A DNA stretch of 64,000 nt from an archaeon (GTDB lineage: Archaea; Thermoproteota; Nitrososphaeria; Nitrososphaerales; Gagatemarchaeaceae), in the NCBI GenBank assembly GCA_021819035.1, contig JAKASL010000001.1, positions 62,001 through 126,000 of the forward strand, read 5' to 3'. A model generated the notes under the pieces. It was not told where the DNA came from. It did no database searches and saw nothing but the letters and a program-made list of their open reading frames with translations. Positions 1 through 64,000 of this stretch are shown here, piece after piece (positions within the stretch are counted from its first letter, which is position 1; each line of letters opens with the position of its first letter). A program made the position numbers and the translations under genes.

Positions 1-114
1 ATCGAACACCATGTGCACCCGAGCACCCTACGACGGATGGAGAAGCTGGCCGAGTACTTCCATGAGAACCCACACGTCCTAGAGAAGATAATGGATTACC
101 TTAACCGGGACTAG
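1..114 (+). CDS. 3' end of an unidentified protein (partial)
   Basis: The window opens inside an open frame that runs to a TAG at 112-114. The last 37 residues are visible. They are His-rich at the start (EHHVHPS) and then form a charged, probably helical tail ending in YLNRD. No domain is recognisable from so short a piece, so no function is given. It converges on the minus-strand Nudix gene with only a 7 bp gap. Confidence 0.5.
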   Translation: MEHHVHPSTLRRMEKLAEYFHENPHVLEKIMDYLNRD

Positions 115-121
115 GCAACCT

Positions 122-676
122 TCAGGCTCCCGTAAGCAGGGAGGTGAGAATCCCATGCGTCAGGCCCCAGACCGTGTAGTCCCCCACTTTCAGGGCGGGG
201 AACTCCATCTGGTTCCCCTCAAACGTCATCATGAAGCTCGATCTGGCTCCCGGCGAGGCCAGGTCACCAAGGCCGACCCACCTGAATGAGGCGACCTCCT
301 CGTTCGGCACCACGGTGACCTCCTTCTTGAGATGGAAGACCGTCGGGACCACGTCCATGGTCCCGGTGTGGGTCGTGGTGAGCCTCCCATAACCGAGGAA
401 GTCTGAAGATGAAGTCAGGTCGAGCCCCACTTCCTCCATGGTCTCCCTGACCGCCGTGCCCCTGGCGGTCCTGTCTCCATCCTGCATCTTCCCGCCGGGG
501 AAGGCGATCTGCCCCGACCACGGGTCCCCGCTCCTTTCTGCCCTCCTGATCAGGAGCACGCTCGGCGTTTCCCTGTCATTGATTATGATGGAGACCGCTG
601 CCAGCCGCTGCCCCCTGGTGGCCGGCTCCTGGAGGACCAGGCTCCTCGATATCCTCGCCACCAACTCGCTGCCCAA
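122..676 (-). CDS. Nudix hydrolase, CoA pyrophosphatase (NudL)-like
   Basis: Likely hydrolyses a nucleoside-diphosphate-linked substrate, possibly CoA or acyl-CoA, to phosphopantetheine and 3',5'-ADP. The Nudix box is visible as FPGGKMQDGD followed by RETMEEVGL. An Asp sits where other Nudix families have the first Glu, as in the E. coli NudL subfamily. I place the start at the TTG at 676 (MGSELVARI..., 184 aa) because the AT-rich element at 703-711 lies about 27 bp upstream. A longer frame to 754 would overlap the divergent thioredoxin gene. The substrate is inferred from the family and is not certain. Confidence 0.8.
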   Translation of the reverse strand: MGSELVARISRSLVLQEPATRGQRLAAVSIIINDRETPSVLLIRRAERSGDPWSGQIAFPGGKMQDGDRTARGTAVRETMEEVGLDLTSSSDFLGYGRLTTTHTGTMDVVPTVFHLKKEVTVVPNEEVASFRWVGLGDLASPGARSSFMMTFEGNQMEFPALKVGDYTVWGLTHGILTSLLTGA

Positions 677-702
677 GTCAAATCTTCTCGACGCTCCCCC
701 AA

Positions 703-711
703 TTTTAAATA
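703..711. promoter_or_regulatory. Shared TATA element between the Nudix and thioredoxin genes
   Basis: The sequence TTTTAAATA is nearly symmetric. Its centre lies about 27 bp from the TTG at 676 on the minus strand and about 40 bp from the ATG at 748 on the plus strand. That is the spacing expected for a leaderless minus transcript and a short-leader plus transcript. Confidence 0.5.
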
Positions 712-747
712 TGCATCGAGCTTCGCGCAGCCGAGGCTGATGGCATA

Positions 748-1095
748 ATGTCACAGGAGCGCAACCAATCAGAAGCTGCGATGAAGCTTACCGAAGAGAA
801 CTTCGACAGGGTCGTGTCAGGGCCGAAACCGGTTTTCGTCGACTACTGGGCGGTCTGGTGCGGCCCCTGCAGGATAATGGACCCAGTGGTGGACAGGCTC
901 GCGAGGAAGTACTCCGACAAGGTCACTTTCGCGAAGGTGAACGTGGACGAGGAGATGGGAATCTCTTCCCGCTACCAGGTGTTCTCGATCCCGACCTTCA
1001 TGATCTTCAGGAACGGCCAGCCCATGGACGCGGTCATCGGGGCCGTCGGCGAATCATCCCTGGAGAAGCTCGTCATAAGCGCCATCGGCGGCTGA
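748..1095 (+). CDS. trxA: Thioredoxin
   Basis: Small cytoplasmic dithiol-disulfide oxidoreductase of 115 aa. The redox-active motif WCGPC is at residues 37-41, and the cis-proline region is visible as FSIPTFMIF near residue 85. The length is normal for thioredoxin plus a short N-terminal extension. The ATG at 781 (MKLTEENFDR...) is an alternative start that would remove the 11-residue extension. The TATA element at 703-711 fits the 748 start better. No thioredoxin reductase is adjacent. Confidence 0.93.
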   Translation: MSQERNQSEAAMKLTEENFDRVVSGPKPVFVDYWAVWCGPCRIMDPVVDRLARKYSDKVTFAKVNVDEEMGISSRYQVFSIPTFMIFRNGQPMDAVIGAVGESSLEKLVISAIGG

Positions 1096-1100
1096 CCGAG

Positions 1101-1859
1101 CTAGGTCACCCTCGTCCCGTCCGTGAGGAATATGTCCGCCCTCTCTAGGCTCAGCGACCTCGACGAGAGCACTGGCCCGAACTGGAAAGCCTTGCTCCGG
1201 TTGATGGGCTGACCCCCCACCAGCCTGTTGAACGGGGGCATCACAGTCAGCTTTCCCTTGCCCTTCAACTTCGACCTGTAGCCCGCCCCCTCCATCAGCT
1301 CGGCTACGTCGAATTCCGCGGTGACCCAGACAGACTCCCTCGTCCTCGACCCGAACGAGTCGCGCATCTCGTAGGTGAAGTGCGAGTGGCCGATTACCAG
1401 GTTCCTCGTCGCAATCGCTGCCTCCGACGGCCAGGCGTGGCCGTGCGCCACCCCGACCCTGTCCTTCCCCTCCCCCAGCACCGTCCCCTGCGACGGATCC
1501 AGCTTGACCCGGGGCGGGAGCACCGTCTTGATGTTGCCGTCGTGGTTTCCGGGGACCACCTCCACTGCCTCGAACAGGTCCAGCATGGTGTCGAAGAACC
1601 AGGGTATCACCCCCCAGTCTATGTCTTCCACCTTCCCGACCGTGTGCTTGACGTCCCCAAGCACGGCGAGCCGCTTCGCGCCGTAGGTCTCCGCTATTCG
1701 CTTCACCCGTTCCACCATCTTCACCGAATAGGCCGGGAGGCGGAACCCCTTCTTCGCCATCTCCTTCTCGAGCCCAAGATGCAGGTCTGAGACCAGAAGG
1801 GTCTTCGACTCGGCGGTCGAGAAGATGAGTGCCGCGTCGCCGGGGACTATCTTGAGCAA
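1101..1859 (-). CDS. Calcineurin-like metallophosphoesterase (COG1407-like)
   Basis: Predicted two-metal phosphoesterase of 252 aa. The signature blocks appear in order: SDLHLGLE, LGDVKH, PGNHD, AHGHAWP and GHSHF. Together they supply the Asp/His/Asn metal ligands of the calcineurin fold. It is the last gene of a minus-strand run helicase - unknown - phosphoesterase, with a 1 bp gap to the upstream gene. This phosphoesterase family is often encoded beside Lhr-type helicases in archaea, so a nucleic-acid processing role is reasonable but inferred. The exact substrate is unknown. Confidence 0.85.
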   Translation of the reverse strand: MLKIVPGDAALIFSTAESKTLLVSDLHLGLEKEMAKKGFRLPAYSVKMVERVKRIAETYGAKRLAVLGDVKHTVGKVEDIDWGVIPWFFDTMLDLFEAVEVVPGNHDGNIKTVLPPRVKLDPSQGTVLGEGKDRVGVAHGHAWPSEAAIATRNLVIGHSHFTYEMRDSFGSRTRESVWVTAEFDVAELMEGAGYRSKLKGKGKLTVMPPFNRLVGGQPINRSKAFQFGPVLSSRSLSLERADIFLTDGTRVT

Positions 1860-1860
1860 G

Positions 1861-2544
1861 CTAGGCGACGAGCGGGAGCACCTGGGCGTCGACGAAGCCC
1901 TTGAACTCGGACAGCTCCATCTTGCTGAAGCCGGTGAGTATGCAGTTCCTGGTCAGCCCGAACACGTAGCCGTAAGCCTTGCTCTTGAAGACTATGTACC
2001 ACAGTTTCCCATGGGTCAAATAGTCACTGTAAAGGCTGGTGTTGCCGAGCTCGGCGCCGTAGAGCGAAAGCTTGGTGATGTTCGGCAGGTCCACTTCCGA
2101 ATAGAATATCACCTTGGTGTCCTCGAAGTTGGCTTCGTGGAACTTCCTCAGGGTCTCGGGGTCGATCCTGGCTTCCACCACTTGCCCGAGGCTCATGAAC
2201 ACCGCCTTGCTCATCTCGTTCGCGATGTTGTTCGCCCTGCTCTTCTTGTCGTAGACCGTCAGGAACATCCTGTCCTTGTGCATGCTGAAGGTGAAGGGGG
2301 CTTCGTATGTCCGCGGGACCGGGACAGGCTCCCCTCGGTGCGGGACCACGAAGACCGAGTCGAAGGAGAACTTGCCCTCCAGGGACCCCTTCCCCACGCT
2401 CAGGTCGGTGATTTCAGATACAAGCTTGAACTCCTTGTCTTCGACGCTCGTCTCAGTCTCTATCCTGAACGACTTCAGCTTGTCAGCCAGCGTGTCGAGC
2501 TCGTAGTTCTCCCTCACGAGGAAGACCTTCCCTGCTAGAACCAA
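1861..2544 (-). CDS. Conserved-looking protein of unknown function between a helicase and a phosphoesterase
   Basis: A 227-residue soluble protein beginning at a TTG (TTG GTT CTA GCA). I do not recognise a domain. It looks like an alpha/beta protein with regular hydrophobic strands and no signal peptide, membrane segment or cysteine cluster. A single Cys lies in LTRNCILTG. It sits 36 bp downstream of the Lhr-type helicase and 1 bp upstream of the metallophosphoesterase, so it is almost certainly co-transcribed. A role as accessory factor to either enzyme is only a guess from position. Confidence 0.7.
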   Translation of the reverse strand: MVLAGKVFLVRENYELDTLADKLKSFRIETETSVEDKEFKLVSEITDLSVGKGSLEGKFSFDSVFVVPHRGEPVPVPRTYEAPFTFSMHKDRMFLTVYDKKSRANNIANEMSKAVFMSLGQVVEARIDPETLRKFHEANFEDTKVIFYSEVDLPNITKLSLYGAELGNTSLYSDYLTHGKLWYIVFKSKAYGYVFGLTRNCILTGFSKMELSEFKGFVDAQVLPLVA

Positions 2545-2580
2545 TCTGGCCTGACCCCGGTGTCTCCTGTTAATGGCTTT

Positions 2581-5424
2581 TCAGTTGCCCCAGTACTGCC
2601 TGGTGGTGACGAAGCGTATCTTTGCCTCGAGCAGGTCCCCGTAGAACGCCTCTTCGTCGTCGTGCATCTCAGCCAGAATCCTGGATGCGGTCTGGGGCCC
2701 TATCCCGTAGACCGTCTGTGCAACCACGGCTTTCTTCCCATATGAGAGGACGAGGTCAGCCCCCCTCCTGGCCCTGGCCAGCTCGGACCTCTCTTCGTCG
2801 TTGAGCTGCGCCTTCATCTCTCTCTTTTTTACGAGGTCGGTCAGCTTGGCTGTCCCCCAGTAGCAGGGCACCAGCAACCCCGAGCCGCAGGCGCGGCATC
2901 GCGGCTCCTCCGGGATGTCTCCGACCGTGGTCTGCCCCTGGTCCGCGCCGCACTTCACACATAGGAGGCTCACCTCGGTGCCGAATATGCTCGTCTTCAT
3001 CCTCTGGTATGACGACCTGCCGAGGGAGTCGGGGGCGACCGCCTCCGGGACCTCAAGGTACCTGTAGAGGAGGTTGTACGCGATGGGGGTCGGCCTGTCT
3101 CCCGCCTGATAGGTCTCCACCGCTATCCCCCCGTTGGCGACCTCCACCAGGATCTGCTTCCCCCTTTCAATGTCGATGAGGTCTCTCCCTGTCTCATGCA
3201 ACGCCTCCTCGAAGATGGGGGTCTTCTCGAACCTCGTCGGGAGCGAGCACAGGTTCGGGTGTGCGATGAGCTTCCCCCGTTTCAGGGCGCCGAACCGCTC
3301 TGCCACGAACTTTACCCTGGCCGGGAACGGGAAGTTCCTCTGGGCGGCCACCGCGTAGGTCCTTTCCAGCTGTTCCGGAGTCAGCCCCATCAGCTCCTTC
3401 GCCATCTCCTTGATGTCGAGCTCCTCGGTGTCCGTCGTGAGCTCCATCAGCAGCCGATAGCCGTCGAGCCACCAGACCCTGACCAGCCCCCGCCTCGAAA
3501 GCACTTCCTCGAACACGTAGGCGAACGTCCGGTTCACCGACTCTCCGAAGCAGAGGTGGACGATTAGGTACTTCCCGAACCCTTCGAAGAGTATCAGCTT
3601 GTCCGACGGTACCGGTGCTCCCATCTTCTTGTGTTCGGCGATCTGGTCGACCACCAGCGCCCGAGCAGCCGCCTCTCCGGGAATCTTCTTCTCGACCGAC
3701 TCCATGGCCTCGTTCCCCCGGTCGAGGGCTTCTGAAATCTCCCTCCTCAACCGCCCTGTCTCGGCCGCAAGTTCGTATGGTATCGGCAGCATCTCCCCGT
3801 CCCACCCCGGCACGGCAGCAAGGGGGTCCTCGACGGGGGTGACGTAGATCTTCCTGTCGTCAGCTATCTGCTCTATCTGCCAGACCTTGCCCTTGATGAT
3901 GAAATGGACTCCCACCTTCGCCCTGAGGAGAACGAACTCCTCGCCGAGTATCCCGACGGTCTGGTTGGTGGAGACGTCGACCACCAGGTAACGGGTCTCG
4001 TCCGGGATCATGGATAGGTTCTCGTAGTAGTATTCCCGGGTGAGCCTCGTCCTCACGAGTGTCTTGCCGCCGAATCTAATCTTCCTGAGCTCGGAGAGAT
4101 AGCTCGCCGTGCGGAGGAACGCGTCCTCAGTCAGGCCCTTGAACGGGGCTGCCTTCCTGATCTCGGCCAGCATCCTGCCTGGCTCCATGGCCTCGAAGTC
4201 CATGAGGTAGCCTGCGATCTGGTGCGCTAGCACGTCCAGGGAGTTCACGTAGGGACGGGTCGGTTCAATCCTCCCCCTGCTCGCCGAGTTTATGCCGGCC
4301 GACGACTCCAGTATGTCGTCCGCCGACACGGTCACCAGGACCCCCTTCGACACCTTTCCGAGCCTGTGGCCGCTCCTGCCGACGCGCTGGACCAGGCTTG
4401 TCACCTGCCTCGGAGACATGTACTGCACCACCAGGTCGACCGAGCCGACGTCTATGCCAAGTTCCAGGGTGCTGGTGCAGACGAGCGCCTTCAGTTCGCC
4501 AGACTTGAATGCCTGTTCGACCCTTTCTCGCTCCTCCCTTGGAAGTGAGCCGTGGTGTACCCCTACGTCGCTCCTCAGCCTCGCGAACTTCTCGCCCATC
4601 ATCTCGGCCAGGGTCCTGCTGTTGACGAAAATCAGGGTCGATGTGTGCCCGTCGATCAGGGAGTTCATCCTGGAGAGCCTTGCCGCGAGGTCGGGAGCGG
4701 AGTACGTCTCCTTCGCGGCTGACTGGCTCGACGGACCAGGGACAGGGTATTCGATGGCGTATGAGAACTCCTTGGGGGCGTCCGCCTTTACCAGAGTCCT
4801 AGGCCGGTCCCCGAAGAGGAAGGCGGCTGCTACATCGGGGGTCCCAATCGTAGCAGAGAGCGCGACGAGCTGGAAGTCAGGCGAGACCTTCCTGAGCCGC
4901 TGAAGACCCACACAGAGCTGGACCCCACGTTTGCTCTCTACAAGGTTATGCAGCTCGTCGACGACGACGGCCTTCAGGTGGGAGAGGTTCTCCCTCATCC
5001 TTCTTCCGGGGAGGACGGCCTGAAGGGTCTCGGGCGTCGTTACCAACACATCAGGAGGGTGCGCCGATTGCCTCGTCCTCTGCGCCTGGGGGGTGTCGCC
5101 GTGCCTTATGTCCACCGTCAGCCCGAGCTTCGTGCACCATCCCTGGAGCCTCTTCAGTATGTCCCTGTTCAGGGCTCTCATCGGCGTGATATAGAGGAGA
5201 GAGATGCCCTCCCCGTGCCCTTCGCGCACCAGCCTGCTCAGCAGCGGGAGGAGGGCCGCTTCGGTCTTCCCCGACCCGGTCGGGGCCACCACCAGTACAT
5301 CCTCCCCTCTGGCGATGAGTGGCCACGCCTTCACCTGCGGGGGGGTCGGGTCCCTAATGTCGGTGTCAGCCAGAAACCCCCTCACAGCCGGCGCAAGTGA
5401 CTCGAACGCTGTCTCGTTGGGCAA
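2581..5424 (-). CDS. Lhr-family superfamily 2 ATP-dependent helicase (first paralogue)
   Basis: About 947 aa. Motif I APTGSGKTE is near residue 47, the DExH box is VVDELHN, motif III is LSAT, and motif VI is QRVGRSGHR, followed by the Lhr-core region. A CVKC...CRAC four-cysteine site near the C-terminus could bind zinc. Lhr helicases unwind DNA or RNA-DNA hybrids and are linked to repair in archaea. I chose the TTG at 5424 (MPNETAFESLAP...) because it aligns with the start of the second paralogue (MIPNQNAFQLLSP...) and because GATTTAAGG at 5448-5456 is about 27 bp upstream. The open frame continues to 5589, but that extension would overlap the divergent SMC-like gene. Confidence 0.93.
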   Translation of the reverse strand: MPNETAFESLAPAVRGFLADTDIRDPTPPQVKAWPLIARGEDVLVVAPTGSGKTEAALLPLLSRLVREGHGEGISLLYITPMRALNRDILKRLQGWCTKLGLTVDIRHGDTPQAQRTRQSAHPPDVLVTTPETLQAVLPGRRMRENLSHLKAVVVDELHNLVESKRGVQLCVGLQRLRKVSPDFQLVALSATIGTPDVAAAFLFGDRPRTLVKADAPKEFSYAIEYPVPGPSSQSAAKETYSAPDLAARLSRMNSLIDGHTSTLIFVNSRTLAEMMGEKFARLRSDVGVHHGSLPREERERVEQAFKSGELKALVCTSTLELGIDVGSVDLVVQYMSPRQVTSLVQRVGRSGHRLGKVSKGVLVTVSADDILESSAGINSASRGRIEPTRPYVNSLDVLAHQIAGYLMDFEAMEPGRMLAEIRKAAPFKGLTEDAFLRTASYLSELRKIRFGGKTLVRTRLTREYYYENLSMIPDETRYLVVDVSTNQTVGILGEEFVLLRAKVGVHFIIKGKVWQIEQIADDRKIYVTPVEDPLAAVPGWDGEMLPIPYELAAETGRLRREISEALDRGNEAMESVEKKIPGEAAARALVVDQIAEHKKMGAPVPSDKLILFEGFGKYLIVHLCFGESVNRTFAYVFEEVLSRRGLVRVWWLDGYRLLMELTTDTEELDIKEMAKELMGLTPEQLERTYAVAAQRNFPFPARVKFVAERFGALKRGKLIAHPNLCSLPTRFEKTPIFEEALHETGRDLIDIERGKQILVEVANGGIAVETYQAGDRPTPIAYNLLYRYLEVPEAVAPDSLGRSSYQRMKTSIFGTEVSLLCVKCGADQGQTTVGDIPEEPRCRACGSGLLVPCYWGTAKLTDLVKKREMKAQLNDEERSELARARRGADLVLSYGKKAVVAQTVYGIGPQTASRILAEMHDDEEAFYGDLLEAKIRFVTTRQYWGN

Positions 5425-5447
5425 ACACCTTCCGGAGGGCTCCCGCC

Positions 5448-5456
5448 GATTTAAGG
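5448..5456 (-). promoter_or_regulatory. TATA box of the first Lhr-type helicase
   Basis: GATTTAAGG on the plus strand reads CCTTAAATC on the minus strand. It is centred about 27 bp upstream of the TTG at 5424, predicting a leaderless transcript. The divergent SMC-like gene has a weaker AT-rich candidate, GAATATC around 5484-5490, about 27 bp before its ATG. Confidence 0.5.
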
Positions 5457-5514
5457 AGTAGCGAGAGAGAGGTGGCCGAAAGTGAATATCGACTTCGCGG
5501 TCAGCAATGTCTAA

Positions 5515-7551
5515 ATGCGCCCAGGGTTCGCGCAGCCTGTAAGCTTGTCCAGCGGCGTCAAAGAGGTCTCCCAGGAGAGGCCGTCCCATCTCACGACCGT
5601 CAAGGAGATCATCCTTGAGAACTTCATGAGTTACGAATATGCCAGGATCCCCCTCCGTGAAGGGCTGAACCTGATAGTCGGTCCCAACGGGGCAGGCAAG
5701 TCCTCGGTGCTCCTGGCGATTTCAGTCGCCTTGGGCCAGGCATACACCGAGCGCTCCCGGAAGCTCTCGGACCTCATCCGAAGGGGCAAAGAGATAGCCC
5801 GGGTCTCCCTCGTCTTTGACAACTCCGCGAAGGCAGGCCACAGACCGATACCATATTCGAAGTCCGACACCTTCATGCTGAGCCGCTACCTCAGGCGTGA
5901 CGGTTCCTACTGGTTCGAGGCAGATTACAAGGAGATCGATAAGAGCGAAGTGGTCAGGCTGCTCCGCGAGTTCGGCATCAACCCCGACAACCTGCTGATC
6001 ATAATGCACCAGGGGATGATCGAAGAGCTGGGCGCCGTCACCCCCCAGGAAAGGCTGAGGATGGTCGAGGAAGCGGTCGGATTCTCGGCGTACAGGCAAA
6101 GGATTCTGCTCGCCGAACAGGAGCTAAGCGGCCTCGTCGGGGAGGAGAGCTCACTCCTTCAGCTGATTGACAACGCCAACCAGGCGCTGGAATACTGGAA
6201 GCAGGTGTACGACCGCTATCAGGAGAAGAGGAAGCAGGTCGAGCACAGAGACCTCCTTTCTAAGGAGCTCCTGTGGAGCACTGAAGCCAAGCTGAGCAAA
6301 GCGCTCCAGGGAGCGGAGGAGAAGATCACGTCGAAGACTAGGGCGCTGGAGGATCTGAAGTCCCAGCAGGCCGAGGTGACGGCCGACGCCGAGCAGACGC
6401 ACCAGACCCTGCTCGACAAACAGGTCGAGCTCAGGAAGCTGTACTACGCGCTCATAAGGGCGGAGTCAGAGAAGGCAAAGGACGAATCGGCAAGGGATGC
6501 CTATCGTTCTATAAAGGATGACATGGCGGGGCTCTCGAGCACCATAGACGAGCTCTTGGCCAGGGGCGGGGACAAGAGCGGGAAGAGGCTGAAGGACCTG
6601 GCCGAATACGTCGAAAAAAAGGGGGAGGCCGCAGAAGAAGACGCGAAGCGCAGGAAGGGGGAGCTCGACAGGGAAGTGTCTTCGCTTCAGCCGGAGATCA
6701 CCAGGACCGAGGAGCTGATTAAACGGGCCATTGACAGCTACATCTCGTTCAGGGTGAAGGCGGAGGTACTGACATACAGGATCAGGGTGACCGAGTCAGA
6801 CCTTCACGACCTCGAGCGGAGCGCCAAGGAATACAGGTCCGAGCTGGACAAGCTCGTGCCCGACCTGGAGAACGCAGGTGCAAGGATGGAGACCGTCAGG
6901 CAGCCCTACGAAGTGTCAGAGGAACTGAAGCTGGTCTCGGCCCACATCCAGAAGATGCAGGACGTCCCGGACGACGCTGAGAAGATCTACAACGACTACT
7001 CCGGGAACATCGAGGAGCTCAAGGTCAAGCTTGCCAAACTCCAGGAAAACAAGAAGTCGATGCTCGTGGAGCTCGGGTCGCGCAAGGAAGTCTGGAAGAA
7101 GGCGATGGAGGACCTTGTAGAGGCGGTGGACCCAGCTTACCAGGCGGTGCTCTCGGCCGCCGACGCCAGCGGGTTCATCAAGCTCGAGCAGGCCGACGCC
7201 ATAGAAGATGCCGGGTTCGACCTCTACGTGGGGTTCCGAGGCGGCGCGCCCTCCACTCTCGACCCGTTCACACAGAGCGGAGGCGAACGGTCGGTGGCGC
7301 TGATGGCGTTCCTCCTGTCGCTGCAGGCGAGGATCGTCTCTCCCCTGCGGGCGCTCGACGAGTTCGACATACACATGGACCCCAAGAACAGGGAGGCCAT
7401 GTTCAAGATGATACTCTCTCAGATGAAGCAGAGGGAGGCGTCACAGTACATCGTGATAACCCCCTCCATCCTCACCGTCTTCGACAAGAGCGCCCACGTC
7501 ATAACTGTCCAGGCAGTGCACGGCGGGTCAGAGGTCAAGGAGCTGAAGTGA
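5515..7551 (+). CDS. SMC-superfamily ATPase, Smc5/Smc6-like, without hinge or zinc hook
   Basis: A 678-residue chromosome-structure ATPase. The N-terminal head has Walker A GPNGAGKS at residues 56-63 and a Q-loop-like LLIIMHQGMIEE near 160. About 350 residues of charged coiled coil follow, and then the C-terminal head with signature SGGERS (588-593) and Walker B LRALDEFD (Asp615-Glu616). The tail around DEFDIHMDPKNRE recalls Smc6 (LDEFDVYMD) and Smc5 (MDPRNER). The protein has no cysteine, so no Rad50 zinc hook. The arms look too short for a folded SMC hinge. It is first in a three-gene operon with adjacent or overlapping stops and starts. The start at 5515 is fairly secure. The complex assignment is inference. 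Confidence 0.88.
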   Translation: MRPGFAQPVSLSSGVKEVSQERPSHLTTVKEIILENFMSYEYARIPLREGLNLIVGPNGAGKSSVLLAISVALGQAYTERSRKLSDLIRRGKEIARVSLVFDNSAKAGHRPIPYSKSDTFMLSRYLRRDGSYWFEADYKEIDKSEVVRLLREFGINPDNLLIIMHQGMIEELGAVTPQERLRMVEEAVGFSAYRQRILLAEQELSGLVGEESSLLQLIDNANQALEYWKQVYDRYQEKRKQVEHRDLLSKELLWSTEAKLSKALQGAEEKITSKTRALEDLKSQQAEVTADAEQTHQTLLDKQVELRKLYYALIRAESEKAKDESARDAYRSIKDDMAGLSSTIDELLARGGDKSGKRLKDLAEYVEKKGEAAEEDAKRRKGELDREVSSLQPEITRTEELIKRAIDSYISFRVKAEVLTYRIRVTESDLHDLERSAKEYRSELDKLVPDLENAGARMETVRQPYEVSEELKLVSAHIQKMQDVPDDAEKIYNDYSGNIEELKVKLAKLQENKKSMLVELGSRKEVWKKAMEDLVEAVDPAYQAVLSAADASGFIKLEQADAIEDAGFDLYVGFRGGAPSTLDPFTQSGGERSVALMAFLLSLQARIVSPLRALDEFDIHMDPKNREAMFKMILSQMKQREASQYIVITPSILTVFDKSAHVITVQAVHGGSEVKELK

Positions 7552-8310
7552 GTGGAACAGACGAAGCTCGACGACTATCTGAGGGTGATAGAGCTCTGCC
7601 GTGACGTGGAGACGAGCAGCGCCAACCCCTTCGACGTAGACATCAGGGAGAAGATACTGCTCCTGAAGCAGCGCCTTCCCGAGCTGAAGTTCCTCGATGA
7701 GTTGCTCGTCGACTCGGAAGCGATGCTCGAGCTCGCCCAGATAGTGAAGCTCCAGGACCAGTGGCTTAAGCAGAGGGCCAGCGCCCTCTACATAGACCCG
7801 CTGCTCATCCAACTGAAGCTGAAGCTACTCCACAAGGAGACCCTTTCGGAGGCGTTCGTGAAGAGCTGGCACCCGATCGCCCAGGTGGACCAGCTGTCCT
7901 CCCGCGGGCTCGAGAAGGCCTTCGTCTACTGGCGCGAGCTGACCCCCATGTCGGAGCGCTTCAAGAACCAGTTCGGCACATACGGGATCATCCCCGGGGT
8001 CGTGGAATATTCGGACCTGGTCAGCCTCGGCGTCTTCACCGCGGAAGAGTTTGAACTCGGCCTGAGCCGCCTCTACGACGAGCTTCTTCAAAAGTCAAAC
8101 GGCGAATGGTTGGACTACCGCCAGTTCATAGAGGGCGAAAGCTATGGGACCAAGGTCAGGAGGGCGTACCTGCTCGCCTTCCTCATAAGCGAGGGGAGGG
8201 CGCTGCTGAAGACGGAGCCCCTCACCGGGAAGATCTGGACGATGGCGCTTGCCGAGAGGGTAAAGGGGACCCCGAAGTCGGTGGCCATCTCGATAACGGG
8301 GGACAGCTGA
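7552..8310 (+). CDS. Unrecognised SMC-operon protein, kleisin candidate by position
   Basis: A 252-residue, mostly helical, acidic/leucine-rich protein. It starts with a GTG directly after the SMC-like stop (TGA-GTG) and ends with a TGATG overlap into the next gene, so the three products are probably made in fixed ratio. I see no clear family motif. In bacterial Smc-ScpA-ScpB and eukaryotic Smc5/6-Nse4-Nse1/3 complexes, a helical kleisin is encoded with or bound by the KITE proteins. This gene occupies that slot. Low sequence conservation is normal for kleisins, but this assignment rests on context only. Confidence 0.75.
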   Translation: MEQTKLDDYLRVIELCRDVETSSANPFDVDIREKILLLKQRLPELKFLDELLVDSEAMLELAQIVKLQDQWLKQRASALYIDPLLIQLKLKLLHKETLSEAFVKSWHPIAQVDQLSSRGLEKAFVYWRELTPMSERFKNQFGTYGIIPGVVEYSDLVSLGVFTAEEFELGLSRLYDELLQKSNGEWLDYRQFIEGESYGTKVRRAYLLAFLISEGRALLKTEPLTGKIWTMALAERVKGTPKSVAISITGDS

Positions 8311-8870
8311 TGGAGCCAGAGACCGCAGACAGGGCGCTGCTGGAGAGGAAGGTGAGGAGGGCATTCCAAGTACTCGTCCTTCAGCGCGGGCGGAATCCGG
8401 GGGTCAAGGGGTGGGAGATGAGGAGGCACCTGGGCCGCGAGTACCGGAAGATAATCGGAGTCCTCTCTGAAGACGTGGCGCCGATGGGGCTAGAGGTGTT
8501 CGAGGTAAAGGGGCCGGACGGCACCGACGACTCGTCGCGGTTCCTTCTGAGGTTCAAAGAGCCGCCGACGATCAGCGAAGCGGAGACGTCGGGGATACGC
8601 ATCGATGACCTTGCCGTCCTCGCGGCCAGCATCGCCTTCGTCAACTCAAAGTCAGGGCGCGTCTCCCGGCGCGAGGTCGAGCAGTTCCTCCGCGAAAAGT
8701 TCCCGAAGTGGCGCGTAGACTACTCCCTGGACAGGTACGTCAAGAGGGGGTACCTCGACCAAGACGACAAGGGGATGCTGCACATAGGGTGGAGGACCCG
8801 GGCCGAAGTCGACGAGAAGACCCTGATGACCCTGATTCTTTCGCGCGCTCAGGAAGCAGCGAAGAAGTAG
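8310..8870 (+). CDS. Tandem winged-helix KITE protein, Nse3/MAGE-like
   Basis: 186 aa starting at ATG 8310, which overlaps the upstream TGA; the upstream open frame is not used. Two winged-helix-like halves are apparent. Residues about 15-75 contain GWEMRRHLGREYRKI. Residues about 95-170 contain SRREVEQFLREKFP, then YVKRGYLDQDDKG, then HIGWRTRAEVD. The second half has the layout of the MAGE/Nse3 domain, in which a helix is followed by K-YL, a beta wing and a W-x-x-R-A-x-x-E motif. KITE proteins bridge SMC heads and kleisin and often bind DNA. Its 3' end overlaps the convergent helicase gene by 22 bp. Confidence 0.78.
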   Translation: MEPETADRALLERKVRRAFQVLVLQRGRNPGVKGWEMRRHLGREYRKIIGVLSEDVAPMGLEVFEVKGPDGTDDSSRFLLRFKEPPTISEAETSGIRIDDLAVLAASIAFVNSKSGRVSRREVEQFLREKFPKWRVDYSLDRYVKRGYLDQDDKGMLHIGWRTRAEVDEKTLMTLILSRAQEAAKK

Positions 8871-11719
8871 CGCCTGCGGAGCGCTTCCCTCTCGCCCTCT
8901 ATCGCCAGCTCGATCACGTCCCTCCCTTCCTTCCTCATCTTCGCGGCCAGGGCCGAGGCGTCGGCCAGCCTGATGCCCCTCCCGGCGACCAGTATGTCAA
9001 CGGCGTGGCCGTACTCGGCCCTAAGTTCGGCCGACTTCCTGAGCGACTCCACCAGCTTCTGCTTGCTTCCACGGAGGTCCGACCTGCTCCTCGCTTTCAT
9101 CGCGAGGGAGAAGACGTTCTCGTAGGAGTCGGTCGAGAGCCCGATGGCGGCCTTGCCGCATGCGAGACATCTGTTGAGCCCCTCCAGGTCGACGACCTTC
9201 CTGAGTTCGAGGAAGTTCCAGCAGTTGGTGCAGACTACGACCAAGAACGTCTCGTTGATCCTGGCCCTCGTGGACTGCTTGAGAAGAGCCCTGAGCCTCT
9301 CGGGAGAGACGATCTCCCCCCTCCTGCTGATCTCTTCGACCCCGATGCGCGCTATGGGGGTGAGTGCTTCGTACTCCACCAGCTTGACCTCGATGGCCCC
9401 GGCATGGATCTTTTCGACCACGTCAGACGCCCCTGCCAGGTCGAAGTCGTCGTGGAAGATCACGCTCATCGCCTCTTCGTAGACCGGGGTGTCTCTGAGC
9501 GCCTCGATGATCCCTGAAATCGAGACGCTGGCGTAGTCCGCATCTTTGGCTATGGCACCGCATTTTTTCCCTGCGTGTATCAGCCTCCGCTTGAAGATCC
9601 CGCTCCTCTCTACAGCCTTTTCGGTCGCCACTATCAGATCGAGCTTGTGGAGTTCCTCGATGACCGAGAGCGCCATGGCGGGCGAAACGTCGGCTTCTAT
9701 GACTATCCGATAGGGGTCCTGGTGCACCGCCACCGACTGTCCAATCCTCTCCGAGACGATGTGCCCGATGACCCTGGCGAGCAGCCTATTCACCCGATGA
9801 CCAAAGGCGGCCTGAATCACCAGGAACCTGTCCCACTTCTCGATGGTGATCAGCCTCTCAGAAGGTATGGGTAGCTTCGCCTCGTACTGCTCGGCCACTT
9901 CTTTCAGTGACTCTTCGAGGACCGCCCGGGAGACCGGGTATGTACGTACCAGCTCGTCTAGGTACTTTGATTCGGTCCCCTTTGAGAGCTCCTCGGCGTA
10001 CCTCCTCCTCACTGCGCCAACTTCGGCGGCGACCTCCCTTGGGACGGGTATCTCGTCCCCGACCCAGTTCGGGACGGCTCCGGTGGGGTCTTCTTCAGCC
10101 TTAACGTAGACCTTGTTTCCATAGATCTGCTCCACCTTCCAGCACCTCCCCGCCTCGACGAACTTCACTCCGACCTCCCCGTATTCCGAGACGAAGGCCT
10201 CGTCCAGGGTGCCGACGAAGTTGTCACCTTCGATGACCAGATACTGCTTCTCGTCAGGGATCATCGAAAGGTTGTCGAAGTAGTAGGAGAAGAGAGGCTT
10301 GACGTCCCGGGCCCGGAACACCTTCCCGTCAGACTCGCTGTAAAATGCGAGCCTCGGATACCTTTCCCTCATGTACACGAGGACCTTCTTCAGTCTCTCG
10401 GCGTCCAGGTCTGCGTAGGCGTAGCTCCGCCTGAAGAGCGCTATCAGGTCGTCGAAGTTCCAGCTCGTCTGCTCGATGAGGAGCCCGGCCACCTGGTGTA
10501 TCGCGACGTCGTAGGGGTTGAAGACCGGCTCGAGGGGCTCAAGCTCTCCCATGACAGACTTGCGGCAAAGGACCGCCGCTTCGAGAGTGTCGTCCGAGTC
10601 CTGGGTGATGACGAGACCGTTGGAGACCTGCCCGATCCTGTGTCCGCTCCTCCCTACCCGCTGGATCAGCCTCGTGACCTGCCTGGGGGAGTTGTACTGC
10701 ACCACGTATTCCAGAAACCCGATGTCTATGCCGAGCTCGAGGCTGCTCGTGCAGATCACCCCGAGCAGTTTGCCTTCCTTGAGGCCCTTCTCGACCGCCT
10801 CCCGGGTCGCCTTCGAAAGGGAGCTGTGGTGCACCGCGATGGGGAAGCTGGGGTCCCATACCCTGAAGCGGCTCGACAGGGCCTCTGCCTCCGACCTCGT
10901 GTTGGTGAAGACTAGCACCGACCTGTACTTCTCAACAAGCTCCCTCACCGTCCTGAGCCTCGCAGCGACCTCCGGATAGGAGTAGATCGAGTCCGCGAGT
11001 ATCTTGTCGTCCCCGGTCGCTCTGGGGGCGTCTACCCTCAGGGAGAGGCTCTTCTCTACCGGGACCCGCACCACCTCGCACTTTCTCCCGCTCCCCACCA
11101 AGAACTGTGCCACCTTCTCAGGGGACCCGACCGTCGCGGACAGGCCGACCACCTGGAGTTCCTTCTCCGCCACGTCCCGGAGCCTTTCGAGTCCCACACT
11201 GAGCTGGCTCCCTCTCTTGTCTTCTGACAGCTCGTGGGCCTCGTCCACCACGACCCATCTCAGCTTTGCCAGGTTCTGCCTTATCCTCCTGCCGACCAGC
11301 AGGATTTGTAGCGTCTCAGGGGTAGTGATGAGTATGTCCGGCGGAGCTAAGCTCAGATTGGTCCTCTCAGCCTGGGAGCTGTCTCCATGCCTGACCCCGA
11401 GCCTGATGTCGAAGCGCTTGCACCACCACTGCATCCTGTCAAGCATGTCCCTGTTCAGCGCCCTGAGCGGGGTGATGTAGAGCAACTTGGTCCCCTTCTC
11501 TCTCGGTTCGCCCTCCCTGACCATGGCGTCCAGGATCGGTAAGAGGGCGGCTTCGGTCTTGCCGGTCCCGGTCGGAGCCATCAGGAGGGCATTCTTCCCC
11601 TCCCTCACGATGGGGAGGAGCATTTCCTGAGGGTCGGTGGGGGAGTCGAAGCCGCGCTCTTTCAGCGCAGCCACCAGCGGCGGCGAAAGGAGCTGGAAGG
11701 CGTTCTGGTTCGGAATCAT
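8849..11719 (-). CDS. Lhr-family superfamily 2 ATP-dependent helicase (second paralogue)
   Basis: 956 aa, about the same length and architecture as the first paralogue. Motif I is MAPTGTGKTE near residue 51, the box is VVDEAHE (DEAH rather than DELH), then LSAT, motif VI QRVGRSGHR, the Lhr-core region, and a C-terminal CTNC...CLAC four-cysteine site. The ATG start gives MIPNQNAFQLL. Archaea commonly carry two or more Lhr subfamilies, so the two genes need not be redundant. The unusual feature is their position on both sides of an SMC operon. The substrate (DNA repair or RNA) cannot be decided from sequence. Confidence 0.93.
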   Translation of the reverse strand: MIPNQNAFQLLSPPLVAALKERGFDSPTDPQEMLLPIVREGKNALLMAPTGTGKTEAALLPILDAMVREGEPREKGTKLLYITPLRALNRDMLDRMQWWCKRFDIRLGVRHGDSSQAERTNLSLAPPDILITTPETLQILLVGRRIRQNLAKLRWVVVDEAHELSEDKRGSQLSVGLERLRDVAEKELQVVGLSATVGSPEKVAQFLVGSGRKCEVVRVPVEKSLSLRVDAPRATGDDKILADSIYSYPEVAARLRTVRELVEKYRSVLVFTNTRSEAEALSSRFRVWDPSFPIAVHHSSLSKATREAVEKGLKEGKLLGVICTSSLELGIDIGFLEYVVQYNSPRQVTRLIQRVGRSGHRIGQVSNGLVITQDSDDTLEAAVLCRKSVMGELEPLEPVFNPYDVAIHQVAGLLIEQTSWNFDDLIALFRRSYAYADLDAERLKKVLVYMRERYPRLAFYSESDGKVFRARDVKPLFSYYFDNLSMIPDEKQYLVIEGDNFVGTLDEAFVSEYGEVGVKFVEAGRCWKVEQIYGNKVYVKAEEDPTGAVPNWVGDEIPVPREVAAEVGAVRRRYAEELSKGTESKYLDELVRTYPVSRAVLEESLKEVAEQYEAKLPIPSERLITIEKWDRFLVIQAAFGHRVNRLLARVIGHIVSERIGQSVAVHQDPYRIVIEADVSPAMALSVIEELHKLDLIVATEKAVERSGIFKRRLIHAGKKCGAIAKDADYASVSISGIIEALRDTPVYEEAMSVIFHDDFDLAGASDVVEKIHAGAIEVKLVEYEALTPIARIGVEEISRRGEIVSPERLRALLKQSTRARINETFLVVVCTNCWNFLELRKVVDLEGLNRCLACGKAAIGLSTDSYENVFSLAMKARSRSDLRGSKQKLVESLRKSAELRAEYGHAVDILVAGRGIRLADASALAAKMRKEGRDVIELAIEGEREALRRRYFFAAS

Positions 11720-11943
11720 CCCTCATACCTCAGGGTGGGGACTCGGGCAAATCTCAAGAATGTGACGAAACGACTGAAGCTCCTCCAATAAGTTTACGGT
11801 AGGACGTCGTCCAGAACGTCGAGACCAAAATGAAACTGTCTGTGATGAGAGCAAGGACAAGAGTTCAGAAAACTGAAGGTCACGCAAAGCACCGGGGGGT
11901 TTGGTCAACACAGAGACAGCCGATGAAGCATCCTTCCCCAGTC

Positions 11944-11978
11944 AAGTTACCAGTCCCCAGAATATGGCTCTGGTAACT
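11944..11978 (+). repeat. Operator-like repeat, distal copy with 9-bp inverted arms
   Basis: AAGTTACCAGTCCCCAGAATAT starts here and recurs with two mismatches at 12071. The distal copy also forms a perfect 9-bp inverted repeat, AGTTACCAG (11945-11953) with CTGGTAACT (11970-11978), separated by 16 bp. Position upstream of an HTH regulator suggests a binding site for that regulator. Confidence 0.6.
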
Positions 11979-12070
11979 CAACTGGCGATGCCTCCATCCT
12001 TGGCTCCCTCCCTGTTAACCGCGTGGAGATGGGAGAACTCGGCCTTGCAAGATTTGCAAGGTTTGGAGTT

Positions 12071-12096
12071 AAGTTACCAGAGCCCAGAATATCGCC
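12071..12096 (+). repeat. Operator-like repeat, promoter-proximal copy
   Basis: AAGTTACCAGAGCCCAGAATAT matches the distal copy at 20 of 22 positions and is 127 bp from it. It ends only a few bases before the TATA-like CTTAAATAT, where a bound protein would cover the BRE region and block or assist initiation. Confidence 0.6.
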
Positions 12097-12104
12097 TTAA
12101 ATAT
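12096..12104 (+). promoter_or_regulatory. TATA box of the lipoate/2-oxoacid dehydrogenase regulator
   Basis: CTTAAATAT is centred about 33 bp before the ATG at 12135, giving a predicted leader of only a few bases. The 415 bp gap between the second helicase and this gene holds this promoter, the two operator-like repeats and no open frame I would call. Confidence 0.55.
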
Positions 12105-12134
12105 CAGACTATAACATAAGTTATTGAAAACTGG

Positions 12135-12578
12135 ATGTCGCGCCTCATCAGCCCCTATGAGATAGTCGCAAAATCTGCTCTGCCTGCACTCAGGGCCATG
12201 GTGGCCAGGAGACTGCAGGATGAATATCATCTCACGCAGCAAGAGGTCGCCAAACGGCTCGGGGTCACCCAGGCTTCGATAAGCAACTATGCGAGGAAGA
12301 CGAGGGGAATCATGGTCAACTTGGAAGGGGACTCCACAGTTGCAAAGGCAGCGGACGGGATTGCCAAGGAACTTTCCTTGGACAATCCTGACACCAGGGA
12401 GGCGCTCCGGTCAATGACCGAAGTCCTCGACTACATCCGCTTCAACAAGATGATGTGCATACTTCACGGCGACTTGGAGCCCGGCTTCAAAGTGGAGGGG
12501 TGTTACGCCTGCGAGGGTACCTTCTCCGTAAAGGATTTTGACAGGCTGAAGTTGTTAGTCGGCAACTTAACTTGCTAG
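12135..12578 (+). CDS. XRE-type helix-turn-helix transcriptional regulator (COG2522-like)
   Basis: 147 aa. The N-terminal 65 residues carry a helix-turn-helix, TQQEVAKRLGVTQASISNY. Residues about 85-125 are helical, and a C-terminal pair of cysteines sits in EGCYACEG. The layout resembles archaeal COG2522-type regulators. It is the first gene of the lipoate/2-oxoacid dehydrogenase cluster. Its stop overlaps the TTG of lipA by 7 bp, so it is translationally coupled to its likely targets. The two 22-bp repeats upstream are candidate autoregulatory operators. The ligand is unknown. Confidence 0.85.
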   Translation: MSRLISPYEIVAKSALPALRAMVARRLQDEYHLTQQEVAKRLGVTQASISNYARKTRGIMVNLEGDSTVAKAADGIAKELSLDNPDTREALRSMTEVLDYIRFNKMMCILHGDLEPGFKVEGCYACEGTFSVKDFDRLKLLVGNLTC

Positions 12579-13555
12579 CCGGACCAAAGCCCAGTTGGCT
12601 CACTGTCAAACCTCCTGAAGGAGAGAGCTACACTGACCTGAAGAGCCTCTTCGCCAGCCTGAACCTTCACACCGTCTGCGAGGAGGCTCACTGTCCGAAT
12701 GTCCAGGAATGTTGGGGGGGCGGGACGGCCACGCTGATGCTGATGGGTGATGTCTGTTCGCGTGCGTGCCGGTTCTGCATGGTCACGCCGGGGAAGCCAC
12801 GAGGCGCCTTGGACGAGCTCGAGCCCGAGAACGTGGCGTTCGCGCTCTCTCAGATGGGCCTGACTTACGTAGTACTGACTTCTGTGGACAGAGACGACCT
12901 CCATGACGGCGGCGCATCCCACATCGCACGGACAATCAGACTCGTCAAGGAGAGGAACCCAAGGACACTCGTCGAGGTTCTAATCCCCGACTTCCAAGGA
13001 GATCTCGAAGGGCTGAGGGAGGTGGTCAAAGCCCAACCCGACGTGGTGGCCCACAATATCGAGACCACCCTCTCCCTCACCGCCCGGGTCAGGGATCCCC
13101 GCGCTGACTACTGGCAGTCGCTTTCCGTGCTGAGAAATGTAAAGAAGCTGGACGCGCACGTCTCCACGAAGTCGTCGATAATGGTCGGCCTTGGAGAATC
13201 GGAGGAGGAGGTGTTTCAGGCGATGACGCACCTGCGACGCGCCGATGTGGACTTCCTCACTGTGGGTCAATACCTCCGCCCCTCACACCGCCACCTGAAG
13301 GTCGCGGAGTACGTCGACCCGGCACAGTTCGGGCGGTACCGGGCTTTGGGTGAACGGCTCGGGTTCCGCTACGTCGCCTCAGGCCCTCTCGTCAGGAGCA
13401 GCTACCGCGCGGGCGAGTTCTTCATCAGGACAGCCATCAAAAAGGCCCAAGAGCAAACCACTCTTATATGGGCGCCGCGTCCCAAAAGCAACCTTGACCG
13501 AAGTGGACTCCATGAAGAGACCCGGGTCCGACATGGGCCCCAGGATCTTCAGTGA
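12572..13555 (+). CDS. lipA: Lipoyl synthase (radical SAM)
   Basis: Inserts two sulfurs into protein-bound octanoyl groups. The auxiliary cluster is visible as C36, C41 and C47 (CEEAHCPNVQEC), and the radical-SAM cluster as C62, C66 and C69 (CSRACRFC). The conserved C-terminal serine motif is RSSYRAGE. The start is TTG (TTG CTA GCC GGA), overlapping the regulator. After RAGEFFIRTAI the frame continues about 35 residues beyond the usual family end and overlaps the start of the E1 gene by 44 bp. With lipB downstream, the cluster encodes a complete octanoyl-transfer/lipoyl-synthesis route. Confidence 0.95.
   Translation: MLAGPKPSWLTVKPPEGESYTDLKSLFASLNLHTVCEEAHCPNVQECWGGGTATLMLMGDVCSRACRFCMVTPGKPRGALDELEPENVAFALSQMGLTYVVLTSVDRDDLHDGGASHIARTIRLVKERNPRTLVEVLIPDFQGDLEGLREVVKAQPDVVAHNIETTLSLTARVRDPRADYWQSLSVLRNVKKLDAHVSTKSSIMVGLGESEEEVFQAMTHLRRADVDFLTVGQYLRPSHRHLKVAEYVDPAQFGRYRALGERLGFRYVASGPLVRSSYRAGEFFIRTAIKKAQEQTTLIWAPRPKSNLDRSGLHEETRVRHGPQDLQ
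13463..13469 (+). promoter_or_regulatory. Internal TATA box before the E1 gene
   Basis: CTTATAT lies inside the lipA 3' end. Its centre is about 46 bp upstream of the ATG at 13512, so it could drive E1 and downstream genes independently of the regulator-lipA transcript. Confidence 0.4.
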
Positions 13556-15644
13556 GTCAGAGTTCAACTACGCCACACCTGAGGACTTCCTCTTCCAGAG
13601 GCTGTCTCTCGACGGGACCATCCGTGGGAAGGACCCCAACCTCTCGCCGGAGGCCTTGAGACGTATTTACGAGCAGTTAATCTTCGGCCGTCTTTTCGAC
13701 GACAAGGCGACCAACCTCTCGACTCTCAGGGAAATTGGGACCTACGCCCCAGGAAAGGGACAGGAGGCGGCGCAGATCGGGCCGGTCAATGCCCTGGAGC
13801 AAGGCGACTGGTATGTCCCCATGTACAGGGACTCGGCGGGGATGCTCGCCTTCGGGATGTCCCCGGTCAAACTGTTGCAATACTGGGGAGGGGACGAGAG
13901 GGGGATGCAGTTGCCAGAGAGCCTGAACATGCTCCCCATCGCAGTGCCAGTGGCCACACAGCTCCCTCACGCGGCGGGACTCGCGATGGCAAAGCGCCTG
14001 CAAGGGGAAAAATCTGTGGTGTTCGTGGCCACGGGGGACGGAGGCACCTCCAAGGCTGACTTCCACGAGTCACTGAACATAGCCGGCGTCTACGACCTGC
14101 CCGTTGTCTTCGGGGTCGAGAACAACCAGTGGGCGCTTTCCGTCAAGAGAACCGCCCAGACCGCGTCGAAGACCATCGCCCAGAAGGCCGTAGCCTACGG
14201 TTTCGAGGGCATCCTCGTCGACGGCAACGACATGATCGCCTCCTACGAGGCCACCAAATACGCGGTCGACAAAGCAAGGCGAGGCGGGGGTCCTACCTTG
14301 ATAGAGTACTCTACCTACCGGCTCGGGCCGCACACCACAGCTGAGCTGGTCTCAAACAAGCTCAAAGCACCAGACGAGGTCGTGGAGTGGGAACGGAGGA
14401 GCCCCATCGTCAGATTCGAGAAGTACCTGACGTCTCGCGGCCTGCTGGACGACAGAGCGAAGGAAGCCGTCGCTGTCGCCGCACAAGCGAAGATGAACGA
14501 GGCCGTAGCTGCCTACAGGGGGTCTCCTCCAGTCGACCCCGCGGCAATCTTCGACTACACCTACTCCTCACTCACCTCTGTCCTAGCTCGCGAGAAGGCG
14601 GAGTTCCTAGGGGAACGGGCCCCCCCTGCCCTTCCAAAGCCTGAGCCGACGGCTGCCGGAGGAAAGCCTGGCGTCAACATCAGAAACGCAGTCAACATGG
14701 CCCTCAGGGAAGGACTGCAGCGGGACAGGAAGATGGTGATATTCGGGGAAGACGTGGCCAAGAACGGCGGCGTCTTCCAAGTGACGCGCGGGCTTTTTGA
14801 CGAATTTGGCCCAAGCAGGGTGTTCGACACCCCACTAGCCGAGCTCTCCATCGCTGGCATATTCGTCGGCCTGTCCATCGGTGGCATGGTTCCAGTCGCC
14901 GAGTTCCAATTCGACGGGTTCATCGTCCCTGCCTTCGACCAGATTTTCAACCACATAGCCCGAATGAGGAACAGGACCAGGGGGAGGTTCGCCCTCAGGG
15001 GTGTGATGCGCTTCCCATATGGCGCCGGGATAAGGCCTCCCGAGCTACACTCGGAATCCCCCGAAGCCTACTTCGCCCACACGCCTGGCCTGAAGGTCGT
15101 AGTCCCTTCGACCCCCTACGACGCCAAAGGGCTCCTCGCGTCAGCGCTGACCGACCCAGACCCCGTGGTGTTCATGGAGCCAAAGAAGATCTACGACTCC
15201 CCCAAAACCGAAGTCCCGGAGGAGGATTATCGCATCCCAATCGGCAAAGCAAAAGTGGTAAGAGAGGGGAATGACGTCACGCTAGTCTCCTACGGCGCGA
15301 TGATGATCCCCACGAACCAGGCGGCAGAAACGCTCCAGAATGAGCGGTCGGTCTCGGCCGAGGTCGTGGACCTGCGAACCGTCTCGCCCATCGACTTTGA
15401 GACCGTAATCGGGTCAGTCCAGAAAACGGGGAGGCTGATAATCATTCACGAAGCGCCTCGCAATGTCGGTGTAGGGGCGGAGGTCGCAGCTACGGTGGCT
15501 GAGAGAGCTCTGGACTACCTGAAGGCTCCGATCAAGAGAGTTACTGGCTACGACATCCCCATTCCATTGGCAAAACTCGAGGACAACTACATCCCTAGCA
15601 GGGAAAGGATAGCGAAGACAGCGCTAGAGCTGGTCAGCTACTGA
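13512..15644 (+). CDS. 2-oxoacid dehydrogenase E1, alpha and beta subunits fused
   Basis: Thiamine-diphosphate enzyme that decarboxylates a 2-oxoacid and passes the acyl group to lipoyl-E2. The alpha half (about 1-370) has GDGG at 175-178 and NN at 204-205 of the ThDP motif. A Pro/Ala-rich linker (about 373-386) joins a full beta half beginning VNIRNAVNMALREGL with FGEDV and RFPYGAG. Most relatives encode alpha and beta separately. I use the ATG at 13512 (MKRPGSDMGPRIF..., 710 aa) rather than the longer frame from 13350, whose extra 54 residues are low-complexity Ser/Ala and lie inside lipA. The substrate (pyruvate or branched-chain) is not resolved. Confidence 0.93.
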   Translation: MKRPGSDMGPRIFSESEFNYATPEDFLFQRLSLDGTIRGKDPNLSPEALRRIYEQLIFGRLFDDKATNLSTLREIGTYAPGKGQEAAQIGPVNALEQGDWYVPMYRDSAGMLAFGMSPVKLLQYWGGDERGMQLPESLNMLPIAVPVATQLPHAAGLAMAKRLQGEKSVVFVATGDGGTSKADFHESLNIAGVYDLPVVFGVENNQWALSVKRTAQTASKTIAQKAVAYGFEGILVDGNDMIASYEATKYAVDKARRGGGPTLIEYSTYRLGPHTTAELVSNKLKAPDEVVEWERRSPIVRFEKYLTSRGLLDDRAKEAVAVAAQAKMNEAVAAYRGSPPVDPAAIFDYTYSSLTSVLAREKAEFLGERAPPALPKPEPTAAGGKPGVNIRNAVNMALREGLQRDRKMVIFGEDVAKNGGVFQVTRGLFDEFGPSRVFDTPLAELSIAGIFVGLSIGGMVPVAEFQFDGFIVPAFDQIFNHIARMRNRTRGRFALRGVMRFPYGAGIRPPELHSESPEAYFAHTPGLKVVVPSTPYDAKGLLASALTDPDPVVFMEPKKIYDSPKTEVPEEDYRIPIGKAKVVREGNDVTLVSYGAMMIPTNQAAETLQNERSVSAEVVDLRTVSPIDFETVIGSVQKTGRLIIIHEAPRNVGVGAEVAATVAERALDYLKAPIKRVTGYDIPIPLAKLEDNYIPSRERIAKTALELVSY

Positions 15645-15761
15645 GCCCTACCGAGGGACAGGTGGTCAGCGGGCCCCAGACGGCAGTTCTATCAGTAGCA
15701 TGAGGGCGGGCCATTGGCATCGGTCCCCCCAGACGACGCCGCGCGCGAGTGACGCTACATA

Positions 15762-15769
15762 GTTTTTAA
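15762..15769 (+). promoter_or_regulatory. TATA box of the E2 gene
   Basis: GTTTTTAA lies about 28 bp before the ATG at 15794, consistent with a leaderless transcript. It sits in the 149 bp gap between E1 and E2, showing that the cluster has internal promoters. Confidence 0.5.
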
Positions 15770-15793
15770 CCCCCGTCGCTCCTCTGAAGCTGG

Positions 15794-17002
15794 ATGGACT
15801 TCAAGCTGCCTGACCTAGGCGAAGGAATCACCGAGGGGGAGGTCCTCAAGTGGCTGGTGAAGGAGGGGGACCAGATCAATGAGGACCAGCCTATCGTCGA
15901 GGTGATGACGGACAAGGTGAACGTCCAGATTCCTTCCCCCAGGGGCGGTAGAGTCACCATGATCTTGGTGAAAGAAGGAGACATCGCGAAGGTAGGCCAG
16001 ACGATACTTGTAATCGACGATGGGACCGGGGGAGCTCCCACGGCTACTTCGGTAGCGCCCCCCGAACAGGCTCCCGCCAAGGCAGCAGCCAAAGTCCAAC
16101 AAGCCGCTCCATTGCCCGTCCCATCAGTCCTCGCCACCCCCGCCACGAGGAAGCTTGCGAGGGAGCTTGGTGTGGACATCACCAAAGTCCATGGGTCAGG
16201 ACCCCAGGGAAGGGTGACCGACGACGACATCAAGTCTGCTTCGAGGCCGGCTCTCAAAGCTGTGGCAATCCAGGAGCCACGCCTCGCCGGCGGGGGGCAA
16301 AAGGAAGAAGTCGTCCCTCTGAGGGGATTGAGGCGGACAATATCTGACAGGATGGCGAAGTCCTTGAGGACGACCGCTCAGGTCACCCATGTCGACGAAG
16401 CGGACGTGACTGAACTCGTGCTCCTGAGGGAGGCGCTCAAAGGGAGCGCCGAGAAGAGAGGAGTGCGCCTCACCTACCTTCCGTTCATTATCAAGGCGTT
16501 GGTCCCTGCCCTCAAGGAGTTTCCATACGTCAACTCGTCGCTGGACGAGCAGGCTGGGAACATAGCCCTGAAGAAGTACTATAACATCGGCGTTGCGACC
16601 GACACCGAACAGGGCCTCGTCGTCCCCGTGGTGAAGGACGTGGACAGGAAAGACATTTTCGAACTTGCCGGGGAGATAACGAAGCTCTCCGAGAAGGCGA
16701 GGATCGGCCAGCTCAGCCTCGACGACGTCCGAGGCGCAACTTTCACCATCACCAACGTAGGTGCGATAGGAGGGCTATTCGCCACGCCTATCATCAACCT
16801 CCCCGAAGTCGCCATCCTAGGGCTGCACAAGATAGCAAAGCGGCCGGTTGTCCGCGATGGCAACATAGAGATCAGAGACACCACCTACCTTTCTCTCTCG
16901 TTCGACCACAGGGTGATGGATGGCGCCTACGCGGCGCGGTTCACCTCCAGGCTGATAGAGACAATACAAGATACAAAGAAGCTGCTAGCCGAAGTCCTTT
17001 AG
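15794..17002 (+). CDS. 2-oxoacid dehydrogenase E2, dihydrolipoamide acyltransferase
   Basis: 402 aa with the standard order of domains. The lipoyl domain has acceptor Lys41 in MTDKVNV. An Ala/Pro-rich linker follows, then a peripheral-subunit-binding domain (ATRKLARELGVDITKVHGSG, near 120-150). The catalytic acyltransferase domain ends with the HxxxDG motif HRVMDG (His372, Asp376). It forms the core of the complex, accepts the acyl group from E1 and transfers it to CoA. The single lipoyl domain is the substrate for the LipA and LipB encoded in the same cluster. Confidence 0.95.
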   Translation: MDFKLPDLGEGITEGEVLKWLVKEGDQINEDQPIVEVMTDKVNVQIPSPRGGRVTMILVKEGDIAKVGQTILVIDDGTGGAPTATSVAPPEQAPAKAAAKVQQAAPLPVPSVLATPATRKLARELGVDITKVHGSGPQGRVTDDDIKSASRPALKAVAIQEPRLAGGGQKEEVVPLRGLRRTISDRMAKSLRTTAQVTHVDEADVTELVLLREALKGSAEKRGVRLTYLPFIIKALVPALKEFPYVNSSLDEQAGNIALKKYYNIGVATDTEQGLVVPVVKDVDRKDIFELAGEITKLSEKARIGQLSLDDVRGATFTITNVGAIGGLFATPIINLPEVAILGLHKIAKRPVVRDGNIEIRDTTYLSLSFDHRVMDGAYAARFTSRLIETIQDTKKLLAEVL

Positions 17003-17022
17003 GCTTTAACTGTCCCAGCAAC

Positions 17023-17029
17023 GTTTAAG
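17023..17029 (+). promoter_or_regulatory. TATA box of the E3 gene
   Basis: GTTTAAG is centred about 31 bp upstream of the ATG at 17058 in the 55 bp gap after E2. It predicts a very short leader. Confidence 0.45.
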
Positions 17030-17057
17030 CCCGCGGGCTGGTTCGACCCGCCTGCCC

Positions 17058-18455
17058 ATGCTGGAAGCAGACGTAGCCATAATCGGGGGAGGGCCCGGAG
17101 GCTATGTATGTGGAATCAGGTCTGCCCAACTCGGCCTGAAGACCGTCGTCATAGAGGCAGACAAGCTCGGAGGAGAGTGCCTGAACTATGGGTGCATCCC
17201 GTCGAAGTCCCTCATAACAGTTTCAAAGCTGGTCGACAAGGTCAAGGAAGCCGAGAGTTTCGGTCTGAAGGCGACCGGGGTGTCGGTGGACTTCGCCCAG
17301 CTGCAGAAGTGGAAGTCCGAGGTAGTTTCAAAACTCGTCAGCGGGGTGGAGGGGTTGCTCCGCGGCTATCACGCCACAGTCGTTTTTGGGATGGCCGAGG
17401 TGGTGTCCAAAGACCGGCTGGAGGTCGCTACTTCCCAGGGGAAGGAGGATGTCTCGTTCAAGAACCTTGTGATTGCTACAGGCACACGGACGTCGGCCCT
17501 GCCGGGCCTCGAGTTTGACGGCGACCTGGTGGTAAGCTCGAAGGAAGGGCTCGAACTGAAGGGCGCCCCTAGCCGACTGGTGATAGTTGGGGGAGGCGCC
17601 ATAGGGCTGGAGTTCGCCTCGATGTTCCAGAAGCTTGGAAGCCACGTCACGGTTGTAGAGATAATGGATCAACTCCTCCCGGGGAGCGACCCAGAGGTCG
17701 TCAGAGTGGTCCAAAGAAGGCTTGAAGCGAGAGGGGCGAAGGTCCACCTGAAGTCGAAAGTCGTTCGCATCGTAAAGAAGGGCTCTGAAGCCGAGGTAGA
17801 GGTGGAGACCCCTGGGGGGAGAACCACCATCGCTGCAGACAAGGTCCTCGTGAGCGTCGGGAGGAAGCCTAGGACGGAAAAGCTCAACCTCGCTGCCCTC
17901 GGAGTTCAGACCGACCCGAGGGGATACGTCATCACGAACGAAAGGATGGAGACGAACGTCCCTGGGATCTTTGCTATCGGGGACGTTAGAGGCCCCCCTC
18001 TCTTGGCTCACAAGGCTTCCAAGGAAGGGATAGTTGCGGCGGAGTGCATCGCTGGTCTCCCTTCTGCCGCGGACTGGAAAGTCGTTCCGGAGGCGGTCTT
18101 CTGCGACCCCGAAGTGGCGAGCGCCGGCCTAAGCGAGGCGAAGGCCATTGAAGCAGGGTACAAGGTGAAACGGAGCCGGTTCCAATTCGCGGCGTTAGGG
18201 AGGGCGCTCGCGGCAGGGGAGCCTGAGGGATTCGTCAAGGTAATCGCAAACGAAGAGGGAGGGCTCGTCCTGGGGGTCCAGATAGTCGGCCCAGAGGCCT
18301 CGAATCTGATAAGCGAGGTGGCCCTCGCGATTGAGATGGGGGCTACCGTAGAGGACATCGCCATGACAATCCATCCCCATCCCACGCTGCCGGAGGCGAT
18401 TATGGAAGCTTCCGAATCCGCGGCTGGCCACCCTGTCCACCAGCTCAGGACATGA
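17058..18455 (+). CDS. lpdA: Dihydrolipoamide dehydrogenase (E3)
   Basis: Flavoprotein of 465 aa that reoxidises dihydrolipoamide with NAD+. It shows the FAD-binding GGGPGG (10-15), the redox disulfide C41/C46 in GGECLNYGCIPSK, a second Rossmann motif GGGAIGLEFA near 180, GDV in the FAD-domain return motif, and the catalytic HPHPTLPE at the C-terminus. The length is normal. Its stop codon overlaps the lipB start (ATGA). It completes the E1-E2-E3 set. Confidence 0.96.
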   Translation: MLEADVAIIGGGPGGYVCGIRSAQLGLKTVVIEADKLGGECLNYGCIPSKSLITVSKLVDKVKEAESFGLKATGVSVDFAQLQKWKSEVVSKLVSGVEGLLRGYHATVVFGMAEVVSKDRLEVATSQGKEDVSFKNLVIATGTRTSALPGLEFDGDLVVSSKEGLELKGAPSRLVIVGGGAIGLEFASMFQKLGSHVTVVEIMDQLLPGSDPEVVRVVQRRLEARGAKVHLKSKVVRIVKKGSEAEVEVETPGGRTTIAADKVLVSVGRKPRTEKLNLAALGVQTDPRGYVITNERMETNVPGIFAIGDVRGPPLLAHKASKEGIVAAECIAGLPSAADWKVVPEAVFCDPEVASAGLSEAKAIEAGYKVKRSRFQFAALGRALAAGEPEGFVKVIANEEGGLVLGVQIVGPEASNLISEVALAIEMGATVEDIAMTIHPHPTLPEAIMEASESAAGHPVHQLRT

Positions 18456-19090
18456 GCTGCTTCCTCTTCGACCTCGGTACCATGGAGTACGGCCAGGCTC
18501 TGGAGTTCCAGAAGAGGCTCACCGCCAGGAGAGCCAAAGGCAAGATCCCTGACTCCCTGATACTGGTCGAGCATCCACATGTGGTCACCCTGGGTCGGAA
18601 GACGAGTCCTGATAACTTCAAGCCACAGAGTATACCCGTCTTCCAGGTAGAGCGCGGCGGCGACGCCACCTACCACGGCCCAGGCCAGTTGGTCGGCTAT
18701 CCAGTGTTTCTCCTGAATGACCATGATGTCCGCCGCCATGTCCGAAGCATAGAGGAAGCGGTCATCAGGTCTGCCGCCGCCTACGGAGTCGACGGGGGAC
18801 GGCTCGAAGGGCACCCAGGCGTCTGGGTCCGCGGGAAGAAGCTCGCCTCCATAGGCGTGGCGGTCGCAGACTGGGTCTCCTACCACGGGTTCGCACTCAA
18901 CGTCAACACAGACCTGAGCTACTTCGACCTCATCAGGCCCTGCGGCCTCGACCCATCCACGATGACTTCGATGCAGAAGATACTTGGAGGACCCCTCCCG
19001 TTCGAAGAGGTCAAAGCGCGCTTCGTCAAGGAATATTCGGCCGTCACCGGAATGGAGTTCTCGCGCCAGCGTCTGGATTACAACCTTTAG
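18452..19090 (+). CDS. lipB: Octanoyl-[acyl-carrier-protein]:protein octanoyltransferase / lipoyl transferase
   Basis: 212 aa. The family signature RGGDATYHGPGQ spans 68-79. The catalytic Lys130 lies in RGKKLASIGV and the acyl-accepting Cys164 in RPCGLDPST. LipB attaches octanoate to the E2 lipoyl lysine before sulfur insertion by LipA. The ATGA overlap with E3 places it in the same transcript. Archaea usually lack a dedicated fatty-acid synthase, so the octanoyl donor is an open question. Confidence 0.94.
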   Translation: MSCFLFDLGTMEYGQALEFQKRLTARRAKGKIPDSLILVEHPHVVTLGRKTSPDNFKPQSIPVFQVERGGDATYHGPGQLVGYPVFLLNDHDVRRHVRSIEEAVIRSAAAYGVDGGRLEGHPGVWVRGKKLASIGVAVADWVSYHGFALNVNTDLSYFDLIRPCGLDPSTMTSMQKILGGPLPFEEVKARFVKEYSAVTGMEFSRQRLDYNL

Positions 19091-19128
19091 GCGACAAGAT
19101 TTTAGCACACGGTCCGGCGCCTGTTCCC

Positions 19129-20730
19129 ATGTCCAAGAGGCCTTCCACTTCCAGGCGCAAGGTTGCCCGCAAGGTCACCTACGTCACGCTCTTCGCCGAC
19201 GAAAGCCTCAATCCGAAATACGAGGCTGCTCTGAAACGCCTCGAAGAGAACCTCGGTCAGAGCCACCCGATGCACATCGGCGGCAAAGAGGTGTGGTCGG
19301 AGGCGGGGGAGTTCGAGGTTCGGACCCCCATAGACACGTCCATAGTAGTCGGTAGGTTCCAAACAGGGACCAGGGAGCACGCGAAGGCTTCAATCGCCGC
19401 GGCAAAGAAGGGGTTCGAGGTCTGGAGCGCGAGGCCTTGGCAGGACAGGGTGCGCGCCTTCGATAAGTACGCGAAGCTTGTGGACGAGAGAAAGTTCGAC
19501 ATCGCGGCCGTGATAACCTATGAGGTAGGGAAGAACAGGCTCGAGGCATTGGCCGAGTGCTGGGAGGCCATGGACGCTGTGAAGTATTATGCCAGGATGA
19601 TGAGGAAGGAAGATGGTTACGCCCTAGCCATGGCGCGAGGAGGCCCGGGCGAACGCAACATGGATGTCCTGAAACCCCATGGGGTGTGGCCCATCATATC
19701 ACCGTTCAACTTCCCGTTCATGCTCGCGAATGGGATGGCCATGGGGGCCCTGATGACTGGGAACTCGGTGATACTGAAGCCGACGAGCGCGGCGCCGCTC
19801 ACCGGCCTTACGTTGTATCACCTCTATGTAGATTCCGGCATCCCTCCGGGAGCGGTCAACTATGTGACAGGCCCGGGCGGGAACTTCGAGGACGAATTCG
19901 TCTCCAGCCCAGACGTGGACGGGATAGCGTTTACCGGCTCAAGGGATGTCGGGATGAGGCTCTTCAGGCGCTTCCACACGGAGCAGGCCTACCCCAAGCC
20001 CATTCTCTTGGAGATGGGGAGCAAGAACCCGACCATCGTCACCGCGAAGGCAGACATTGCCAAGGCAGTAGAAGGCACCGTCCGAGCAGCCTTCGGCTAC
20101 AGCGGCCAGAAGTGCAGCGCGACTTCGCGGGTCTACGTGCAGAGTGGGGTGAAGGACAAGTTCCTCGCCGCGCTGAAAGAAATGGTCGATAGAGTGGCTG
20201 TGGGCGACCCTAGGGAGAAGGATACGTTCATGGGACCCGTAATCAACGCCAAGGCGGTAGATACATTCAGGAAGGCGGTCGAAGACGCAAAGCTGTCTGG
20301 GGCGCACATTGTCGCTGGTGGAACGGTCCTCGATGGGAAGATGGAGAAGAGCGGTTTCTATGTCTCCCCAACAGTGGTGGCAGACCTCCCTGAGGGGAGT
20401 CGGCTTGTCAAGGACGAGCTGTTCGTCCCATTCGTGGTCGTGAACGGGTTCTCGGATCTTGGCGAAGCGCTCTATATGGCGAACTCGACGGACTACGGCC
20501 TCACCGCCGGGATATTCACCAAAGACAAGAAAGAGATCAAGAGGTTCTTCGATGGCATAAAGTTCGGCGTGACCTACGCGAACAGGAGCGGCGGTTCGAC
20601 CACCGGGGCCTGGCCCGGTGCGCAGTCGTTCACCGGTTGGAAGGCGAGCGGCGCGACGGGGAAGGGCGTTGGTAGTCCCTTCTACCTGCTGACTTTTCTC
20701 AGGGACCAGTCACAGACCGACGTGGTATAA
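19129..20730 (+). CDS. Aldehyde dehydrogenase, delta-1-pyrroline-5-carboxylate dehydrogenase-like
   Basis: 533 aa NAD(P)-dependent dehydrogenase. The N-terminal extension and the sequence around the catalytic cysteine (GYSGQKCSATSR) and catalytic Glu (LLEMGSKNP) resemble the RocA/PruA branch, which oxidises glutamate semialdehyde to glutamate. Other motifs visible are SPFNFPF and FTGSRDVG for cofactor binding. GATTTTAG at about 19095-19102 is 27 bp upstream, so the ATG at 19129 is probably leaderless. It could feed from proline or ornithine breakdown. No proline dehydrogenase is nearby. It ends 1 bp before a convergent membrane-protein gene. Confidence 0.8.
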   Translation: MSKRPSTSRRKVARKVTYVTLFADESLNPKYEAALKRLEENLGQSHPMHIGGKEVWSEAGEFEVRTPIDTSIVVGRFQTGTREHAKASIAAAKKGFEVWSARPWQDRVRAFDKYAKLVDERKFDIAAVITYEVGKNRLEALAECWEAMDAVKYYARMMRKEDGYALAMARGGPGERNMDVLKPHGVWPIISPFNFPFMLANGMAMGALMTGNSVILKPTSAAPLTGLTLYHLYVDSGIPPGAVNYVTGPGGNFEDEFVSSPDVDGIAFTGSRDVGMRLFRRFHTEQAYPKPILLEMGSKNPTIVTAKADIAKAVEGTVRAAFGYSGQKCSATSRVYVQSGVKDKFLAALKEMVDRVAVGDPREKDTFMGPVINAKAVDTFRKAVEDAKLSGAHIVAGGTVLDGKMEKSGFYVSPTVVADLPEGSRLVKDELFVPFVVVNGFSDLGEALYMANSTDYGLTAGIFTKDKKEIKRFFDGIKFGVTYANRSGGSTTGAWPGAQSFTGWKASGATGKGVGSPFYLLTFLRDQSQTDVV

Positions 20731-21135
20731 CTACAGCGGGAGCACGAAGAGCACCACGGCCGCAGCGACGTCTATGGGCCACCAGACGGGGACTTCCATC
20801 CTCCCCACCCTGAAGCTCCCCATCAGCGTGGTTGTCCAGTCGTTCTTGGAGACAAGACTCCCCCTCCAGACGAAGTAAACCATGTCTTCTAGGACTGCCA
20901 AGAAGAGCGTATCCCCTGCCCATGCAGTAAGCGAGGACGCATACGAGGCGATTACGAACAGGGGGAGCAGCAGGTAGAGGTGGTAGGGGGATATCTTCCA
21001 GAAGACCGGCTTCTCCACGAAGCCCTCGGCGGTCTTCGTCCAGTCACGTTCATACCTGTTGACGTACCTGTACTCTATCCCGGCATAGACTACACCGAAA
21101 GCTATGACCCTGATGAAAGCCACAGGGTCGAACAA
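20731..21135 (-). CDS. Small multispanning membrane protein of unknown function
   Basis: 134 aa with about four hydrophobic segments (FIRVIAFGVVYAGI; HLYLLLPLFVIASYASSLTA; a shorter one at LFLAVLEDMVYFVW; and DVAAAVVLFVLPL at the C-terminus). It carries many Trp and Tyr residues and no recognised motif. It follows rps19 by 1 bp and so is probably read through from the ribosomal-protein operon, where L22 would normally be expected. No function is proposed. Confidence 0.65.
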   Translation of the reverse strand: MFDPVAFIRVIAFGVVYAGIEYRYVNRYERDWTKTAEGFVEKPVFWKISPYHLYLLLPLFVIASYASSLTAWAGDTLFLAVLEDMVYFVWRGSLVSKNDWTTTLMGSFRVGRMEVPVWWPIDVAAAVVLFVLPL

Positions 21136-21136
21136 T

Positions 21137-21532
21137 TCACTTTAGCGGCACGTAAAGACTGGAGCGACTTGCACCGATCCCAGGGGTACCATGTACGACT
21201 TTCTTGTTAGTTATTACGTACTCCCCAAGATATCTTCCGATCATCTCAGGTTTGATTTCCAGTGGAACGAATTCCCTCCCATTGTGGACCGCTATGGTGA
21301 GCCCCACCATTGTCGGGAGGATGATCATGTCTCTGGCGTGGGTCTTTATCTGATTCTGGAGTTTCCCTTCCTTAGTGGCTCTGGCGTCTTCGAGGAGTTT
21401 CCGTTTGTCCTCGGACACCCCACGGTTAAGGGAGCGCCGCGCTCTCGACGGCAGGAGCTCCAGAAGTGCCTCGGTAGACATGGAGTTGAGCTCCTCGATG
21501 GTCTTCCCTCTGTATCTGAACTCCTTGGGCAT
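21137..21532 (-). CDS. rps19: 30S ribosomal protein S19
   Basis: 131 aa archaeal/eukaryotic-type S19 (uS19), a head protein of the small subunit near the A site. Characteristic regions include [15 protein letters not shown] at the start, [23 protein letters not shown] and the C-terminal [20 protein letters not shown]. It directly follows L2 with no gap. The expected next genes of the archaeal S10 cluster (L22, S3, L29) do not follow. Confidence 0.97.
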
Positions 21533-22273
21533 CTACTCAGAAACCTCGGCACTGGCTCTGGCCAATCTCTTCCTTCCCGTCTTCCTAGGCGCTATTAACC
21601 CTACTTTCCTCCCAGGTGGGGCGTTCCTGGAGGTGCTGGTCGACTTGCCCGGATGCTGATGCCTACCGCCTCCGAACGGGTGGTACACCACCGCCATCGC
21701 TATGCCCCTCATTCGTGGGTAGACGCGTCCTGACGCCCTCATGGCATGATGCCTCGCCCCCGCAATCAGGAAAGGCTTCTCTCTCCTTCCGCCCCCGGCC
21801 ACCTCGCCGACTGTAGCCCTGCACATGTCGCTGACCAAGATGTTCTTACCCGAGGGCAGCTTGATGATTACCCTGCCGTTCGCCTTCGAGAATAGGACGG
21901 CTGAGGTCCCAGAGGCCCTGACAAGCCTCCCTCCATCCCCGGGTCGGATCTCGACGTTGCAGACTCTGGTCCCCTCTGGGATGCGAGACAGCGGCATGAT
22001 GTTCCCGCCGTCGACCTGCGAAGTCGGCCCGAGGGACACCTGCTGCCCCACTGACATCCCGGCGACAGCAGGGACATAGGTATACCTGTCCCCTTCGAGC
22101 TTGAGCTGAGCCAAGGGCGCGCTCCTGCCGCGTTCGTCCAGTATCGCGGTCACGGTCGCCTGCCCTCCGGACCCAGGCTTCGGGTAGCGGACAGGCGCGA
22201 TCTTCCCCTTTATGGGTGCCCTGAATTGTATCCCTGCCTTCCCGCGCCTACGCTGAAGTATCCTCTTGCCCAC
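21533..22273 (-). CDS. rpl2: 50S ribosomal protein L2
   Basis: 246 aa uL2, a peptidyl-transferase-centre protein. Visible hallmarks are the N-terminal RAPIKGKIAPVRYPK, the central KLPSGKNILVSDMCRATVGEVAGG, and the C-terminal GGGRHQHPGKSTS loop with the conserved histidines. It is tightly packed between L23 and S19 in the usual archaeal order. Confidence 0.97.
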   Translation of the reverse strand: MGKRILQRRRGKAGIQFRAPIKGKIAPVRYPKPGSGGQATVTAILDERGRSAPLAQLKLEGDRYTYVPAVAGMSVGQQVSLGPTSQVDGGNIMPLSRIPEGTRVCNVEIRPGDGGRLVRASGTSAVLFSKANGRVIIKLPSGKNILVSDMCRATVGEVAGGGRREKPFLIAGARHHAMRASGRVYPRMRGIAMAVVYHPFGGGRHQHPGKSTSTSRNAPPGRKVGLIAPRKTGRKRLARASAEVSE

Positions 22274-22276
22274 TTC

Positions 22277-22543
22277 TTACACCAGCCCCATCTTGGTCGC
22301 CAATTCGGCGGCCTTGCCAGCTTCGGTCAACCTAACGAACGCTTTCTTCCCCCTGGTCGTCCTTGAAGTGTTCACAGAGTCCACCTCGACCTCATAGAGG
22401 GCCTGCACGGCACTCGCTATCTGGGTCTTGGTAACCCTGTCTTCAACGACGAAGCATAGTTTGTTCTCGCGCTCGATCTGGTCGAAGGTCCGCTCTGTAA
22501 CGTAGGGTCTCTTCAGAATCTTCTGGGCGTCTTCAAGCCGCAT
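22277..22543 (-). CDS. rpl23: 50S ribosomal protein L23
   Basis: 88 aa uL23 at the polypeptide exit tunnel, where SRP docks. Typical features are KRPYVTERTFDQIE near the N-terminus and VNTSRTTRGKKAFVRL in the basic C-terminal half. It abuts L4 with no intergenic base and is separated from L2 by 3 bp. Confidence 0.96.
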   Translation of the reverse strand: MRLEDAQKILKRPYVTERTFDQIERENKLCFVVEDRVTKTQIASAVQALYEVEVDSVNTSRTTRGKKAFVRLTEAGKAAELATKMGLV

Positions 22544-23338
22544 CTACGACGCCACACCCCTGGCTCTAGAGCCTAGCGCGCTGAGCGCCGATTCAGTCCA
22601 AATCGTGAGCCTTCCAGGGACCCCCCCTGGCGCCAATTCCAAGACGCTCAGGCTCTCAACCCTTGTGACCGCGACACCGGGTATCCCTCCGGCGGCCTTC
22701 CCGACACCCCTGTCATTGGTCACAACAATCAGCGGTCCCACACCCGTCCGGTACACCCTCCCCCTAAGGCGTCCCTTCCCTGAGTTGCGCTTGACGTGAG
22801 AGTCGACCCTTTGGAGCTCTTCCTTCAGTTCGACCTTCTCTAGGAAGGAGACGAGATCGCCGGTCTTTTCTACAGTCTCTATGTCGTCCGCGACCACCAA
22901 TGGAAGAGCGATTTTTGCTACCCTGTGCCCCCTGGCTCTGACGGCGTCGACGTTGGCGGTGTAGGCGATTGCAGAGTCGGTGGCTAACCTGCTCTCCTTC
23001 TTGTTCACACCCAGGTGAATCACCTTCTCAGATCTTGGGGGATGGGGGAGGCGACCCTTCACCACGCTTGCTACCCCGGCGGCGACGCCACTCTTCGAGT
23101 ACCTCTCTCCCTTGACCCTCGGAATTCTTGATTGCCCGGTCCCCGTAGGTGGGCTGTGGGTCTCCGCGGTAGTCCTCTCGCCGGCCATAGGGTCCCTCCC
23201 CTTCGGCTGGATGCTGTGTGACCCCACCAACCAGAACATCCTCTTCACCAGGTCAGGCCTGAGCGCGGTGGAAAACACAGTAGGGACCTCAACCTCGCCC
23301 GCCGGCTTGCCGTTCAGGTCTATGACTTCCGCCTTCAT
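22544..23338 (-). CDS. rpl4: 50S ribosomal protein L4
   Basis: 264 aa uL4. The N-terminal LNGKPAGEVEVPTVFSTALR, the extended basic loop (RIPRVKGERYSKSGVAAG...GRLPHPPRSEK) that lines the exit tunnel, and the globular C-terminal half are all present. Its start overlaps the end of L3 by 4 bp. Confidence 0.97.
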   Translation of the reverse strand: MKAEVIDLNGKPAGEVEVPTVFSTALRPDLVKRMFWLVGSHSIQPKGRDPMAGERTTAETHSPPTGTGQSRIPRVKGERYSKSGVAAGVASVVKGRLPHPPRSEKVIHLGVNKKESRLATDSAIAYTANVDAVRARGHRVAKIALPLVVADDIETVEKTGDLVSFLEKVELKEELQRVDSHVKRNSGKGRLRGRVYRTGVGPLIVVTNDRGVGKAAGGIPGVAVTRVESLSVLELAPGGVPGRLTIWTESALSALGSRARGVAS

Positions 23339-24288
23339 CTGCTCCTCGCCACCGTGCTAACTTCTATCACTTGGGGAGGGTTCTGGTTCTTCGAGAACCC
23401 CCTCGCCCTCATCCTGACCATGACGAATCTTCTCGCCGGCCCAGGAACCGAGCCCCTCACTACCGCATAGTCCGCCGTCACGTTGCCGAAGTGCTCAAAC
23501 CCGCCGCTGGGTGTCACCGGGTTCGCCGAGGCGTTTCCGACTAGCAGGATTCTCTTCCCAGTTTCAGTCCTTTGATGGAAGCCCATCTGCCCTGCCCTTG
23601 CGATGGTGTACATCACTGCCGCAGGGTGCCACGGCCCTATGACTCCGACAGCCCTGACGCTCTTCCTGGACTTGTGCTGCTTCCTCTTGACTCCAAACCT
23701 CGTAATCGGGCCCTCGTACCCCTTTCCTTTGGTGATGCCGAGGACATCCACATACATCCCAGCTTTGAACATGTCAGTGAACTTTACCTTCTTGCCAATC
23801 AGGCCTAGCACAAACTCTGTCTGTCCTTTGATGTCCCCCCCGGACACCCCCACCTCCATCACTATGGGTTTCTTTTGCGAGAGACCGACGTCACGGGGAA
23901 TTGAAGACACCAGCGCTGCCACCCTGCTGGCCTTGTCGACTGGTAACTTGTCCAAGCCGGTCTGGTTCCCTTGCTTCACGTCAGCTATGGCCATGTCCTG
24001 ACCGTTTTCGTGTTTGTATAGCCTCAGGCCAATTATCTGTGAGTCTGGGAGGGCGAGGACACTGGATAGGTTGAACAGGGGCTTGCCAAAATTGGGGGTC
24101 TTCGCCCTATCGTCCACAGTGATCACGTGGGCGGTCCCGGCCTTATAACCGGGAAAACCCACAAGCGTCGGCTTTTCCGACTCTACCTTAGGCCATGTCC
24201 TGATTCGGGGGATGAGGCTCTTGGCGCGGCCTCTCGGCCTGTACGCGAGACTGCCTCTGCGGGGCGCAGAATGCTTCCTATGTCCCAA
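23335..24288 (-). CDS. rpl3: 50S ribosomal protein L3
   Basis: 317 aa archaeal/eukaryotic-type uL3. It begins MGHRKHSAPRRGSLAYRPRG and contains GFPGYKAGTAHV and GPWHPAAVMYTIARAGQMG in the W-loop region near the peptidyl-transferase centre. It is the first gene of the ribosomal run. A weak TATA-like ACCGTAAAAC on the minus strand (about 24320-24329) lies about 30 bp upstream of the ATG, inside the end of the RNA-methyltransferase gene or just before it. Confidence 0.97.
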   Translation of the reverse strand: MGHRKHSAPRRGSLAYRPRGRAKSLIPRIRTWPKVESEKPTLVGFPGYKAGTAHVITVDDRAKTPNFGKPLFNLSSVLALPDSQIIGLRLYKHENGQDMAIADVKQGNQTGLDKLPVDKASRVAALVSSIPRDVGLSQKKPIVMEVGVSGGDIKGQTEFVLGLIGKKVKFTDMFKAGMYVDVLGITKGKGYEGPITRFGVKRKQHKSRKSVRAVGVIGPWHPAAVMYTIARAGQMGFHQRTETGKRILLVGNASANPVTPSGGFEHFGNVTADYAVVRGSVPGPARRFVMVRMRARGFSKNQNPPQVIEVSTVARSR

Positions 24289-24335
24289 TTCACGCTAAAC
24301 CTTCCTTTTCCTAGGGCCCGTTTTACGGTTCGCAC

Positions 24336-25160
24336 TTAAGCTTTCCCGGTTAGGACGGCGCTGACAAGTCCCAGACCTGCGAATATCGCTTCCTCTGTCC
24401 GCACCGTCTCGACGTGCTGCTCTGGGTAGAGGTTCACGACGAAGTCTGCTCCCTCCGTCAGCCTCCGCCCGAAGATCTCGTAGAGCCCCCTCGATGGAGG
24501 GCCGAAGATCAACTTGACCCCGCTCACGCCTCGCATGGCCACACTGAGTGTCCCGAGGACGCTCTTCAACGGTTTCCCCATGCGTGAGGTAGCTATCTTG
24601 ACCTCGAACCTCCTGTCTTCTAGCACCTCCGCGTATGCCTTCTCTTCGACCTCGTACCCCCAGTATGCTCCCGCGGCCTCCCTAGGTATCGCCACTGCGG
24701 TCGGGGGACTGACGTCGACGATCTTCACAGTGACGCGCCTCCCTGCTGGCGATTTTCCCTCCAGCCTGAGGCTGGCGTCCAGACCGACGTCGACCGTCCC
24801 ATCTCCGTTGGTCAACCCCTCTCTGACGTCTCCGACGGCCACCTGGTCTAAGCGTACCTTGGCCTTGTGGGAAGGAATCCGGAGGGGCGGCAGGATACCG
24901 GCGTACTTCAGAGATTCATCGATGGGGTAGATCCTGCGCCTCAGGTACTGCGGCGTTTCGAGATATTCGAGCACCTTCCTGACCCACGGCCCTTCCCCTC
25001 GCCCTCTCGGGTCGCGAAAAATCTCTATGGTGTCCACACCATAGATGGCGCACGCTCTGGCGATGGTTCCCACTTTCGCCGTCTTCTCTCTGGGCGACTC
25101 TTTCTCCTCAAGGACTGTGTCCGGGATCGAGACGGCTAACCTCTTGCCGAGCAAGGTCAA
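24336..25160 (-). CDS. SPOUT-class RNA methyltransferase (COG2106-like)
   Basis: 274 aa with a TTG start (TTG ACC TTG CTC GGC). The alpha/beta knot region is visible as GVKLIFGPPSRGLYEIFGR and the C-terminal NLYPEQHVETVRTEEAIFAGL. An OB-like insertion (about 90-165) follows RRRIYPIDESLKYAGILPPL. COG2106 proteins are archaeal/eukaryotic SPOUT enzymes commonly encoded just upstream of L3, and probably methylate rRNA. TGATAATTCA at 25181-25190 is 27 bp from this start and is shared with the divergent MFS gene. Confidence 0.88.
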   Translation of the reverse strand: MTLLGKRLAVSIPDTVLEEKESPREKTAKVGTIARACAIYGVDTIEIFRDPRGRGEGPWVRKVLEYLETPQYLRRRIYPIDESLKYAGILPPLRIPSHKAKVRLDQVAVGDVREGLTNGDGTVDVGLDASLRLEGKSPAGRRVTVKIVDVSPPTAVAIPREAAGAYWGYEVEEKAYAEVLEDRRFEVKIATSRMGKPLKSVLGTLSVAMRGVSGVKLIFGPPSRGLYEIFGRRLTEGADFVVNLYPEQHVETVRTEEAIFAGLGLVSAVLTGKA

Positions 25161-25180
25161 GCACTGGCGGCCACGGCGCC

Positions 25181-25190
25181 TGATAATTCA
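25181..25190. promoter_or_regulatory. Shared TATA element between SPOUT methyltransferase and MFS genes
   Basis: TGATAATTCA is centred about 26 bp from the TTG at 25160 (minus) and about 36 bp from the ATG at 25222 (plus). It is the only AT-rich stretch in the 61 bp divergent gap. Confidence 0.5.
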
Positions 25191-25221
25191 GTCTTGCCCG
25201 CGTGCGGTCTGTGTAAGACAG

Positions 25222-26556
25222 ATGAACCGATTCGCACCGGGGATTGGACTCGTGGCAGCAGGTTCAGGCTCCAAGAAGGACAGGTGGCTCTACAGCACCT
25301 TCCCTGTCTCGGTGGCCACCGGCCCTCTGGGGACCATGGTCCTGCTCTATCTGATCACGCTGAACGGGCAGGCGTTAGGGACCATCTACGGCGGCCTGGC
25401 TTCCGCCGTCTACAATGGAATCAGCATACCTGCGGCCCTGTTCTGGGGGGTCACCATCGACAGGCTGCACAAGCGTAGGGGCCTGATAGCCTTGAGCTAT
25501 GCCCTGACGGCGGTGGCGCTCGTTTCCTTCTTCTTTGGAGGATCGGCCGGCGGCACAATCGTGCGATACGGAATCATCTCTTTCGTCTCCTTCGCATCAG
25601 CGACACCTCTGAGCCTCCTGATAATGGAGACGGAGCACAAAGGCAGGTGGGCCAACGCGTTCGCGAAGCTTTCGATGGTTTCGAGCGTCGGCAACGTCGT
25701 TGGCTTGGTGGTCAGCACTCTTTGGACCGACCTCCTGCCTGGTCAGCTCGTCCTTCTATTCGTCCCCATGGGCGCCCTGTCCTTGACCTCGTCTGTAATG
25801 GCCCTGTTGATGATCAAGGAGCCAGAATTCGTGCTAGAGAGGGAGACTGTAGTGGCGAGGAGACCCAGCTTCTTCAGCCGGCTCTTGGCCAACCCGGTCT
25901 TCTTCGTTGTTATCCCCACCCTTTCCGACTTCAAGCGCGCCTTCCGAGGGGTGCGCTCTACCCTGACCAGGAGCGTCCCGCTGTTCTACATATCTACCAT
26001 CCTCTTCTACGCGTCGAGCGGGCTGTTCAACACGTCGTTCGTGCCAGCGATGCACCTCTTCTCGCTCCCAGACCAGGATGTCTTTGCGGTGATTCTAGTA
26101 GGGATGGTCGTCCAGACAGTGGCATTCAGGGTGGCCGGGCGCTACGTCAGCTCGCGAAGCCTAGTGACCTCCCTTGTCCAGGGAATACTCCTCAGGGGGT
26201 GGATGTACCTCGCCCTGGGCGTCGCGGCTCTGCTGATTACAGGACCATTGTTCCTGATACCTGCAATGATACTTTACCCCGTGGCGGGCGGAATCGCCTT
26301 CGCCGTCTACTATACATCCGCAAACACCATGATTTTCACGACTGTGCAGAGCAGGACAGCAGGGGCCGCCCTGGGAGTCTACTCAGCGGTGGTGGGGCTA
26401 GCCTCGATGGCGGGCTCCTTCTTCTCCGGGTTCGTCTCGGTGTACGACGGCTACTACACTACTTTCATCCTAGCTGCACTGCTCCTATTCGCAGCGGTAG
26501 GGGTGATGGGACGGTTCCCCGCCCCCTCGAGTCCCTACGAGGGCGCCCTCCAGTAG
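25222..26556 (+). CDS. Major facilitator superfamily transporter
   Basis: 444 aa inner-membrane carrier with about 12 hydrophobic segments. The loop-2/3 motif is visible as GVTIDRLHKRRGLIAL, the MFS 'DR..RR' signature, and a large central cytoplasmic loop follows residue 210. I use the ATG at 25222 (MNRFAPGIGL...) because the longer frame from 25045 would run through the divergent methyltransferase gene, and because the TATA element sits just upstream. The substrate cannot be predicted. Downstream is an iron-type regulator with its own operator, so there is no clear operon link. Confidence 0.82.
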   Translation: MNRFAPGIGLVAAGSGSKKDRWLYSTFPVSVATGPLGTMVLLYLITLNGQALGTIYGGLASAVYNGISIPAALFWGVTIDRLHKRRGLIALSYALTAVALVSFFFGGSAGGTIVRYGIISFVSFASATPLSLLIMETEHKGRWANAFAKLSMVSSVGNVVGLVVSTLWTDLLPGQLVLLFVPMGALSLTSSVMALLMIKEPEFVLERETVVARRPSFFSRLLANPVFFVVIPTLSDFKRAFRGVRSTLTRSVPLFYISTILFYASSGLFNTSFVPAMHLFSLPDQDVFAVILVGMVVQTVAFRVAGRYVSSRSLVTSLVQGILLRGWMYLALGVAALLITGPLFLIPAMILYPVAGGIAFAVYYTSANTMIFTTVQSRTAGAALGVYSAVVGLASMAGSFFSGFVSVYDGYYTTFILAALLLFAAVGVMGRFPAPSSPYEGALQ

Positions 26557-26595
26557 CTCGTGGAGTCGACCAGGCGCCTGCCGGCAAGCCTTAAG

Positions 26596-26630
26596 TTAGG
26601 TATTGCCTAGCCTCATTAGGTGAAACCTAA
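26596..26630 (+). promoter_or_regulatory. Two tandem DtxR/MntR-type operator palindromes
   Basis: Site 1 TTAGGTATTGCCTAG (26596-26610) is an imperfect palindrome. Site 2 TTAGGTGAAACCTAA (26616-26630) is perfect with a 3-nt spacer. Centres are 20 bp apart, two helical turns on one face. The TATA-like CCTTAAG just upstream puts the start site near the GTG at 26620, so site 1 lies between TATA and start and site 2 covers the start. Binding would block transcription. Confidence 0.75.
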
Positions 26631-27048
26631 GACAACCCCTGGGGTCAGCAGGAGGGAGTTGGATTGTATCGAGGCAGTCTACTCTCTCTCTTTGAGCGGC
26701 TGGCCTGCGAGGGTCAAGGACGTCGCATGCAGGATGAACGTGACCTCGCCCACGGCCCTGCAGTTCTTGGGCAAGCTGATGGAGACAGACTTGATCGAGA
26801 AGGGTCCCAGCGGGTACAAGCTTACGGGGAGCGGGTTGGAGTATCTCAACGGAGCCACCAGAGAACATAGAATCTTCGAGACGCTGCTCGTAAGGAACGG
26901 CTTCCCGCTGGAGGACGCGTGCAAAGTCTCATCCTCCCTCACAGGCACAGTAAGCGAAACCGCTCTGGAGAACCTCTGCGCCCGTATGAGCCACCCAGAC
27001 AAGTGCCCCCACGGAAGACCGATACCTGGAGGAACCATACATGTTTGA
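26620..27048 (+). CDS. DtxR/MntR-family metal-dependent transcriptional regulator
   Basis: 142 aa. The N-terminal winged helix contains VKDVACRMNVTSPTALQFLGKLMETDLIEK, followed by a wing and a dimerisation/metal domain with His and Cys (EHRIFETLLVRNGF, ARMSHPDKCPHG). This arrangement is typical of iron- or manganese-sensing repressors. The GTG start is favoured because it coincides with the predicted transcription start. The gene is preceded by two palindromes of the kind this family binds, so it probably represses itself and the overlapping transporter gene when metal is plentiful. Confidence 0.9.
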   Translation: MKPKTTPGVSRRELDCIEAVYSLSLSGWPARVKDVACRMNVTSPTALQFLGKLMETDLIEKGPSGYKLTGSGLEYLNGATREHRIFETLLVRNGFPLEDACKVSSSLTGTVSETALENLCARMSHPDKCPHGRPIPGGTIHV

Positions 27049-27952
27049 CCTTAACTCCATCCTGCACCCTACCTCAGGCCTAGCCATTCCGGTAGTCCTG
27101 GGGATCGCCTTGATCCTGGGGATGCTGCACGGGTTGACCCCTGACGAGCACACCTGGCCGATCACCTTCAGCTACTCCATAGGGAGCTACAGCACAAGGG
27201 GAGGGATGCGTGCAGGGTTCATGTTCTCAGGCGGATTCACGGTCCAGCGGACCATACTAGCGGCACTCGGCTTCGCGGGCCTGGCAACCGTCTACAAAGC
27301 CTACAATCTTGACGGTTACGTCTACGTACTGGTAGGGATAGGCATGCTCCTCGCAGGGTACTATCTGCTGAAGGGGACGGATGTGCACATCCCCCTCGAC
27401 AGGTTCCTTGGCGGCAAAGAACACCATACGACCAAGGCGGAGAGGCTCCCAATGCACGAATCAGAGGACAAACCCAAGCCGGTGCCATTGAAGTTGGCCA
27501 CCGCTCACGGTTTCATCGCCGGATGGGGGATAGGCGCCTACGCTAGCATAATCGTGTTCATACTTGCGCCGCAGATGCCCAACATATTCTATGCGGCCCT
27601 GGTGGGCACGGCCTTCGGCATAGGGACCATGTTCATGCAAATCATCATAGGATCCGTCTTCGCAAATATAATGAAAGTGAAGAAGCTGACAATCGAGCAG
27701 ATAAAGTACGTCGGAAGGTCTGCCGCTGCACGAACCCTCTACCTCGGCGGGCTCGCTTTCGCTGCCATCGGCGCGCTGATAGTGGCTTTCCCATTCATCG
27801 ACTCTCTGGCGATAGGCACGGGGAACCCCATCCCCAACCTGTCTTCGATAGGCGTCTCTTCCGTTCTGGTCCTCCTCACCGTGGGTGTAATCGGGTTCGG
27901 GAACCTGTACATGGGGTATAAGGAAATCACGGGTACGCATCAGGCTAGCTAA
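27041..27952 (+). CDS. Polytopic membrane protein, probable divalent-metal transporter (NicO/RcnA-like)
   Basis: 303 aa with about seven or eight transmembrane segments. The first helix carries GMLHGLTPDEHTWPIT, a His-Asp-Glu-His cluster reminiscent of the HxxxxDH motif of nickel/cobalt permeases of the NicO/RcnA type. A cytoplasmic loop (about 125-150) contains HHTTKAERLPMHE. The ATG overlaps the stop of the DtxR-type regulator by 8 bp, so both are under the same metal-responsive operator. Import versus export and the metal (Mn, Fe, Ni, Co) are not determined. Confidence 0.75.
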   Translation: MFDLNSILHPTSGLAIPVVLGIALILGMLHGLTPDEHTWPITFSYSIGSYSTRGGMRAGFMFSGGFTVQRTILAALGFAGLATVYKAYNLDGYVYVLVGIGMLLAGYYLLKGTDVHIPLDRFLGGKEHHTTKAERLPMHESEDKPKPVPLKLATAHGFIAGWGIGAYASIIVFILAPQMPNIFYAALVGTAFGIGTMFMQIIIGSVFANIMKVKKLTIEQIKYVGRSAAARTLYLGGLAFAAIGALIVAFPFIDSLAIGTGNPIPNLSSIGVSSVLVLLTVGVIGFGNLYMGYKEITGTHQAS

Positions 27953-27958
27953 GCACAA

Positions 27959-27973
27959 AGGTGGACCGGGGGG
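27959..27973. repeat. tRNA 3'-end-like 15-bp fragment, possible attachment-site remnant
   Basis: AGGTGGACCGGGGGG also occurs at the 3' end of the tRNA-Ala gene (62437-62451). Its last 13 bases match the 3' end of the tRNA at 32033-32134, in the same orientation. No T arm precedes it here, so it is not a tRNA gene. It could be an att copy of an integrated element or a chance match helped by the G run. Confidence 0.35.
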
Positions 27974-28358
27974 ACTCGCATGATTATTCATATTGAACTA
28001 GAGCCTTCGACGCCCAAAGTCCCTTTTGCTCGCGTATCTTTTGGTGGGCTTTCGTTAAAAGCTCCACGGTTCGTTTCTTGGGATACGCCGTCCCGGGCGA
28101 ATCCCTTCTGGCCCAGACCTGAGGTATTCCAGAGCAAGCTTCGTTTGCTCGACTCAGGTCAGTTTCGAGCTCTTCTGGGCCCCTTCTAAACTGGGGATTC
28201 GGACCCTTGGCCGCAGGCAGATTTCCTGGTCCTCTGAGCCACACCTGGGATAGAGGTCTCTGAACTACCACCTGCGACTTTGCGTGGCCATGATTCCCGA
28301 AGGTTCTCGTTTTCGGGGCGTTGAAAACGACGTGGCGCGTCTTTTCTTCGCTGTGCGA
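27974..28358. other. Non-coding 385 bp with a strong long hairpin, candidate structured RNA
   Basis: No credible gene lies between the metal transporter and the acyl-CoA dehydrogenase. The stretch folds strongly. GGCCCAGACCTGAG at 28110-28123 pairs with CTCAGGTC (28153-28160) and TGGGCC (28176-28181), with a one-sided internal loop. The apical stem is GAGCAA (28132-28137) with TTGCTC (28145-28150). Further short stems occur near 28195-28290. I could not match SRP RNA, RNase P RNA or a tRNA on either strand, so identity and strand are open. Confidence 0.3.
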
Positions 28359-29621
28359 CTACGACATGACTTTCTCGTCGACAAGGCTGAAGTCGAGCGC
28401 GTCGAGTTCGATGTTCCTCTTGTCCCTCGGGTATTCTGGGCTCGAGATTTCTTTCACGTATTCGTGCTGGATGATAAGCTTCATGATCTCGTTCGTACCG
28501 GTCCAGATCATGCCGAGGCGCGAGTCCCGCAGGAGCCTCTCCACGGGATACACGGTCGTGTAGCCAATCCCGCCGAGGACCTGCATCGCGCTATTGACCG
28601 CGTTCCACATGACCTCTGTGGAGTTCAGCTTGGCCATGGACACCAGCTTCCGGACGTAGCTCGGGGACGCCTTCCCCGCGTCTAGGGCGTCGGCGGCCCG
28701 GCTCGCAGTATACACCAGGGCCGAGGCATGCGCGATGCCTGTGAGGCTTTCCGCAATCCGGAAGCTCACCCCTTCGTGCTCCATCAGCTTCGCACCAAAA
28801 GCCTCCCTGTGCATCGCGTACTGGGCCGCGACCTCTATGGCTGCGTTCGCCACTCCGAGGGATCCGGATGCCGTCGTGAGGCGCTCGGGCACCATCATCC
28901 GGTTGAAGACGTCGTATCCCTGGTTGACTTCGCCGATCAGGTGATTCTCAGGGACCACGGCGTCCTTGAACACGATTCTCGCAGTGCCGCCCCCTTTGTT
29001 CCCCATCAACCCGTACATCGTCTCCACGCGGAGGCCCGGGGTGTCCCGGTCCACGATGAATGCGCTCACCCCTCTGGTGCGGGGAGTGGCGGAGGGATCG
29101 GTCACCGCATAGGTGACGAAGAAGTCAGCTCCCTGGCCCCCGACGATGAACCTCTTCTGGCCGTTAAGCACGAACGTGTCCCCCTCCCTCCTCGCGGCGG
29201 TCTTCATCATACCGAAAAGGTCCGAGCCGCCAGACGGTTCCGTGATGGCCTCGGCCCCGTAGCGCTTCCCGCTTGTGATCCCGCGGAGGTACGTCTCTTT
29301 CTGCTCCGGCGTTCCGAAGCGGTTGATGGCCTCGCCCACGATGGTCCCAAGGGAGTACATGCAGCTCAGCGTGAAGCCGAGCCTGCCCATTTCCTCCACC
29401 GCCGACATGTCAGCGACCCACGACGCGTCTCGGCCTCCGTACTTCTTGGGGTACCGCAGCCCCACAATGCCGGCCCCTGCAACGAGGTCAAGAAACTCCC
29501 TCGGGAACTTGACCTTCTCCGACTCGATGTCCCGGATGAGCTCGGGCGGCACGTCTTTCACGATATTCCGCACTTCGTACTTGACCTTCCTCTCTTCTTC
29601 CGTTAGCAGGAGGTCTTCCAT
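28359..29621 (-). CDS. Acyl-CoA dehydrogenase
   Basis: 420 aa FAD-dependent enzyme introducing the 2,3-double bond in an acyl-CoA. Signatures include AITEPSGGSD in the middle domain, VNSAMQVLGGIGYTTVYPVERLLRDSR split over the helical domain, and the C-terminal IWTGTNEIMKLII, which carries the region of the catalytic Glu. The length is slightly above the usual 380-400. It starts 3 bp after the acyl-CoA ligase on the same strand, so the pair activates and then oxidises a carboxylic acid. The chain length is unknown. Confidence 0.92.
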   Translation of the reverse strand: MEDLLLTEEERKVKYEVRNIVKDVPPELIRDIESEKVKFPREFLDLVAGAGIVGLRYPKKYGGRDASWVADMSAVEEMGRLGFTLSCMYSLGTIVGEAINRFGTPEQKETYLRGITSGKRYGAEAITEPSGGSDLFGMMKTAARREGDTFVLNGQKRFIVGGQGADFFVTYAVTDPSATPRTRGVSAFIVDRDTPGLRVETMYGLMGNKGGGTARIVFKDAVVPENHLIGEVNQGYDVFNRMMVPERLTTASGSLGVANAAIEVAAQYAMHREAFGAKLMEHEGVSFRIAESLTGIAHASALVYTASRAADALDAGKASPSYVRKLVSMAKLNSTEVMWNAVNSAMQVLGGIGYTTVYPVERLLRDSRLGMIWTGTNEIMKLIIQHEYVKEISSPEYPRDKRNIELDALDFSLVDEKVMS

Positions 29622-29624
29622 GCC

Positions 29625-31196
29625 TTATCGTCCCGCAGCCTTGTCCCGCAGGACCTTTTTGTCCATCTTTCCCGTTCCGGTCATGGGCATATCGTCAATC
29701 TGACGGAACTCATCGGGAATCCACCATCGGTTCAACTTCCCCTGGGACACGTAGCCTTCGAGATGCTCCTTCGCTCTCTGTCCGTCAAAGGCGACATTGG
29801 GTCGCGTCTTGATGAACGCCACTGGCCTTTCGCCCCACTTCTCGTCCGGTTTCCCGACGACGGCGACCGAGTCAACCCATGGGAGCTCCGAGAGATAGCT
29901 CTCGACCTTGGCGCTCGGGATGAACTCGGCCCCGCTCTTGATCAGGTCCTTCAGCCGGTCGAAGACCCGCAAGTTGCCGAACCCATCGAGCTCGCCCGCG
30001 TCACCAGGGTGGAACCAGCCGTCAGCGTCGAACGATTCCCTGGTCTTCTCTGCAGAAGTGAAGTATCCTGGCGGCAGCCATGGGGACCGGAAGAGAATCT
30101 CTCCCGGACGGTTACCCTCGGGCTTCTCGATCCGGACCTCTGACAATGGGGCAGGCGTGGTCGACGAGACGGAGATTTGGTCCCTGGCCTCCTGGGAGAG
30201 CGGCCCGTACCCTTCGTTGATCGAGGATATAGAGGCGATGAGGCCGTCGGTGAAGCCGTAGATCATACACAACTCGATTCCCCTCGCCTCCGCGGCCTTC
30301 ACGAGGCCGGAGGGGATTGGGGAGCCGCCGGCGAGAACCTTGAGGCCCTTCAGTTTCTCCGATTGCGGATGGGCGAGGAGGGCGTAGAACATGGTCGGTA
30401 CCATGCTCATCCAGGTCACCCCCTCCGTCTCAATCGCGCGCAGGGTGCTGTCGGGGTCGAAGCGTCCGTCCATGACGTACCTGTTGCCGAGCATGGTCGA
30501 GAAGAATAGCGTGCCCCAAGACCACAGGTGGTAGAAGGGGATAGGCGACAGGACGATGTCGGCCGCGGAAAGCCGTGAGTTTCCTTGGTAGGCAGAGAGG
30601 AGCGTGGCAATCGTCCAGCAGGCCAGGAGCGTCTTCTTGTGGGAGTACGAAACCCCTTTCGGGCCTCCCGTCGTCCCGGAGGTGAAGAGGACGGACGCCT
30701 CGTCGTCTTCCCGTACACGCAACACGAACTTGTCGGACCCGGATGCGCGGAGGTCCGCATACGTCGGGTAGCCGCCAGAGTCGCCCTCCCCCAGGAAGAA
30801 GAGGCGGTCCTTCGGAATCCAGCCGAGAGTCTCTATCTTCTTCACAATCGGGAGGAAATCGGAGGAGAAGAACACGCACCGGTCATCCGCGAGCTTCACC
30901 GTCTTCAACATCTCCTCCGGCGGCAGACGCACGTTGACGGGGTGGATTGTCGACCCGGAAAGGGGTATGCCGTAGAGAAGCTCTGCGAACGCCGGGGTGT
31001 TCCAGTCGAGGACCGCAACCCGGTGGCCCTTCAGTTCCGAGCTGTGGACTGCGTCCGAAACTCGCGACACATTCTGGAACAGCGTTCGGTAGGGCAGTCT
31101 GGACCCCTTGTAAACCAGGCCTTCGTCGAGCCTCCTTGACAGGGTCTGATAGAATAGCCGGTCAAGGGTGAGTTCAACCTCCTGCACTTCTCCCAT
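29625..31196 (-). CDS. AMP-forming acyl-CoA synthetase (fatty-acid/aromatic acid ligase type)
   Basis: 523 aa adenylating enzyme. It shows the P-loop-like SVLFTSGTTGGPKGVSYSHK near 175, a DGW-FHPGDAGELD motif (A8 region) and a C-terminal TGTGKMDKKVLR with the catalytic Lys. I use the ATG at 31196 (MGEVQEVELTLD...) because TATATAT at 31230-31236 lies about 37 bp upstream. The open frame extends to 31241 but that part would precede the predicted transcription start. It is coupled with the downstream acyl-CoA dehydrogenase. The substrate is not resolved. Confidence 0.9.
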   Translation of the reverse strand: MGEVQEVELTLDRLFYQTLSRRLDEGLVYKGSRLPYRTLFQNVSRVSDAVHSSELKGHRVAVLDWNTPAFAELLYGIPLSGSTIHPVNVRLPPEEMLKTVKLADDRCVFFSSDFLPIVKKIETLGWIPKDRLFFLGEGDSGGYPTYADLRASGSDKFVLRVREDDEASVLFTSGTTGGPKGVSYSHKKTLLACWTIATLLSAYQGNSRLSAADIVLSPIPFYHLWSWGTLFFSTMLGNRYVMDGRFDPDSTLRAIETEGVTWMSMVPTMFYALLAHPQSEKLKGLKVLAGGSPIPSGLVKAAEARGIELCMIYGFTDGLIASISSINEGYGPLSQEARDQISVSSTTPAPLSEVRIEKPEGNRPGEILFRSPWLPPGYFTSAEKTRESFDADGWFHPGDAGELDGFGNLRVFDRLKDLIKSGAEFIPSAKVESYLSELPWVDSVAVVGKPDEKWGERPVAFIKTRPNVAFDGQRAKEHLEGYVSQGKLNRWWIPDEFRQIDDMPMTGTGKMDKKVLRDKAAGR

Positions 31197-31228
31197 GCGA
31201 GTAGTCTCTGTGAAAAGTAATCGAATGC

Positions 31229-31237
31229 TCGATATAT
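31229..31237 (-). promoter_or_regulatory. TATA box of the acyl-CoA ligase/dehydrogenase pair
   Basis: GATATATAC on the plus strand reads GTATATATC on the minus strand, centred about 37 bp before the ATG at 31196. It predicts a leader of about 10 nt for the two-gene transcript. Confidence 0.55.
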
Positions 31238-31420
31238 ACACATATTCGTCTCATGGTGTGGGATAAGATTACTCTCTCAATTCCTCGCGATGACCTGGGT
31301 CGAACCTTTGCCGAAGTCAAGGTCGCGAGTTCTCTCTCGGTCAACACGTCTAGAACGGACCGCTTCCGACCCACCACCTCGAACTGAGCATGGCGAGTTT
31401 CTTCGTCGCCGCGGCTACGT

Positions 31421-32018
31421 TCATGCGCCGTAGACGTCTATCTCCGGCAGGTCTGTCAGGTTGAGGCCGTCGTCTCCGACAAGGGTCCCTGGACCTCGGG
31501 CCTGAAGCCGAAGGCCATGAGCGATATGGAGGCCTTGGACCTGATGCCTGCAACGTCGAGGATCCTGCGGGGCTCCTCCCTGGTGGGAGGGATCTCCTTC
31601 TCGTACTTGTTGTAGTCGGACGCGCCGTATATCTTTATGCTCTTCGGGGTCTCGATGTCGTTCCAGACCATCCAGCTCTTGACCGCCTTCACGTAGCTCT
31701 CTATCCACGAGCCCTTCACCCCCTTCATCTCGAGGTGGCCTATCAGGTCGTGGAGGAAGAACTTGGCCTCCCTGGTGTCCATCTTCGCCACATCCTAGGG
31801 CGCGGTGCTGAGTTGCTCGCAGGCCGAGGCACCTTCCTGAAGTAGTTCGCCGCCGTCTGAATCGAGCCCCTCTCGAGCGCCTCGACCCACCTCCTGAAGT
31901 TCTCGTCGTCCACGAGGAAGTGGCAGTACGGTGAGTTCGCCAGGCTCAGTTTTCTCATCTTTCCATGCACATCATTCAATCTGAGCTGCGGGACTTTTAA
32001 CGCGAGGCGGGGTTCCAC
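31421..32018 (-). pseudogene. Decayed tyrosine recombinase (archaeal integrase) fragment
   Basis: Three overlapping frames together give the N-terminal and first catalytic part of an archaeal integrase. One has CHFLVDDENFRRWVEALERG...AANYFRK. A one-base shift then leads through EQLSTAP-stop-DVAKMDTREAKFFLHDLIGHLE and PPTREEPRRILDVAG to SISLMAFGFRPEV, the region of the first catalytic Arg. Another shift continues to DDGLNLTDLPEIDVYGA-stop. The downstream HxxR and Tyr active-site segments are missing. The gene begins 15 bp from the 3' end of a tRNA, a classic integrase position. Confidence 0.7.
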
Positions 32019-32032
32019 ATTGAATAATTATG

Positions 32033-32134
32033 TGGACCGGGGGGGATTTGGACCCCCGACCTCTCCCAGTCTGGATTTCTTTGCCAAGGGACTGGACGGA
32101 GACCCTGTATCCTACCAGACTAGACGACCGGCCC
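32033..32134 (-). tRNA. Interrupted tRNA, anticodon uncertain (Trp-CCA is one reading)
   Basis: On the minus strand the acceptor GGGCCGG pairs with CCGGTCC, discriminator A. The D arm begins GTCTAGTCTGG and the T stem is GGGGG/CCCCC. A TATA-like CTTTTAATG (32158-32166) is about 28 bp upstream. At 102 nt it is about 27 nt too long. The excess lies around the anticodon arm, which contains the stem CCAGTC...GACTGG. One fold pairs TCTCC with GGAGA around GT-CCA-G (Trp) but leaves a D arm about five bases too long. The T loop reads TCCAAAT, lacking the usual T55, so a degenerate copy is possible. Confidence 0.75.
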
Positions 32135-32199
32135 GCAATTCCAGGCCCGGGAGCGCCCATTAAAAGAGTTGGAGGCGTCAGAATGGCCGGCCCCGGCCT

Positions 32200-33330
32200 T
32201 CAGCCCCGAAGTTCTCTCAAGACTTGCCCGTATCTGTACCAGGCGCTCTTGGGGCCATTCTTCTCGTCGACGAGCCCGAAATGGTTTTCCTGAGGAGGGA
32301 ATGACCTCCAGGAGGTGTCAAGGTATCGCCATATCCCGATACCTGTCGCCTCATCCAGGGAGTATGCTTCCTTCACCGCCTGGGCTAAGTAGGCCGCTTG
32401 GTTCTCCTGGCTGTATCCTAAAATGGAGGGCCCGCTGGGGTATCCTGTCTCTGCTATCAGTACTGGTTTGCCAGTCGCCTTCGAGACGTCTTTCGACCTC
32501 CTCACCACCGAGGCATCAACTGGCTCTGCCGACTTATAATTCGGATAGAAGTCCAAGCCGAGCACGTCACAGAATCTCACATACTCGGCAGCATCCAACT
32601 GGCTCTCGTCAGCTTCGAGGTTCACCATCGTGGTGGCGCCCTGGTCTTCCTCGTGGACAGCGCCGTTCAGAGTCCTTAGGAGCGCGTCTCTGAACCTCCT
32701 GCCCTCCAACCAGGATGCTCCAGAGCGCCATCCCCCTGCCTCGTGCATCTTCCACCAGTTCGGTTCGTTCTCCAACTGCCAAGACCCAACGTCCGTATTG
32801 TAGTGCCTCACCAGCAGCCTGACATGGATGTATGCCCTCTCCAGGTATTCGTCCGTCCCAATGTCAGGGGTCAACCCGGACGGGAGCATTCTGTTGTAGC
32901 CGCAGGCGAGGACAGGGAGGATGGATATCCCCTGCTCCTTCAGGGCCCTCACAAGGCCGTCCATCGGCCACCTCTCATACCCATTATCCAAGACTGAACT
33001 CAAATCCTCGACAGGGAGTGGACGTGGTTCGAAGTACCTCCAGGGGAACCAACATCTGACGAAATCCACCCCGATCGACTTCAAGCTATCCGCGAGGGAG
33101 AGAGACGCCCTGTCTGCCTCGTCCTCGGGGATGGGCTGCTGACGCAGTGCGATGGTCGCCTCTTCCGCCCTCTCAAAGCTCCCCCTGTCTCTCAGGCTCA
33201 GGGAGAGCAGGTGTGGGAATATGATCGACTTCGGCTCCTGTGTACCGGCATACCTCCAGGGGTCGTCCAGGTTTATCCCGAAAGAGAACCTCTGGTCAAG
33301 GTTCACGGCGGCGGGTGAGGGGCCTTCCAC
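32200..33330 (-). CDS. Clan GH-A glycoside hydrolase-like protein
   Basis: 376 aa (beta/alpha)8-barrel protein. WQLENEPNWW near residue 180 matches the N-E-P motif carrying the acid/base Glu. VLIAETGYPSG near 300 carries the likely nucleophile Glu. No signal peptide is seen, so it is probably cytoplasmic. The start is GTG (GTG GAA GGC CCC). The exact family (GH5, GH39 or GH42-like) and sugar are not resolved. It precedes, on the opposite strand, the sugar-acid pathway genes, which fits release of a monosaccharide. Confidence 0.78.
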   Translation of the reverse strand: MEGPSPAAVNLDQRFSFGINLDDPWRYAGTQEPKSIIFPHLLSLSLRDRGSFERAEEATIALRQQPIPEDEADRASLSLADSLKSIGVDFVRCWFPWRYFEPRPLPVEDLSSVLDNGYERWPMDGLVRALKEQGISILPVLACGYNRMLPSGLTPDIGTDEYLERAYIHVRLLVRHYNTDVGSWQLENEPNWWKMHEAGGWRSGASWLEGRRFRDALLRTLNGAVHEEDQGATTMVNLEADESQLDAAEYVRFCDVLGLDFYPNYKSAEPVDASVVRRSKDVSKATGKPVLIAETGYPSGPSILGYSQENQAAYLAQAVKEAYSLDEATGIGIWRYLDTSWRSFPPQENHFGLVDEKNGPKSAWYRYGQVLRELRG

Positions 33331-33506
33331 TTACGGATTTCCGCTGACGTGCCATGTGGGGATGATTCTCCATTGTCGACACGATGTCGCTAATTTGAAT
33401 GGTGCACCACGCCGACTCAACTTGCGAAGTTTAGACGACACGGGCGATGCCCACACGCAGTGCGCCGTCGAAAAGGCGTATTACACATAGGCCCAGCGGT
33501 GCAACC

Positions 33507-34181
33507 ATGGGTATCCCTATCAGAGCCGGAACGGCCGTCGACCTCACCCACACAATCAAGAACGGGATGACCGTCTACGTGGGCGACGCCGTCCCACGGG
33601 TGGCGAAGTTCAAGACACTAGCGAAGGACGGAGTGAATCTTTCGGTCATCACGCTGGGGTCGCACACCGGGACGCACGTGGACGCCCCAGCCCATTTCGT
33701 CAGAGGAGGGAGGCCATTGGACGACCTCGCGGTGGAGACATTCATCGGAGAGGCCGCCGTGCTCGACCTCTCCGGCGTGAAGGCAGGATCGGCCATTCGC
33801 GCTTCGCACCTCGAAGCGCATGAGGACGAGGTGAAGAAGGGGGATATAGTCCTCATCAACACCGGCTTCGCGAAGAGGTGGAACGACCCACGCGCGAGAA
33901 GAATGTACACCTACCTGGGCGGCGACGCCGCTGAGTGGTTCGTACGGAAGAAAGTCAAGGCGGTGGGAATCGACTATCTCTCCGTAGAAGAGTTCGGCGC
34001 GCGCGCGCCAGTCGCACACGTCACCCTCCTCTCCCATGGCATACCGATCATCGAGTCCCTGAACGAGAACATAGGCACCCTCGGACGGCGGGTCTTCTTC
34101 GTCTGCCTCCCGATAAAGGTGGGAGGATGCGACGGAGCACCCGCCCGGGCCATGGCCTATCCACTGGAGGATGAGCGTTGA
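33507..34181 (+). CDS. Cyclase-family metal-dependent hydrolase (kynurenine formamidase-like fold)
   Basis: 224 aa. The metal-binding signature of the family is SHTGTHVDAPAHF (residues about 49-61). Other conserved parts are VGIDYLSVEEFGA and IPIIESLNENI. Members hydrolyse cyclic or acyl amides and related rings (arylformamidase, isatin hydrolase). No tryptophan-degradation gene is nearby. Instead it overlaps a KDG-type aldolase by 4 bp, followed by a sugar-acid dehydratase, so a role as sugar lactonase is a reasonable but untested idea. I use the ATG at 33507 rather than the longer frame from 33447. Confidence 0.82.
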   Translation: MGIPIRAGTAVDLTHTIKNGMTVYVGDAVPRVAKFKTLAKDGVNLSVITLGSHTGTHVDAPAHFVRGGRPLDDLAVETFIGEAAVLDLSGVKAGSAIRASHLEAHEDEVKKGDIVLINTGFAKRWNDPRARRMYTYLGGDAAEWFVRKKVKAVGIDYLSVEEFGARAPVAHVTLLSHGIPIIESLNENIGTLGRRVFFVCLPIKVGGCDGAPARAMAYPLEDER

Positions 34182-35101
34182 CACTGGGCCTCCGTGGCAT
34201 AGTCTCTCCGATGCCTACACCGTTCGACGGGGACGGGAACGTCGATGAGAAGAGGCTGGCGGAGCTCACAGACTTCCTCATCCAGAAGGGCATAGACGGG
34301 CTCTTCCCCCTTGGGACGACAGGTGAGTTCGCTTTCCTGGATAAGGGCGAGCGGAAACGAGTGCTTGAAGTCGTCGTCGACAGGGCGAACTCGAAGGTCC
34401 CGGTCCTGGCAGGTGTCGCTGATCCTTCTCCCAAGAACGTCATCGCATTCGCAAAAGACGCAGAAGACGCCGGAGTTGACGCGGTCGTGGCCACGCCTCC
34501 ATACTACTACCGCGTGAGCGAGGAGGGGTTGTATCTGCACTTCAAGGCGATTCACGAGGGGGTCAACCTCCCACTCATCTTGTACAACATCCCGGAGTGG
34601 ACCCACAACTACGTCCCGCCTTCCATAGTCTCTCGCCTGGCCGAGGAGGGGGCTATTATCGCGGTGAAGTACACCGAATACAACATGCTCAACCTGACCG
34701 AATTCATAGAATCGGTCGGACGCAAGATAGCCGTGTTGACCGGCTCCGATGCGATGGCCTTCGCGTGCCTGGAGGCTGGAGGCGCCGGCGCGGTCATAAG
34801 CGTGTCCAACGTCGCTCCGAGGCTCGCAGCGAGCATCTTCGACCTGGTAGAGGCTTCGAAGTTCAAGGAGGCCCTGTCAGTCCAGAAGTCTCTGCTACCT
34901 GCCATACAAGCTGTGGGGATGGGCTACTTCCCAGCGGGGCTAAAGGAGGCTATGAAAGTCGCAGGTTTCCCAGTGGGTGACGTGAGGAAGCCACAGACTC
35001 CTCTCTCCACTGAAGAGAAAGAGGAGGTCGCCAGGTTGATGGGGAGGGCGAGGTTGAAATATGCGAGGCCGTTAAAGCACGCCAGACGGAGCGCCAGATG
35101 A
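34178..35101 (+). CDS. DapA-family class I aldolase, probable 2-keto-3-deoxygluconate aldolase
   Basis: 307 aa TIM-barrel Schiff-base enzyme. The GLFPLGTTGEF motif is at residues 41-51, the catalytic Tyr in LYNIPE near 136, and the Schiff-base Lys164 in IIAVKYTEYN. The start is TTG, overlapping the upstream stop (TTGA). The family includes dihydrodipicolinate synthase and KDG aldolase. Context (sugar-acid dehydratase, aldehyde dehydrogenase, glycerate kinase, glucose dehydrogenase) favours cleavage of 2-keto-3-deoxygluconate to pyruvate and glyceraldehyde. Confidence 0.85.
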   Translation: MTLGLRGIVSPMPTPFDGDGNVDEKRLAELTDFLIQKGIDGLFPLGTTGEFAFLDKGERKRVLEVVVDRANSKVPVLAGVADPSPKNVIAFAKDAEDAGVDAVVATPPYYYRVSEEGLYLHFKAIHEGVNLPLILYNIPEWTHNYVPPSIVSRLAEEGAIIAVKYTEYNMLNLTEFIESVGRKIAVLTGSDAMAFACLEAGGAGAVISVSNVAPRLAASIFDLVEASKFKEALSVQKSLLPAIQAVGMGYFPAGLKEAMKVAGFPVGDVRKPQTPLSTEEKEEVARLMGRARLKYARPLKHARRSAR

Positions 35102-36282
35102 AAATCTCAAGTTTCGACATATTCACCCTCGGCGAACCGGCTAAAGCTGGGGGCGCCACCTGGGCCGGGATATCCATCATCCTAAAGCTCACTACCTCGA
35201 ACGGGCTCGTCGGGTATGGGGAGGCAGTCCCGACCCTCAGAGTGAGGCCAGTTGTGGAGTCGCTGCGCGAGGTGGGGCGTCTGTACAAGGGCAGGGACCC
35301 GGCTGACCTCGAGCTCAACCAGCACGAATGGCACAAACATGACTTCTATCTCCCGGTCTCCTTCGAGTCGACCACGGCTCTCAGCGCCTTCGATATCGCC
35401 TGCTGGGATATCCTCGGGAAGCACCACGGTGTGCCGGTTCACAGGCTCCTGGGTGGCGCATTCAGGGAATCAGTGAGGATGTATTCCAACGGCTGGTATT
35501 CTGACTGCGTGACCCCAGAGCAATTCGCAAGCCGCGCGAAGAGATACGCAGCCATGGGTTACACAGGATTGAAATTCGACCCATTCGGGAGATACTATGA
35601 CTGGATTGATTCGTCAGGGCTCGAGCTAGCCTACGAAAGAGTGAAGGCAGTGAAGGACGCGACCGGGGGAAAGGTCGACCTCCTCATCGAGCATCACGGC
35701 AGGTTCAACCCCAACTCAGCGATCATGGCTGCAAGGAAACTAGAGCCGCTCGACCCTCTCTTCGCCGAAGAGCCAATACACCCAGACAACGTGGAAGGGC
35801 TCAGGAAGTACAGGTCGTCCACCAAGATCCGCGTCGCACTCGGAGAGAGGATTCTGACCAAGGAGCACGCCGCCTATGTCTGTTCAAACCATCTGACCGA
35901 CTTCCTGCAGGCTGACATCACCAACATAGGTGGAATCACCCAGGCGAAGAAGGTGAGCGTCATAGCAGAGGCCTACGGGGTGGAGATGGCCTTCCACAAC
36001 GCCTTCGGTCCCATACAGAACGCGGCTACCCTCCAGGTGGATGCCACGATACCCAACTTCCTCATCCAGGAGTCGTTCTACGACGTCTTCCCAGAATGGA
36101 AGAGGAAACTAGTGAAAGGCGGGAATCCTGTACTGAAAGGATACTCCAGGGTGCCGGACAAGCCTGGTCTCGGGGTGGAGGTCGACGAGCGCATATTGAA
36201 GGAGCACGCCTTCGACGGCCAAGAGTCCTTCGATCCAGACGAGCCTGTCTGGGTAGTGAAGAACACCTGGAAGAAGTCCTAG
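35098..36282 (+). CDS. Enolase-superfamily sugar-acid dehydratase, probable gluconate/galactonate dehydratase
   Basis: 394 aa. The N-terminal capping domain includes FDIACWDILGKHHGVPV. The barrel bears metal ligands in LLIEHHGRFN, PLFAEEPIHPDN and ALGERI, and the catalytic His is in MAFHNAFGP. This is the pattern of mandelate racemase-like acid-sugar dehydratases, which convert gluconate to 2-keto-3-deoxygluconate. Its ATGA overlap with the aldolase couples the two consecutive steps. The stereochemistry of the substrate cannot be read from sequence. Confidence 0.87.
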   Translation: MKISSFDIFTLGEPAKAGGATWAGISIILKLTTSNGLVGYGEAVPTLRVRPVVESLREVGRLYKGRDPADLELNQHEWHKHDFYLPVSFESTTALSAFDIACWDILGKHHGVPVHRLLGGAFRESVRMYSNGWYSDCVTPEQFASRAKRYAAMGYTGLKFDPFGRYYDWIDSSGLELAYERVKAVKDATGGKVDLLIEHHGRFNPNSAIMAARKLEPLDPLFAEEPIHPDNVEGLRKYRSSTKIRVALGERILTKEHAAYVCSNHLTDFLQADITNIGGITQAKKVSVIAEAYGVEMAFHNAFGPIQNAATLQVDATIPNFLIQESFYDVFPEWKRKLVKGGNPVLKGYSRVPDKPGLGVEVDERILKEHAFDGQESFDPDEPVWVVKNTWKKS

Positions 36283-37640
36283 AGGGTGCCGCGTATCGCT
36301 ATCATGACATCATTGACGTTGGTCCCGGTAGGGCCGGTCATGATGAGGTCGCCGAGAGCCTTAAAGAACGTGTTCGAGTCGTTGTCGTCTAGGTACCGCT
36401 GAGAGTCGAGCCCCATCGCCAGAGCCCTCTCGACCGTCGTGGAATCTGCGTATGCTCCGGCCGCAGCCGTTGACCCATCGATTCCGTCTGTTCCGAAAGA
36501 CACCACCGCAGTTTCGCGCGCGTGTTTAAGGCCGACGGCAGCGGCAAGGGCCAGTTCTTGGTTCCTCCCTCCGATTCCATCCCCTCTGACCGTGACAGTC
36601 GTCTCGCCTCCCCAGACCACCGCGATGCGCCTCCCTGGAGTAGACATCGCCTTACGAACCAATCGCGCGCCAACATCCTTGGCCTCACCGGCGACCCCTC
36701 CAGCCGCTCGAACCTTGTATCCCAGGCGTTGCAGGGAGTCCTTGGCAGCCGCGGTGGCGGTGGCATTGGTGCCTATCAGGGCATTCGTGACCCTATCGAA
36801 CGCAGGGTCGCCTGGCTTTGGCGTCTCCCTGACTCGTCCCTGGGTGCCTGAAGCGATAACCTCCCTGACAGACGATGGAATCTTTCCCCATACTCCCCTG
36901 GCCCTAAGGACTCCTTCCGCTTCCGCGAAGGTGGTCGGATCCGCCACAGTGGGGCCAGACGCCACCGAACTCAGGTCGTCTCCTACGACATCAGAGATTA
37001 TCAGGCCAAGGACCTGGGCCCCCCCCGCCTTCTCGACCAGGCGGCCACCCGCTATCTGAGACAGATGCTTCCTCACGCAGTTCATCTCTCTTATCTCCGC
37101 GCCGGACTTCAAGAGGAGGTTAGTGGTGATATCAAGCTCTTCAACGGTCAAACCTTCAAGCGGCGCCGGCATCAGCGCTGACCCTCCACCGGACAGCAGG
37201 GCAATCACCAAGTCGTCTTCCGATACCCCCCTCAGCGCGCCAAGCATTTGCCTGACCCCCTTCACCCCCTTCTTAGAGGGGAGCGGATGGGTCGAAGCCA
37301 CGAACCTTATCTTCTCCAGCTTCGGGAGAAACGTCTGATAGTCTGGGACAACCACGACCCCTCGGTCAAGCTTCCGTCCAAGCAGATGTTCAAGCTCGAC
37401 GGCCATAAGCCCTGATGCCTTCCCTCCTCCCACGACCACAATCTTGCGGAGGTCCGCCAGTCGACGGGCGACGCCATTCACCTCAAGTTCTCCCTCATGT
37501 ACCATGACGGCCCTCCTCACGAGCAGGGCCGGGTCTGCAGCCTCTAGAGCGGCTTTGACAGCCAAGAGGGCGTCCCTTCTGATTCCCTTTGACTTCTCGA
37601 TGGCTGCCTCCAAATCTCCAGTGGCCACAAACCATGGCAT
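36279..37640 (-). CDS. Glycerate 2-kinase (MOFRL/GCK family)
   Basis: 453 aa. Nucleotide and substrate motifs are VVGGGKASGLMAVELE, ALLSGGGSALMPAP and the C-terminal MOFRL-type segment FGTDGIDGSTAAAGAYAD. It phosphorylates D-glycerate to 2-phosphoglycerate, the exit of the non-phosphorylative Entner-Doudoroff pathway into lower glycolysis. It converges with the dehydratase gene with a 4 bp overlap and is divergent from the aldehyde dehydrogenase, sharing a central AT element at 37671-37679. Confidence 0.93.
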   Translation of the reverse strand: MPWFVATGDLEAAIEKSKGIRRDALLAVKAALEAADPALLVRRAVMVHEGELEVNGVARRLADLRKIVVVGGGKASGLMAVELEHLLGRKLDRGVVVVPDYQTFLPKLEKIRFVASTHPLPSKKGVKGVRQMLGALRGVSEDDLVIALLSGGGSALMPAPLEGLTVEELDITTNLLLKSGAEIREMNCVRKHLSQIAGGRLVEKAGGAQVLGLIISDVVGDDLSSVASGPTVADPTTFAEAEGVLRARGVWGKIPSSVREVIASGTQGRVRETPKPGDPAFDRVTNALIGTNATATAAAKDSLQRLGYKVRAAGGVAGEAKDVGARLVRKAMSTPGRRIAVVWGGETTVTVRGDGIGGRNQELALAAAVGLKHARETAVVSFGTDGIDGSTAAAGAYADSTTVERALAMGLDSQRYLDDNDSNTFFKALGDLIMTGPTGTNVNDVMIAIRGTL

Positions 37641-37670
37641 CGCACCCCAACATGTAAATACGATGCCCGG

Positions 37671-37679
37671 TCAATTATC
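37671..37679. promoter_or_regulatory. Shared TATA element between glycerate kinase and aldehyde dehydrogenase
   Basis: TCAATTATC is centred about 30 bp from the ATG at 37705 and about 35 bp from the ATG at 37640. One symmetric element could therefore serve both members of the pathway pair. A second AT-rich stretch, GTAAATAC, lies at 37653-37660. Confidence 0.45.
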
Positions 37680-37704
37680 CTTGAGTTTGACTCTCGTAGC
37701 CGAG

Positions 37705-39165
37705 ATGATGTACATCGATGGCGAGTGGGTACGCGGCTCGCGCGAAGAGACGATTGACGTGGTCAATCCGGCGACGGAGCAGGTCTTCGCCACTGTCCCC
37801 CGAGGATCTAGGGAGGACGCCAAACGGGCCTTGGATTCGGCCGCTGAAGCGCAGAGGGGGTGGGAAAGACTAGCTCCTCTCGAGCGAGCGTCTTACCTGA
37901 AGACCATTGCTCGGCTCATCAGGGAAAACAGCGAGGACCTCGCAAAGGTGCTCACATCGGAGCAGGGCAAGCCCCTCTTCGAGGCGAGGCTCGAGGTAGA
38001 AGGCTCAGCAGAGCACTTCGAATACTACGCGGAGTTCGCACGCAGGATTGAGGGGGACATCCTCCCCAGCGACAATCCGAGGCAGACAGTCATGATACTC
38101 AGGCTCCCGATAGGCGTAGTGGCCGCGATCACGCCGTGGAACTTCCCGTCGGCCATGGTGGCGAGGAAGCTGGCACCTGCGCTCATCACGGGCAACGCTG
38201 TCGTGGTAAAGCCATCGAGCAACACCCCGCTCAGCGCCGTCGAAATAGTCAAGATCGCGCAGCGAGCCGGAGTACCAAAGGGGGTCGTAAACCTAGTGAC
38301 CGGGGACGGGTCAGAAGCAGGAGATGAGCTCTGCGGGAACAAGAAGACAGGTCTAGTGACCATGACCGGGAGCACGGACGCAGGGAGGAAGATAATGCAG
38401 CGGGCATCGGCGCAGATCGGAAAGCTCATCCTCGAGCTCGGCGGGAAAGCCCCCCTGATTGTATGGCGGGACGCAGACCTGGAGTGGGCGTTGAAGTGCG
38501 CATTATGGGCAAGGTATTGGAACTGCGGTCAGACCTGCATAAGTGCAGAGAGGATGTATCTCGACAGAGAGGTCAAGGAGAAATTCATGTCGAAGTTCGT
38601 CGAGATGTCGAGGATGCTCAGGATAGGCGACCCCGTATCCCCCGGGACGGACCTCGGCCCGATGGTGAGCGCCCGTGAGCGGGAGACCAGCGAGAAGTTC
38701 ATCGACCTCGCTCGAGACGTAGGGTCGACTCTAGTACTCGGAGGGGCGCGCCCTCCTTCGATGCCCAAGGGATGGTATCTCGAGCCGACCATAATCGATG
38801 ACGTCGACCAGAGCTCGCCACTCGTGCAGAAAGAAATCTTCGGACCGGTCGTACCGGTGCTGGAGGTGGAGTCGTTCGACCGTGCCGTCGAAATGGCCAA
38901 CGACTCCGACTACGGCCTGGCCTCCTATGTCTTCACCAAAGACAACCGCAATGTCATGAAGGCGATGCACGAAATCAAGTTTGGTGAGACGTACTTCAAC
39001 CAGGTGGGGCCCGAGCAACTCCAGGGGGCTCATACAGGCTTCAGGATGTCCGGACTCGGAGCGGAAGGCTCAAGGCACGGCCTCGACCTCTACACCCAAC
39101 TGAAAACTTGCTACATTGACTGGAGCGACAATCCTTCCCTCCCGTACTTGTTTCCCTACAGCTGA
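37705..39165 (+). CDS. NAD(P)-dependent aldehyde dehydrogenase, probable glyceraldehyde dehydrogenase
   Basis: 486 aa. Motifs are TPWNFPSAMVARKLAPAL, LELGGKAP with the catalytic Glu, and YWNCGQTCISAERM with the catalytic Cys. The family includes succinate-semialdehyde, lactaldehyde and glyceraldehyde dehydrogenases. Next to a KDG-type aldolase and glycerate kinase, oxidation of D-glyceraldehyde to glycerate is the most economical role. I use the ATG at 37705 (MMYIDGEW...) because the longer frame from 37444 runs antisense through the kinase and the TATA element is just upstream. It ends 6 bp before the glucose dehydrogenase gene. Confidence 0.88.
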   Translation: MMYIDGEWVRGSREETIDVVNPATEQVFATVPRGSREDAKRALDSAAEAQRGWERLAPLERASYLKTIARLIRENSEDLAKVLTSEQGKPLFEARLEVEGSAEHFEYYAEFARRIEGDILPSDNPRQTVMILRLPIGVVAAITPWNFPSAMVARKLAPALITGNAVVVKPSSNTPLSAVEIVKIAQRAGVPKGVVNLVTGDGSEAGDELCGNKKTGLVTMTGSTDAGRKIMQRASAQIGKLILELGGKAPLIVWRDADLEWALKCALWARYWNCGQTCISAERMYLDREVKEKFMSKFVEMSRMLRIGDPVSPGTDLGPMVSARERETSEKFIDLARDVGSTLVLGGARPPSMPKGWYLEPTIIDDVDQSSPLVQKEIFGPVVPVLEVESFDRAVEMANDSDYGLASYVFTKDNRNVMKAMHEIKFGETYFNQVGPEQLQGAHTGFRMSGLGAEGSRHGLDLYTQLKTCYIDWSDNPSLPYLFPYS

Positions 39166-39171
39166 GCTGCT

Positions 39172-40242
39172 ATGAAAGCTGTAACTGTCACGCCAGGGAC
39201 TGTGGGCTCTGTTTCGCTGAAAGAGGTTCCGGTTCCTGCCCCGAAATTTCGGCAGCTTCTCCTCAGGGTCCTGAAGGTTGGAATCTGTGGCACCGACATG
39301 GACATCGTGAACGGGTTCTACGGGGAAGCCCCAGCGGGGTCCCCATATCTGATCCTTGGTCACGAATCCCTGTCCAGAGTAGAGGGCATCGGCCCGGGCT
39401 GCAGGGGTTTCAAGAAAGGGGACCTGGTGGTCCCCACGGTACGGAGGGGTTGCCCTGAGAACTGTCTTAATTGCAGAAGCGGGGAGTCTGACATGTGCCT
39501 CACAGGGCACTACAAGGAGCATGGGATAAAGGGCCTCCATGGGTTCGCAAGCGAGTTGACAGTCAGCGACTCACGGTTCGTCGTCAAGCTCCCTGAACCC
39601 CTATCGGAGGTGGGTGTTCTCCTCGAACCGCTTACAATAGTGGAGAAAGGAATCGAACAGGCCTTCCATATCCAGAATGCGCGGATGAAGTGGAAGCCGA
39701 GTACAGCGCTGGTACTAGGGTCTGGGCCAGTCGGACTCCTCGCTACTGCGCTCCTACGGCAGATGGGGCTGGCTGTGACCACCGTCGCCAGGAAGCCCGC
39801 AGACACCCGAAAGGCAAGGTTGGCCTCTTCTACCGGTGCTGTTTACGTCGATGTCCAGGACAGGCCGTTGTCGTCCATGGAAGACAAGTTCGACCTGGTC
39901 TTCGAAGCGACTGGCTCGACATCGGTGGCGCTGGAGGCGCAGAATCTCTGCAGCACCAATGGAGTGGTCTCATTCGTAGGGATTTACAAGTCGCACGCAG
40001 AAACGGAAGATGCAGGGAAGGTGTTCACCAATCTGGTGCTGGGGAACCGCGTCTACTTCGGGTCTGTCAACGCCAACATCTCATACTTCCGCAAGGGGGC
40101 ATCTGACTTGGTCAAGATCAGGAGGAAATGGAATGGTTTCCTCGAAGGGATCCTGACCAACCATGTACCTCTGACGAAGGCGGGGTCAGCTTACGTCCCC
40201 AAGGGAGAAGACGATGTCAAAACCGTCTTGGAAATGGAATGA
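39172..40242 (+). CDS. gdh: Glucose 1-dehydrogenase (zinc-dependent, MDR family)
   Basis: 356 aa. The catalytic zinc region has Cys39 in GICGTD and His64-Glu65 in GHES. A structural zinc site is C94, C98, C101 and C109. The Rossmann motif is GSGPVGLLA near 183. IVNG after the catalytic Cys and the overall layout match archaeal glucose dehydrogenases such as that of Sulfolobus. It oxidises glucose to gluconolactone, the first step of the Entner-Doudoroff branch whose later enzymes are encoded just upstream. Confidence 0.9.
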   Translation: MKAVTVTPGTVGSVSLKEVPVPAPKFRQLLLRVLKVGICGTDMDIVNGFYGEAPAGSPYLILGHESLSRVEGIGPGCRGFKKGDLVVPTVRRGCPENCLNCRSGESDMCLTGHYKEHGIKGLHGFASELTVSDSRFVVKLPEPLSEVGVLLEPLTIVEKGIEQAFHIQNARMKWKPSTALVLGSGPVGLLATALLRQMGLAVTTVARKPADTRKARLASSTGAVYVDVQDRPLSSMEDKFDLVFEATGSTSVALEAQNLCSTNGVVSFVGIYKSHAETEDAGKVFTNLVLGNRVYFGSVNANISYFRKGASDLVKIRRKWNGFLEGILTNHVPLTKAGSAYVPKGEDDVKTVLEME

Positions 40243-40454
40243 CTCTCAAGGTCGCGCTTCCGATGCTGGCAGCGCACGCGCGATTCCTGAACCGTGGGTC
40301 GTGAAACGTAAATACCGGTCCGCGGCGCTACATCGAGACCGCCTGTGCTTGCATCAAAATACCTGTCGGAGACGCTGTTTGTCGTCAAGAAGCAGCGCCG
40401 GATGTAGTCGATTCGCCAATATGACCATCATCTGCTGGTCCGTCAGAGTTCACC

Positions 40455-42320
40455 ATGGTTTCTCAACACACGACTGACGCTGGAGAGATGCAGGCGGGAG
40501 GCAGTCCGAAGCCATTCTCCTTGCCCCCGCCGGACGGCTACAAGCCGATCTCCGGGTACGGAATCATAGGGAATACAAGGACGGCCGCGCTGGTCGGATA
40601 CGACGGTTCCATAGACTGGTGTTGCATGCCCAAGTTCAACTCTCCGAGCATCTTCGCCGCCATTCTAGACCGCTGGAAGGGAGGGCGATGGGTGATACAG
40701 CCGACCGCCGGGGCGATTTCGACCCAGTCCTACCTTGAGGACACGAACATACTTAGGACCGAGTTTCGTAGCGTGACCTCACGCGTCATCCTGACCGACT
40801 TCATGCCCTGTTCCCTCACCCAACAAGCGTGGTCTGCGCCGCCAGAGATCCACAGGGTGGCGCAGTGCTTGAGCGGGAGGATGCAACTCAAGCTCGAATT
40901 CAATCCAGTCTTCAACTATGGCTACTTGACCCCCAAGTTCGCCGCGACCACCTTCGGGGTCAAGGTGACGAGCAGGAAGGAGGAGATCGCCCTTTCGAGT
41001 TCCATCCCGTTCCACGTATCCGAGTCAGGAGCGTCAGCAGAGTTCACCCTGACCCAGGGGGAGAAGAAGACCTTCGTACTCAGCTATGGTGAAGACGAGC
41101 CGCGGAAAGTGGATGAGTACCACACCGAGAGGCAGCGTGCCAAGGCCGAAGTGTTCTGGATGGACTGGGTAGCACTTTTGAGATACAGGGGTAGGTGGAG
41201 AGATGCGGTGGTACGGTCTGCCCTCACACTGAAACTTCTCATCTACTCGCCGACTGGAGCCATGGTCGCCGCGCCGACCACCTCACTGCCAGAATCGATA
41301 GGAAACGGGCGGAACTGGGACTACAGATATTCATGGCTCCGAGACTCGGCTAGCGCCCTCTGGGCGTTTCACAGCATAGGCTACAAGAGCGAAAGTGAAG
41401 CGTACCTTCACTGGTTGATCGACAACAATCCATCTTTGGACATGGACCTCAGACTGATGTATGACATTGACGGGAGCAGCAGGATACAGGAAAAGGTCCT
41501 CGACCAACTCGAGGGATACAGAAGGTCGTACCCGGTCAGGGTAGGGAACCAGGCCGTCAGACAGGTGCAGTATGACGCCTACGGATACATGCTGGACGCT
41601 CTCTACTTCTCAACTAGGCACGGCCGTCAGGTGGACAACGAAATGTATTACAGGTTCGTCAAGCCCCTTGCCAACTTCATAGTCGAGCACTGGTCAGAAC
41701 CGGGGAACGGAATCTGGGAAATCAGGGGCGAACAGAAACACTACGTATACACCAAGGCGTGGTGCCACGTGGGCCTGAAGAGAGCAGTCAAGATAGCCGA
41801 GACGGCGGGGCATGAAGACGACGTACCCCCATGGAAGGCCGCGATGAGGCAGATCAAGGAGGAAATACTCCGCGATGGCTGGAACGCCAAGAGAGGCTCC
41901 TTCGTCATGCACTATGGGTCAGAGTTCCTGGATGCGGCGACGCTGATGCTCCCGCTCATCGGCTTCCTACCGGCGAACGACGAGAAGATGCGAGCGACCA
42001 TCGAGGCCGTCAGAAGGGAGCTCTCGGAGGGGGCCCTCGTCTACAGGTACAAGGCTGAAGATGGCCTTGAGGGGGAAGAAGGCGCGTTCGTGCTATGCGG
42101 CTTCTGGTTGGTCGCCTGTCTTGCAAGGCTCGGCATGGTAGAGGAGGCTATGAAGAATTTCGATGAGCTCCTGGAGCACGCGAACCACCTGGGCCTCTAT
42201 CCTGAGGAAGTCGACCCTAAGACAGGGGAGGCACTAGGGAACTTCCCTCAGGCCTTCAGCCACATGGGGCTCATACTCGCGGCCAAGGAAATCGAAGACG
42301 CCATGATGAGGACCAAGTAG
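40455..42320 (+). CDS. Glycoside hydrolase family 15 enzyme (glucoamylase or trehalase)
   Basis: 621 aa. It has an N-terminal beta-sandwich domain starting with IGNTRTAALVGYDGSIDWCCMPKF and a C-terminal (alpha/alpha)6 barrel with GNGRNWDYRYSWLRDSA and EGAFVLCGFWLVACLARLG in the catalytic-Glu segment. Archaeal GH15 members include true glucoamylases and trehalases, and sequence alone does not separate them. No signal peptide is seen, so it is probably intracellular. Either activity yields glucose for the adjacent glucose dehydrogenase. The 212 bp gap before it holds no other gene. Confidence 0.9.
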   Translation: MVSQHTTDAGEMQAGGSPKPFSLPPPDGYKPISGYGIIGNTRTAALVGYDGSIDWCCMPKFNSPSIFAAILDRWKGGRWVIQPTAGAISTQSYLEDTNILRTEFRSVTSRVILTDFMPCSLTQQAWSAPPEIHRVAQCLSGRMQLKLEFNPVFNYGYLTPKFAATTFGVKVTSRKEEIALSSSIPFHVSESGASAEFTLTQGEKKTFVLSYGEDEPRKVDEYHTERQRAKAEVFWMDWVALLRYRGRWRDAVVRSALTLKLLIYSPTGAMVAAPTTSLPESIGNGRNWDYRYSWLRDSASALWAFHSIGYKSESEAYLHWLIDNNPSLDMDLRLMYDIDGSSRIQEKVLDQLEGYRRSYPVRVGNQAVRQVQYDAYGYMLDALYFSTRHGRQVDNEMYYRFVKPLANFIVEHWSEPGNGIWEIRGEQKHYVYTKAWCHVGLKRAVKIAETAGHEDDVPPWKAAMRQIKEEILRDGWNAKRGSFVMHYGSEFLDAATLMLPLIGFLPANDEKMRATIEAVRRELSEGALVYRYKAEDGLEGEEGAFVLCGFWLVACLARLGMVEEAMKNFDELLEHANHLGLYPEEVDPKTGEALGNFPQAFSHMGLILAAKEIEDAMMRTK

Positions 42321-42338
42321 TCTATCGAACTGACTGGT

Positions 42339-43685
42339 TCAGCGGTACCCGGCCGCGGTCTCCTCAAGAACCGCTTTTATTCCCTTTGCTGCGCCGCCAA
42401 CCAGGCACCCCTTCACAGTCGCAGCTCCGTTGTCCCCAAGATGCTCACCGTTGGGACCGATGGCCTTGAGGGCTCTTTCTGCGAGCCCCGCGTCATCGCC
42501 GGGTTTGAAGGTGTACCCGTTGGACCCTTCGATTACCAGCTCCGACACCCCTGCCCCCTCGCTGACCACTGCCGGCTTCTTGTTCAGCCACCCTTCGAGT
42601 ACCGTGATCCCGAACCCCTCGATTCTCGACGGCAGTAAAACTGCTGAAGCCAGAGCGTAGGCGGCCTTGACCTCTTCCACTGGGGCATACCCCAGGAACG
42701 TCGTCCTGTCGCTCACCTTGAGCCGCTTCGCCGTCCTGATGAGGTGTTCCTTCCAGACGGTCCCCTTGTCCCTCCCCAGGCCGCCCGTCCTGCTCGACGA
42801 GAAGCTCCCGTTGCCCACAAGCAGTAGCCTGACCTTTGCCCTGTTTTTCATCCTCGCAATGGCTCGGATTGCAACATCCTGAGACTTCACAGGGTCCATC
42901 CGCGCAACAGTGAGCAGCAGCTTCTCGTCTGCTTTCAGGCCAATTTTCTCCCTGAGCGCCTGCTTCGCAGCGGAGGATGGAGCCTTCCATCCCTTCTCGT
43001 CTATGTATGGGTAGAGCTGGTGGGCATGTCCTCTGTATCCAGACTTTAACAGGCCTTCAAGGTCCTTCTTCGTACTGACTATGACCGAGTCGAAACCCTC
43101 GAGCGCCCTACGCACGAAACCTCCAAGGCGGCCGAGGTTCTCGGGCCTGAATGGGACGTGCCACCGAAGCACGGCGGGTGCGGATATCCCAATCAGCTGC
43201 CCGGTCTGTATCAGTTGGAAGTCATGGATGTAGAAGATATCGACGTCTCCGACGTAGTGGAAGAGCTTCTCCGTGTTCGCCCAGTTATAGTGTACGTAAC
43301 CTAGGTACTCCTTCCTGTTGAACGGGCGGGCTCCCAGACCATGTATGATAGACCAGAATTCTTCTTTGAAGGATCCGTAGTCCTTGAGATGCCGGTCTCC
43401 GAGTTCCACATGAGAGACCACGACGTCATTTAGCTTGACCCGCGGCGGGTATTTGATCCCCAGGCTGATCCAGACAGAATCCTCGGCAAATCCTGTCTTG
43501 GTAAAGTGTGATATCAGGGGGAGGACCATCGCCGTGACCCCTCCAGGCGCATACACGTAGTCGACTCCCTGCCGCAGAGACTTCAGGTCGACTGGGTCAT
43601 CCAGTTTGCCGTACTTCCGTTGCAGCTCCGCATAGTCAACCTTGAACCTCACCGGGGGGGTCTGAGTGTTGATGCAGATTCTCAT
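42339..43685 (-). CDS. GT4-family glycosyltransferase
   Basis: 448 aa retaining glycosyltransferase of GT-B fold. The C-terminal nucleotide-sugar half has LTVARMDPVKSQDVAIRA, LLLVGNGSF and the E-x7-E motif SRIEGFGITVLEGW. The N-terminal half contains LRWHVPFRPENLG. The start overlaps the stop of the upstream HAD phosphatase (4 bp). A GT4 enzyme beside a HAD sugar phosphatase recalls sucrose-phosphate or trehalose-phosphate type two-step synthesis of a disaccharide solute. The sugar donor is unknown. Confidence 0.85.
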   Translation of the reverse strand: MRICINTQTPPVRFKVDYAELQRKYGKLDDPVDLKSLRQGVDYVYAPGGVTAMVLPLISHFTKTGFAEDSVWISLGIKYPPRVKLNDVVVSHVELGDRHLKDYGSFKEEFWSIIHGLGARPFNRKEYLGYVHYNWANTEKLFHYVGDVDIFYIHDFQLIQTGQLIGISAPAVLRWHVPFRPENLGRLGGFVRRALEGFDSVIVSTKKDLEGLLKSGYRGHAHQLYPYIDEKGWKAPSSAAKQALREKIGLKADEKLLLTVARMDPVKSQDVAIRAIARMKNRAKVRLLLVGNGSFSSSRTGGLGRDKGTVWKEHLIRTAKRLKVSDRTTFLGYAPVEEVKAAYALASAVLLPSRIEGFGITVLEGWLNKKPAVVSEGAGVSELVIEGSNGYTFKPGDDAGLAERALKAIGPNGEHLGDNGAATVKGCLVGGAAKGIKAVLEETAAGYR

Positions 43686-44362
43686 AGTGTCGGATCCGCG
43701 CTCCCTTGAAACAGATTCCTAATCGCTTCCATGGTCCCCTCTCCATCGCTGTTACCAGCGACGTAATCAGCCCTATGTTTGAGTTCATCTATTGAGTTGG
43801 CAAGCGCGACCTTGAGTCCAGATACCTCGAACATGGGCACGTCGTTCTCCCCGTCCCCTACGCAGGCAGTCCGCTCAGCGGAAAGGCTGAGCATCTTCAG
43901 GACGGAAGCGAGTCCAGAACCCTTGTCCACTCCCAGGGGCACAATCATCAGCCTGTCTTTGTTGACTTGTATTCTGGCCAGTCGCGAGACCAGTCTTTGC
44001 GCTAGGGGCAGGTTCTCGATTGAGGAAGAAATTATCACCTCCTCGCACCCCTTCTCGAATTGAGGGAGCAACCTTCTTCTCTCGTCAATCCATCCGTCAG
44101 GAATCTCCAGCCTTCTGGTTGACCCCGTGGTGAGCACTGCTCCATTTTCTGCGACAATCGCATCAAACAGTCCTTCTCCTGCGATCTCGATGGCTTCCTC
44201 GGAGCACCGGCCAGTCACAAGGATCAGCTTGACACCATTCGCCCTAATCCTCTTCATCGCGTGCACCAGACCAGGTTTCAGGGGCTGTCCTCCTGATGTG
44301 AGGGTGCCATCCAAATCCGTCGCGAGGGCATCTATCTGTAACCTTGCGGCCGGATTCTTCAT
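43682..44362 (-). CDS. HAD-superfamily sugar phosphatase (Cof/SPP-like)
   Basis: 226 aa. Motif I is ATDLDGTLT with nucleophile Asp, motif II is LVTGR, the Lys of motif III lies in GVDKGSGL, and motif IV is GDGENDVPMFEVSG. A C2-type cap separates motifs II and III. Such enzymes dephosphorylate phosphosugars. It is the first gene of a two-gene operon with the GT4 glycosyltransferase. TTATATATT at 44391-44399 is 33 bp upstream, giving a short leader. Confidence 0.88.
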   Translation of the reverse strand: MKNPAARLQIDALATDLDGTLTSGGQPLKPGLVHAMKRIRANGVKLILVTGRCSEEAIEIAGEGLFDAIVAENGAVLTTGSTRRLEIPDGWIDERRRLLPQFEKGCEEVIISSSIENLPLAQRLVSRLARIQVNKDRLMIVPLGVDKGSGLASVLKMLSLSAERTACVGDGENDVPMFEVSGLKVALANSIDELKHRADYVAGNSDGEGTMEAIRNLFQGSADPTL

Positions 44363-44390
44363 GCAACAGGAGACGACTGCTTACCTGCAC

Positions 44391-44399
44391 TTATATATT
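44391..44399 (-). promoter_or_regulatory. TATA box of the HAD phosphatase / GT4 operon
   Basis: TTATATATT (AATATATAA on the minus strand) is centred about 33 bp before the ATG at 44362, predicting a short leader. The surrounding 44390-44440 stretch is unusually AT-rich for this window. Confidence 0.6.
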
Positions 44400-44452
44400 T
44401 CGCATATCGAATCGTTATGATATGTCGAACTCTTAAATAGGCGCGCCCTTTG

Positions 44453-44782
44453 ATGGCTTTTGGGATTCCTCTGACAACAGGCGAAATCGTGTTCAACGGG
44501 AGGCTAGGTGCCAAAAACGGTCGATATCGGTCAATCAGCTATGATCTTGCTGGCCGGGTAGCATCGCTGAATGAGCTGAAGACAGGACAAGGAGCGCGCG
44601 GGTACGTGCGCCGCTCAAACGAAGTCTATTTCCCTGGTGGAAGGACGGGTTTGAAGATTGTCGATGGGAAGGCCGACATCGAAGACGGCGCCGTCCTCAT
44701 ACCCAAAGGTGATCCTCACAGGGTGCCTAACCTAGCCGAAGACCAAGAGCTCAGATTCGTGCCTGTTTTCCCCGGGGAATGA
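44453..44782 (+). CDS. Small cupin-domain protein
   Basis: 109 aa single-domain beta-barrel. Cupin motif 2 is clear (DGAVLIPKGDPHRVPN), with its His and terminal Asn. Motif 1 is degenerate (NEVYFPGGRTGLKIVDGK) and lacks the usual His pair, so metal binding may be lost or altered. The start is taken at ATG 44453; a TTG lies immediately before it. No operon partner is adjacent and no function is assigned. Confidence 0.7.
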   Translation: MAFGIPLTTGEIVFNGRLGAKNGRYRSISYDLAGRVASLNELKTGQGARGYVRRSNEVYFPGGRTGLKIVDGKADIEDGAVLIPKGDPHRVPNLAEDQELRFVPVFPGE

Positions 44783-44958
44783 AAGGAATCGAACGTGTAA
44801 CACTCACAGAGAGCGTGGGCAAGTGGTGCAATCAAGAGCAATCCCCTCAGCAACAGCGAACCCTTAGAGGTCACTTGGGATGAAGAGAACGGCTTGTCTC
44901 CCATCTTGAAGACCGTCTCACGCACCCCCCTCCCAGCGCCGAATCGGGAGTAGCATAG

Positions 44959-45567
44959 GTGGCCCATGCTTTGACCAGCGCGCTTGGAAGTAGGCGAAGA
45001 ATGACTAATCGTCGGTCGCAACCCAAAATCAAGCTGGTCCAGATAATCAGAGACAGCGAGGCTGCAAAGCTGATTTCAGACCCCATGCGTAGAGCCATTT
45101 TGAACCTCCTTCGTCGTAGGTCCATGTCCCAGTCCGAGTTGGCGCAGAGCCTGGGGCTTACCGATGGGACGGTCAACTACCACCTGGGGCTTCTCAGGAA
45201 GTCCGGTTTCCTGAAAGTGGCCCGAGTAGAGACGGAAGAGCATGGTATATTGCAGAAGTTCTATGCTCCGACAGCGTACCTCATACTCCCCGACGTAGAG
45301 TCGCTCCCCCTAGAGGCAGCCAGATACTACTACCCTGTGAACGTCGAAAGAGTCAGAGGCGTCCTCAGTGCCGCAAGAAATCAGCTCCCCGCGCTGCTCT
45401 CAAGAGGTGACGTTGACGCGCTTGCAGAGGAATTGGCGAAAGAGATAGTGAAGGTCGCGGAGGAGTACGTCGAGGAGGAGGTTTCCCAGGGGGGAGGCGA
45501 AGAACAGGCGAATGAAATCTACTCCAGGGCACTCTCGAAGCTTGTACGTCGAACTGGTCCCATATGA
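44959..45567 (+). CDS. ArsR-like winged-helix transcriptional regulator
   Basis: 202 aa. The winged-helix domain (about 30-105) contains LISDPMRRAILNLLRRRSMS and LAQSLGLTDGTVNYHLGLLRKSGFLK, the recognition helix typical of ArsR/MarR-like archaeal regulators. The C-terminal half is helical with an acidic coiled-coil-like stretch (LAEELAKEIVKVAEEYVEEE). The ATG at 45001 (MTNRRSQPK...) is an equally possible start. No metal-site cysteines are visible. The targets are unknown. Confidence 0.8.
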   Translation: MAHALTSALGSRRRMTNRRSQPKIKLVQIIRDSEAAKLISDPMRRAILNLLRRRSMSQSELAQSLGLTDGTVNYHLGLLRKSGFLKVARVETEEHGILQKFYAPTAYLILPDVESLPLEAARYYYPVNVERVRGVLSAARNQLPALLSRGDVDALAEELAKEIVKVAEEYVEEEVSQGGGEEQANEIYSRALSKLVRRTGPI

Positions 45568-45620
45568 AGAAGCAGCCAAGGAGCGGCTGCCCATCGTTCC
45601 TGCCCCCGAAGGGCTAGTTG

Positions 45621-47117
45621 TCAGTCTGGGGGTGTCTCTTCTTCTCTCCCACTCAACATGTCTTGGTAGGCGTCTTCGGTAGTGTGTTTGGTATAGTACT
45701 GCTCGTAAAGCGACACATGTCTGTCTTCGAGTCCTGCTAGGTATTCATGAACCCTTTGTGCCGCGTCTCTCCCGTGCCCCATGGCCTTGACCACCAATGT
45801 CTCTCCCGTCGTCGCGTCGCCCGTAGCGAAGACTCTGGCCATCGAGGTCGTATAGCGAACGTCTACCGCAATCGCCCCTTTGGGCCCTGTTCTGAGACCT
45901 TCTTTCTTCGCCAAGAAAGAGTCTGGTCCCCTCCCCACAGCAAGTATCACGCTGTCGCATCTCACTGTAGCAGTCTGCCCGGGGATAGGTTCAGGGTGCT
46001 TCCTCCCCGTCGAGTCAGGGGCACCCAACCGCATGGCTTGCACTATCGCCCCGGTGAGCTTCCCGTTCTTGCCCAGGTACTCTGAGGGGTCCGACAGAAA
46101 CTTGAACTCGACCCCCTCCTCCTGGGCCTCTTTCACCATTATCGGGTCCGCGGGCATCTCCTTCTCGTCTCTCCGGTATAGGACCGAAACGTGTCCCTGT
46201 GTGAGCCTGAGGGCAGTCCGCGCACAATCGAGTGCGGTGTCTCCCCCGCCGACCACTAAGATTTCGCTGCCCAGGTCTTTGCGATTTCCGTTGAGGTATG
46301 ATTCAAGCCCGGCCCCATACACCTCGCGAAGGAACTCGTAACCATCCAGCACGCCATCGAGGTCCGAGCCTGGCGTATTGAGCTTCTTCACGTCCCTCGA
46401 ACCCGTGGCGACCAGGACGGCGTCAGACTCAGAGAGAAGGGAAGATATGGATATGTCCCGACCGACCTTGACTCCTCTAATGACCTTCGCGCCCTGGGCG
46501 ACTATTCGCTCAGCTTCATAGGTCAGGACATCTTTGGGCAGGTGGTAGTCAGGTATGCCGTACCATGCAGTCCCTCCGAGACTCTGTGCTTCTTCGTATA
46601 TCGTCACGCTATGCCCATAGCGGAGGAGAAGCTCAGCAGCTGCCAGGCCCGCAGGCCCTGCGCCGACAACTACGACCCTCTTCCCTGTAGGGGCCTCCGA
46701 TTTGGGGTCGGGTTGTCTCGACCCTCCCTGTTCCCAATCCGCAACGAATCTCTGGACCATGCCGATAGAGAGCGGCTGTCCCCCCCACCTGACCACACAT
46801 GCGTCTTCACAGAGGCCCTGGAGCTGAGGGCAGCATCTTGCAGTCACGCCGAGCAGAGGGTTGGTCTCCCTGATGCGATGGTAAGCCCTCTGAAAGTCAC
46901 CGTTGGCGACCGCGTCCATCATCCCTCTTACGTCCAGCTGGACAGGACATGCGTCGATACAGACGGGGGTTCCGCATCGGAGGCAGCGGTCCGCTTCCAG
47001 CATCACCTGTTCCTTGGTGTAGGGCTGCTCGACCTCCGAGAAGCCTTTCTTCCTCTCTTCGGGGTCCGACTTCGGAAAGGGGAAAGGGCCGACTCGGTTG
47101 GGCTTGATCACTACCAA
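45621..47117 (-). CDS. GltD/NfnB-like NAD(P)H-dependent flavin oxidoreductase with FeS domain
   Basis: 498 aa. The N-terminal helical domain has two cysteine sets, CLRCGTPVCIDACP (about 47-60) and CCPQLQGLCEDAC (about 94-106), which bind two [4Fe-4S] clusters. FAD-binding VVGAGPAGLAAAELL and NAD(P)-binding VVGGGDTALDCARTA follow. This is the architecture of the glutamate synthase small subunit and relatives. No GltB large subunit is adjacent, so the electron acceptor is open. The TTG start overlaps the upstream gene's stop by 7 bp. Confidence 0.9.
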   Translation of the reverse strand: MVVIKPNRVGPFPFPKSDPEERKKGFSEVEQPYTKEQVMLEADRCLRCGTPVCIDACPVQLDVRGMMDAVANGDFQRAYHRIRETNPLLGVTARCCPQLQGLCEDACVVRWGGQPLSIGMVQRFVADWEQGGSRQPDPKSEAPTGKRVVVVGAGPAGLAAAELLLRYGHSVTIYEEAQSLGGTAWYGIPDYHLPKDVLTYEAERIVAQGAKVIRGVKVGRDISISSLLSESDAVLVATGSRDVKKLNTPGSDLDGVLDGYEFLREVYGAGLESYLNGNRKDLGSEILVVGGGDTALDCARTALRLTQGHVSVLYRRDEKEMPADPIMVKEAQEEGVEFKFLSDPSEYLGKNGKLTGAIVQAMRLGAPDSTGRKHPEPIPGQTATVRCDSVILAVGRGPDSFLAKKEGLRTGPKGAIAVDVRYTTSMARVFATGDATTGETLVVKAMGHGRDAAQRVHEYLAGLEDRHVSLYEQYYTKHTTEDAYQDMLSGREEETPPD

Positions 47118-47743
47118 CCGCGCGCACCCTGACCTGAGTTGTAGAGCAGATATAGCGCTGCTGACAGCGGGAGTCCGATTTCGCTAAGCTCATCGGAGAG
47201 TGTGACCCTGAACTCCTGTGGGCTTGCTCCATCGACCTCCCCGACTGAGCTGCCCCTATGGAGCCTCAGACGGCCCCAGGTTTCACGGTCCACCTCATCT
47301 AGTCCCGCGAAGGGGAACGAGTCAAGCCTGCTGACATGGCGCTTGCCTAGGACGTGGTCCGCCGGCCTGACTTCTTCGGGTATGCCGGTCAGAAGGTAGG
47401 CGGCCCCCTTGTAGAAGAACAGGTGGTTCCTTATCTTGAGTGCGAGTTCGCTCTTACCTTCGCAAGTAATCTCTGCCGAGAACGGCCTGATCTCCCCGTC
47501 GTCACGGAGCTCGACCTTCCAGTCTCCAAATGATTCCGAACGGACGCTGAACATCGCCTTCCCGCGAGGGCCTATCGTCGCAACCTCCTTCCCTTCGACG
47601 AACACTCTCGCTGACCTCCCTTCTGTCGCCTTAACGACGAACTCCAATGTCGGGTCAGATTCGATTGTTCGTCCGGGCCTAAATGACTTTCGGATTCGTC
47701 GATTGCCAAATGCTGCCGGTCCACGCGTCGCAGCTAGGTGCAA
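47111..47743 (-). CDS. Protein of unknown function upstream of the GltD-like gene
   Basis: 210 aa soluble protein. The first 30 residues are basic. Residues about 30-100 form a beta-rich segment (LEFVVKATEGRSARVFVEGK...WKVELRDDGEI). The C-terminal half includes LFFYKGAAYLLTGIP and ends LPLSAALYLLYNSGQG. No recognised domain. It overlaps the GltD-like gene by 7 bp and is probably its operon partner. A TATA-like GTTTAAGGG on the minus strand at about 47774-47782 supports a start near 47743. Confidence 0.6.
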   Translation of the reverse strand: MHLAATRGPAAFGNRRIRKSFRPGRTIESDPTLEFVVKATEGRSARVFVEGKEVATIGPRGKAMFSVRSESFGDWKVELRDDGEIRPFSAEITCEGKSELALKIRNHLFFYKGAAYLLTGIPEEVRPADHVLGKRHVSRLDSFPFAGLDEVDRETWGRLRLHRGSSVGEVDGASPQEFRVTLSDELSEIGLPLSAALYLLYNSGQGARGW

Positions 47744-48085
47744 AAGATACCTCTAGGACTTGCGATGGCGAGCCCTTAAACTCCTTGAAACTGCTCCTAT
47801 GGTTCGTATCCTCAAAACTGTTCCGACAGCAGCGATCATATTCGCGAGGATGATCATATACGTGATCACGTTTAAGGACGAATCTGCGTGAAAGGCCGTC
47901 GTTTGTTGCGATGATGGCGAGAGTTGCTGTAAGAGCTCTTGGGGACAAAGTCAATCCAGCATCGATAAATGCATCCCTCGCTTCGCTCCGTCCTGATTAC
48001 TCCTCTTCTTCGCTTCCCATTGGGCAAGGCACAGGTTGGGTGCGTGGCCAACGCTTAACTCCCCGCCGCCAGGTTCGAATGGACG
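47744..48085. other. Intergenic 342 bp with divergent promoters and GATCATAT repeats
   Basis: Between the unknown minus-strand gene and the tRNA-binding protein lie GATCATAT at 47834-47841 and 47852-47859 and the related GATCACGT at 47864-47871, just before a TATA-like GTTTAAGG (47870-47877). The repeats are 18 and 12 bp apart. They could be operators. No credible open frame was found; candidate frames here overlap the next gene or lack family features. Confidence 0.35.
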
Positions 48086-48415
48086 ATGCCAATCTCAATC
48101 TCAGACTTCGCCAAGGTCGAGATGATGGTAGGAAAGATTGCTTCAGTCGAGGAAATCCCGGAGGCCCGCAAGCCGATGTACAAGCTGAAGCTGGAGTTCG
48201 GGGAGGGGGTGACCAAGCAGTGTGTGGCGGGGATCAAAGACGCCTACTCTGAAGAGGATCTATTGGGGAAATCAGTGGTGGCGGTCGTGAACCTGGAGCC
48301 CAAGTCGGTGGCTGGAGTGGTGTCGGAGTGCATGTTGCTCGCCGCCTTCAACGAGAGCGAGCTCTCCCTCCTGGCGCCGGAAAGACAGGTCAAAATCGGC
48401 TCGAAGGTCAGCTGA
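48086..48415 (+). CDS. tRNA-binding domain protein (CsaA / MetRS C-terminal domain-like)
   Basis: 109 aa OB-fold protein. The layout VEMMVGKIASVEEIPEARKPMYKLKLEFG, KQCVAGIKDAY, GKSVVAVVNLEPKSVAGVVSECMLLAA is that of the EMAPII/CsaA-type tRNA-binding domain, found alone or at the C-terminus of methionyl-tRNA synthetase. As a free-standing protein it may act in trans with MetRS or as an export chaperone-like protein. The latter is known only for bacterial CsaA. It lies directly upstream of a tRNA-Gly gene. Confidence 0.9.
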   Translation: MPISISDFAKVEMMVGKIASVEEIPEARKPMYKLKLEFGEGVTKQCVAGIKDAYSEEDLLGKSVVAVVNLEPKSVAGVVSECMLLAAFNESELSLLAPERQVKIGSKVS

Positions 48416-48464
48416 GCAGACTCCCGCAACCTTTTAACATCCACAAACCTGCGACCTGAAACGA

Positions 48465-48562
48465 GCGGTGGTCGTCTAGCCTGGTCCAGGACAGTAGCCT
48501 GCCACGCTACTAACTCGGGAAGTCATGAAAGTGACTCGAGAATTCAAATCCCGGCCACCGCA
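48465..48562 (+). tRNA. tRNA-Gly (GCC) with an insertion in the T arm
   Basis: Acceptor GCGGTGG/CCACCGC with discriminator A. D stem GTCT/GGAC. Anticodon stem GTAGC/GCTAC around CTGCCAC, anticodon GCC. T stem TCGGG/CCCGG with loop TTCAAAT. Between TCGGG and TTCAAAT lie 23 extra bases containing the hairpin AGTCA-TGAAAG-TGACT. Removing them leaves a normal 75-nt tRNA. This is a non-canonical intron near position 53/54. A TATA-like CTTTTAAC (48430-48437) is about 31 bp upstream. Confidence 0.9.
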
Positions 48563-48799
48563 CCTACACCTCTAGCAAATGTTCCACCCAGCCGACCGTG
48601 ATTTGCGTGAAAGAGTCGCATGCCCCGCAGGAAGGGGGGACAGCCTAGCATAGGGTGGATCCGACGCCCCTGTCGGTCCTCTTGGAACGCACGTCGTCGA
48701 CCGCCCTGCATGCGGAGACAAGCGTATTCATGTTATGGCCGGTCTTGCGACGGCGTCCGCACCAAAAACATAAATCGCGAAGCCAGACGAACGGACCAA

Positions 48800-49714
48800 T
48801 TGAACAACGGAAACGCCTCTCTCTTATCAAGACTCGCAGGGGCAGTCGTAGTCCTGGTGGCTGCTGCGGTCCTGCTCTCCTTCATCTTCTACTTCGCCAG
48901 CGAAATACCGATTAGCGTCCTTCTCTTGATTAAGCTTGCAGTAGCGCTGGTAGCGGGATATCTCGCGATAGGCATCGTGGCTAACCAGATCAAGAGGGGG
49001 ATCTCTCGGACTTCTGGGCTGGAGAGGGGGGCCACGGTCGCCACCGCCTTCAGGTACATCGGGTACATCGGCCTTGCCTTCGTGGCACTTGGATTGGTCG
49101 GTGTCACGGGGACCCAACTGCTCGCTGGAGGGGCATTCACCGGGCTCGTGCTCGGACTTGCCAGCCAGCAGACGCTTTCAAACGTGTTTGCGGGGTTGAT
49201 GATCCTCACGTCAAGGCCATTTCTGGTTGGGAACAGGATAACGGTCTCGACGTGGCAGTGGGGGTTCGCACTCCCGTCATACCCGCCGAAGTTCTTCTCC
49301 GACAATCTCTTGATTCCAGGTTACACAGGGGTGGTCGAAGACATACGGCTCAACTACACCACCATAAGGTTGGACGAGGGGATTCGGGTCAAGGTCCCAA
49401 ACAGCATAGTGATCCAGGCTTCGGTCGTGGACCACAACGTGAGCGAAAGGGTCGTGAGGGTGAGGTATGACATCGCGAAGCCAGTCGACACCGCCGCGCT
49501 GGCCAGCACGTTGCACGACGTCGTCGCAAAGAACGCGAATGTCTCGAAGCCTGAGACCGTCGCAGTTTACTTCGAGAACATCACGCCCACTGATGTCATC
49601 GTCGTGGTTGAAGCCCTCTGCAAGGGGGCTTATGAGGCTCCGGCCAGGAGTTCTATACTCCTCGACATCGAGAAGGCTACAACTGAGTTGAAGGAAAGCC
49701 AGAAGAAGCAGTGA
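48800..49714 (+). CDS. MscS-family mechanosensitive ion channel
   Basis: 304 aa. Two N-terminal transmembrane helices are followed by the pore helix TM3 with glycine/alanine packing (LLAGGAFTGLVLGLASQQTLSNVFAG) and the MscS beta domain (RPFLVGNRITV...GVVEDIRLNYTTIRL). An insertion around TWQWGFALPSYPPKFFSDNLL sits in the beta domain. I use the TTG at 48800 because a TATA-like CATAAATC (48770-48777) lies about 27 bp upstream. The open frame from 48620 would precede that promoter. It releases solutes under hypo-osmotic shock. Confidence 0.9.
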   Translation: MNNGNASLLSRLAGAVVVLVAAAVLLSFIFYFASEIPISVLLLIKLAVALVAGYLAIGIVANQIKRGISRTSGLERGATVATAFRYIGYIGLAFVALGLVGVTGTQLLAGGAFTGLVLGLASQQTLSNVFAGLMILTSRPFLVGNRITVSTWQWGFALPSYPPKFFSDNLLIPGYTGVVEDIRLNYTTIRLDEGIRVKVPNSIVIQASVVDHNVSERVVRVRYDIAKPVDTAALASTLHDVVAKNANVSKPETVAVYFENITPTDVIVVVEALCKGAYEAPARSSILLDIEKATTELKESQKKQ

Positions 49715-49848
49715 CTCTACACCCATCATGGCAGGTGTCTGCCTGCGTTGGTTTCGATTCCTTTATACGAAACGCACAGACAGGTACAGCGCCGCGGTGA
49801 CCTCAGTCGCCTGGCACGTGCTCCGAGGAAAGGTCTAATCTCGTCATG

Positions 49849-50718
49849 TCATCTGCGGGGCGCGTAGTCCCGTGCTTTCTGTGGGATTGGACATCCCCCA
49901 CTGAACGCGCGCGCTAGGCTGCGCAAGACAAGGAAGAGCGTCAGTAGCAGCGCCGGAAGACTCGCCGCAATGAACTCAGGCTGGTAATATGAGAGGACCG
50001 AAGCGAAAGCGACGGCTCCTGTCCCGCCTATCGAGCCGGCGAGGAAGAGCCCCGCGCACGCGGGGCAGCCGGTGAATAGTCCCACCACAGCCCCTAAGCC
50101 GCCTAGCCCGTACTTCGAGGCCCCTCCGGCGCTGCTATCGTGGGCGAATAGCGCGAAAGCGACGTTGAGCCCGACCAAAGGCGCAACTGTGAGCAGCAGG
50201 AGGACATCTAGGGGGACGATGAAGAGACCAACGTGGTTCACGAGATACGCTGTCACAGTGGGGATCGACAGAGGGGGTCCACAGCAGACTGAGACGAAGG
50301 CGGAAGGGAACGTGGCGTTGTACGACTGGACGAAGTTCACCGTAGGCTGATAGACAATCATGCTCGTCGCGAAAGCATAGAGCGCGCCGTACAGGATTGT
50401 GGATATCGAGAAGATGCGCCTATAGCGCTTCGTTGAGAGCAGGTAAGGGATTAACGAGCCTGGGGTGAGAGGGATTGTGGAGGACCATGCTTGCCCGCGG
50501 GCCTTGCCGCGGACGTACAATATTAAGCCGGCGAGGACGGCCACGATGCCTGCCAAGAAAATCGCTGCGAAGGCGTATGACCCCCATACCATGCTCCTCA
50601 CTTCGGCAGGGCTTATGGCAGGGACGCTGTCAACCACGACGGCGTAGACCGTCGACGCGCCTCCTACCACACCGATGCCTCCCAGCACTAGAGCCGTCAC
50701 CCTCGGTTGCAGCGCCAT
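49849..50718 (-). CDS. Seven-to-eight-span membrane protein with cysteine motifs (divergent pair, left)
   Basis: 289 aa from the ATG at 50718 (MALQPRVTALVLGG...). GATTAATA on the minus strand at about 50758-50765 lies 44 bp before that start, and the open frame extends to 50829. The hydrophobic segments carry CCGPPLS in one loop and GLFTGCPACAGLFLAG in a later membrane segment. A CxxC within a Gly-rich helix suggests metal or redox chemistry. It is divergently paired with a similar-sized membrane protein carrying GSSCCVSVAG. I do not recognise the family. A C-terminal GCPIP adds another cysteine. Confidence 0.68.
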   Translation of the reverse strand: MALQPRVTALVLGGIGVVGGASTVYAVVVDSVPAISPAEVRSMVWGSYAFAAIFLAGIVAVLAGLILYVRGKARGQAWSSTIPLTPGSLIPYLLSTKRYRRIFSISTILYGALYAFATSMIVYQPTVNFVQSYNATFPSAFVSVCCGPPLSIPTVTAYLVNHVGLFIVPLDVLLLLTVAPLVGLNVAFALFAHDSSAGGASKYGLGGLGAVVGLFTGCPACAGLFLAGSIGGTGAVAFASVLSYYQPEFIAASLPALLLTLFLVLRSLARAFSGGCPIPQKARDYAPRR

Positions 50719-50839
50719 CCCCAAGGCCTTTCCGATGACCGCGACGCGACTCCGCGTATTAATCATTCGCCGGAGCGGGAAGAGGGACATCCGCACGGTG
50801 GCTGTAAATACCGCAAGGATTCGCCGCACTTAGACTCTG

Positions 50840-51670
50840 ATGGTCGAAGAGAGGAGCGCGAGGCCACGACATCATCGGGTGGCCCTTGTCCCCCTGTCCG
50901 CAGCCCTCATCCTCGGTCTGGCTCTGTCATATTACGGCTACATCTGGGCCGCCCCATCGGTGAACCCAGCAGAATTGGCGGGCGCCCTAGCCTTCTGGAC
51001 GGGTTTCGTTTTCATGGTGCTAGCCTTCCCTTTGCGCGCCGTCCTGCTCGACTTCGTACGCTCCCTAAAGACAGCCCTCGGTCCTGCCGTCTTCGGGGCC
51101 TATCTCGCGACCCACCTGCTGCTCTACGGGTTCATCCTTGAGGGCATCGTGACTGCCATCCAAGGGCCCCAGCTCCTCGGCGTCTCGACACCCGCGCTTC
51201 TGGTGTACACAGACACCTTCGTGCCACCATCACTGCTCAGCGCGCTGTTAGACCTGTCCTACAATCCAGCCATAATTTTCGCATTCCCTCCAGAGTTCTC
51301 TGTGGTCCTCAGCTTCTACAGTATCTCGTTGGCAGTCGTCATCGCTGTCCTTGTCGTGGCGAACGTTGTGAAGACGAGAGAGCTGGGGAAACTCTGCACG
51401 GCTACCAAGATGGCGAGGTCATTTGTCCTATTGCCTGTAGTGGGAGTCGTCCTTGGCTCGTCATGCTGCGTGTCAGTCGCAGGCCTGGTGAGCCTGTATC
51501 TTCTTCCGGTAGCCCTTGCCGATGCTCTCGCTTCAAACCTCATACTGTATTATTTCACCTACTTCGTCCTGCCAGCTTTCGCGGCGGTCGTGCTCTACCT
51601 CAACTACGTGTCTGTCGCGAAGTTCTCCTTGACTCTCCGTGGTCACACAGGTGGACTATCTCTTTCATAG
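50840..51670 (+). CDS. Seven-span membrane protein with CC motif (divergent pair, right)
   Basis: 276 aa with about seven hydrophobic segments. The segment VVGVVLGSSCCVSVAGLVSLYLLP resembles in position and Gly/Cys content the GCPAC segment of the divergent neighbour, so the two may be distant homologues or subunits. GTAAATAC (50804-50811) is centred 32 bp upstream of the ATG. No known transporter family was recognised, and no function is proposed beyond a possible membrane metal or redox role. Confidence 0.68.
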   Translation: MVEERSARPRHHRVALVPLSAALILGLALSYYGYIWAAPSVNPAELAGALAFWTGFVFMVLAFPLRAVLLDFVRSLKTALGPAVFGAYLATHLLLYGFILEGIVTAIQGPQLLGVSTPALLVYTDTFVPPSLLSALLDLSYNPAIIFAFPPEFSVVLSFYSISLAVVIAVLVVANVVKTRELGKLCTATKMARSFVLLPVVGVVLGSSCCVSVAGLVSLYLLPVALADALASNLILYYFTYFVLPAFAAVVLYLNYVSVAKFSLTLRGHTGGLSLS

Positions 51671-51799
51671 ACGGACACCGCTCGTCACTTCACGCTGCTT
51701 GGTCTGAGACTAGGGCTTGGAGGTCCCCTCCGGTCTGCTCCGGACCTAGGGACGGACGACGTTCTCCCTCGACCTGGACGCGGTCGCTGTTTTCCAGAT

Positions 51800-52762
51800 C
51801 TAGTTCCGAGCAGCCTGGCTGCTCCTCGCCACATAGCCTGCGATGATGTATGTGACCGCAGCCGCGGCAACCCTCGCCGACCGCCCCGAGGGATCAAGCA
51901 GTGGGGCGAGTTCCACCACGTCGGCGCACTTCACCTTATCCTTCCGCGAAATCTCGTACACCATCCTGAACAACTGGTCAGCAGATATTCCGCCTGCGCT
52001 GGGCGCGCTCACCCCAGAGACGTACGCGAGGTCAACCGCGTCCAGGTCGACGCTAAGATACACCGCTTCTGCGCCACGGGAAGCCTTCGCATACGCCAAC
52101 TGCGCCACAGCTTCCGGTCCCTTCTCCCAGACCTCTCTCGCCGTGACGACCGTTATGCCAAGCCGCTTCGCCTTTTCGTAGTAGTCCTTAGAGTTCAGAA
52201 AGCCATGCATGCCTACTTCCACTACCCTATGCGGGTCGAGGCCCTTCAGTGTCTTGACCGCCAGCCCGTAGGACGACCCGCTCGTCGGCTTTCCATCGAT
52301 TTCCCCCCGAAGATCTAAGTGCGAATCGATGACCACCAGCCCCAACTCCCCGAGTCCCTTCGAGGCAGCACGGATGCACGGGAGTGACACGCTGTTGTCC
52401 CCTCCGAGGACCAACAGGAGAGACTCCGGGTCGATATCCTCCGCGACCTCCGACTCGATTCGCATGTGAGAAGCGATGGTATTTGATTGGTCAACGACAA
52501 GGTCGCCCAGATCGAAGACATGTGCTCCCTTGAGACTGACACCAAGCTCCACGTTGTAATTGGAGAAGGCAGACATGGCTTCACGTATCGCGGTTGGACC
52601 GCCCGCGGCTCCCCTCCTTCCAAGGACTGCCCCGTCGAACGGGAACCCAACAACGTTCACCCCCCCTCGCCGTGCTTTCGTTGAACGCTTGATGATTCGT
52701 GTCAGCCTCAGATCTTCGTGGTCGGTGTACCTCGGGGCTGGATATCGTGCCGGGGTCCGCAA
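51800..52762 (-). CDS. hutG: Arginase/agmatinase-family ureohydrolase, probable formimidoylglutamase
   Basis: About 320 aa from the TTG at 52762 (MRTPARYPAPRYTDH...). Metal motifs are present but modified: GGDNSVS where most arginases have GGDHS, DSHLDLRG for DAHxD, and SVDLDAVDLAYVSG for the last Asp pair. The position beside hutH, hutI and hutU points to N-formimidoyl-glutamate hydrolysis, the last step of histidine breakdown. An agmatinase role remains possible. I prefer 52762 to the longer frame (52882) because that would overlap the divergent hutH, and because the shared TATA lies 27-30 bp upstream. Confidence 0.78.
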   Translation of the reverse strand: MRTPARYPAPRYTDHEDLRLTRIIKRSTKARRGGVNVVGFPFDGAVLGRRGAAGGPTAIREAMSAFSNYNVELGVSLKGAHVFDLGDLVVDQSNTIASHMRIESEVAEDIDPESLLLVLGGDNSVSLPCIRAASKGLGELGLVVIDSHLDLRGEIDGKPTSGSSYGLAVKTLKGLDPHRVVEVGMHGFLNSKDYYEKAKRLGITVVTAREVWEKGPEAVAQLAYAKASRGAEAVYLSVDLDAVDLAYVSGVSAPSAGGISADQLFRMVYEISRKDKVKCADVVELAPLLDPSGRSARVAAAAVTYIIAGYVARSSQAARN

Positions 52763-52787
52763 CGAGCCGAGTATGAAGCCAATCCAG

Positions 52788-52797
52788 TTAAAGATAT
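52788..52797. promoter_or_regulatory. Shared TATA element between hutG and hutH
   Basis: TTAAAGATAT reads ATATCTTTAA on the other strand. Its centre is about 30 bp from the TTG of hutG (52762) and about 32 bp from the ATG of hutH (52824), so it can serve as the TATA box in both directions. Confidence 0.55.
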
Positions 52798-52823
52798 GTG
52801 GCGTGCTTTTCGCCCTGCGTTCG

Positions 52824-54311
52824 ATGGCAGCAAGATTGGCAGTAGTGGTAGACGGGAGTTCCCTAACGCTTCGCTCAGCCATGAGCGTAGCCGAGGGCGG
52901 TGCAACCGTGAGGGCAAGCCCGGCCAGTCTGAAGCGACTGGCGAAGTTCCGTGCTCTCCTCGAAGGGAAGCTGGCAGGCGGAGAGGTTGTCTATGGGGTC
53001 AATACCGGTTTCGGTTCACTCGCCGACAAGGTTGTGGACTCGGAGCACTTGGAAGAGCTCCAGCTCAACTTGATTAGGAGCCACTCATCTGGAGTCGGTT
53101 CACCTCTCCCCATACCTGTGGTGCGGGCTGCCATGCTGATTCGCCTCAACAGCCTCCTGAACGGGAACAGCGCAGTGAGGAAAGAAGTCGCTGGCCTCAT
53201 CATGGGGATGCTAAACAGGGGGGTGACGCCTCTTGTCCCCGAGTTCGGTTCGCTCGGGGCGTCCGGGGACCTGACGCCCTCGGCACACATGGCATTGACC
53301 CTCGTGGGGGAGGGGAAGGCGTATCATGATGGGAGGCTGACAGATTCGAACAAAGCCCTCTCGGCCGCAGGGCTGAAGCCGGTGCATCTGATGGCGAAGG
53401 AAGGCCTGTCGTTGATAAATGGGACCGCGTTCACGACGGCGCTCGGGTGCGTGGCGGTCCAGAGAGGGCGCACCCTGCTGAGGGCGTCCAACTCGGCGCT
53501 TGCAATGACCGCGGAAGCGCTTGGCGCATGCTCACAGCCATTTCAGGAACAGCTGGTCGGGATGAAGTTAGACCCTGGCCAGAACTCCGTGGCGAGGGAG
53601 CTCCGCGGCTTCCTGAAGGGGAGCAGAAGGATGCGGCCTGAACCTGTCCCCCAGGACCCCTATTCGATTCGGTGCGCCCCTCAGGTACATGGCTCGCTGA
53701 GCGACGCGCTGGATTTCGCAGAGAAAATCGTAGTAGACGAGATGAACTCTGTGTCAGACAACCCTGTCCTCCTGGAAGACGGGGAGGTGCTGCATGGGGG
53801 GAACTTTCACGCACAGCCTGTGGCGATGTCCCTCGACCTGATGTCCCTCGCCCTGTCTTATCTCGGGGTCATATCGCTCTCCAGGACCCACTTCCTGCTT
53901 TCGAAGACCCCTCCTGACAGGAAGTACATGGCCGCCAAACCCGGCTTGGAGTCTGGGCTGATGCTCCTTGAGTACACCGCCACCGCACTGAACGCAGACA
54001 ACGCTAAGAACATCTACCCTGAATCGTCCTACCCTTCAAATGTCTCTGGGGGGATCGAAGACCACGCCAGCCACGGGGTCAACGCTGGTGTGAAAGCATT
54101 GCAGGTGGCCGCCAACGTGTCCCGGATCCTTGCAGTCGAACTGATTTGCTCTTCCAACACGATCGGCGAAGCCGAAGGCGGTTTGTCAGAACATACGAAG
54201 GTGTTGTCGGAGTTCGTCAGGTCCATCTCTCCTCTCTTGAAGGGAGACCGGTCCCAAAGCGAGGAGGTCGAGTCCTTGGCTGGAGCGACGCTCGCTGGGA
54301 AGCTCCCCTAG
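52824..54311 (+). CDS. hutH: Histidine ammonia-lyase
   Basis: 495 aa. The MIO prosthetic group forms from Ala146-Ser147-Gly148 in GSLGASGDLTP. The active-site YGVNTGFG is at 57-64, with NPVLLEDGEVLHGGNFHAQP further on. It deaminates L-histidine to urocanate in the cytoplasm. I use the ATG at 52824 (MAARLAVVVDGS...) because the longer frame to 52560 runs through the divergent ureohydrolase and its promoter. It converges with hutI with a 4 bp overlap. Confidence 0.95.
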   Translation: MAARLAVVVDGSSLTLRSAMSVAEGGATVRASPASLKRLAKFRALLEGKLAGGEVVYGVNTGFGSLADKVVDSEHLEELQLNLIRSHSSGVGSPLPIPVVRAAMLIRLNSLLNGNSAVRKEVAGLIMGMLNRGVTPLVPEFGSLGASGDLTPSAHMALTLVGEGKAYHDGRLTDSNKALSAAGLKPVHLMAKEGLSLINGTAFTTALGCVAVQRGRTLLRASNSALAMTAEALGACSQPFQEQLVGMKLDPGQNSVARELRGFLKGSRRMRPEPVPQDPYSIRCAPQVHGSLSDALDFAEKIVVDEMNSVSDNPVLLEDGEVLHGGNFHAQPVAMSLDLMSLALSYLGVISLSRTHFLLSKTPPDRKYMAAKPGLESGLMLLEYTATALNADNAKNIYPESSYPSNVSGGIEDHASHGVNAGVKALQVAANVSRILAVELICSSNTIGEAEGGLSEHTKVLSEFVRSISPLLKGDRSQSEEVESLAGATLAGKLP

Positions 54312-55579
54312 TCCTCTCCCGCATGGTATGCTTGCCTTCCCCGCTTAAACACCTTCCTGACATACGAACCGCCCACTCTGTATGGAAGGAACCTGTAGCT
54401 CGACACTTCGTGCACTACGAAGTCTGCCTGGGACCCGACGGCGAGCACGCCCAGGTCGTCTCTCGCGACCGCCCGTGCAGCGTACTTCGTGAAACCCAGG
54501 AGCGCGTGGGCGGGGCTCATCTTCATCTCCATGCACCCCAGACTCATCACGAGCTGAGGAGACTCCACCCAGGAATTCGGGCTAAGGTCTGTTCCCAGGG
54601 CCACCTTGCACCCTGCCGCCGATATTCCACGAGCGTCCGCGTACGGGATTGAAGAAAAGAACGAAGTCCCCGGGAGTAGAACAGCGGTTACCCCTCTTTC
54701 GGCCATGGCTCTGATGCCATTTCTGCTACTTCTACCAAGGTGATCTGCAGAGACGCATCCAACCTCGGCGGCCAGGGCGGCTCCCCCCGACTCGGCAAAC
54801 TCGTCTGCATGTATCTTGAGGGCGAATCCGAGATCTCTCGAAGCTCTGAGATACCTCGAGCACTCGGTTGCAGTGAAAACCCCCTCTTCACAGAAGGAGT
54901 CGGAGAACACCGGCCGGTCCTTCATCTCAGCTATGGCAGGGAGGACGTTACGTATCACAGAGTCCACGTACCCGTGCGAGCCCCCCGCCCCTGGCGGCCT
55001 TGCGTGGAGCCCTAGAAACGTGGGGACAAGCTCCACCGCAGTCTCAGCCTTCAGCCTACGAATCGCTGCGAGCATGTGGCTCTCTCCCGCGAGGTCCAAC
55101 CCATACCCTGTCTTCACTTCCATCGTGGTGACCCCGTTCATCAGCAGCTGGTCAAGGCGCCTTTTCGACTCCCCAACCAATCCTGCGATGGTCGACGCCC
55201 TGGTCTCGCGTACCGTCCGCAGTATCCCACCACCTCGCGCAAGAATTGACATGTAGTTCTCTCCGGAAATCTTCCTCTCGAGCTCGTCCTCCCTGCTCCC
55301 CGCGAATATCGCATGGGTGTGCGGGTCGACCAAACCAGGGGTCACGAGATTTCCCAGCGCGTCGACCGTCCGCTCCACCTTGCCAATAGACTTCTGACGC
55401 AACTGCTTGGTTGTCCCAATCCAGGCAATTTTCCCGCCTGATACCAGAAGCGCCCCATCCTCCACGACGCTTAGCTCCTCTTCGGCCGTCTCACTCTCTC
55501 CGGCACATGTCACAAGCTCGCCTGCGTGGACCAAAGCGAGGTCGAACAAACGAACACCCTCTCCCCAAGGAACACCCAT
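54308..55579 (-). CDS. hutI: Imidazolonepropionase
   Basis: 423 aa amidohydrolase-superfamily enzyme opening the imidazolone ring to N-formimidoyl-glutamate. Metal and active-site motifs are VDPHTHAIFAGSRE, KIHADEF and ALGTDLSPNSW. The start ATG (MGVPWGEGVRLF...) lies about 38 bp from the shared element at 55613-55621. It is divergent from hutU, the enzyme that makes its substrate. Confidence 0.94.
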   Translation of the reverse strand: MGVPWGEGVRLFDLALVHAGELVTCAGESETAEEELSVVEDGALLVSGGKIAWIGTTKQLRQKSIGKVERTVDALGNLVTPGLVDPHTHAIFAGSREDELERKISGENYMSILARGGGILRTVRETRASTIAGLVGESKRRLDQLLMNGVTTMEVKTGYGLDLAGESHMLAAIRRLKAETAVELVPTFLGLHARPPGAGGSHGYVDSVIRNVLPAIAEMKDRPVFSDSFCEEGVFTATECSRYLRASRDLGFALKIHADEFAESGGAALAAEVGCVSADHLGRSSRNGIRAMAERGVTAVLLPGTSFFSSIPYADARGISAAGCKVALGTDLSPNSWVESPQLVMSLGCMEMKMSPAHALLGFTKYAARAVARDDLGVLAVGSQADFVVHEVSSYRFLPYRVGGSYVRKVFKRGRQAYHAGED

Positions 55580-55612
55580 GCGTGATAAGGCTTGCCGCTC
55601 GTGGGCCTGAAG

Positions 55613-55621
55613 TCTTAAATC
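55613..55621. promoter_or_regulatory. Shared TATA element between hutI and hutU
   Basis: TCTTAAATC is centred 26 bp from the ATG of hutU (55643, leaderless) and about 38 bp from the ATG of hutI (55579, short leader). It is the only AT-rich stretch in the 63 bp divergent gap. Confidence 0.55.
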
Positions 55622-55642
55622 GCGTCAGAGGCCCAGACCCTC

Positions 55643-57310
55643 ATGCAGCGACACGAGGTCCGAGCGCCGAGGGGTGGAGCCATCTCCTGCAAGGGTTGGC
55701 ACCAGGAGGCCGCCCTCAGGATGCTGATGAACAACCTCGACCCCGAGGTCGCCAAGGACCCTGAGCATCTGATAGTCTACGGGGGTACGGGGAAGGCGGC
55801 GAGGTCATGGAAAGCATTCGACGCCATTGTGCGGTCGCTGAAGTCTCTCGAGAACGACGAGACCCTCCTCATCCAGTCGGGCAAGCCGGTCGGGATTTTC
55901 AGGACGAGCCCCGAGTCCCCGCGGGTGCTCATCTCAAATGCGATGCTCGTCCCGAAGTGGGCAGACTGGGCCTACTTCAGGGAGCTGGAAGAACGAGGAC
56001 TCACCATGTTCGGCCAGATGACCGCCGGGAGTTGGATGTACATCGGAACCCAGGGGATACTCCAGGGGACCTATGAAACTCTCGCGGCTGTGGCCCACAG
56101 GCACTTCGGTGGCTCCCTCAAAGGCAAGGTCACGCTGACGTCTGGGCTGGGAGAGATGGGTGGGGCTCAGCCTCTGGCCGTGACCATGAACGACGGGGTG
56201 GCCCTGGTGGTAGAAGCGGACAGGAGGGCGATAGAGCGCCGTCTCGACAAGGAATACTGCGACGTCATGACAGAAAACGTGAAGGAGGCGCTCGGGCTAG
56301 TCCGAGGGGCAGCCGAACACGGAGAGCCTCTCTCGGTTGCCTTGCTTGGTAACGCTGCGGAGGTGCTCCCTGAGCTGCTTCGGTCGAGCTTCAAGCCTGA
56401 TATCCTCACGGACCAGACGGCAGCCCACGATCCGCTGGCCGGGTACATACCGGAGGGCCTGGGGGTGAATGAGGCGGAGTCGTTGAGGGTATCAGACCCC
56501 ACGGCATACCTGGACCGCTCAATGAAGTCCATCGCCAAGCATGTCAGGGCGATGCTGAAGTTCCAGGAGAATGGCACAATAGCGTTCGAGTATGGAAACA
56601 ACATCAGGAAGATGGCGCAGGACGCAGGGGTCGAAGGCGCGTTCAGGATACCCGGCTTCGTCCCCGAATACATCAGGCCTCTCTTCTGCGAGGGGAGAGG
56701 GCCATTCCGTTGGGCCGCATTGTCAGGCGACCCGGAAGACATCTATGCCACCGACGAAGCTATAATCAGAGAGTTCTCCGACAACCAATCGCTTGTAAGA
56801 TGGATACGGAAAGCCCACTCCAGGGTCCGTTTCCAGGGCCTCCCAGCCCGGGTATGCTGGCTGGGGTACGGCGAGAGGGCGAGGTTCGGCAAGATAATCA
56901 ACGGTATGGTGAGGGACGGTAAAATCTCAGCCCCTGTGATCATAGGGCGGGACCACCTCGATTCAGGTTCCGTAGCGTCACCCTATCGCGAGACCGAGGG
57001 TATGAAAGACGGATCCGACGCCATCGCAGATTGGCCTATCCTCAACGCGCTGCTCAACGCCGTGTCGGGCTCGTCCTGGGTGTCCGTCCACCACGGCGGC
57101 GGCGTCGGGATAGGGTATTCGATTCACGCGGGCCTGGCGGTCCTGTGCGACGGTACTCGTGAAGCAGATGCCAGAATCGAGAGGGCACTCACAAACGACC
57201 CAGGCTTAGGGGTGGCAAGGCATGTGGACGCAGGGTACGAAGAGGCGGTGAAGACAGCGAAGGCCAAGGGCGTCAGGGTCCCGATGATGGACCTGCAACC
57301 CCTTCCTTGA
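55643..57310 (+). CDS. hutU: Urocanate hydratase
   Basis: 555 aa NAD-dependent lyase converting urocanate to imidazolone propionate. Typical segments are [33 protein letters not shown], the NAD-binding [14 protein letters not shown], and the C-terminal NVSGS-like [22 protein letters not shown]. The length matches bacterial HutU. The 3' end overlaps the convergent DedA gene by 38 bp. Confidence 0.96.
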
Positions 57311-58112
57311 TGTGGAGTCCGGAGTAGAAGTAGAAACCTATGTAGACCGCGGAAATGGCTGCGAGGATCCCCGAAAGCCCGTCCACCACAGCAGACGACG
57401 ACGCGAAGGTGCTCCCTGTGACGGCCCCCGCTAGGTAACCGGCGTAGATCAGGACGACAGACCACAGGAAGCACCCTGCGACCGTCATCACAACGAAGCG
57501 GGACAGCTTCATCTCGAACAGTCCCGCTGGCAGAGAGATGACTGTCCGCAGACCTGGTATGAACCTGGCAGCGAAGACCGTCCATTGGGCCGAACGTCCG
57601 AACCATGCCTCCGCCCTGTCTAGGATGTCCCTGTGCAACCTGAAGAGCCTCAGCAGTCCGACCACGAAAGGCCTTCCCAGCCAGATGGCCAGGAAGTAAT
57701 CTAGGAGCGCCCCCGCCAGGCTCGCTACAGTGCTGACGCCCACCGCCACCCAGAAGTTCAGCACGCCTGTCCGAACGAAGTAGCCTGCCAGGGGAAGGAC
57801 TACCTCGCTGGGGACAGGGAGGGACGCGCTCTCTAGCGCCATGAGGCCGAACAGGCTGGCGTAACCGTACTTTGTCATGAAAGTGGTCAGGGTCGCAGAA
57901 GAGAGGATTGAGCTCGTGACGAAAGAGAACCAAGGGCCGAAGGGTATGTTGACGAAGTCCGCCGCCTCCAGGAACCCTACGACGAAGACCACGGTTGCAA
58001 CAGCTAGAAGATATTTACTTCGCGGCAGCACCGATTCAAGGCGCCTGGGTGAACCCCGCAACTCCGGCGCCGCCGAGCCGTTCCGCTTATAGGACTTTCC
58101 GGACTCTTTCAC
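57273..58112 (-). CDS. DedA/VTT-family membrane protein
   Basis: 279 aa. The conserved DedA core is visible as [19 protein letters not shown] and the later [20 protein letters not shown], with about five membrane segments and re-entrant loops. DedA proteins are lipid scramblases or flippases important for envelope homeostasis. In archaea, which have ether lipids, the substrate is unknown. The N-terminal 30 residues are basic and cytoplasmic. Downstream (58113-58279) 167 bp contain no recognisable gene. Confidence 0.9.
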
Positions 58113-58279
58113 AGTTCAGTCTGTCAGACTCTTGGAGCTTCTCCAAAACATGTTGATCTAGTGCAGACGCGTTCAGCGCTTCTTCTCCCGGGGCGGATTC
58201 GCAAACTTGTGAGGCTAGATTCACCTAAGCCGAAGGCCATTCGAGAGATTCACAGAGGTGATTTGTGTGAGCCCTGAAG

Positions 58280-59554
58280 TTAAGCGCTCTTCTTTCTGTA
58301 CTCCTCGACCAGCTCCTTTGCTCTGTCGAATCTGACTCTCCTCTCTTCGACCAGCTTCGCAGCCACGAGGTCAATCAGGTCTCCTGTAGCACCGGCAGAG
58401 GAGGCGACGTTGTGTGCGTGTAACTTCATGTGTCCCCTCTGGATTCCTTCGCTGGCCAAGGCGCGCAGGGCGGCGAAGTTCTGGGCGAGGCCGACGGCCC
58501 CAAGGACCTCGGCTAACTCGGTAGCAGTCTTCACGCCAAGTATCTTGATGTTCACCCTTGCAGTCGGATGTGTCTTCGCCGCACCACCCACCAGTCCCAC
58601 GGCCATCGGCATCTCGAGAGTCCCGACGAGGTCCCCGTCGGTGTTCTTCTCCCACGTCGTAATCGGCTTGTACTTGCCCGTCCTTGAGGCGTAGCTGTGA
58701 GCTCCGGCTTCCAGCGCCCTGATGTCCTGCCCGCAGGCTATCCCAACCGCTACTACCCCGTTCATTACCCCCTTGTTATGTGTGGCGCACCTGTAGGGGT
58801 CTGCGTCTGCGAAAGCGTACGCATAGACCACACCGTCTACCACGTCTTCCCCTCCGATTGCCTCCTTGTCGAAGACGGCAGTTGCCCTGACCAACCTTCT
58901 GTCGGCCAAGTTCGAGATGATTCTGAGGAACACTCTCCCGCCGGTGATTTCTTCCACCATGGGGGCTACCGCTTCCGCCATGGTGTTGACGGCATTTGCA
59001 CCCATAGCGTCCCCGGTGTTCACTATGAGTTCAGCTACAACCATTGGCCCCTTGATGCTGGAAAGCACCTTGACATTGAGGTCCTTGGCCCCCCCGCCGA
59101 GGGAGACGAGCATCGGGTCCTGCTCGTTCGCCTTCTTCAAGACGTCGGCCTTCCTCAAGAGCAAACGCGATTTGGCCTCTTCTGGCTTCGGGACTTTGAC
59201 CACCTGCACCTGGCCGATCATCACCGGGCCGGTGTTCGTCACCTTGAACCCCCCCTTCACCCTTGCCATCTTGGCGGCGTTGCTAGCCGCAGCCACGACT
59301 GAAGGTTCTTCGAGAGCCATGGGGATTAAGTAATCCTTGCCATTGATGCGGAAGTTGGTGGCTATCCCGAGGGGATACGTGTATCCGCCAACTACGTTCT
59401 CAATCATGTGGTCCGCGGTCTCAGGCGGGAGCGATCCTGTCCCGGCTACCACGTCGACTTCTTCATCGGTGAGCCCGACAACCTTCTTCAGCAGCTCTCT
59501 CCTCTCACCCATGGAGAGCTTGTGGAATCCCTGGAGTTCGGAATTTACTGTCAT
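58280..59554 (-). CDS. hmgA: Hydroxymethylglutaryl-CoA reductase, class II-like
   Basis: 424 aa. It makes mevalonate for isoprenoid ether lipids. Catalytic-region motifs are IENVVGGYTYPLGIATNF, EEPSVVAAASNAAKMAR, DAMGANAVNTMAEAVAP, THNKGVMNG with the Lys, and QRGHMKLHA with the catalytic His. These follow the Pseudomonas class II enzyme closely rather than the class I form of most archaea and eukaryotes. I use the ATG at 59554 (MTVNSELQGFHKL...) because TTTAAT(TG) at 59583-59590 is about 32 bp upstream. The frame to 59656 would include the promoter. Confidence 0.95.
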   Translation of the reverse strand: MTVNSELQGFHKLSMGERRELLKKVVGLTDEEVDVVAGTGSLPPETADHMIENVVGGYTYPLGIATNFRINGKDYLIPMALEEPSVVAAASNAAKMARVKGGFKVTNTGPVMIGQVQVVKVPKPEEAKSRLLLRKADVLKKANEQDPMLVSLGGGAKDLNVKVLSSIKGPMVVAELIVNTGDAMGANAVNTMAEAVAPMVEEITGGRVFLRIISNLADRRLVRATAVFDKEAIGGEDVVDGVVYAYAFADADPYRCATHNKGVMNGVVAVGIACGQDIRALEAGAHSYASRTGKYKPITTWEKNTDGDLVGTLEMPMAVGLVGGAAKTHPTARVNIKILGVKTATELAEVLGAVGLAQNFAALRALASEGIQRGHMKLHAHNVASSAGATGDLIDLVAAKLVEERRVRFDRAKELVEEYRKKSA

Positions 59555-59699
59555 CTTCAGGCCTCGTCCTTCCGCGTGGCTATTTAATTGATTGAATGCT
59601 GGCTGAGCCACTCTCGTCAATCGGCGAACGGCGCGCAGTTTCAGCTGCCTGGCCAAGCATGCTAAGGATAAAAGGCAGGTTCGAAGGCGGTCTAACCAA

Positions 59700-59822
59700 G
59701 GGCCGGTCGTCTAGCATGGTTAGGACGTCAGGCTGAAGCCCGTAAAGCTCTGACACTTGCTAGCAGAAGACGGCGAATCAGAAGGAGCGCCAAGGTCGGC
59801 GGTTCAACTCCGCCCCGGCCCA
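59700..59822 (+). tRNA. Doubly interrupted tRNA, anticodon uncertain (Phe-GAA reading; Val-like body)
   Basis: Acceptor GGGCCGG/CCGGCCC with discriminator A, D stem GTCT/GGAC, T stem GGCGG/CCGCC with loop TTCAACT, and variable loop AGGTC. At 123 nt it carries about 48 extra bases. The stem TCAGG/TCTGA around CTGAAG gives anticodon GAA. That leaves about 9 extra bases in the anticodon loop and about 38 in the variable region, the latter with GGCG/CGCC pairing. The acceptor and D arm look more like an archaeal Val tRNA, and a CTGACAC string (Val-GAC loop) also occurs but without a good stem. A TATA-like GATAAAAGG (59668-59676) is upstream. Confidence 0.75.
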
Positions 59823-59862
59823 CTTCAATCCTTAAAGCACACCCGTCACTCTTACCTCTGCC

Positions 59863-60309
59863 ATGAACAGGAATCTGCTGATATTCGGCCTGTTCCTCAT
59901 TATCGCAGGGATCTTCGCAGGCTTCTACCTGCTGTCGGTCTTCGGGTTCCTCATGGTGATCCCCGCGCTTCTGGCTTCTTCGCGCCCCAGCCAGCGGCCA
60001 TCCCCGGGGCCGCCGAGGGAGGCACCCAGGAGGATCATGCAAAATGCACAGCCGCCGCCTACTTTAAGCAGGGATGCTGCCACAGTTCAGGCCTCGACGG
60101 CTGCAGCGCTGACTCCGCCGCCCCCATCCCAGTCACAGCAGTTCAGCTACTCCCCTCCTCTCTTCCCAACCGTGCTTCTTCCGTCTCTTTCCATTTCTAT
60201 GGGTGTCCCCCAGACTCCCTCCGAGCAGGCCCCCAAGAGCCAGGCGAGGGAGGACGACGTGCTGGAGATGGGCGCCGTCCTAGCCCTGGCGCGACTCCTG
60301 CTTGGCTAG
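59863..60309 (+). CDS. Small membrane protein with Pro/Ser-rich tail
   Basis: 148 aa. The N-terminus has two adjacent hydrophobic helices (LLIFGLFLIIAGIFAGFYLL and VFGFLMVIPALLAS). A low-complexity, Pro/Ala/Gln/Ser-rich linker (about 42-125) follows, and the C-terminus is a short helical segment (EDDVLEMGAVLALARLLLG). No recognised domain. It overlaps the convergent HtpX-like protease gene by 4 bp. Function unknown. Confidence 0.6.
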   Translation: MNRNLLIFGLFLIIAGIFAGFYLLSVFGFLMVIPALLASSRPSQRPSPGPPREAPRRIMQNAQPPPTLSRDAATVQASTAAALTPPPPSQSQQFSYSPPLFPTVLLPSLSISMGVPQTPSEQAPKSQAREDDVLEMGAVLALARLLLG

Positions 60310-61208
60310 GGGACGTAGACGTTCATTTGTCGGCCGACCTTCCTAAGCCTTTCTACCCTGTGAGGCAGAGAAGGATGGGTAGAGAACATCTCAGCGAGCG
60401 AGTTCCCGCGGAACGGGTTGACGATCCAGAGCGAGGCAGTCGCTGGTGAGGGCGCCTTCGAGGCGCGTGTGGCGATGGGCCTCGTCTGCGCCTTGGCAGT
60501 GATCTTCTCCAGCGCCGTCACCAGCCCGGCAGGGTTCTTAGTGAGTTTCGCGCCATATTCGTCGGCGCTATACTCATCGTTCCTGCTGATGCCGAGCTGT
60601 ACGAATGTGGCCCCCAGCGGTACCAGGATGATGGCCAACAGGGCGAGTGGGGACCCGCCGTTCCTGTTCCTCCCTCCGCCGCCGAAGATCATGGAGAACA
60701 TCGCGATTTGCCCTATGTACGAGATTGCCCCGGCCATAGTAGCCGCCACGCTCGACATCAGGACATCGCGGTGTACCACGTGCCCTATCTCGTGACCGAT
60801 GACTGCCTCCAGCTCATCAGGGGTGAGCGTCTGGAGGATGCTGGATGTGGTGCATACCACGGCCCTATTTGGCCCTCTCCCCGTCGCGAAGGCGTTAGGC
60901 TGAGGCGAGTCGACTACGCCTACCCTTGGCATGGGGATGTTCGCCTTCTGCGCGACATTCTTCACAATCCTGAACAGGGTCGGATATTCGTTTTCCTGAA
61001 CAATCTTGACCTTGCTCATCCTGAGTACGAGAGAGTCGCTGTAGTAGTATGAAACGAAGTTGACTACAGCAGCAAGCGCCAGCGCGAGACCTACAAATGC
61101 AACAGGGTCGCCGAAGAAGTACCATCCTACGAGGTACCCGATAACCATCAGCAATGCTGTGAGTACGAAGAAGAGCGCCGTTATCTTCGCATACAACGCA
61201 ACCGACAT
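60306..61208 (-). CDS. htpX: M48-family membrane metalloprotease (HtpX-like)
   Basis: 300 aa zinc protease for membrane-protein quality control. The HEIGH motif lies at about 139-143 in AVIGHEIGHVVHRD, followed by the third-ligand region RNDEYSADEYGAKL. Two N-terminal and two central transmembrane segments flank the protease. I use the ATG at 61208 (MSVALYAKITALF...) because GTTAAAGT (61236-61243) is about 31 bp upstream. The frame extends six codons to a GTG at 61226. Hsp20 is divergent from it, which fits shared stress roles. Confidence 0.93.
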   Translation of the reverse strand: MSVALYAKITALFFVLTALLMVIGYLVGWYFFGDPVAFVGLALALAAVVNFVSYYYSDSLVLRMSKVKIVQENEYPTLFRIVKNVAQKANIPMPRVGVVDSPQPNAFATGRGPNRAVVCTTSSILQTLTPDELEAVIGHEIGHVVHRDVLMSSVAATMAGAISYIGQIAMFSMIFGGGGRNRNGGSPLALLAIILVPLGATFVQLGISRNDEYSADEYGAKLTKNPAGLVTALEKITAKAQTRPIATRASKAPSPATASLWIVNPFRGNSLAEMFSTHPSLPHRVERLRKVGRQMNVYVP

Positions 61209-61327
61209 TCTGATTTCTTCAAACACGATGCAGCTGTTAAAGTCTTTCCGCAGCTGCCGCCCTCTGGCCCGTCGGGACTATGCTCTATGAAAGGATTAAA
61301 TCCATCCATGGGTCGCTCGAAAGAAGC

Positions 61328-61924
61328 ATGGAAGGCAGCGATGAAGACGACTGGGGCTTCCGAAGGAGGCGGAGGTCTCCCTTCGTTCCGTGGGGTCTTC
61401 CTGATATTGACGAGATGATGAGGGAGATGGAGAGGGCTTTCTCAGTCGAGTTCAAGGACCTCGAGAAAGAGCTTCCAAAGAACCTCGTGAGGGAGTCGAA
61501 GACACCCGAAGGGGGTGTAAGGAAGGAGATTGGTCCATTTGTCTACGGATATTCAGTGACAATCGGACCAGACGGGAAGCCGGTGGTGAGGGAGTTCGGG
61601 AACGTGAGCCGCAAGGAAGGAAAAGCCTGGAAGTCCATCCAAGATAAGCGCGAACCCCTCGTAGACATCGTCACCTCAGACAGGGATGTCAGGGTCATAG
61701 CTGAGATGCCAGGGGTACGGAAAGAAGACATCAACGTCACGGTGGACGAAAACTCAGTCGTTATTTCCGTAGAAAGCGAGAACAGGGGTTACTACAAGAA
61801 GCTCGACCTCCCAGGCTCAGTAGACCCAAAGGGCGCCAAATCGACCTACAACAACGGAATCCTCGAAGTGACTATCCCTCTGCGGACGACGCGGTCCGGA
61901 GGGGTCAGGCTCCGGGTCGAGTAG
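61328..61924 (+). CDS. Hsp20/alpha-crystallin small heat-shock protein
   Basis: 198 aa. The C-terminal alpha-crystallin domain (about 105-198) contains PLVDIVTSDRDVRVIAEMPGV, NVTVDENSVVISVES and YNNGILEVTIPL. The N-terminal half includes an Arg-rich stretch (GFRRRRRSP) and GYSVTIGPDGKPVVREFGN, a layout common in archaeal Hsp20 variants. The ATG at 61328 is preferred because GATTAAAT (61294-61301) lies about 30 bp upstream. The open frame starts at 61280 (MLYERIKSIH...), which would precede the expected transcription start. Confidence 0.9.
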   Translation: MEGSDEDDWGFRRRRRSPFVPWGLPDIDEMMREMERAFSVEFKDLEKELPKNLVRESKTPEGGVRKEIGPFVYGYSVTIGPDGKPVVREFGNVSRKEGKAWKSIQDKREPLVDIVTSDRDVRVIAEMPGVRKEDINVTVDENSVVISVESENRGYYKKLDLPGSVDPKGAKSTYNNGILEVTIPLRTTRSGGVRLRVE

Positions 61925-61926
61925 CG

Positions 61927-62394
61927 CTACTGGTAAGGACCATTTTCCAGCCCCCCCTCGCTGAACCGAGCCATGGCGTTGAGGGTTGCTTCGCGATACC
62001 CCTGCTTCTCGGCGAGCGACCTGGCGATGTCGCCCGTCGTGATTATCCCGACCAGAGTCCCAACTTGATCGACGACAACGAGTCGTCTCACGCGATACCT
62101 GGCCATCAATTCGGCCGCACCGGTCAGGGAAGAACTGGGACTGATGGTGATCAGCGGCGTAGACATGATATCGCGCACGAGCACTTTCTTCCCATCTATC
62201 GATTCTGCGAGCACCTTGGAAACGAGGTCTCGTTCGGTCACAATCCCGATGGCCGAGCCGCTCTGCGTGATGACAGCGCAGCTGACCCCCTTCTTCGCCA
62301 TCGCCTTGGCGCAGTCAGTAGCGCTGACGTTTAGCTCGATCGCCATCACCGTCTGCGACATCGCCTTCGCGACAGTAGGTTCTTCCATGGTCAT
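61927..62394 (-). CDS. Tandem CBS-domain protein
   Basis: 155 aa with two CBS motifs (about 5-65 and 75-135). The first is seen as AVITQSGSAIGIVTERDLVSKVL and the second as RLVVVDQVGTLVGIITTGDIARSLA. CBS pairs bind adenine nucleotides and act as energy or ligand sensors. The start at ATG 62394 (MTMEEPTVAKAM...) fits a TATA-like GATATAGAG (62418-62426) about 28 bp upstream, and the frame extends to 62409. It converges with the Hsp20 gene 2 bp away. Partner unknown. Confidence 0.9.
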   Translation of the reverse strand: MTMEEPTVAKAMSQTVMAIELNVSATDCAKAMAKKGVSCAVITQSGSAIGIVTERDLVSKVLAESIDGKKVLVRDIMSTPLITISPSSSLTGAAELMARYRVRRLVVVDQVGTLVGIITTGDIARSLAEKQGYREATLNAMARFSEGGLENGPYQ

Positions 62395-62438
62395 GCTCTG
62401 GCTGCACACATTGGGATGATATAGAGATTAGGAGTAGG

Positions 62439-62531
62439 TGGACCGGGGGGGAATTGAACCCCCGACCTTGGAGCCCTTTCGGGGTTCTTCCGCGTGCAAG
62501 GCGGACGTTCGTACCGCTGAACTACCGGCCC
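62439..62531 (-). tRNA. tRNA-Ala (TGC) with an insertion in the variable loop
   Basis: On the minus strand: acceptor GGGCCGG/CCGGTCC, discriminator A, D stem GTTC/GAAC, anticodon stem TCCGC/GCGGA around CTTGCAC (anticodon TGC), T stem GGGGG/CCCCC with loop TTCAATT. Between the anticodon stem and the T stem are 25 bases where 5 are expected. The extra 20 contain CCC-CGAAA-GGG. This is a non-canonical intron at the variable loop. TTTTAAACT near 62556-62564 is the TATA box. Confidence 0.92.
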
Positions 62532-62649
62532 ACACTCCGACGGCTCTTCTGGGCATTTTAAACTAGGAGGGATGGTCTCCGGAAAGAATGGTCCGTTAGA
62601 GCCGCCGTGGTTCGCACGCTTATAGAGGATGTCACGCGCCCCGGGGCCT

Positions 62650-62741
62650 GGGCTGGTAGCTCAGTCCCACATGGGGAGCAGCTTGGCTAGAGCACCCGAC
62701 TGATAATCGGGAGGCCAAGGGTTCGAATCCCTTCCGGCCCA
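62650..62741 (+). tRNA. tRNA-Ile (GAT) with an insertion in the D loop
   Basis: Acceptor GGGCTGG/CCGGCCC, discriminator A, D stem GCTC/GAGC, anticodon stem CCCGA/TCGGG around CTGATAA (anticodon GAT), variable loop AGGCC, T stem AAGGG/CCCTT with loop TTCGAAT. The D loop holds about 17-18 extra bases (TCCCACATGGGGAGCAG) forming TCCC/GGGA. Removing them leaves a normal 74-75-nt tRNA. A TATA-like CTTATAGAG (62620-62628) is about 26 bp upstream. Confidence 0.92.
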
Positions 62742-62980
62742 TTTTGAAAGTAGCCCAGAATAAGCTGTGTTCAGTAAAAGAGGCTCTATTCAAGCTGATT
62801 ACGGAGGTTTGACGGTGGCGAGTTGACTTGTTCTCTCCATTGGACAGTCTAAGCATGGTGTTTGACAGGGCAGCAGAGAACCCAGCCGCTGATAGCACGC
62901 CATCTAGGATGTCAGTAGTACCGTCTTGAACACCGCTTCCTTCCCACCCATTAATCGTCCATCACTCTGCCCGGCAAAGA

Positions 62981-63790
62981 CTACCACTTCATCGCTTCCT
63001 CAACAGCTTCGTCGAACGCTTTTGGGGCTGTAAGATTCAGCAAGTGGTCTGCGCCTGAGACCACCCGCATCTTGGCGCCGGGGACATAATTCGCCAAGTA
63101 GCGAGCTATGTGCGGCTGAGCAGGGTTGTCACGGTCTCCGACGAGGATTAGTATGGGTATGTTGAGGTTGGACAGCTGGGTCGCGGCTTTGGGTTCCACG
63201 GGGAGTTCGTGCTGGCCGGAGCGGTCCAGGAAGACTTCGTCCGAGTTCTTGCGCACCATGGCCCGAAAGAGTTCGAGGTCCTTCCCTTCGAGTGCGGCTC
63301 CCCACAGCCCGCGGAGATGTTCGATCGCTTCGTCGACCTTCCCTGCCTTGTACGCCTCGTAGGCCGCCTTGGACGCCCTCTCGTCGACGTTGAAAACCCC
63401 TTCTGGGAACATCGGGTAGTCCATCCCCGAGAAGCCGGGGGAGACTAAGAGAAGCCCCCGTACCAAGCCAGGGTGAGCGATCACGAAATCCAGGGCTATC
63501 CTTCCTCCAATGCTCGGCCCTACGATGAGGGGGCGTTCGAGCTTCAGGTGGTCCAAGATCGCTTTGAGATCATCGATTGATGAGAACGTCAGTTCCGCGG
63601 GAGTGGACCCGCCGTACCCCCGAAGGTCATAGCGTACCACGCGGTGGCTTTTGGCAAGGGCGGGGAACTCCCGGTCCCACAGTCTTCGGTCGGTTATCCC
63701 TTCGTGGATTAGAACGATTGAGGACACTCCCTCGGGCCCGGCGACGTCGTAGGCAATCTTTCCGCCAGGGACTTCTAGGAACTCTGCCAT
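62981..63790 (-). CDS. Alpha/beta hydrolase
   Basis: 269 aa. The nucleophile elbow is GPSIGG (Ser near 92), the oxyanion region is HEGITDRRLWD, the acid is in ILVGDRDNP, and the catalytic His is in VSGADHLLNL. It is a soluble esterase/lactonase/haloperoxidase-type member with no signal peptide. The substrate is unknown. The ATG at 63790 (MAEFLEVPGG...) or the GTG at 63796 both fit the shared TATA at 63825-63831. The 239 bp between tRNA-Ile and this gene's stop holds nothing I recognise. Confidence 0.88.
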   Translation of the reverse strand: MAEFLEVPGGKIAYDVAGPEGVSSIVLIHEGITDRRLWDREFPALAKSHRVVRYDLRGYGGSTPAELTFSSIDDLKAILDHLKLERPLIVGPSIGGRIALDFVIAHPGLVRGLLLVSPGFSGMDYPMFPEGVFNVDERASKAAYEAYKAGKVDEAIEHLRGLWGAALEGKDLELFRAMVRKNSDEVFLDRSGQHELPVEPKAATQLSNLNIPILILVGDRDNPAQPHIARYLANYVPGAKMRVVSGADHLLNLTAPKAFDEAVEEAMKW

Positions 63791-63824
63791 CGCCACGTGA
63801 CCTCGTTTTGGAGGCGAACCCAGC

Positions 63825-63831
63825 TATATAT
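63825..63831. promoter_or_regulatory. Shared TATA element between the hydrolase and acetyltransferase genes
   Basis: TATATAT is centred 27 bp before the ATG at 63855 and about 32-38 bp before the starts at 63796/63790 on the other strand. It is the clearest bidirectional core promoter in the window. Confidence 0.6.
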
Positions 63832-63854
63832 GCAAGCCCTTCAACGCGGAGACG

Positions 63855-64000
63855 ATGGCTCTCACGTCGAAGCCGCTCACGGCCAAGACATGGCCCGCCT
63901 TTGCCCGACTCGTGGAGAAGCACAATGGGATTTTCGGCGGGTGCTGGTGCATCTCCTATCATCTTAAGCCAGGGGAGAAGAGACATGGTTACGCGGCATA
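63855..64000 (+). CDS. N-terminus of a GNAT-like acetyltransferase (partial)
   Basis: The first 48 residues are visible before the window ends. The stretch TWPAFARLVEKHNGIFGGCW followed by CISYH matches the N-terminal W-x-FxxLxExx...GGCWCxxF/YH signature of a family of GNAT N-acetyltransferases. The ATG at 63855 coincides with the predicted leaderless start. The acetyl-CoA-binding part lies beyond the window, so the family call is moderate. Confidence 0.6.
   Translation, partial: MALTSKPLTAKTWPAFARLVEKHNGIFGGCWCISYHLKPGEKRHGYAA

Follow-up and report, generated by a model that had tools for sequence, protein, structure and literature searches.

A putative hinge-less SMC-kleisin-KITE complex of archaea as a probable sister group of eukaryotic Smc5/6

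Three consecutive genes on the forward strand (5515-8870 of the window, meaning the whole 64,000-nucleotide stretch of DNA that was analysed) are predicted to specify an SMC-kleisin-KITE complex of archaea. Its family would be sister to eukaryotic Smc5/6, a reading that we hold, from sequence evidence, at a probability of about 85%. It is also fairly likely, though said with less assurance, that the whole three-subunit, hinge-less machine is widespread in archaea, shares an exclusive ancestor with Smc5/6, and has had its subunits inherited together. The Smc5/6 complex of eukaryotes is composed of Smc5, Smc6, the kleisin Nse4 and the KITE proteins Nse1/Nse3, and is their least understood SMC complex. 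The features of the archaeal locus are collected in Table 1.

Table 1. Coordinates of the three genes, their parts and their neighbours in the window
Feature	Position	Strand	Basis
Conserved uncharacterised protein, about 227-230 aa, candidate associated factor	1861..2544	-	locus and genome co-occurrence
Second Lhr-type helicase, divergent neighbour	2581..5589	-	Pfam WH_Lhr and DEAD_assoc
SMC-superfamily ATPase, Smc5/6-like, hinge-less	5515..7551	+	678 aa, ATG start; Pfam SMC_N 5e-36, PDB profile search, tree
ATPase Walker A, GPNGAGKS, residues 56-63	5680..5703	+	translation and alignment
ATPase variable arm tip, residues 319-385, at hinge position	6469..6669	+	majority-residue share 0.26, gap share 0.26
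ATPase ABC signature SGGERS inside Smc5-type TQSGGER, residues 588-593	7276..7293	+	alignment
ATPase Walker B / D-loop LDEFDIHMDPKNRE, residues 614-627, Smc6-type DEFD..MD	7354..7395	+	alignments
Kleisin, Nse4-like, 252 aa, GTG start	7552..8310	+	PDB profile, Pfam Nse4_C, Foldseek
Kleisin N-terminal helical domain, residues 1-79, presumed SMC neck-binding	7552..7788	+	AF2 helices 2-21, 31-44, 48-79
Kleisin C-terminal winged helix, residues 153-232, presumed SMC head-binding	8008..8247	+	AF2 pLDDT mostly 72-91
KITE, tandem winged-helix, MAGE/Nse3-Nse1-like, 186 aa	8310..8870	+	AF2, Foldseek, Pfam MAGE
Lhr-type helicase, convergent neighbour	8849..11719	-	Pfam WH_Lhr and DEAD_assoc

The ATPase and Its Missing Hinge

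The translated ATPase has the length given by the initial annotation and, as stated there, not one cysteine. A second possible start is the in-frame TTG at 5545, where many homologues begin. The mixture of Smc5 and Smc6 motifs read earlier in its head was found again, since both SGGERS, within a TQSGGER that is also present in yeast Smc5, and LDEFDIHMDPKNRE are in place. K62 lies in Walker A and E616 in Walker B, and the neck, at about residues 206-258, contains the invariant residues W228, E251 and W254. In a profile search with the ATPase, Smc6 (3.5e-53) and Smc5 (4e-48) were the first two in the whole PDB, with SMC2 (3.6e-40) and bacterial Smc (4e-39) lower in the same ranking. The RecN profile scored only 22 bits.

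The suspected absence of a hinge is borne out. None of the 39 family ATPases matches SMC_hinge in a Pfam scan, in which the canonical Smc of the same genome, as positive control, matches at 3.2e-18, and none carries a CxxC zinc hook. The majority-residue share is 0.76 in the N-terminal head versus 0.26 at the arm tip, which is unconserved and almost gone in some lineages.

The Kleisin and KITE Partners

The middle gene had been left as an unrecognised helical protein, a description that no longer holds, as sequence profiles, Pfam and the monomer fold identify its product as a predicted Nse4-type (delta) kleisin. The PDB profile search returned Nse4 (1.7e-4) and EID3 (2.4e-4), and Pfam Nse4_C is matched by 24 of 35 members of the middle-gene family (best 3.5e-7). 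Foldseek with the AF2 monomer model, which is of moderate confidence (pLDDT 71, pTM 0.36), gave Nse4 as best match and kleisins without exception in the top 10. The C-terminal winged helix is alignable to both ScpA-C and Nse4-C; the N-terminal domain resembles the ScpA N-domain profile weakly (E 0.15).

The third protein was correctly described as a tandem winged-helix protein resembling Nse3/MAGE, and is predicted from its sequence family and monomer model (pLDDT 84.5) to be a KITE closest to Nse3/Nse1. In the Foldseek search MAGE-G1/NSE1 leads (2.2e-6), 7dg2_C follows at 3.7e-6 (TM 0.66), and the top fold matches are MAGE-G1/NSE1 and Nse1-Nse3-Nse4, with JetB and MukE also brought up. Pfam MAGE is matched by 3 of 35 family members (best 3.6e-4). 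As its 186 residues include no cysteine, the protein has no RING. An automatic ORF call from 8106 is an upstream extension of this gene, whose ATG lies at 8310.

Operon Structure, Conservation and Gene Neighbourhood

The genes are tightly coupled, as had been proposed. The kleisin GTG immediately follows the ATPase TGA (7549-7551), and the KITE ATG has one base in common with the kleisin TGA (8308-8310). In other genomes, 56 of 80 loci keep the gene order, at identities as low as about 35%; the kleisin and KITE genes overlap in 45 of these 56, with a median junction of -4 nt. Close homologues occur across the genus and the family, and in several of the order's families, so the operon is not a chance arrangement. 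It reaches beyond Nitrososphaeria to Bathyarchaeota, Methanomethylicia, Hecatellales and one ANME-1 genome, and the absence from related genomes that would have spoken against the initial annotation was not seen. All family members found come from uncultured lineages.

The subunits also travel together. A survey of 250 genomes from the phylum found the ATPase in 110, the kleisin in 110 and the KITE in 109, with all three in 108 (Fisher 1e-69 for ATPase and kleisin). The subunits also co-occur in 11 of 12 ANME-1-type genomes, where in most cases the ATPase gene is not linked to the others. The family ATPase is single-copy in its own genome and in nearly all surveyed genomes. From this genetic coupling and co-occurrence, we infer that the three proteins would assemble into one complex.

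The neighbourhood contains further recurrent genes. In 36 of 80 loci, the 230-aa protein is encoded on the opposite strand, no more than 5 kb upstream; its gene is present in 96 of 109 operon genomes plus 8 other genomes (Fisher 3e-43). A helicase cluster stands near the operon in 42 of 80 loci. Elsewhere, the host encodes a canonical Smc-ScpA-ScpB set, whose Smc is the only other long SMC of the genome, as well as a separate Rad50 gene (724 aa, CPVC hook). PF02616 (ScpA) has no match anywhere in the host genome; a divergent ScpA is encoded between Smc and ScpB.

Head-Domain Phylogeny and Alternative Readings

The head-domain tree groups the family with Smc5 and Smc6 (SH-aLRT/UFBoot 99.6/100), on 385 columns with only eight eukaryotic sequences and with long Smc5 and Smc6 branches. 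The three alternative placements were rejected (AU p=0.004, LG+C20+F+G4), and the ATPase sides with Smc5/6, not with Rad50/SbcC. The heads of Smc6 and human Smc5 were taken from PDB alignments, and those of yeast Smc5 and SMC1-4 match PDB chains with bit scores close to identity. RecN and ASRP lie outside the sampling. Three of the seven Rad50-like sequences and one ASRP-like locus, L128, were left out because their P-loop mismatched the head-extraction pattern.

It is improbable that the operon branched off from canonical archaeal Smc-ScpAB with loss of the hinge and has no special kinship to Smc5/6. The tree and the AU test set the ATPase apart from canonical SMC and SMC1-4, even if SMC_prok_A is its top NCBIfam family, at 169 bits and far under the 729-bit cut-off. 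The gene order would fit such an offshoot, being shared with the host's own Smc-ScpA-ScpB, which is the likeness that the initial annotation had pointed out. Nse4 and MAGE, however, fit the partner proteins better than ScpA and ScpB, neither of which is listed in Pfam scans of the two proteins. Additionally, hhalign to the host ScpA and ScpB shows no profile similarity; one side of this comparison was a single sequence, which makes it a weak test.

There is a similarly slight chance that the operon serves anti-plasmid or anti-phage defence as a Wadjet- or Lamassu-like SMC complex. It has no recognisable gene for a JetD- or LmuA-type nuclease, and PADLOC models match neither the kleisin nor the KITE; many of the PADLOC ATPase models are matched modestly (best mad3, 103 bits), and JetB and MukE among the KITE fold matches point the same way. 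Unlike patchy defence islands, the operon is vertically inherited, near-universal in some lineages and stable in its neighbourhood. Viral contigs yielded no family member, just generic P-loop relatives.

An ATPase of Rad50 or ASRP (coalescin/Sph) type is very improbable: the comparable size (about 600-700 aa) and the NCBIfam scores (47.5 bits for ASRP, 43-68 bits for Rad50 profiles) reflect general head similarity, and against them stand the ASRP cut-off of 300 bits, the lack of CxxC in the 39 family members, the separately encoded Rad50 of the host, a Rad50 grouping rejected at AU p=0.004 in a tree without ASRPs, and conserved flanking partners where PMC9389158 describes no consensus flanking genes for ASRPs. 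CPxC stands mid-protein in the seven Rad50-like proteins examined; L128, the one locus that an ASRP search turned up in the class, has a CPTC hook and scores below the threshold. Kinship with Smc5/6 remains the preferred reading.

Proposed Mechanism and Role

Two copies of the ATPase would engage head-to-head upon ATP binding as a homodimer. The kleisin would form an asymmetric bridge, with its helical N-domain on one neck and the winged helix of its C-terminus on the opposite head. As in Smc5/6-Nse1/3/4, KITE subunits on the kleisin's middle segment, at about residues 106-153, may help to clamp dsDNA onto the engaged heads. The arms would run about 110-150 residues each way, and the ring may be closed without a hinge by the heads plus the kleisin, or by contacts between the short arms. 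With no hinge and short arms, the complex would be expected to clamp DNA locally instead of extruding loops on long arms. Its most likely role would be to act on replication or recombination intermediates together with the Lhr helicases and the 230-aa protein, a function in DNA repair that relatives and gene neighbours suggest, and bulk chromosome organisation would be left to the separate canonical Smc-ScpAB.

Such a compact three-protein system is suited to expression and structure solution. If the reading is true, a hinge is dispensable for SMC function, and the 230-aa protein is perhaps a new fourth factor. Being hinge-less, the system also allows a test of whether DNA clamping, topological entrapment and loop extrusion, as activities of SMC complexes, each require a hinge.

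Comparison with Known Systems

An 'SMC5/6-related' archaeal SMC clade has already been published (Yoshinaga and Inagaki 2021) and is cited and used in PMC9389158. This clade very probably includes the present ATPases. Kleisin, KITE, operon or hinge data for it were not found in the portion of PMC9389158 that we read, nor did we find its kleisin and KITE partners, hinge-less architecture or 230-aa protein described in the literature.

The ASRPs (coalescin ClsN, Sph) are likewise archaeal SMC-related ATPases of about 600-700 aa. In PMC9389158, a zinc hook is a defining trait of Rad50 and of almost all ASRPs, and ASRPs have no conserved partner operon; the present family has the operon and no hook. 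With canonical Smc-ScpA-ScpB, the operon shares the ATPase-kleisin-KITE order, but that Smc has about 1,200 aa, a Pfam-detectable hinge and a head in another clade, and its partners are ScpA and ScpB, where the present ones are of Nse4 and Nse3 type. The case has been made that Smc complexes of archaea function without KITE subunits (PMC7055376); a KITE gene is found here in nearly every ATPase-bearing genome.

The origin of Smc5/6 was posed as open between a gain and later loss of HAWK subunits and a branch apart from cohesin/condensin (Wells et al. 2017, PMC5228436). The separate branch is favoured by an archaeal set that is inherited together and whose every subunit is closest to Smc5/6. 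If so, Smc5/6 would descend from an archaeal lineage distinct from the ancestors of condensin and cohesin before eukaryotes, and the question is now testable in archaea. The likeness extends to heads that group with Smc5/6 and carry TQSGGER (Smc5) and DEFD..MD (Smc6), to an Nse4-type kleisin, and to a MAGE/Nse3-type KITE. The earlier interpretation largely holds. In place of its label of a minimal Smc5/6, the family, whose ATPase arms are short, is better named a sister of Smc5/6, because the ATPase has no hinge, one ATPase gene (a presumed homodimer) takes the place of the two SMC genes of the heterodimer, the single KITE (also a presumed homodimer) is RING-less, and none of Nse2, Nse5 and Nse6 was seen in the operon.

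Organization of the gene set in the window

The operon is genuine and belongs to an SMC-kleisin-KITE gene set that is widespread in archaea and by sequence is hinge-less and Smc5/6-related. The initial annotation had proposed three coupled genes, and the window does hold three same-strand genes, abutting or overlapping by one base (see table). The middle (kleisin) gene starts immediately 3' of the ATPase stop, and the ATG of the third (KITE) gene overlaps the TGA of the middle gene by one base. An alternative ATPase start, the in-frame TTG at 5545, corresponds to the position at which many homologues start. The ATPase has the length first given and carries the Walker A motif GPNGAGKS, SGGERS and the Walker B/D-loop stretch LDEFDIHMDPKNRE, with no cysteine, as described. 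In Pfam and NCBIfam scans it matches only generic SMC/AAA ATPase domains, and the middle and third proteins of this operon have no significant match in either.

Positions of the operon, its neighbours and the host's canonical SMC genes
Feature	Position	Strand	Remark
Calcineurin-like phosphoesterase	1101-1859	-	beside 227-aa gene and Lhr
Uncharacterised 227-aa protein	1861-2544	-	opposite strand to operon
Lhr-type helicase	2581-5589	-	flanks operon
ATPase	5515-7551	+	678 aa
Kleisin (middle gene)	7552-8310	+	252 aa
KITE (third gene)	8310-8870	+	186 aa
Lhr-type helicase	8849-11719	-	flanks operon
Canonical Smc, ScpA, ScpB	locus L105 480-5449 = own genome C1:33979-38949		one overlapping operon

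Kinship of the ATPase and its partners

A search of all PDB chains with an alignment of 39 ATPase homologues ranked Smc6 (3.5e-53) and Smc5 (4e-48) first, followed at a lower level by SMC2 (3.6e-40) and bacterial Smc (4e-39). The predicted mixture of Smc5 and Smc6 head features is present, as the C-head contains the Smc5 hallmark TQSGGER, a Smc6-like DEFD..MD and an ITP that is a feature of both. Maximum-likelihood analysis of the concatenated N- and C-heads (65 sequences, 385 columns) groups the family with Smc5 and Smc6 against canonical SMC, SMC1-4 and Rad50 (SH-aLRT/UFBoot 99.6/100). Under a site-heterogeneous model, three other placements were each rejected (AU p=0.004): beside canonical SMC, beside Rad50, and outside SMC1-6 altogether. 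Judged by its heads, the ATPase family is kin to Smc5/6, and the tree fits Smc5/6 as sister to the family or nested in it.

The middle protein had been placed in the kleisin slot as an unrecognised helical protein; the slot stands, and the protein is recognisable as Nse4-like. Its alignment profile, searched against PDB, first matches yeast Nse4 (1.7e-4) and human EID3, an Nse4 paralogue (2.4e-4), with a weak match to ScpA (0.15), and Pfam Nse4_C is matched by 24 of the 35 members taken one by one (best 3.5e-7). The AlphaFold2 model (pLDDT 71) can be trusted for the N-terminal helices and the C-terminal winged helix. In Foldseek its top ten matches are all kleisins, headed by Nse4 and including Rad21, ScpA-C, a second Nse4, Brn1 and Scc1-C. 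The KITE protein is predicted to fold as two winged helices (pLDDT 84.5), in agreement with the Nse3/MAGE-like tandem first suggested. The PDB folds closest to it are MAGE-G1/NSE1 and two Nse1-Nse3-Nse4 complex chains (TM 0.66 and 0.65). MAGE-A4, MukE, Nse1/3/4 chains and JetB come next, and ScpB ranks 27th. Pfam MAGE is matched by 3/35 members (best 3.6e-4).

Conservation and co-inheritance

Nearly every member of the genus and family encodes a full-length ATPase homologue (61-98% identity), and such homologues extend to several families of the order. With one genome scanned per prokaryote species, the ATPase turned up, down to ~40% identity, in Thaumarchaeota/Nitrososphaeria, Hecatellales, Bathyarchaeota, Methanomethylicia, Methanophagales (ANME-1), Methanosarcinales-labelled MAGs and Syntrophoarchaeum. 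Gene order is kept across several of these archaeal lineages, both partners following the ATPase in 56 of 80 loci, with a median gap of 0 nt between ATPase and kleisin and of -4 nt between kleisin and KITE (overlapping in 45/56). One of the 56, in Hecatellales (L060 4136-10254), is spaced wider, with ~2.7 kb before the kleisin-KITE pair. Thirteen Halobacteriota loci, from ANME-1, Methanosarcinales-labelled and Syntrophoarchaeum MAGs, have a solitary ATPase gene; kleisin and KITE adjoin each other in 11 of the 12 such genomes searched, distant from the ATPase in all but one (locus L075).

Of 250 genomes surveyed in the phylum, 110 have the ATPase, 110 the kleisin and 109 KITE; 109 have both ATPase and kleisin (Fisher 1e-69), and 108 have the full set. 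This co-inheritance without linkage argues for the three proteins forming one complex. Essentially complete genomes of one family (f10) within the host's own order have neither the three genes nor the 227-aa gene, a clean joint loss. One genome (G009, contamination 8%) has two ATPase copies, on contigs C15 and C11, 98% and 89% identical to that of the window, probably reflecting mixed strains rather than duplication.

Genomic neighbourhood and other SMC systems of the host

The 227-aa protein is 43-99% identical to its homologues across archaeal lineages and has no PDB or NCBIfam match. Its gene lies near the operon in 36/80 loci of several lineages and tracks it even where unlinked: 96 of the 109 genomes with the operon encode it, as do 8 others (Fisher 3e-43). 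Seven genomes of one family (f42) that are without the operon have diverged homologues (E 1e-15 to 1e-30). A helicase cluster lies beside the operon in 42/80 loci, in Methanomethylicia and other lineages, and a homologous phosphoesterase gene in ~25/80. Lhr helicases have been connected with DNA repair, and together with such a phosphoesterase they are reminiscent of bacterial DNA-repair clusters. The flanking Lhr helicases thus point, by gene context only, to a possible role in repair or recombination.

The host also carries a canonical Smc (1,259-1,304 aa)-ScpA-ScpB operon and a Rad50 whose hook is CPVC; the predicted complex described here thus comes in addition to both. The ScpA of the canonical operon is very divergent, below the Pfam cut-off, and its ScpB is clear. 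The three genes overlap here, although reports describe archaeal ScpB as frequently unlinked or as not binding ScpA.

The missing hinge and comparison with known complexes

The suspicion that the ATPase lacks a hinge proved correct: Pfam SMC_hinge matches 0/39 family ATPases, against 3.2e-18 for the host's own canonical Smc as positive control. The arm tip (residues 319-385) has many gaps and a majority-residue share of 0.26, compared with 0.76 in the N-head, 0.60 in the N-neck and 0.57 in the C-neck, and Methanomethylicia ATPases, at just 582-591 aa, are missing most of it. CxxC is found in no family member, so there is no zinc hook of the Rad50 type, as had been expected.

The family ATPases very probably belong to the 'SMC5/6-related' archaeal clade reported by Yoshinaga and Inagaki 2021, a clade that PMC9389158 also uses and PMC10003631 mentions; the ATPase's kinship with Smc5/6 was probably already known. 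Searches of an open full-text library, which excludes preprints and most subscription papers, turned up no account of the two partner proteins, of the operon or of the hinge being absent. Taken as a whole, the proposed complex appears to be new. Archaeal Smc complexes have been argued to be generally without KITE subunits (PMC7055376), and Smc5/6 as a separate branch was left open (PMC5228436); an archaeal SMC-kleisin-KITE gene set bears on both questions.

The sequences establish what the gene set consists of, its relationships, its genetic coupling and co-inheritance, and that it has no hinge. By analogy with Smc5/6, two ATPase copies would engage on ATP, the kleisin would span neck and head, and the KITE subunits would assist DNA clamping. 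Short arms and the lack of a hinge favour a local DNA clamp over long-range loop extrusion. Canonical SMC proteins and eukaryotic Smc5/6 possess a hinge, whereas the archaeal family ATPases do not, and its loss within this archaeal lineage is therefore the simplest reading.
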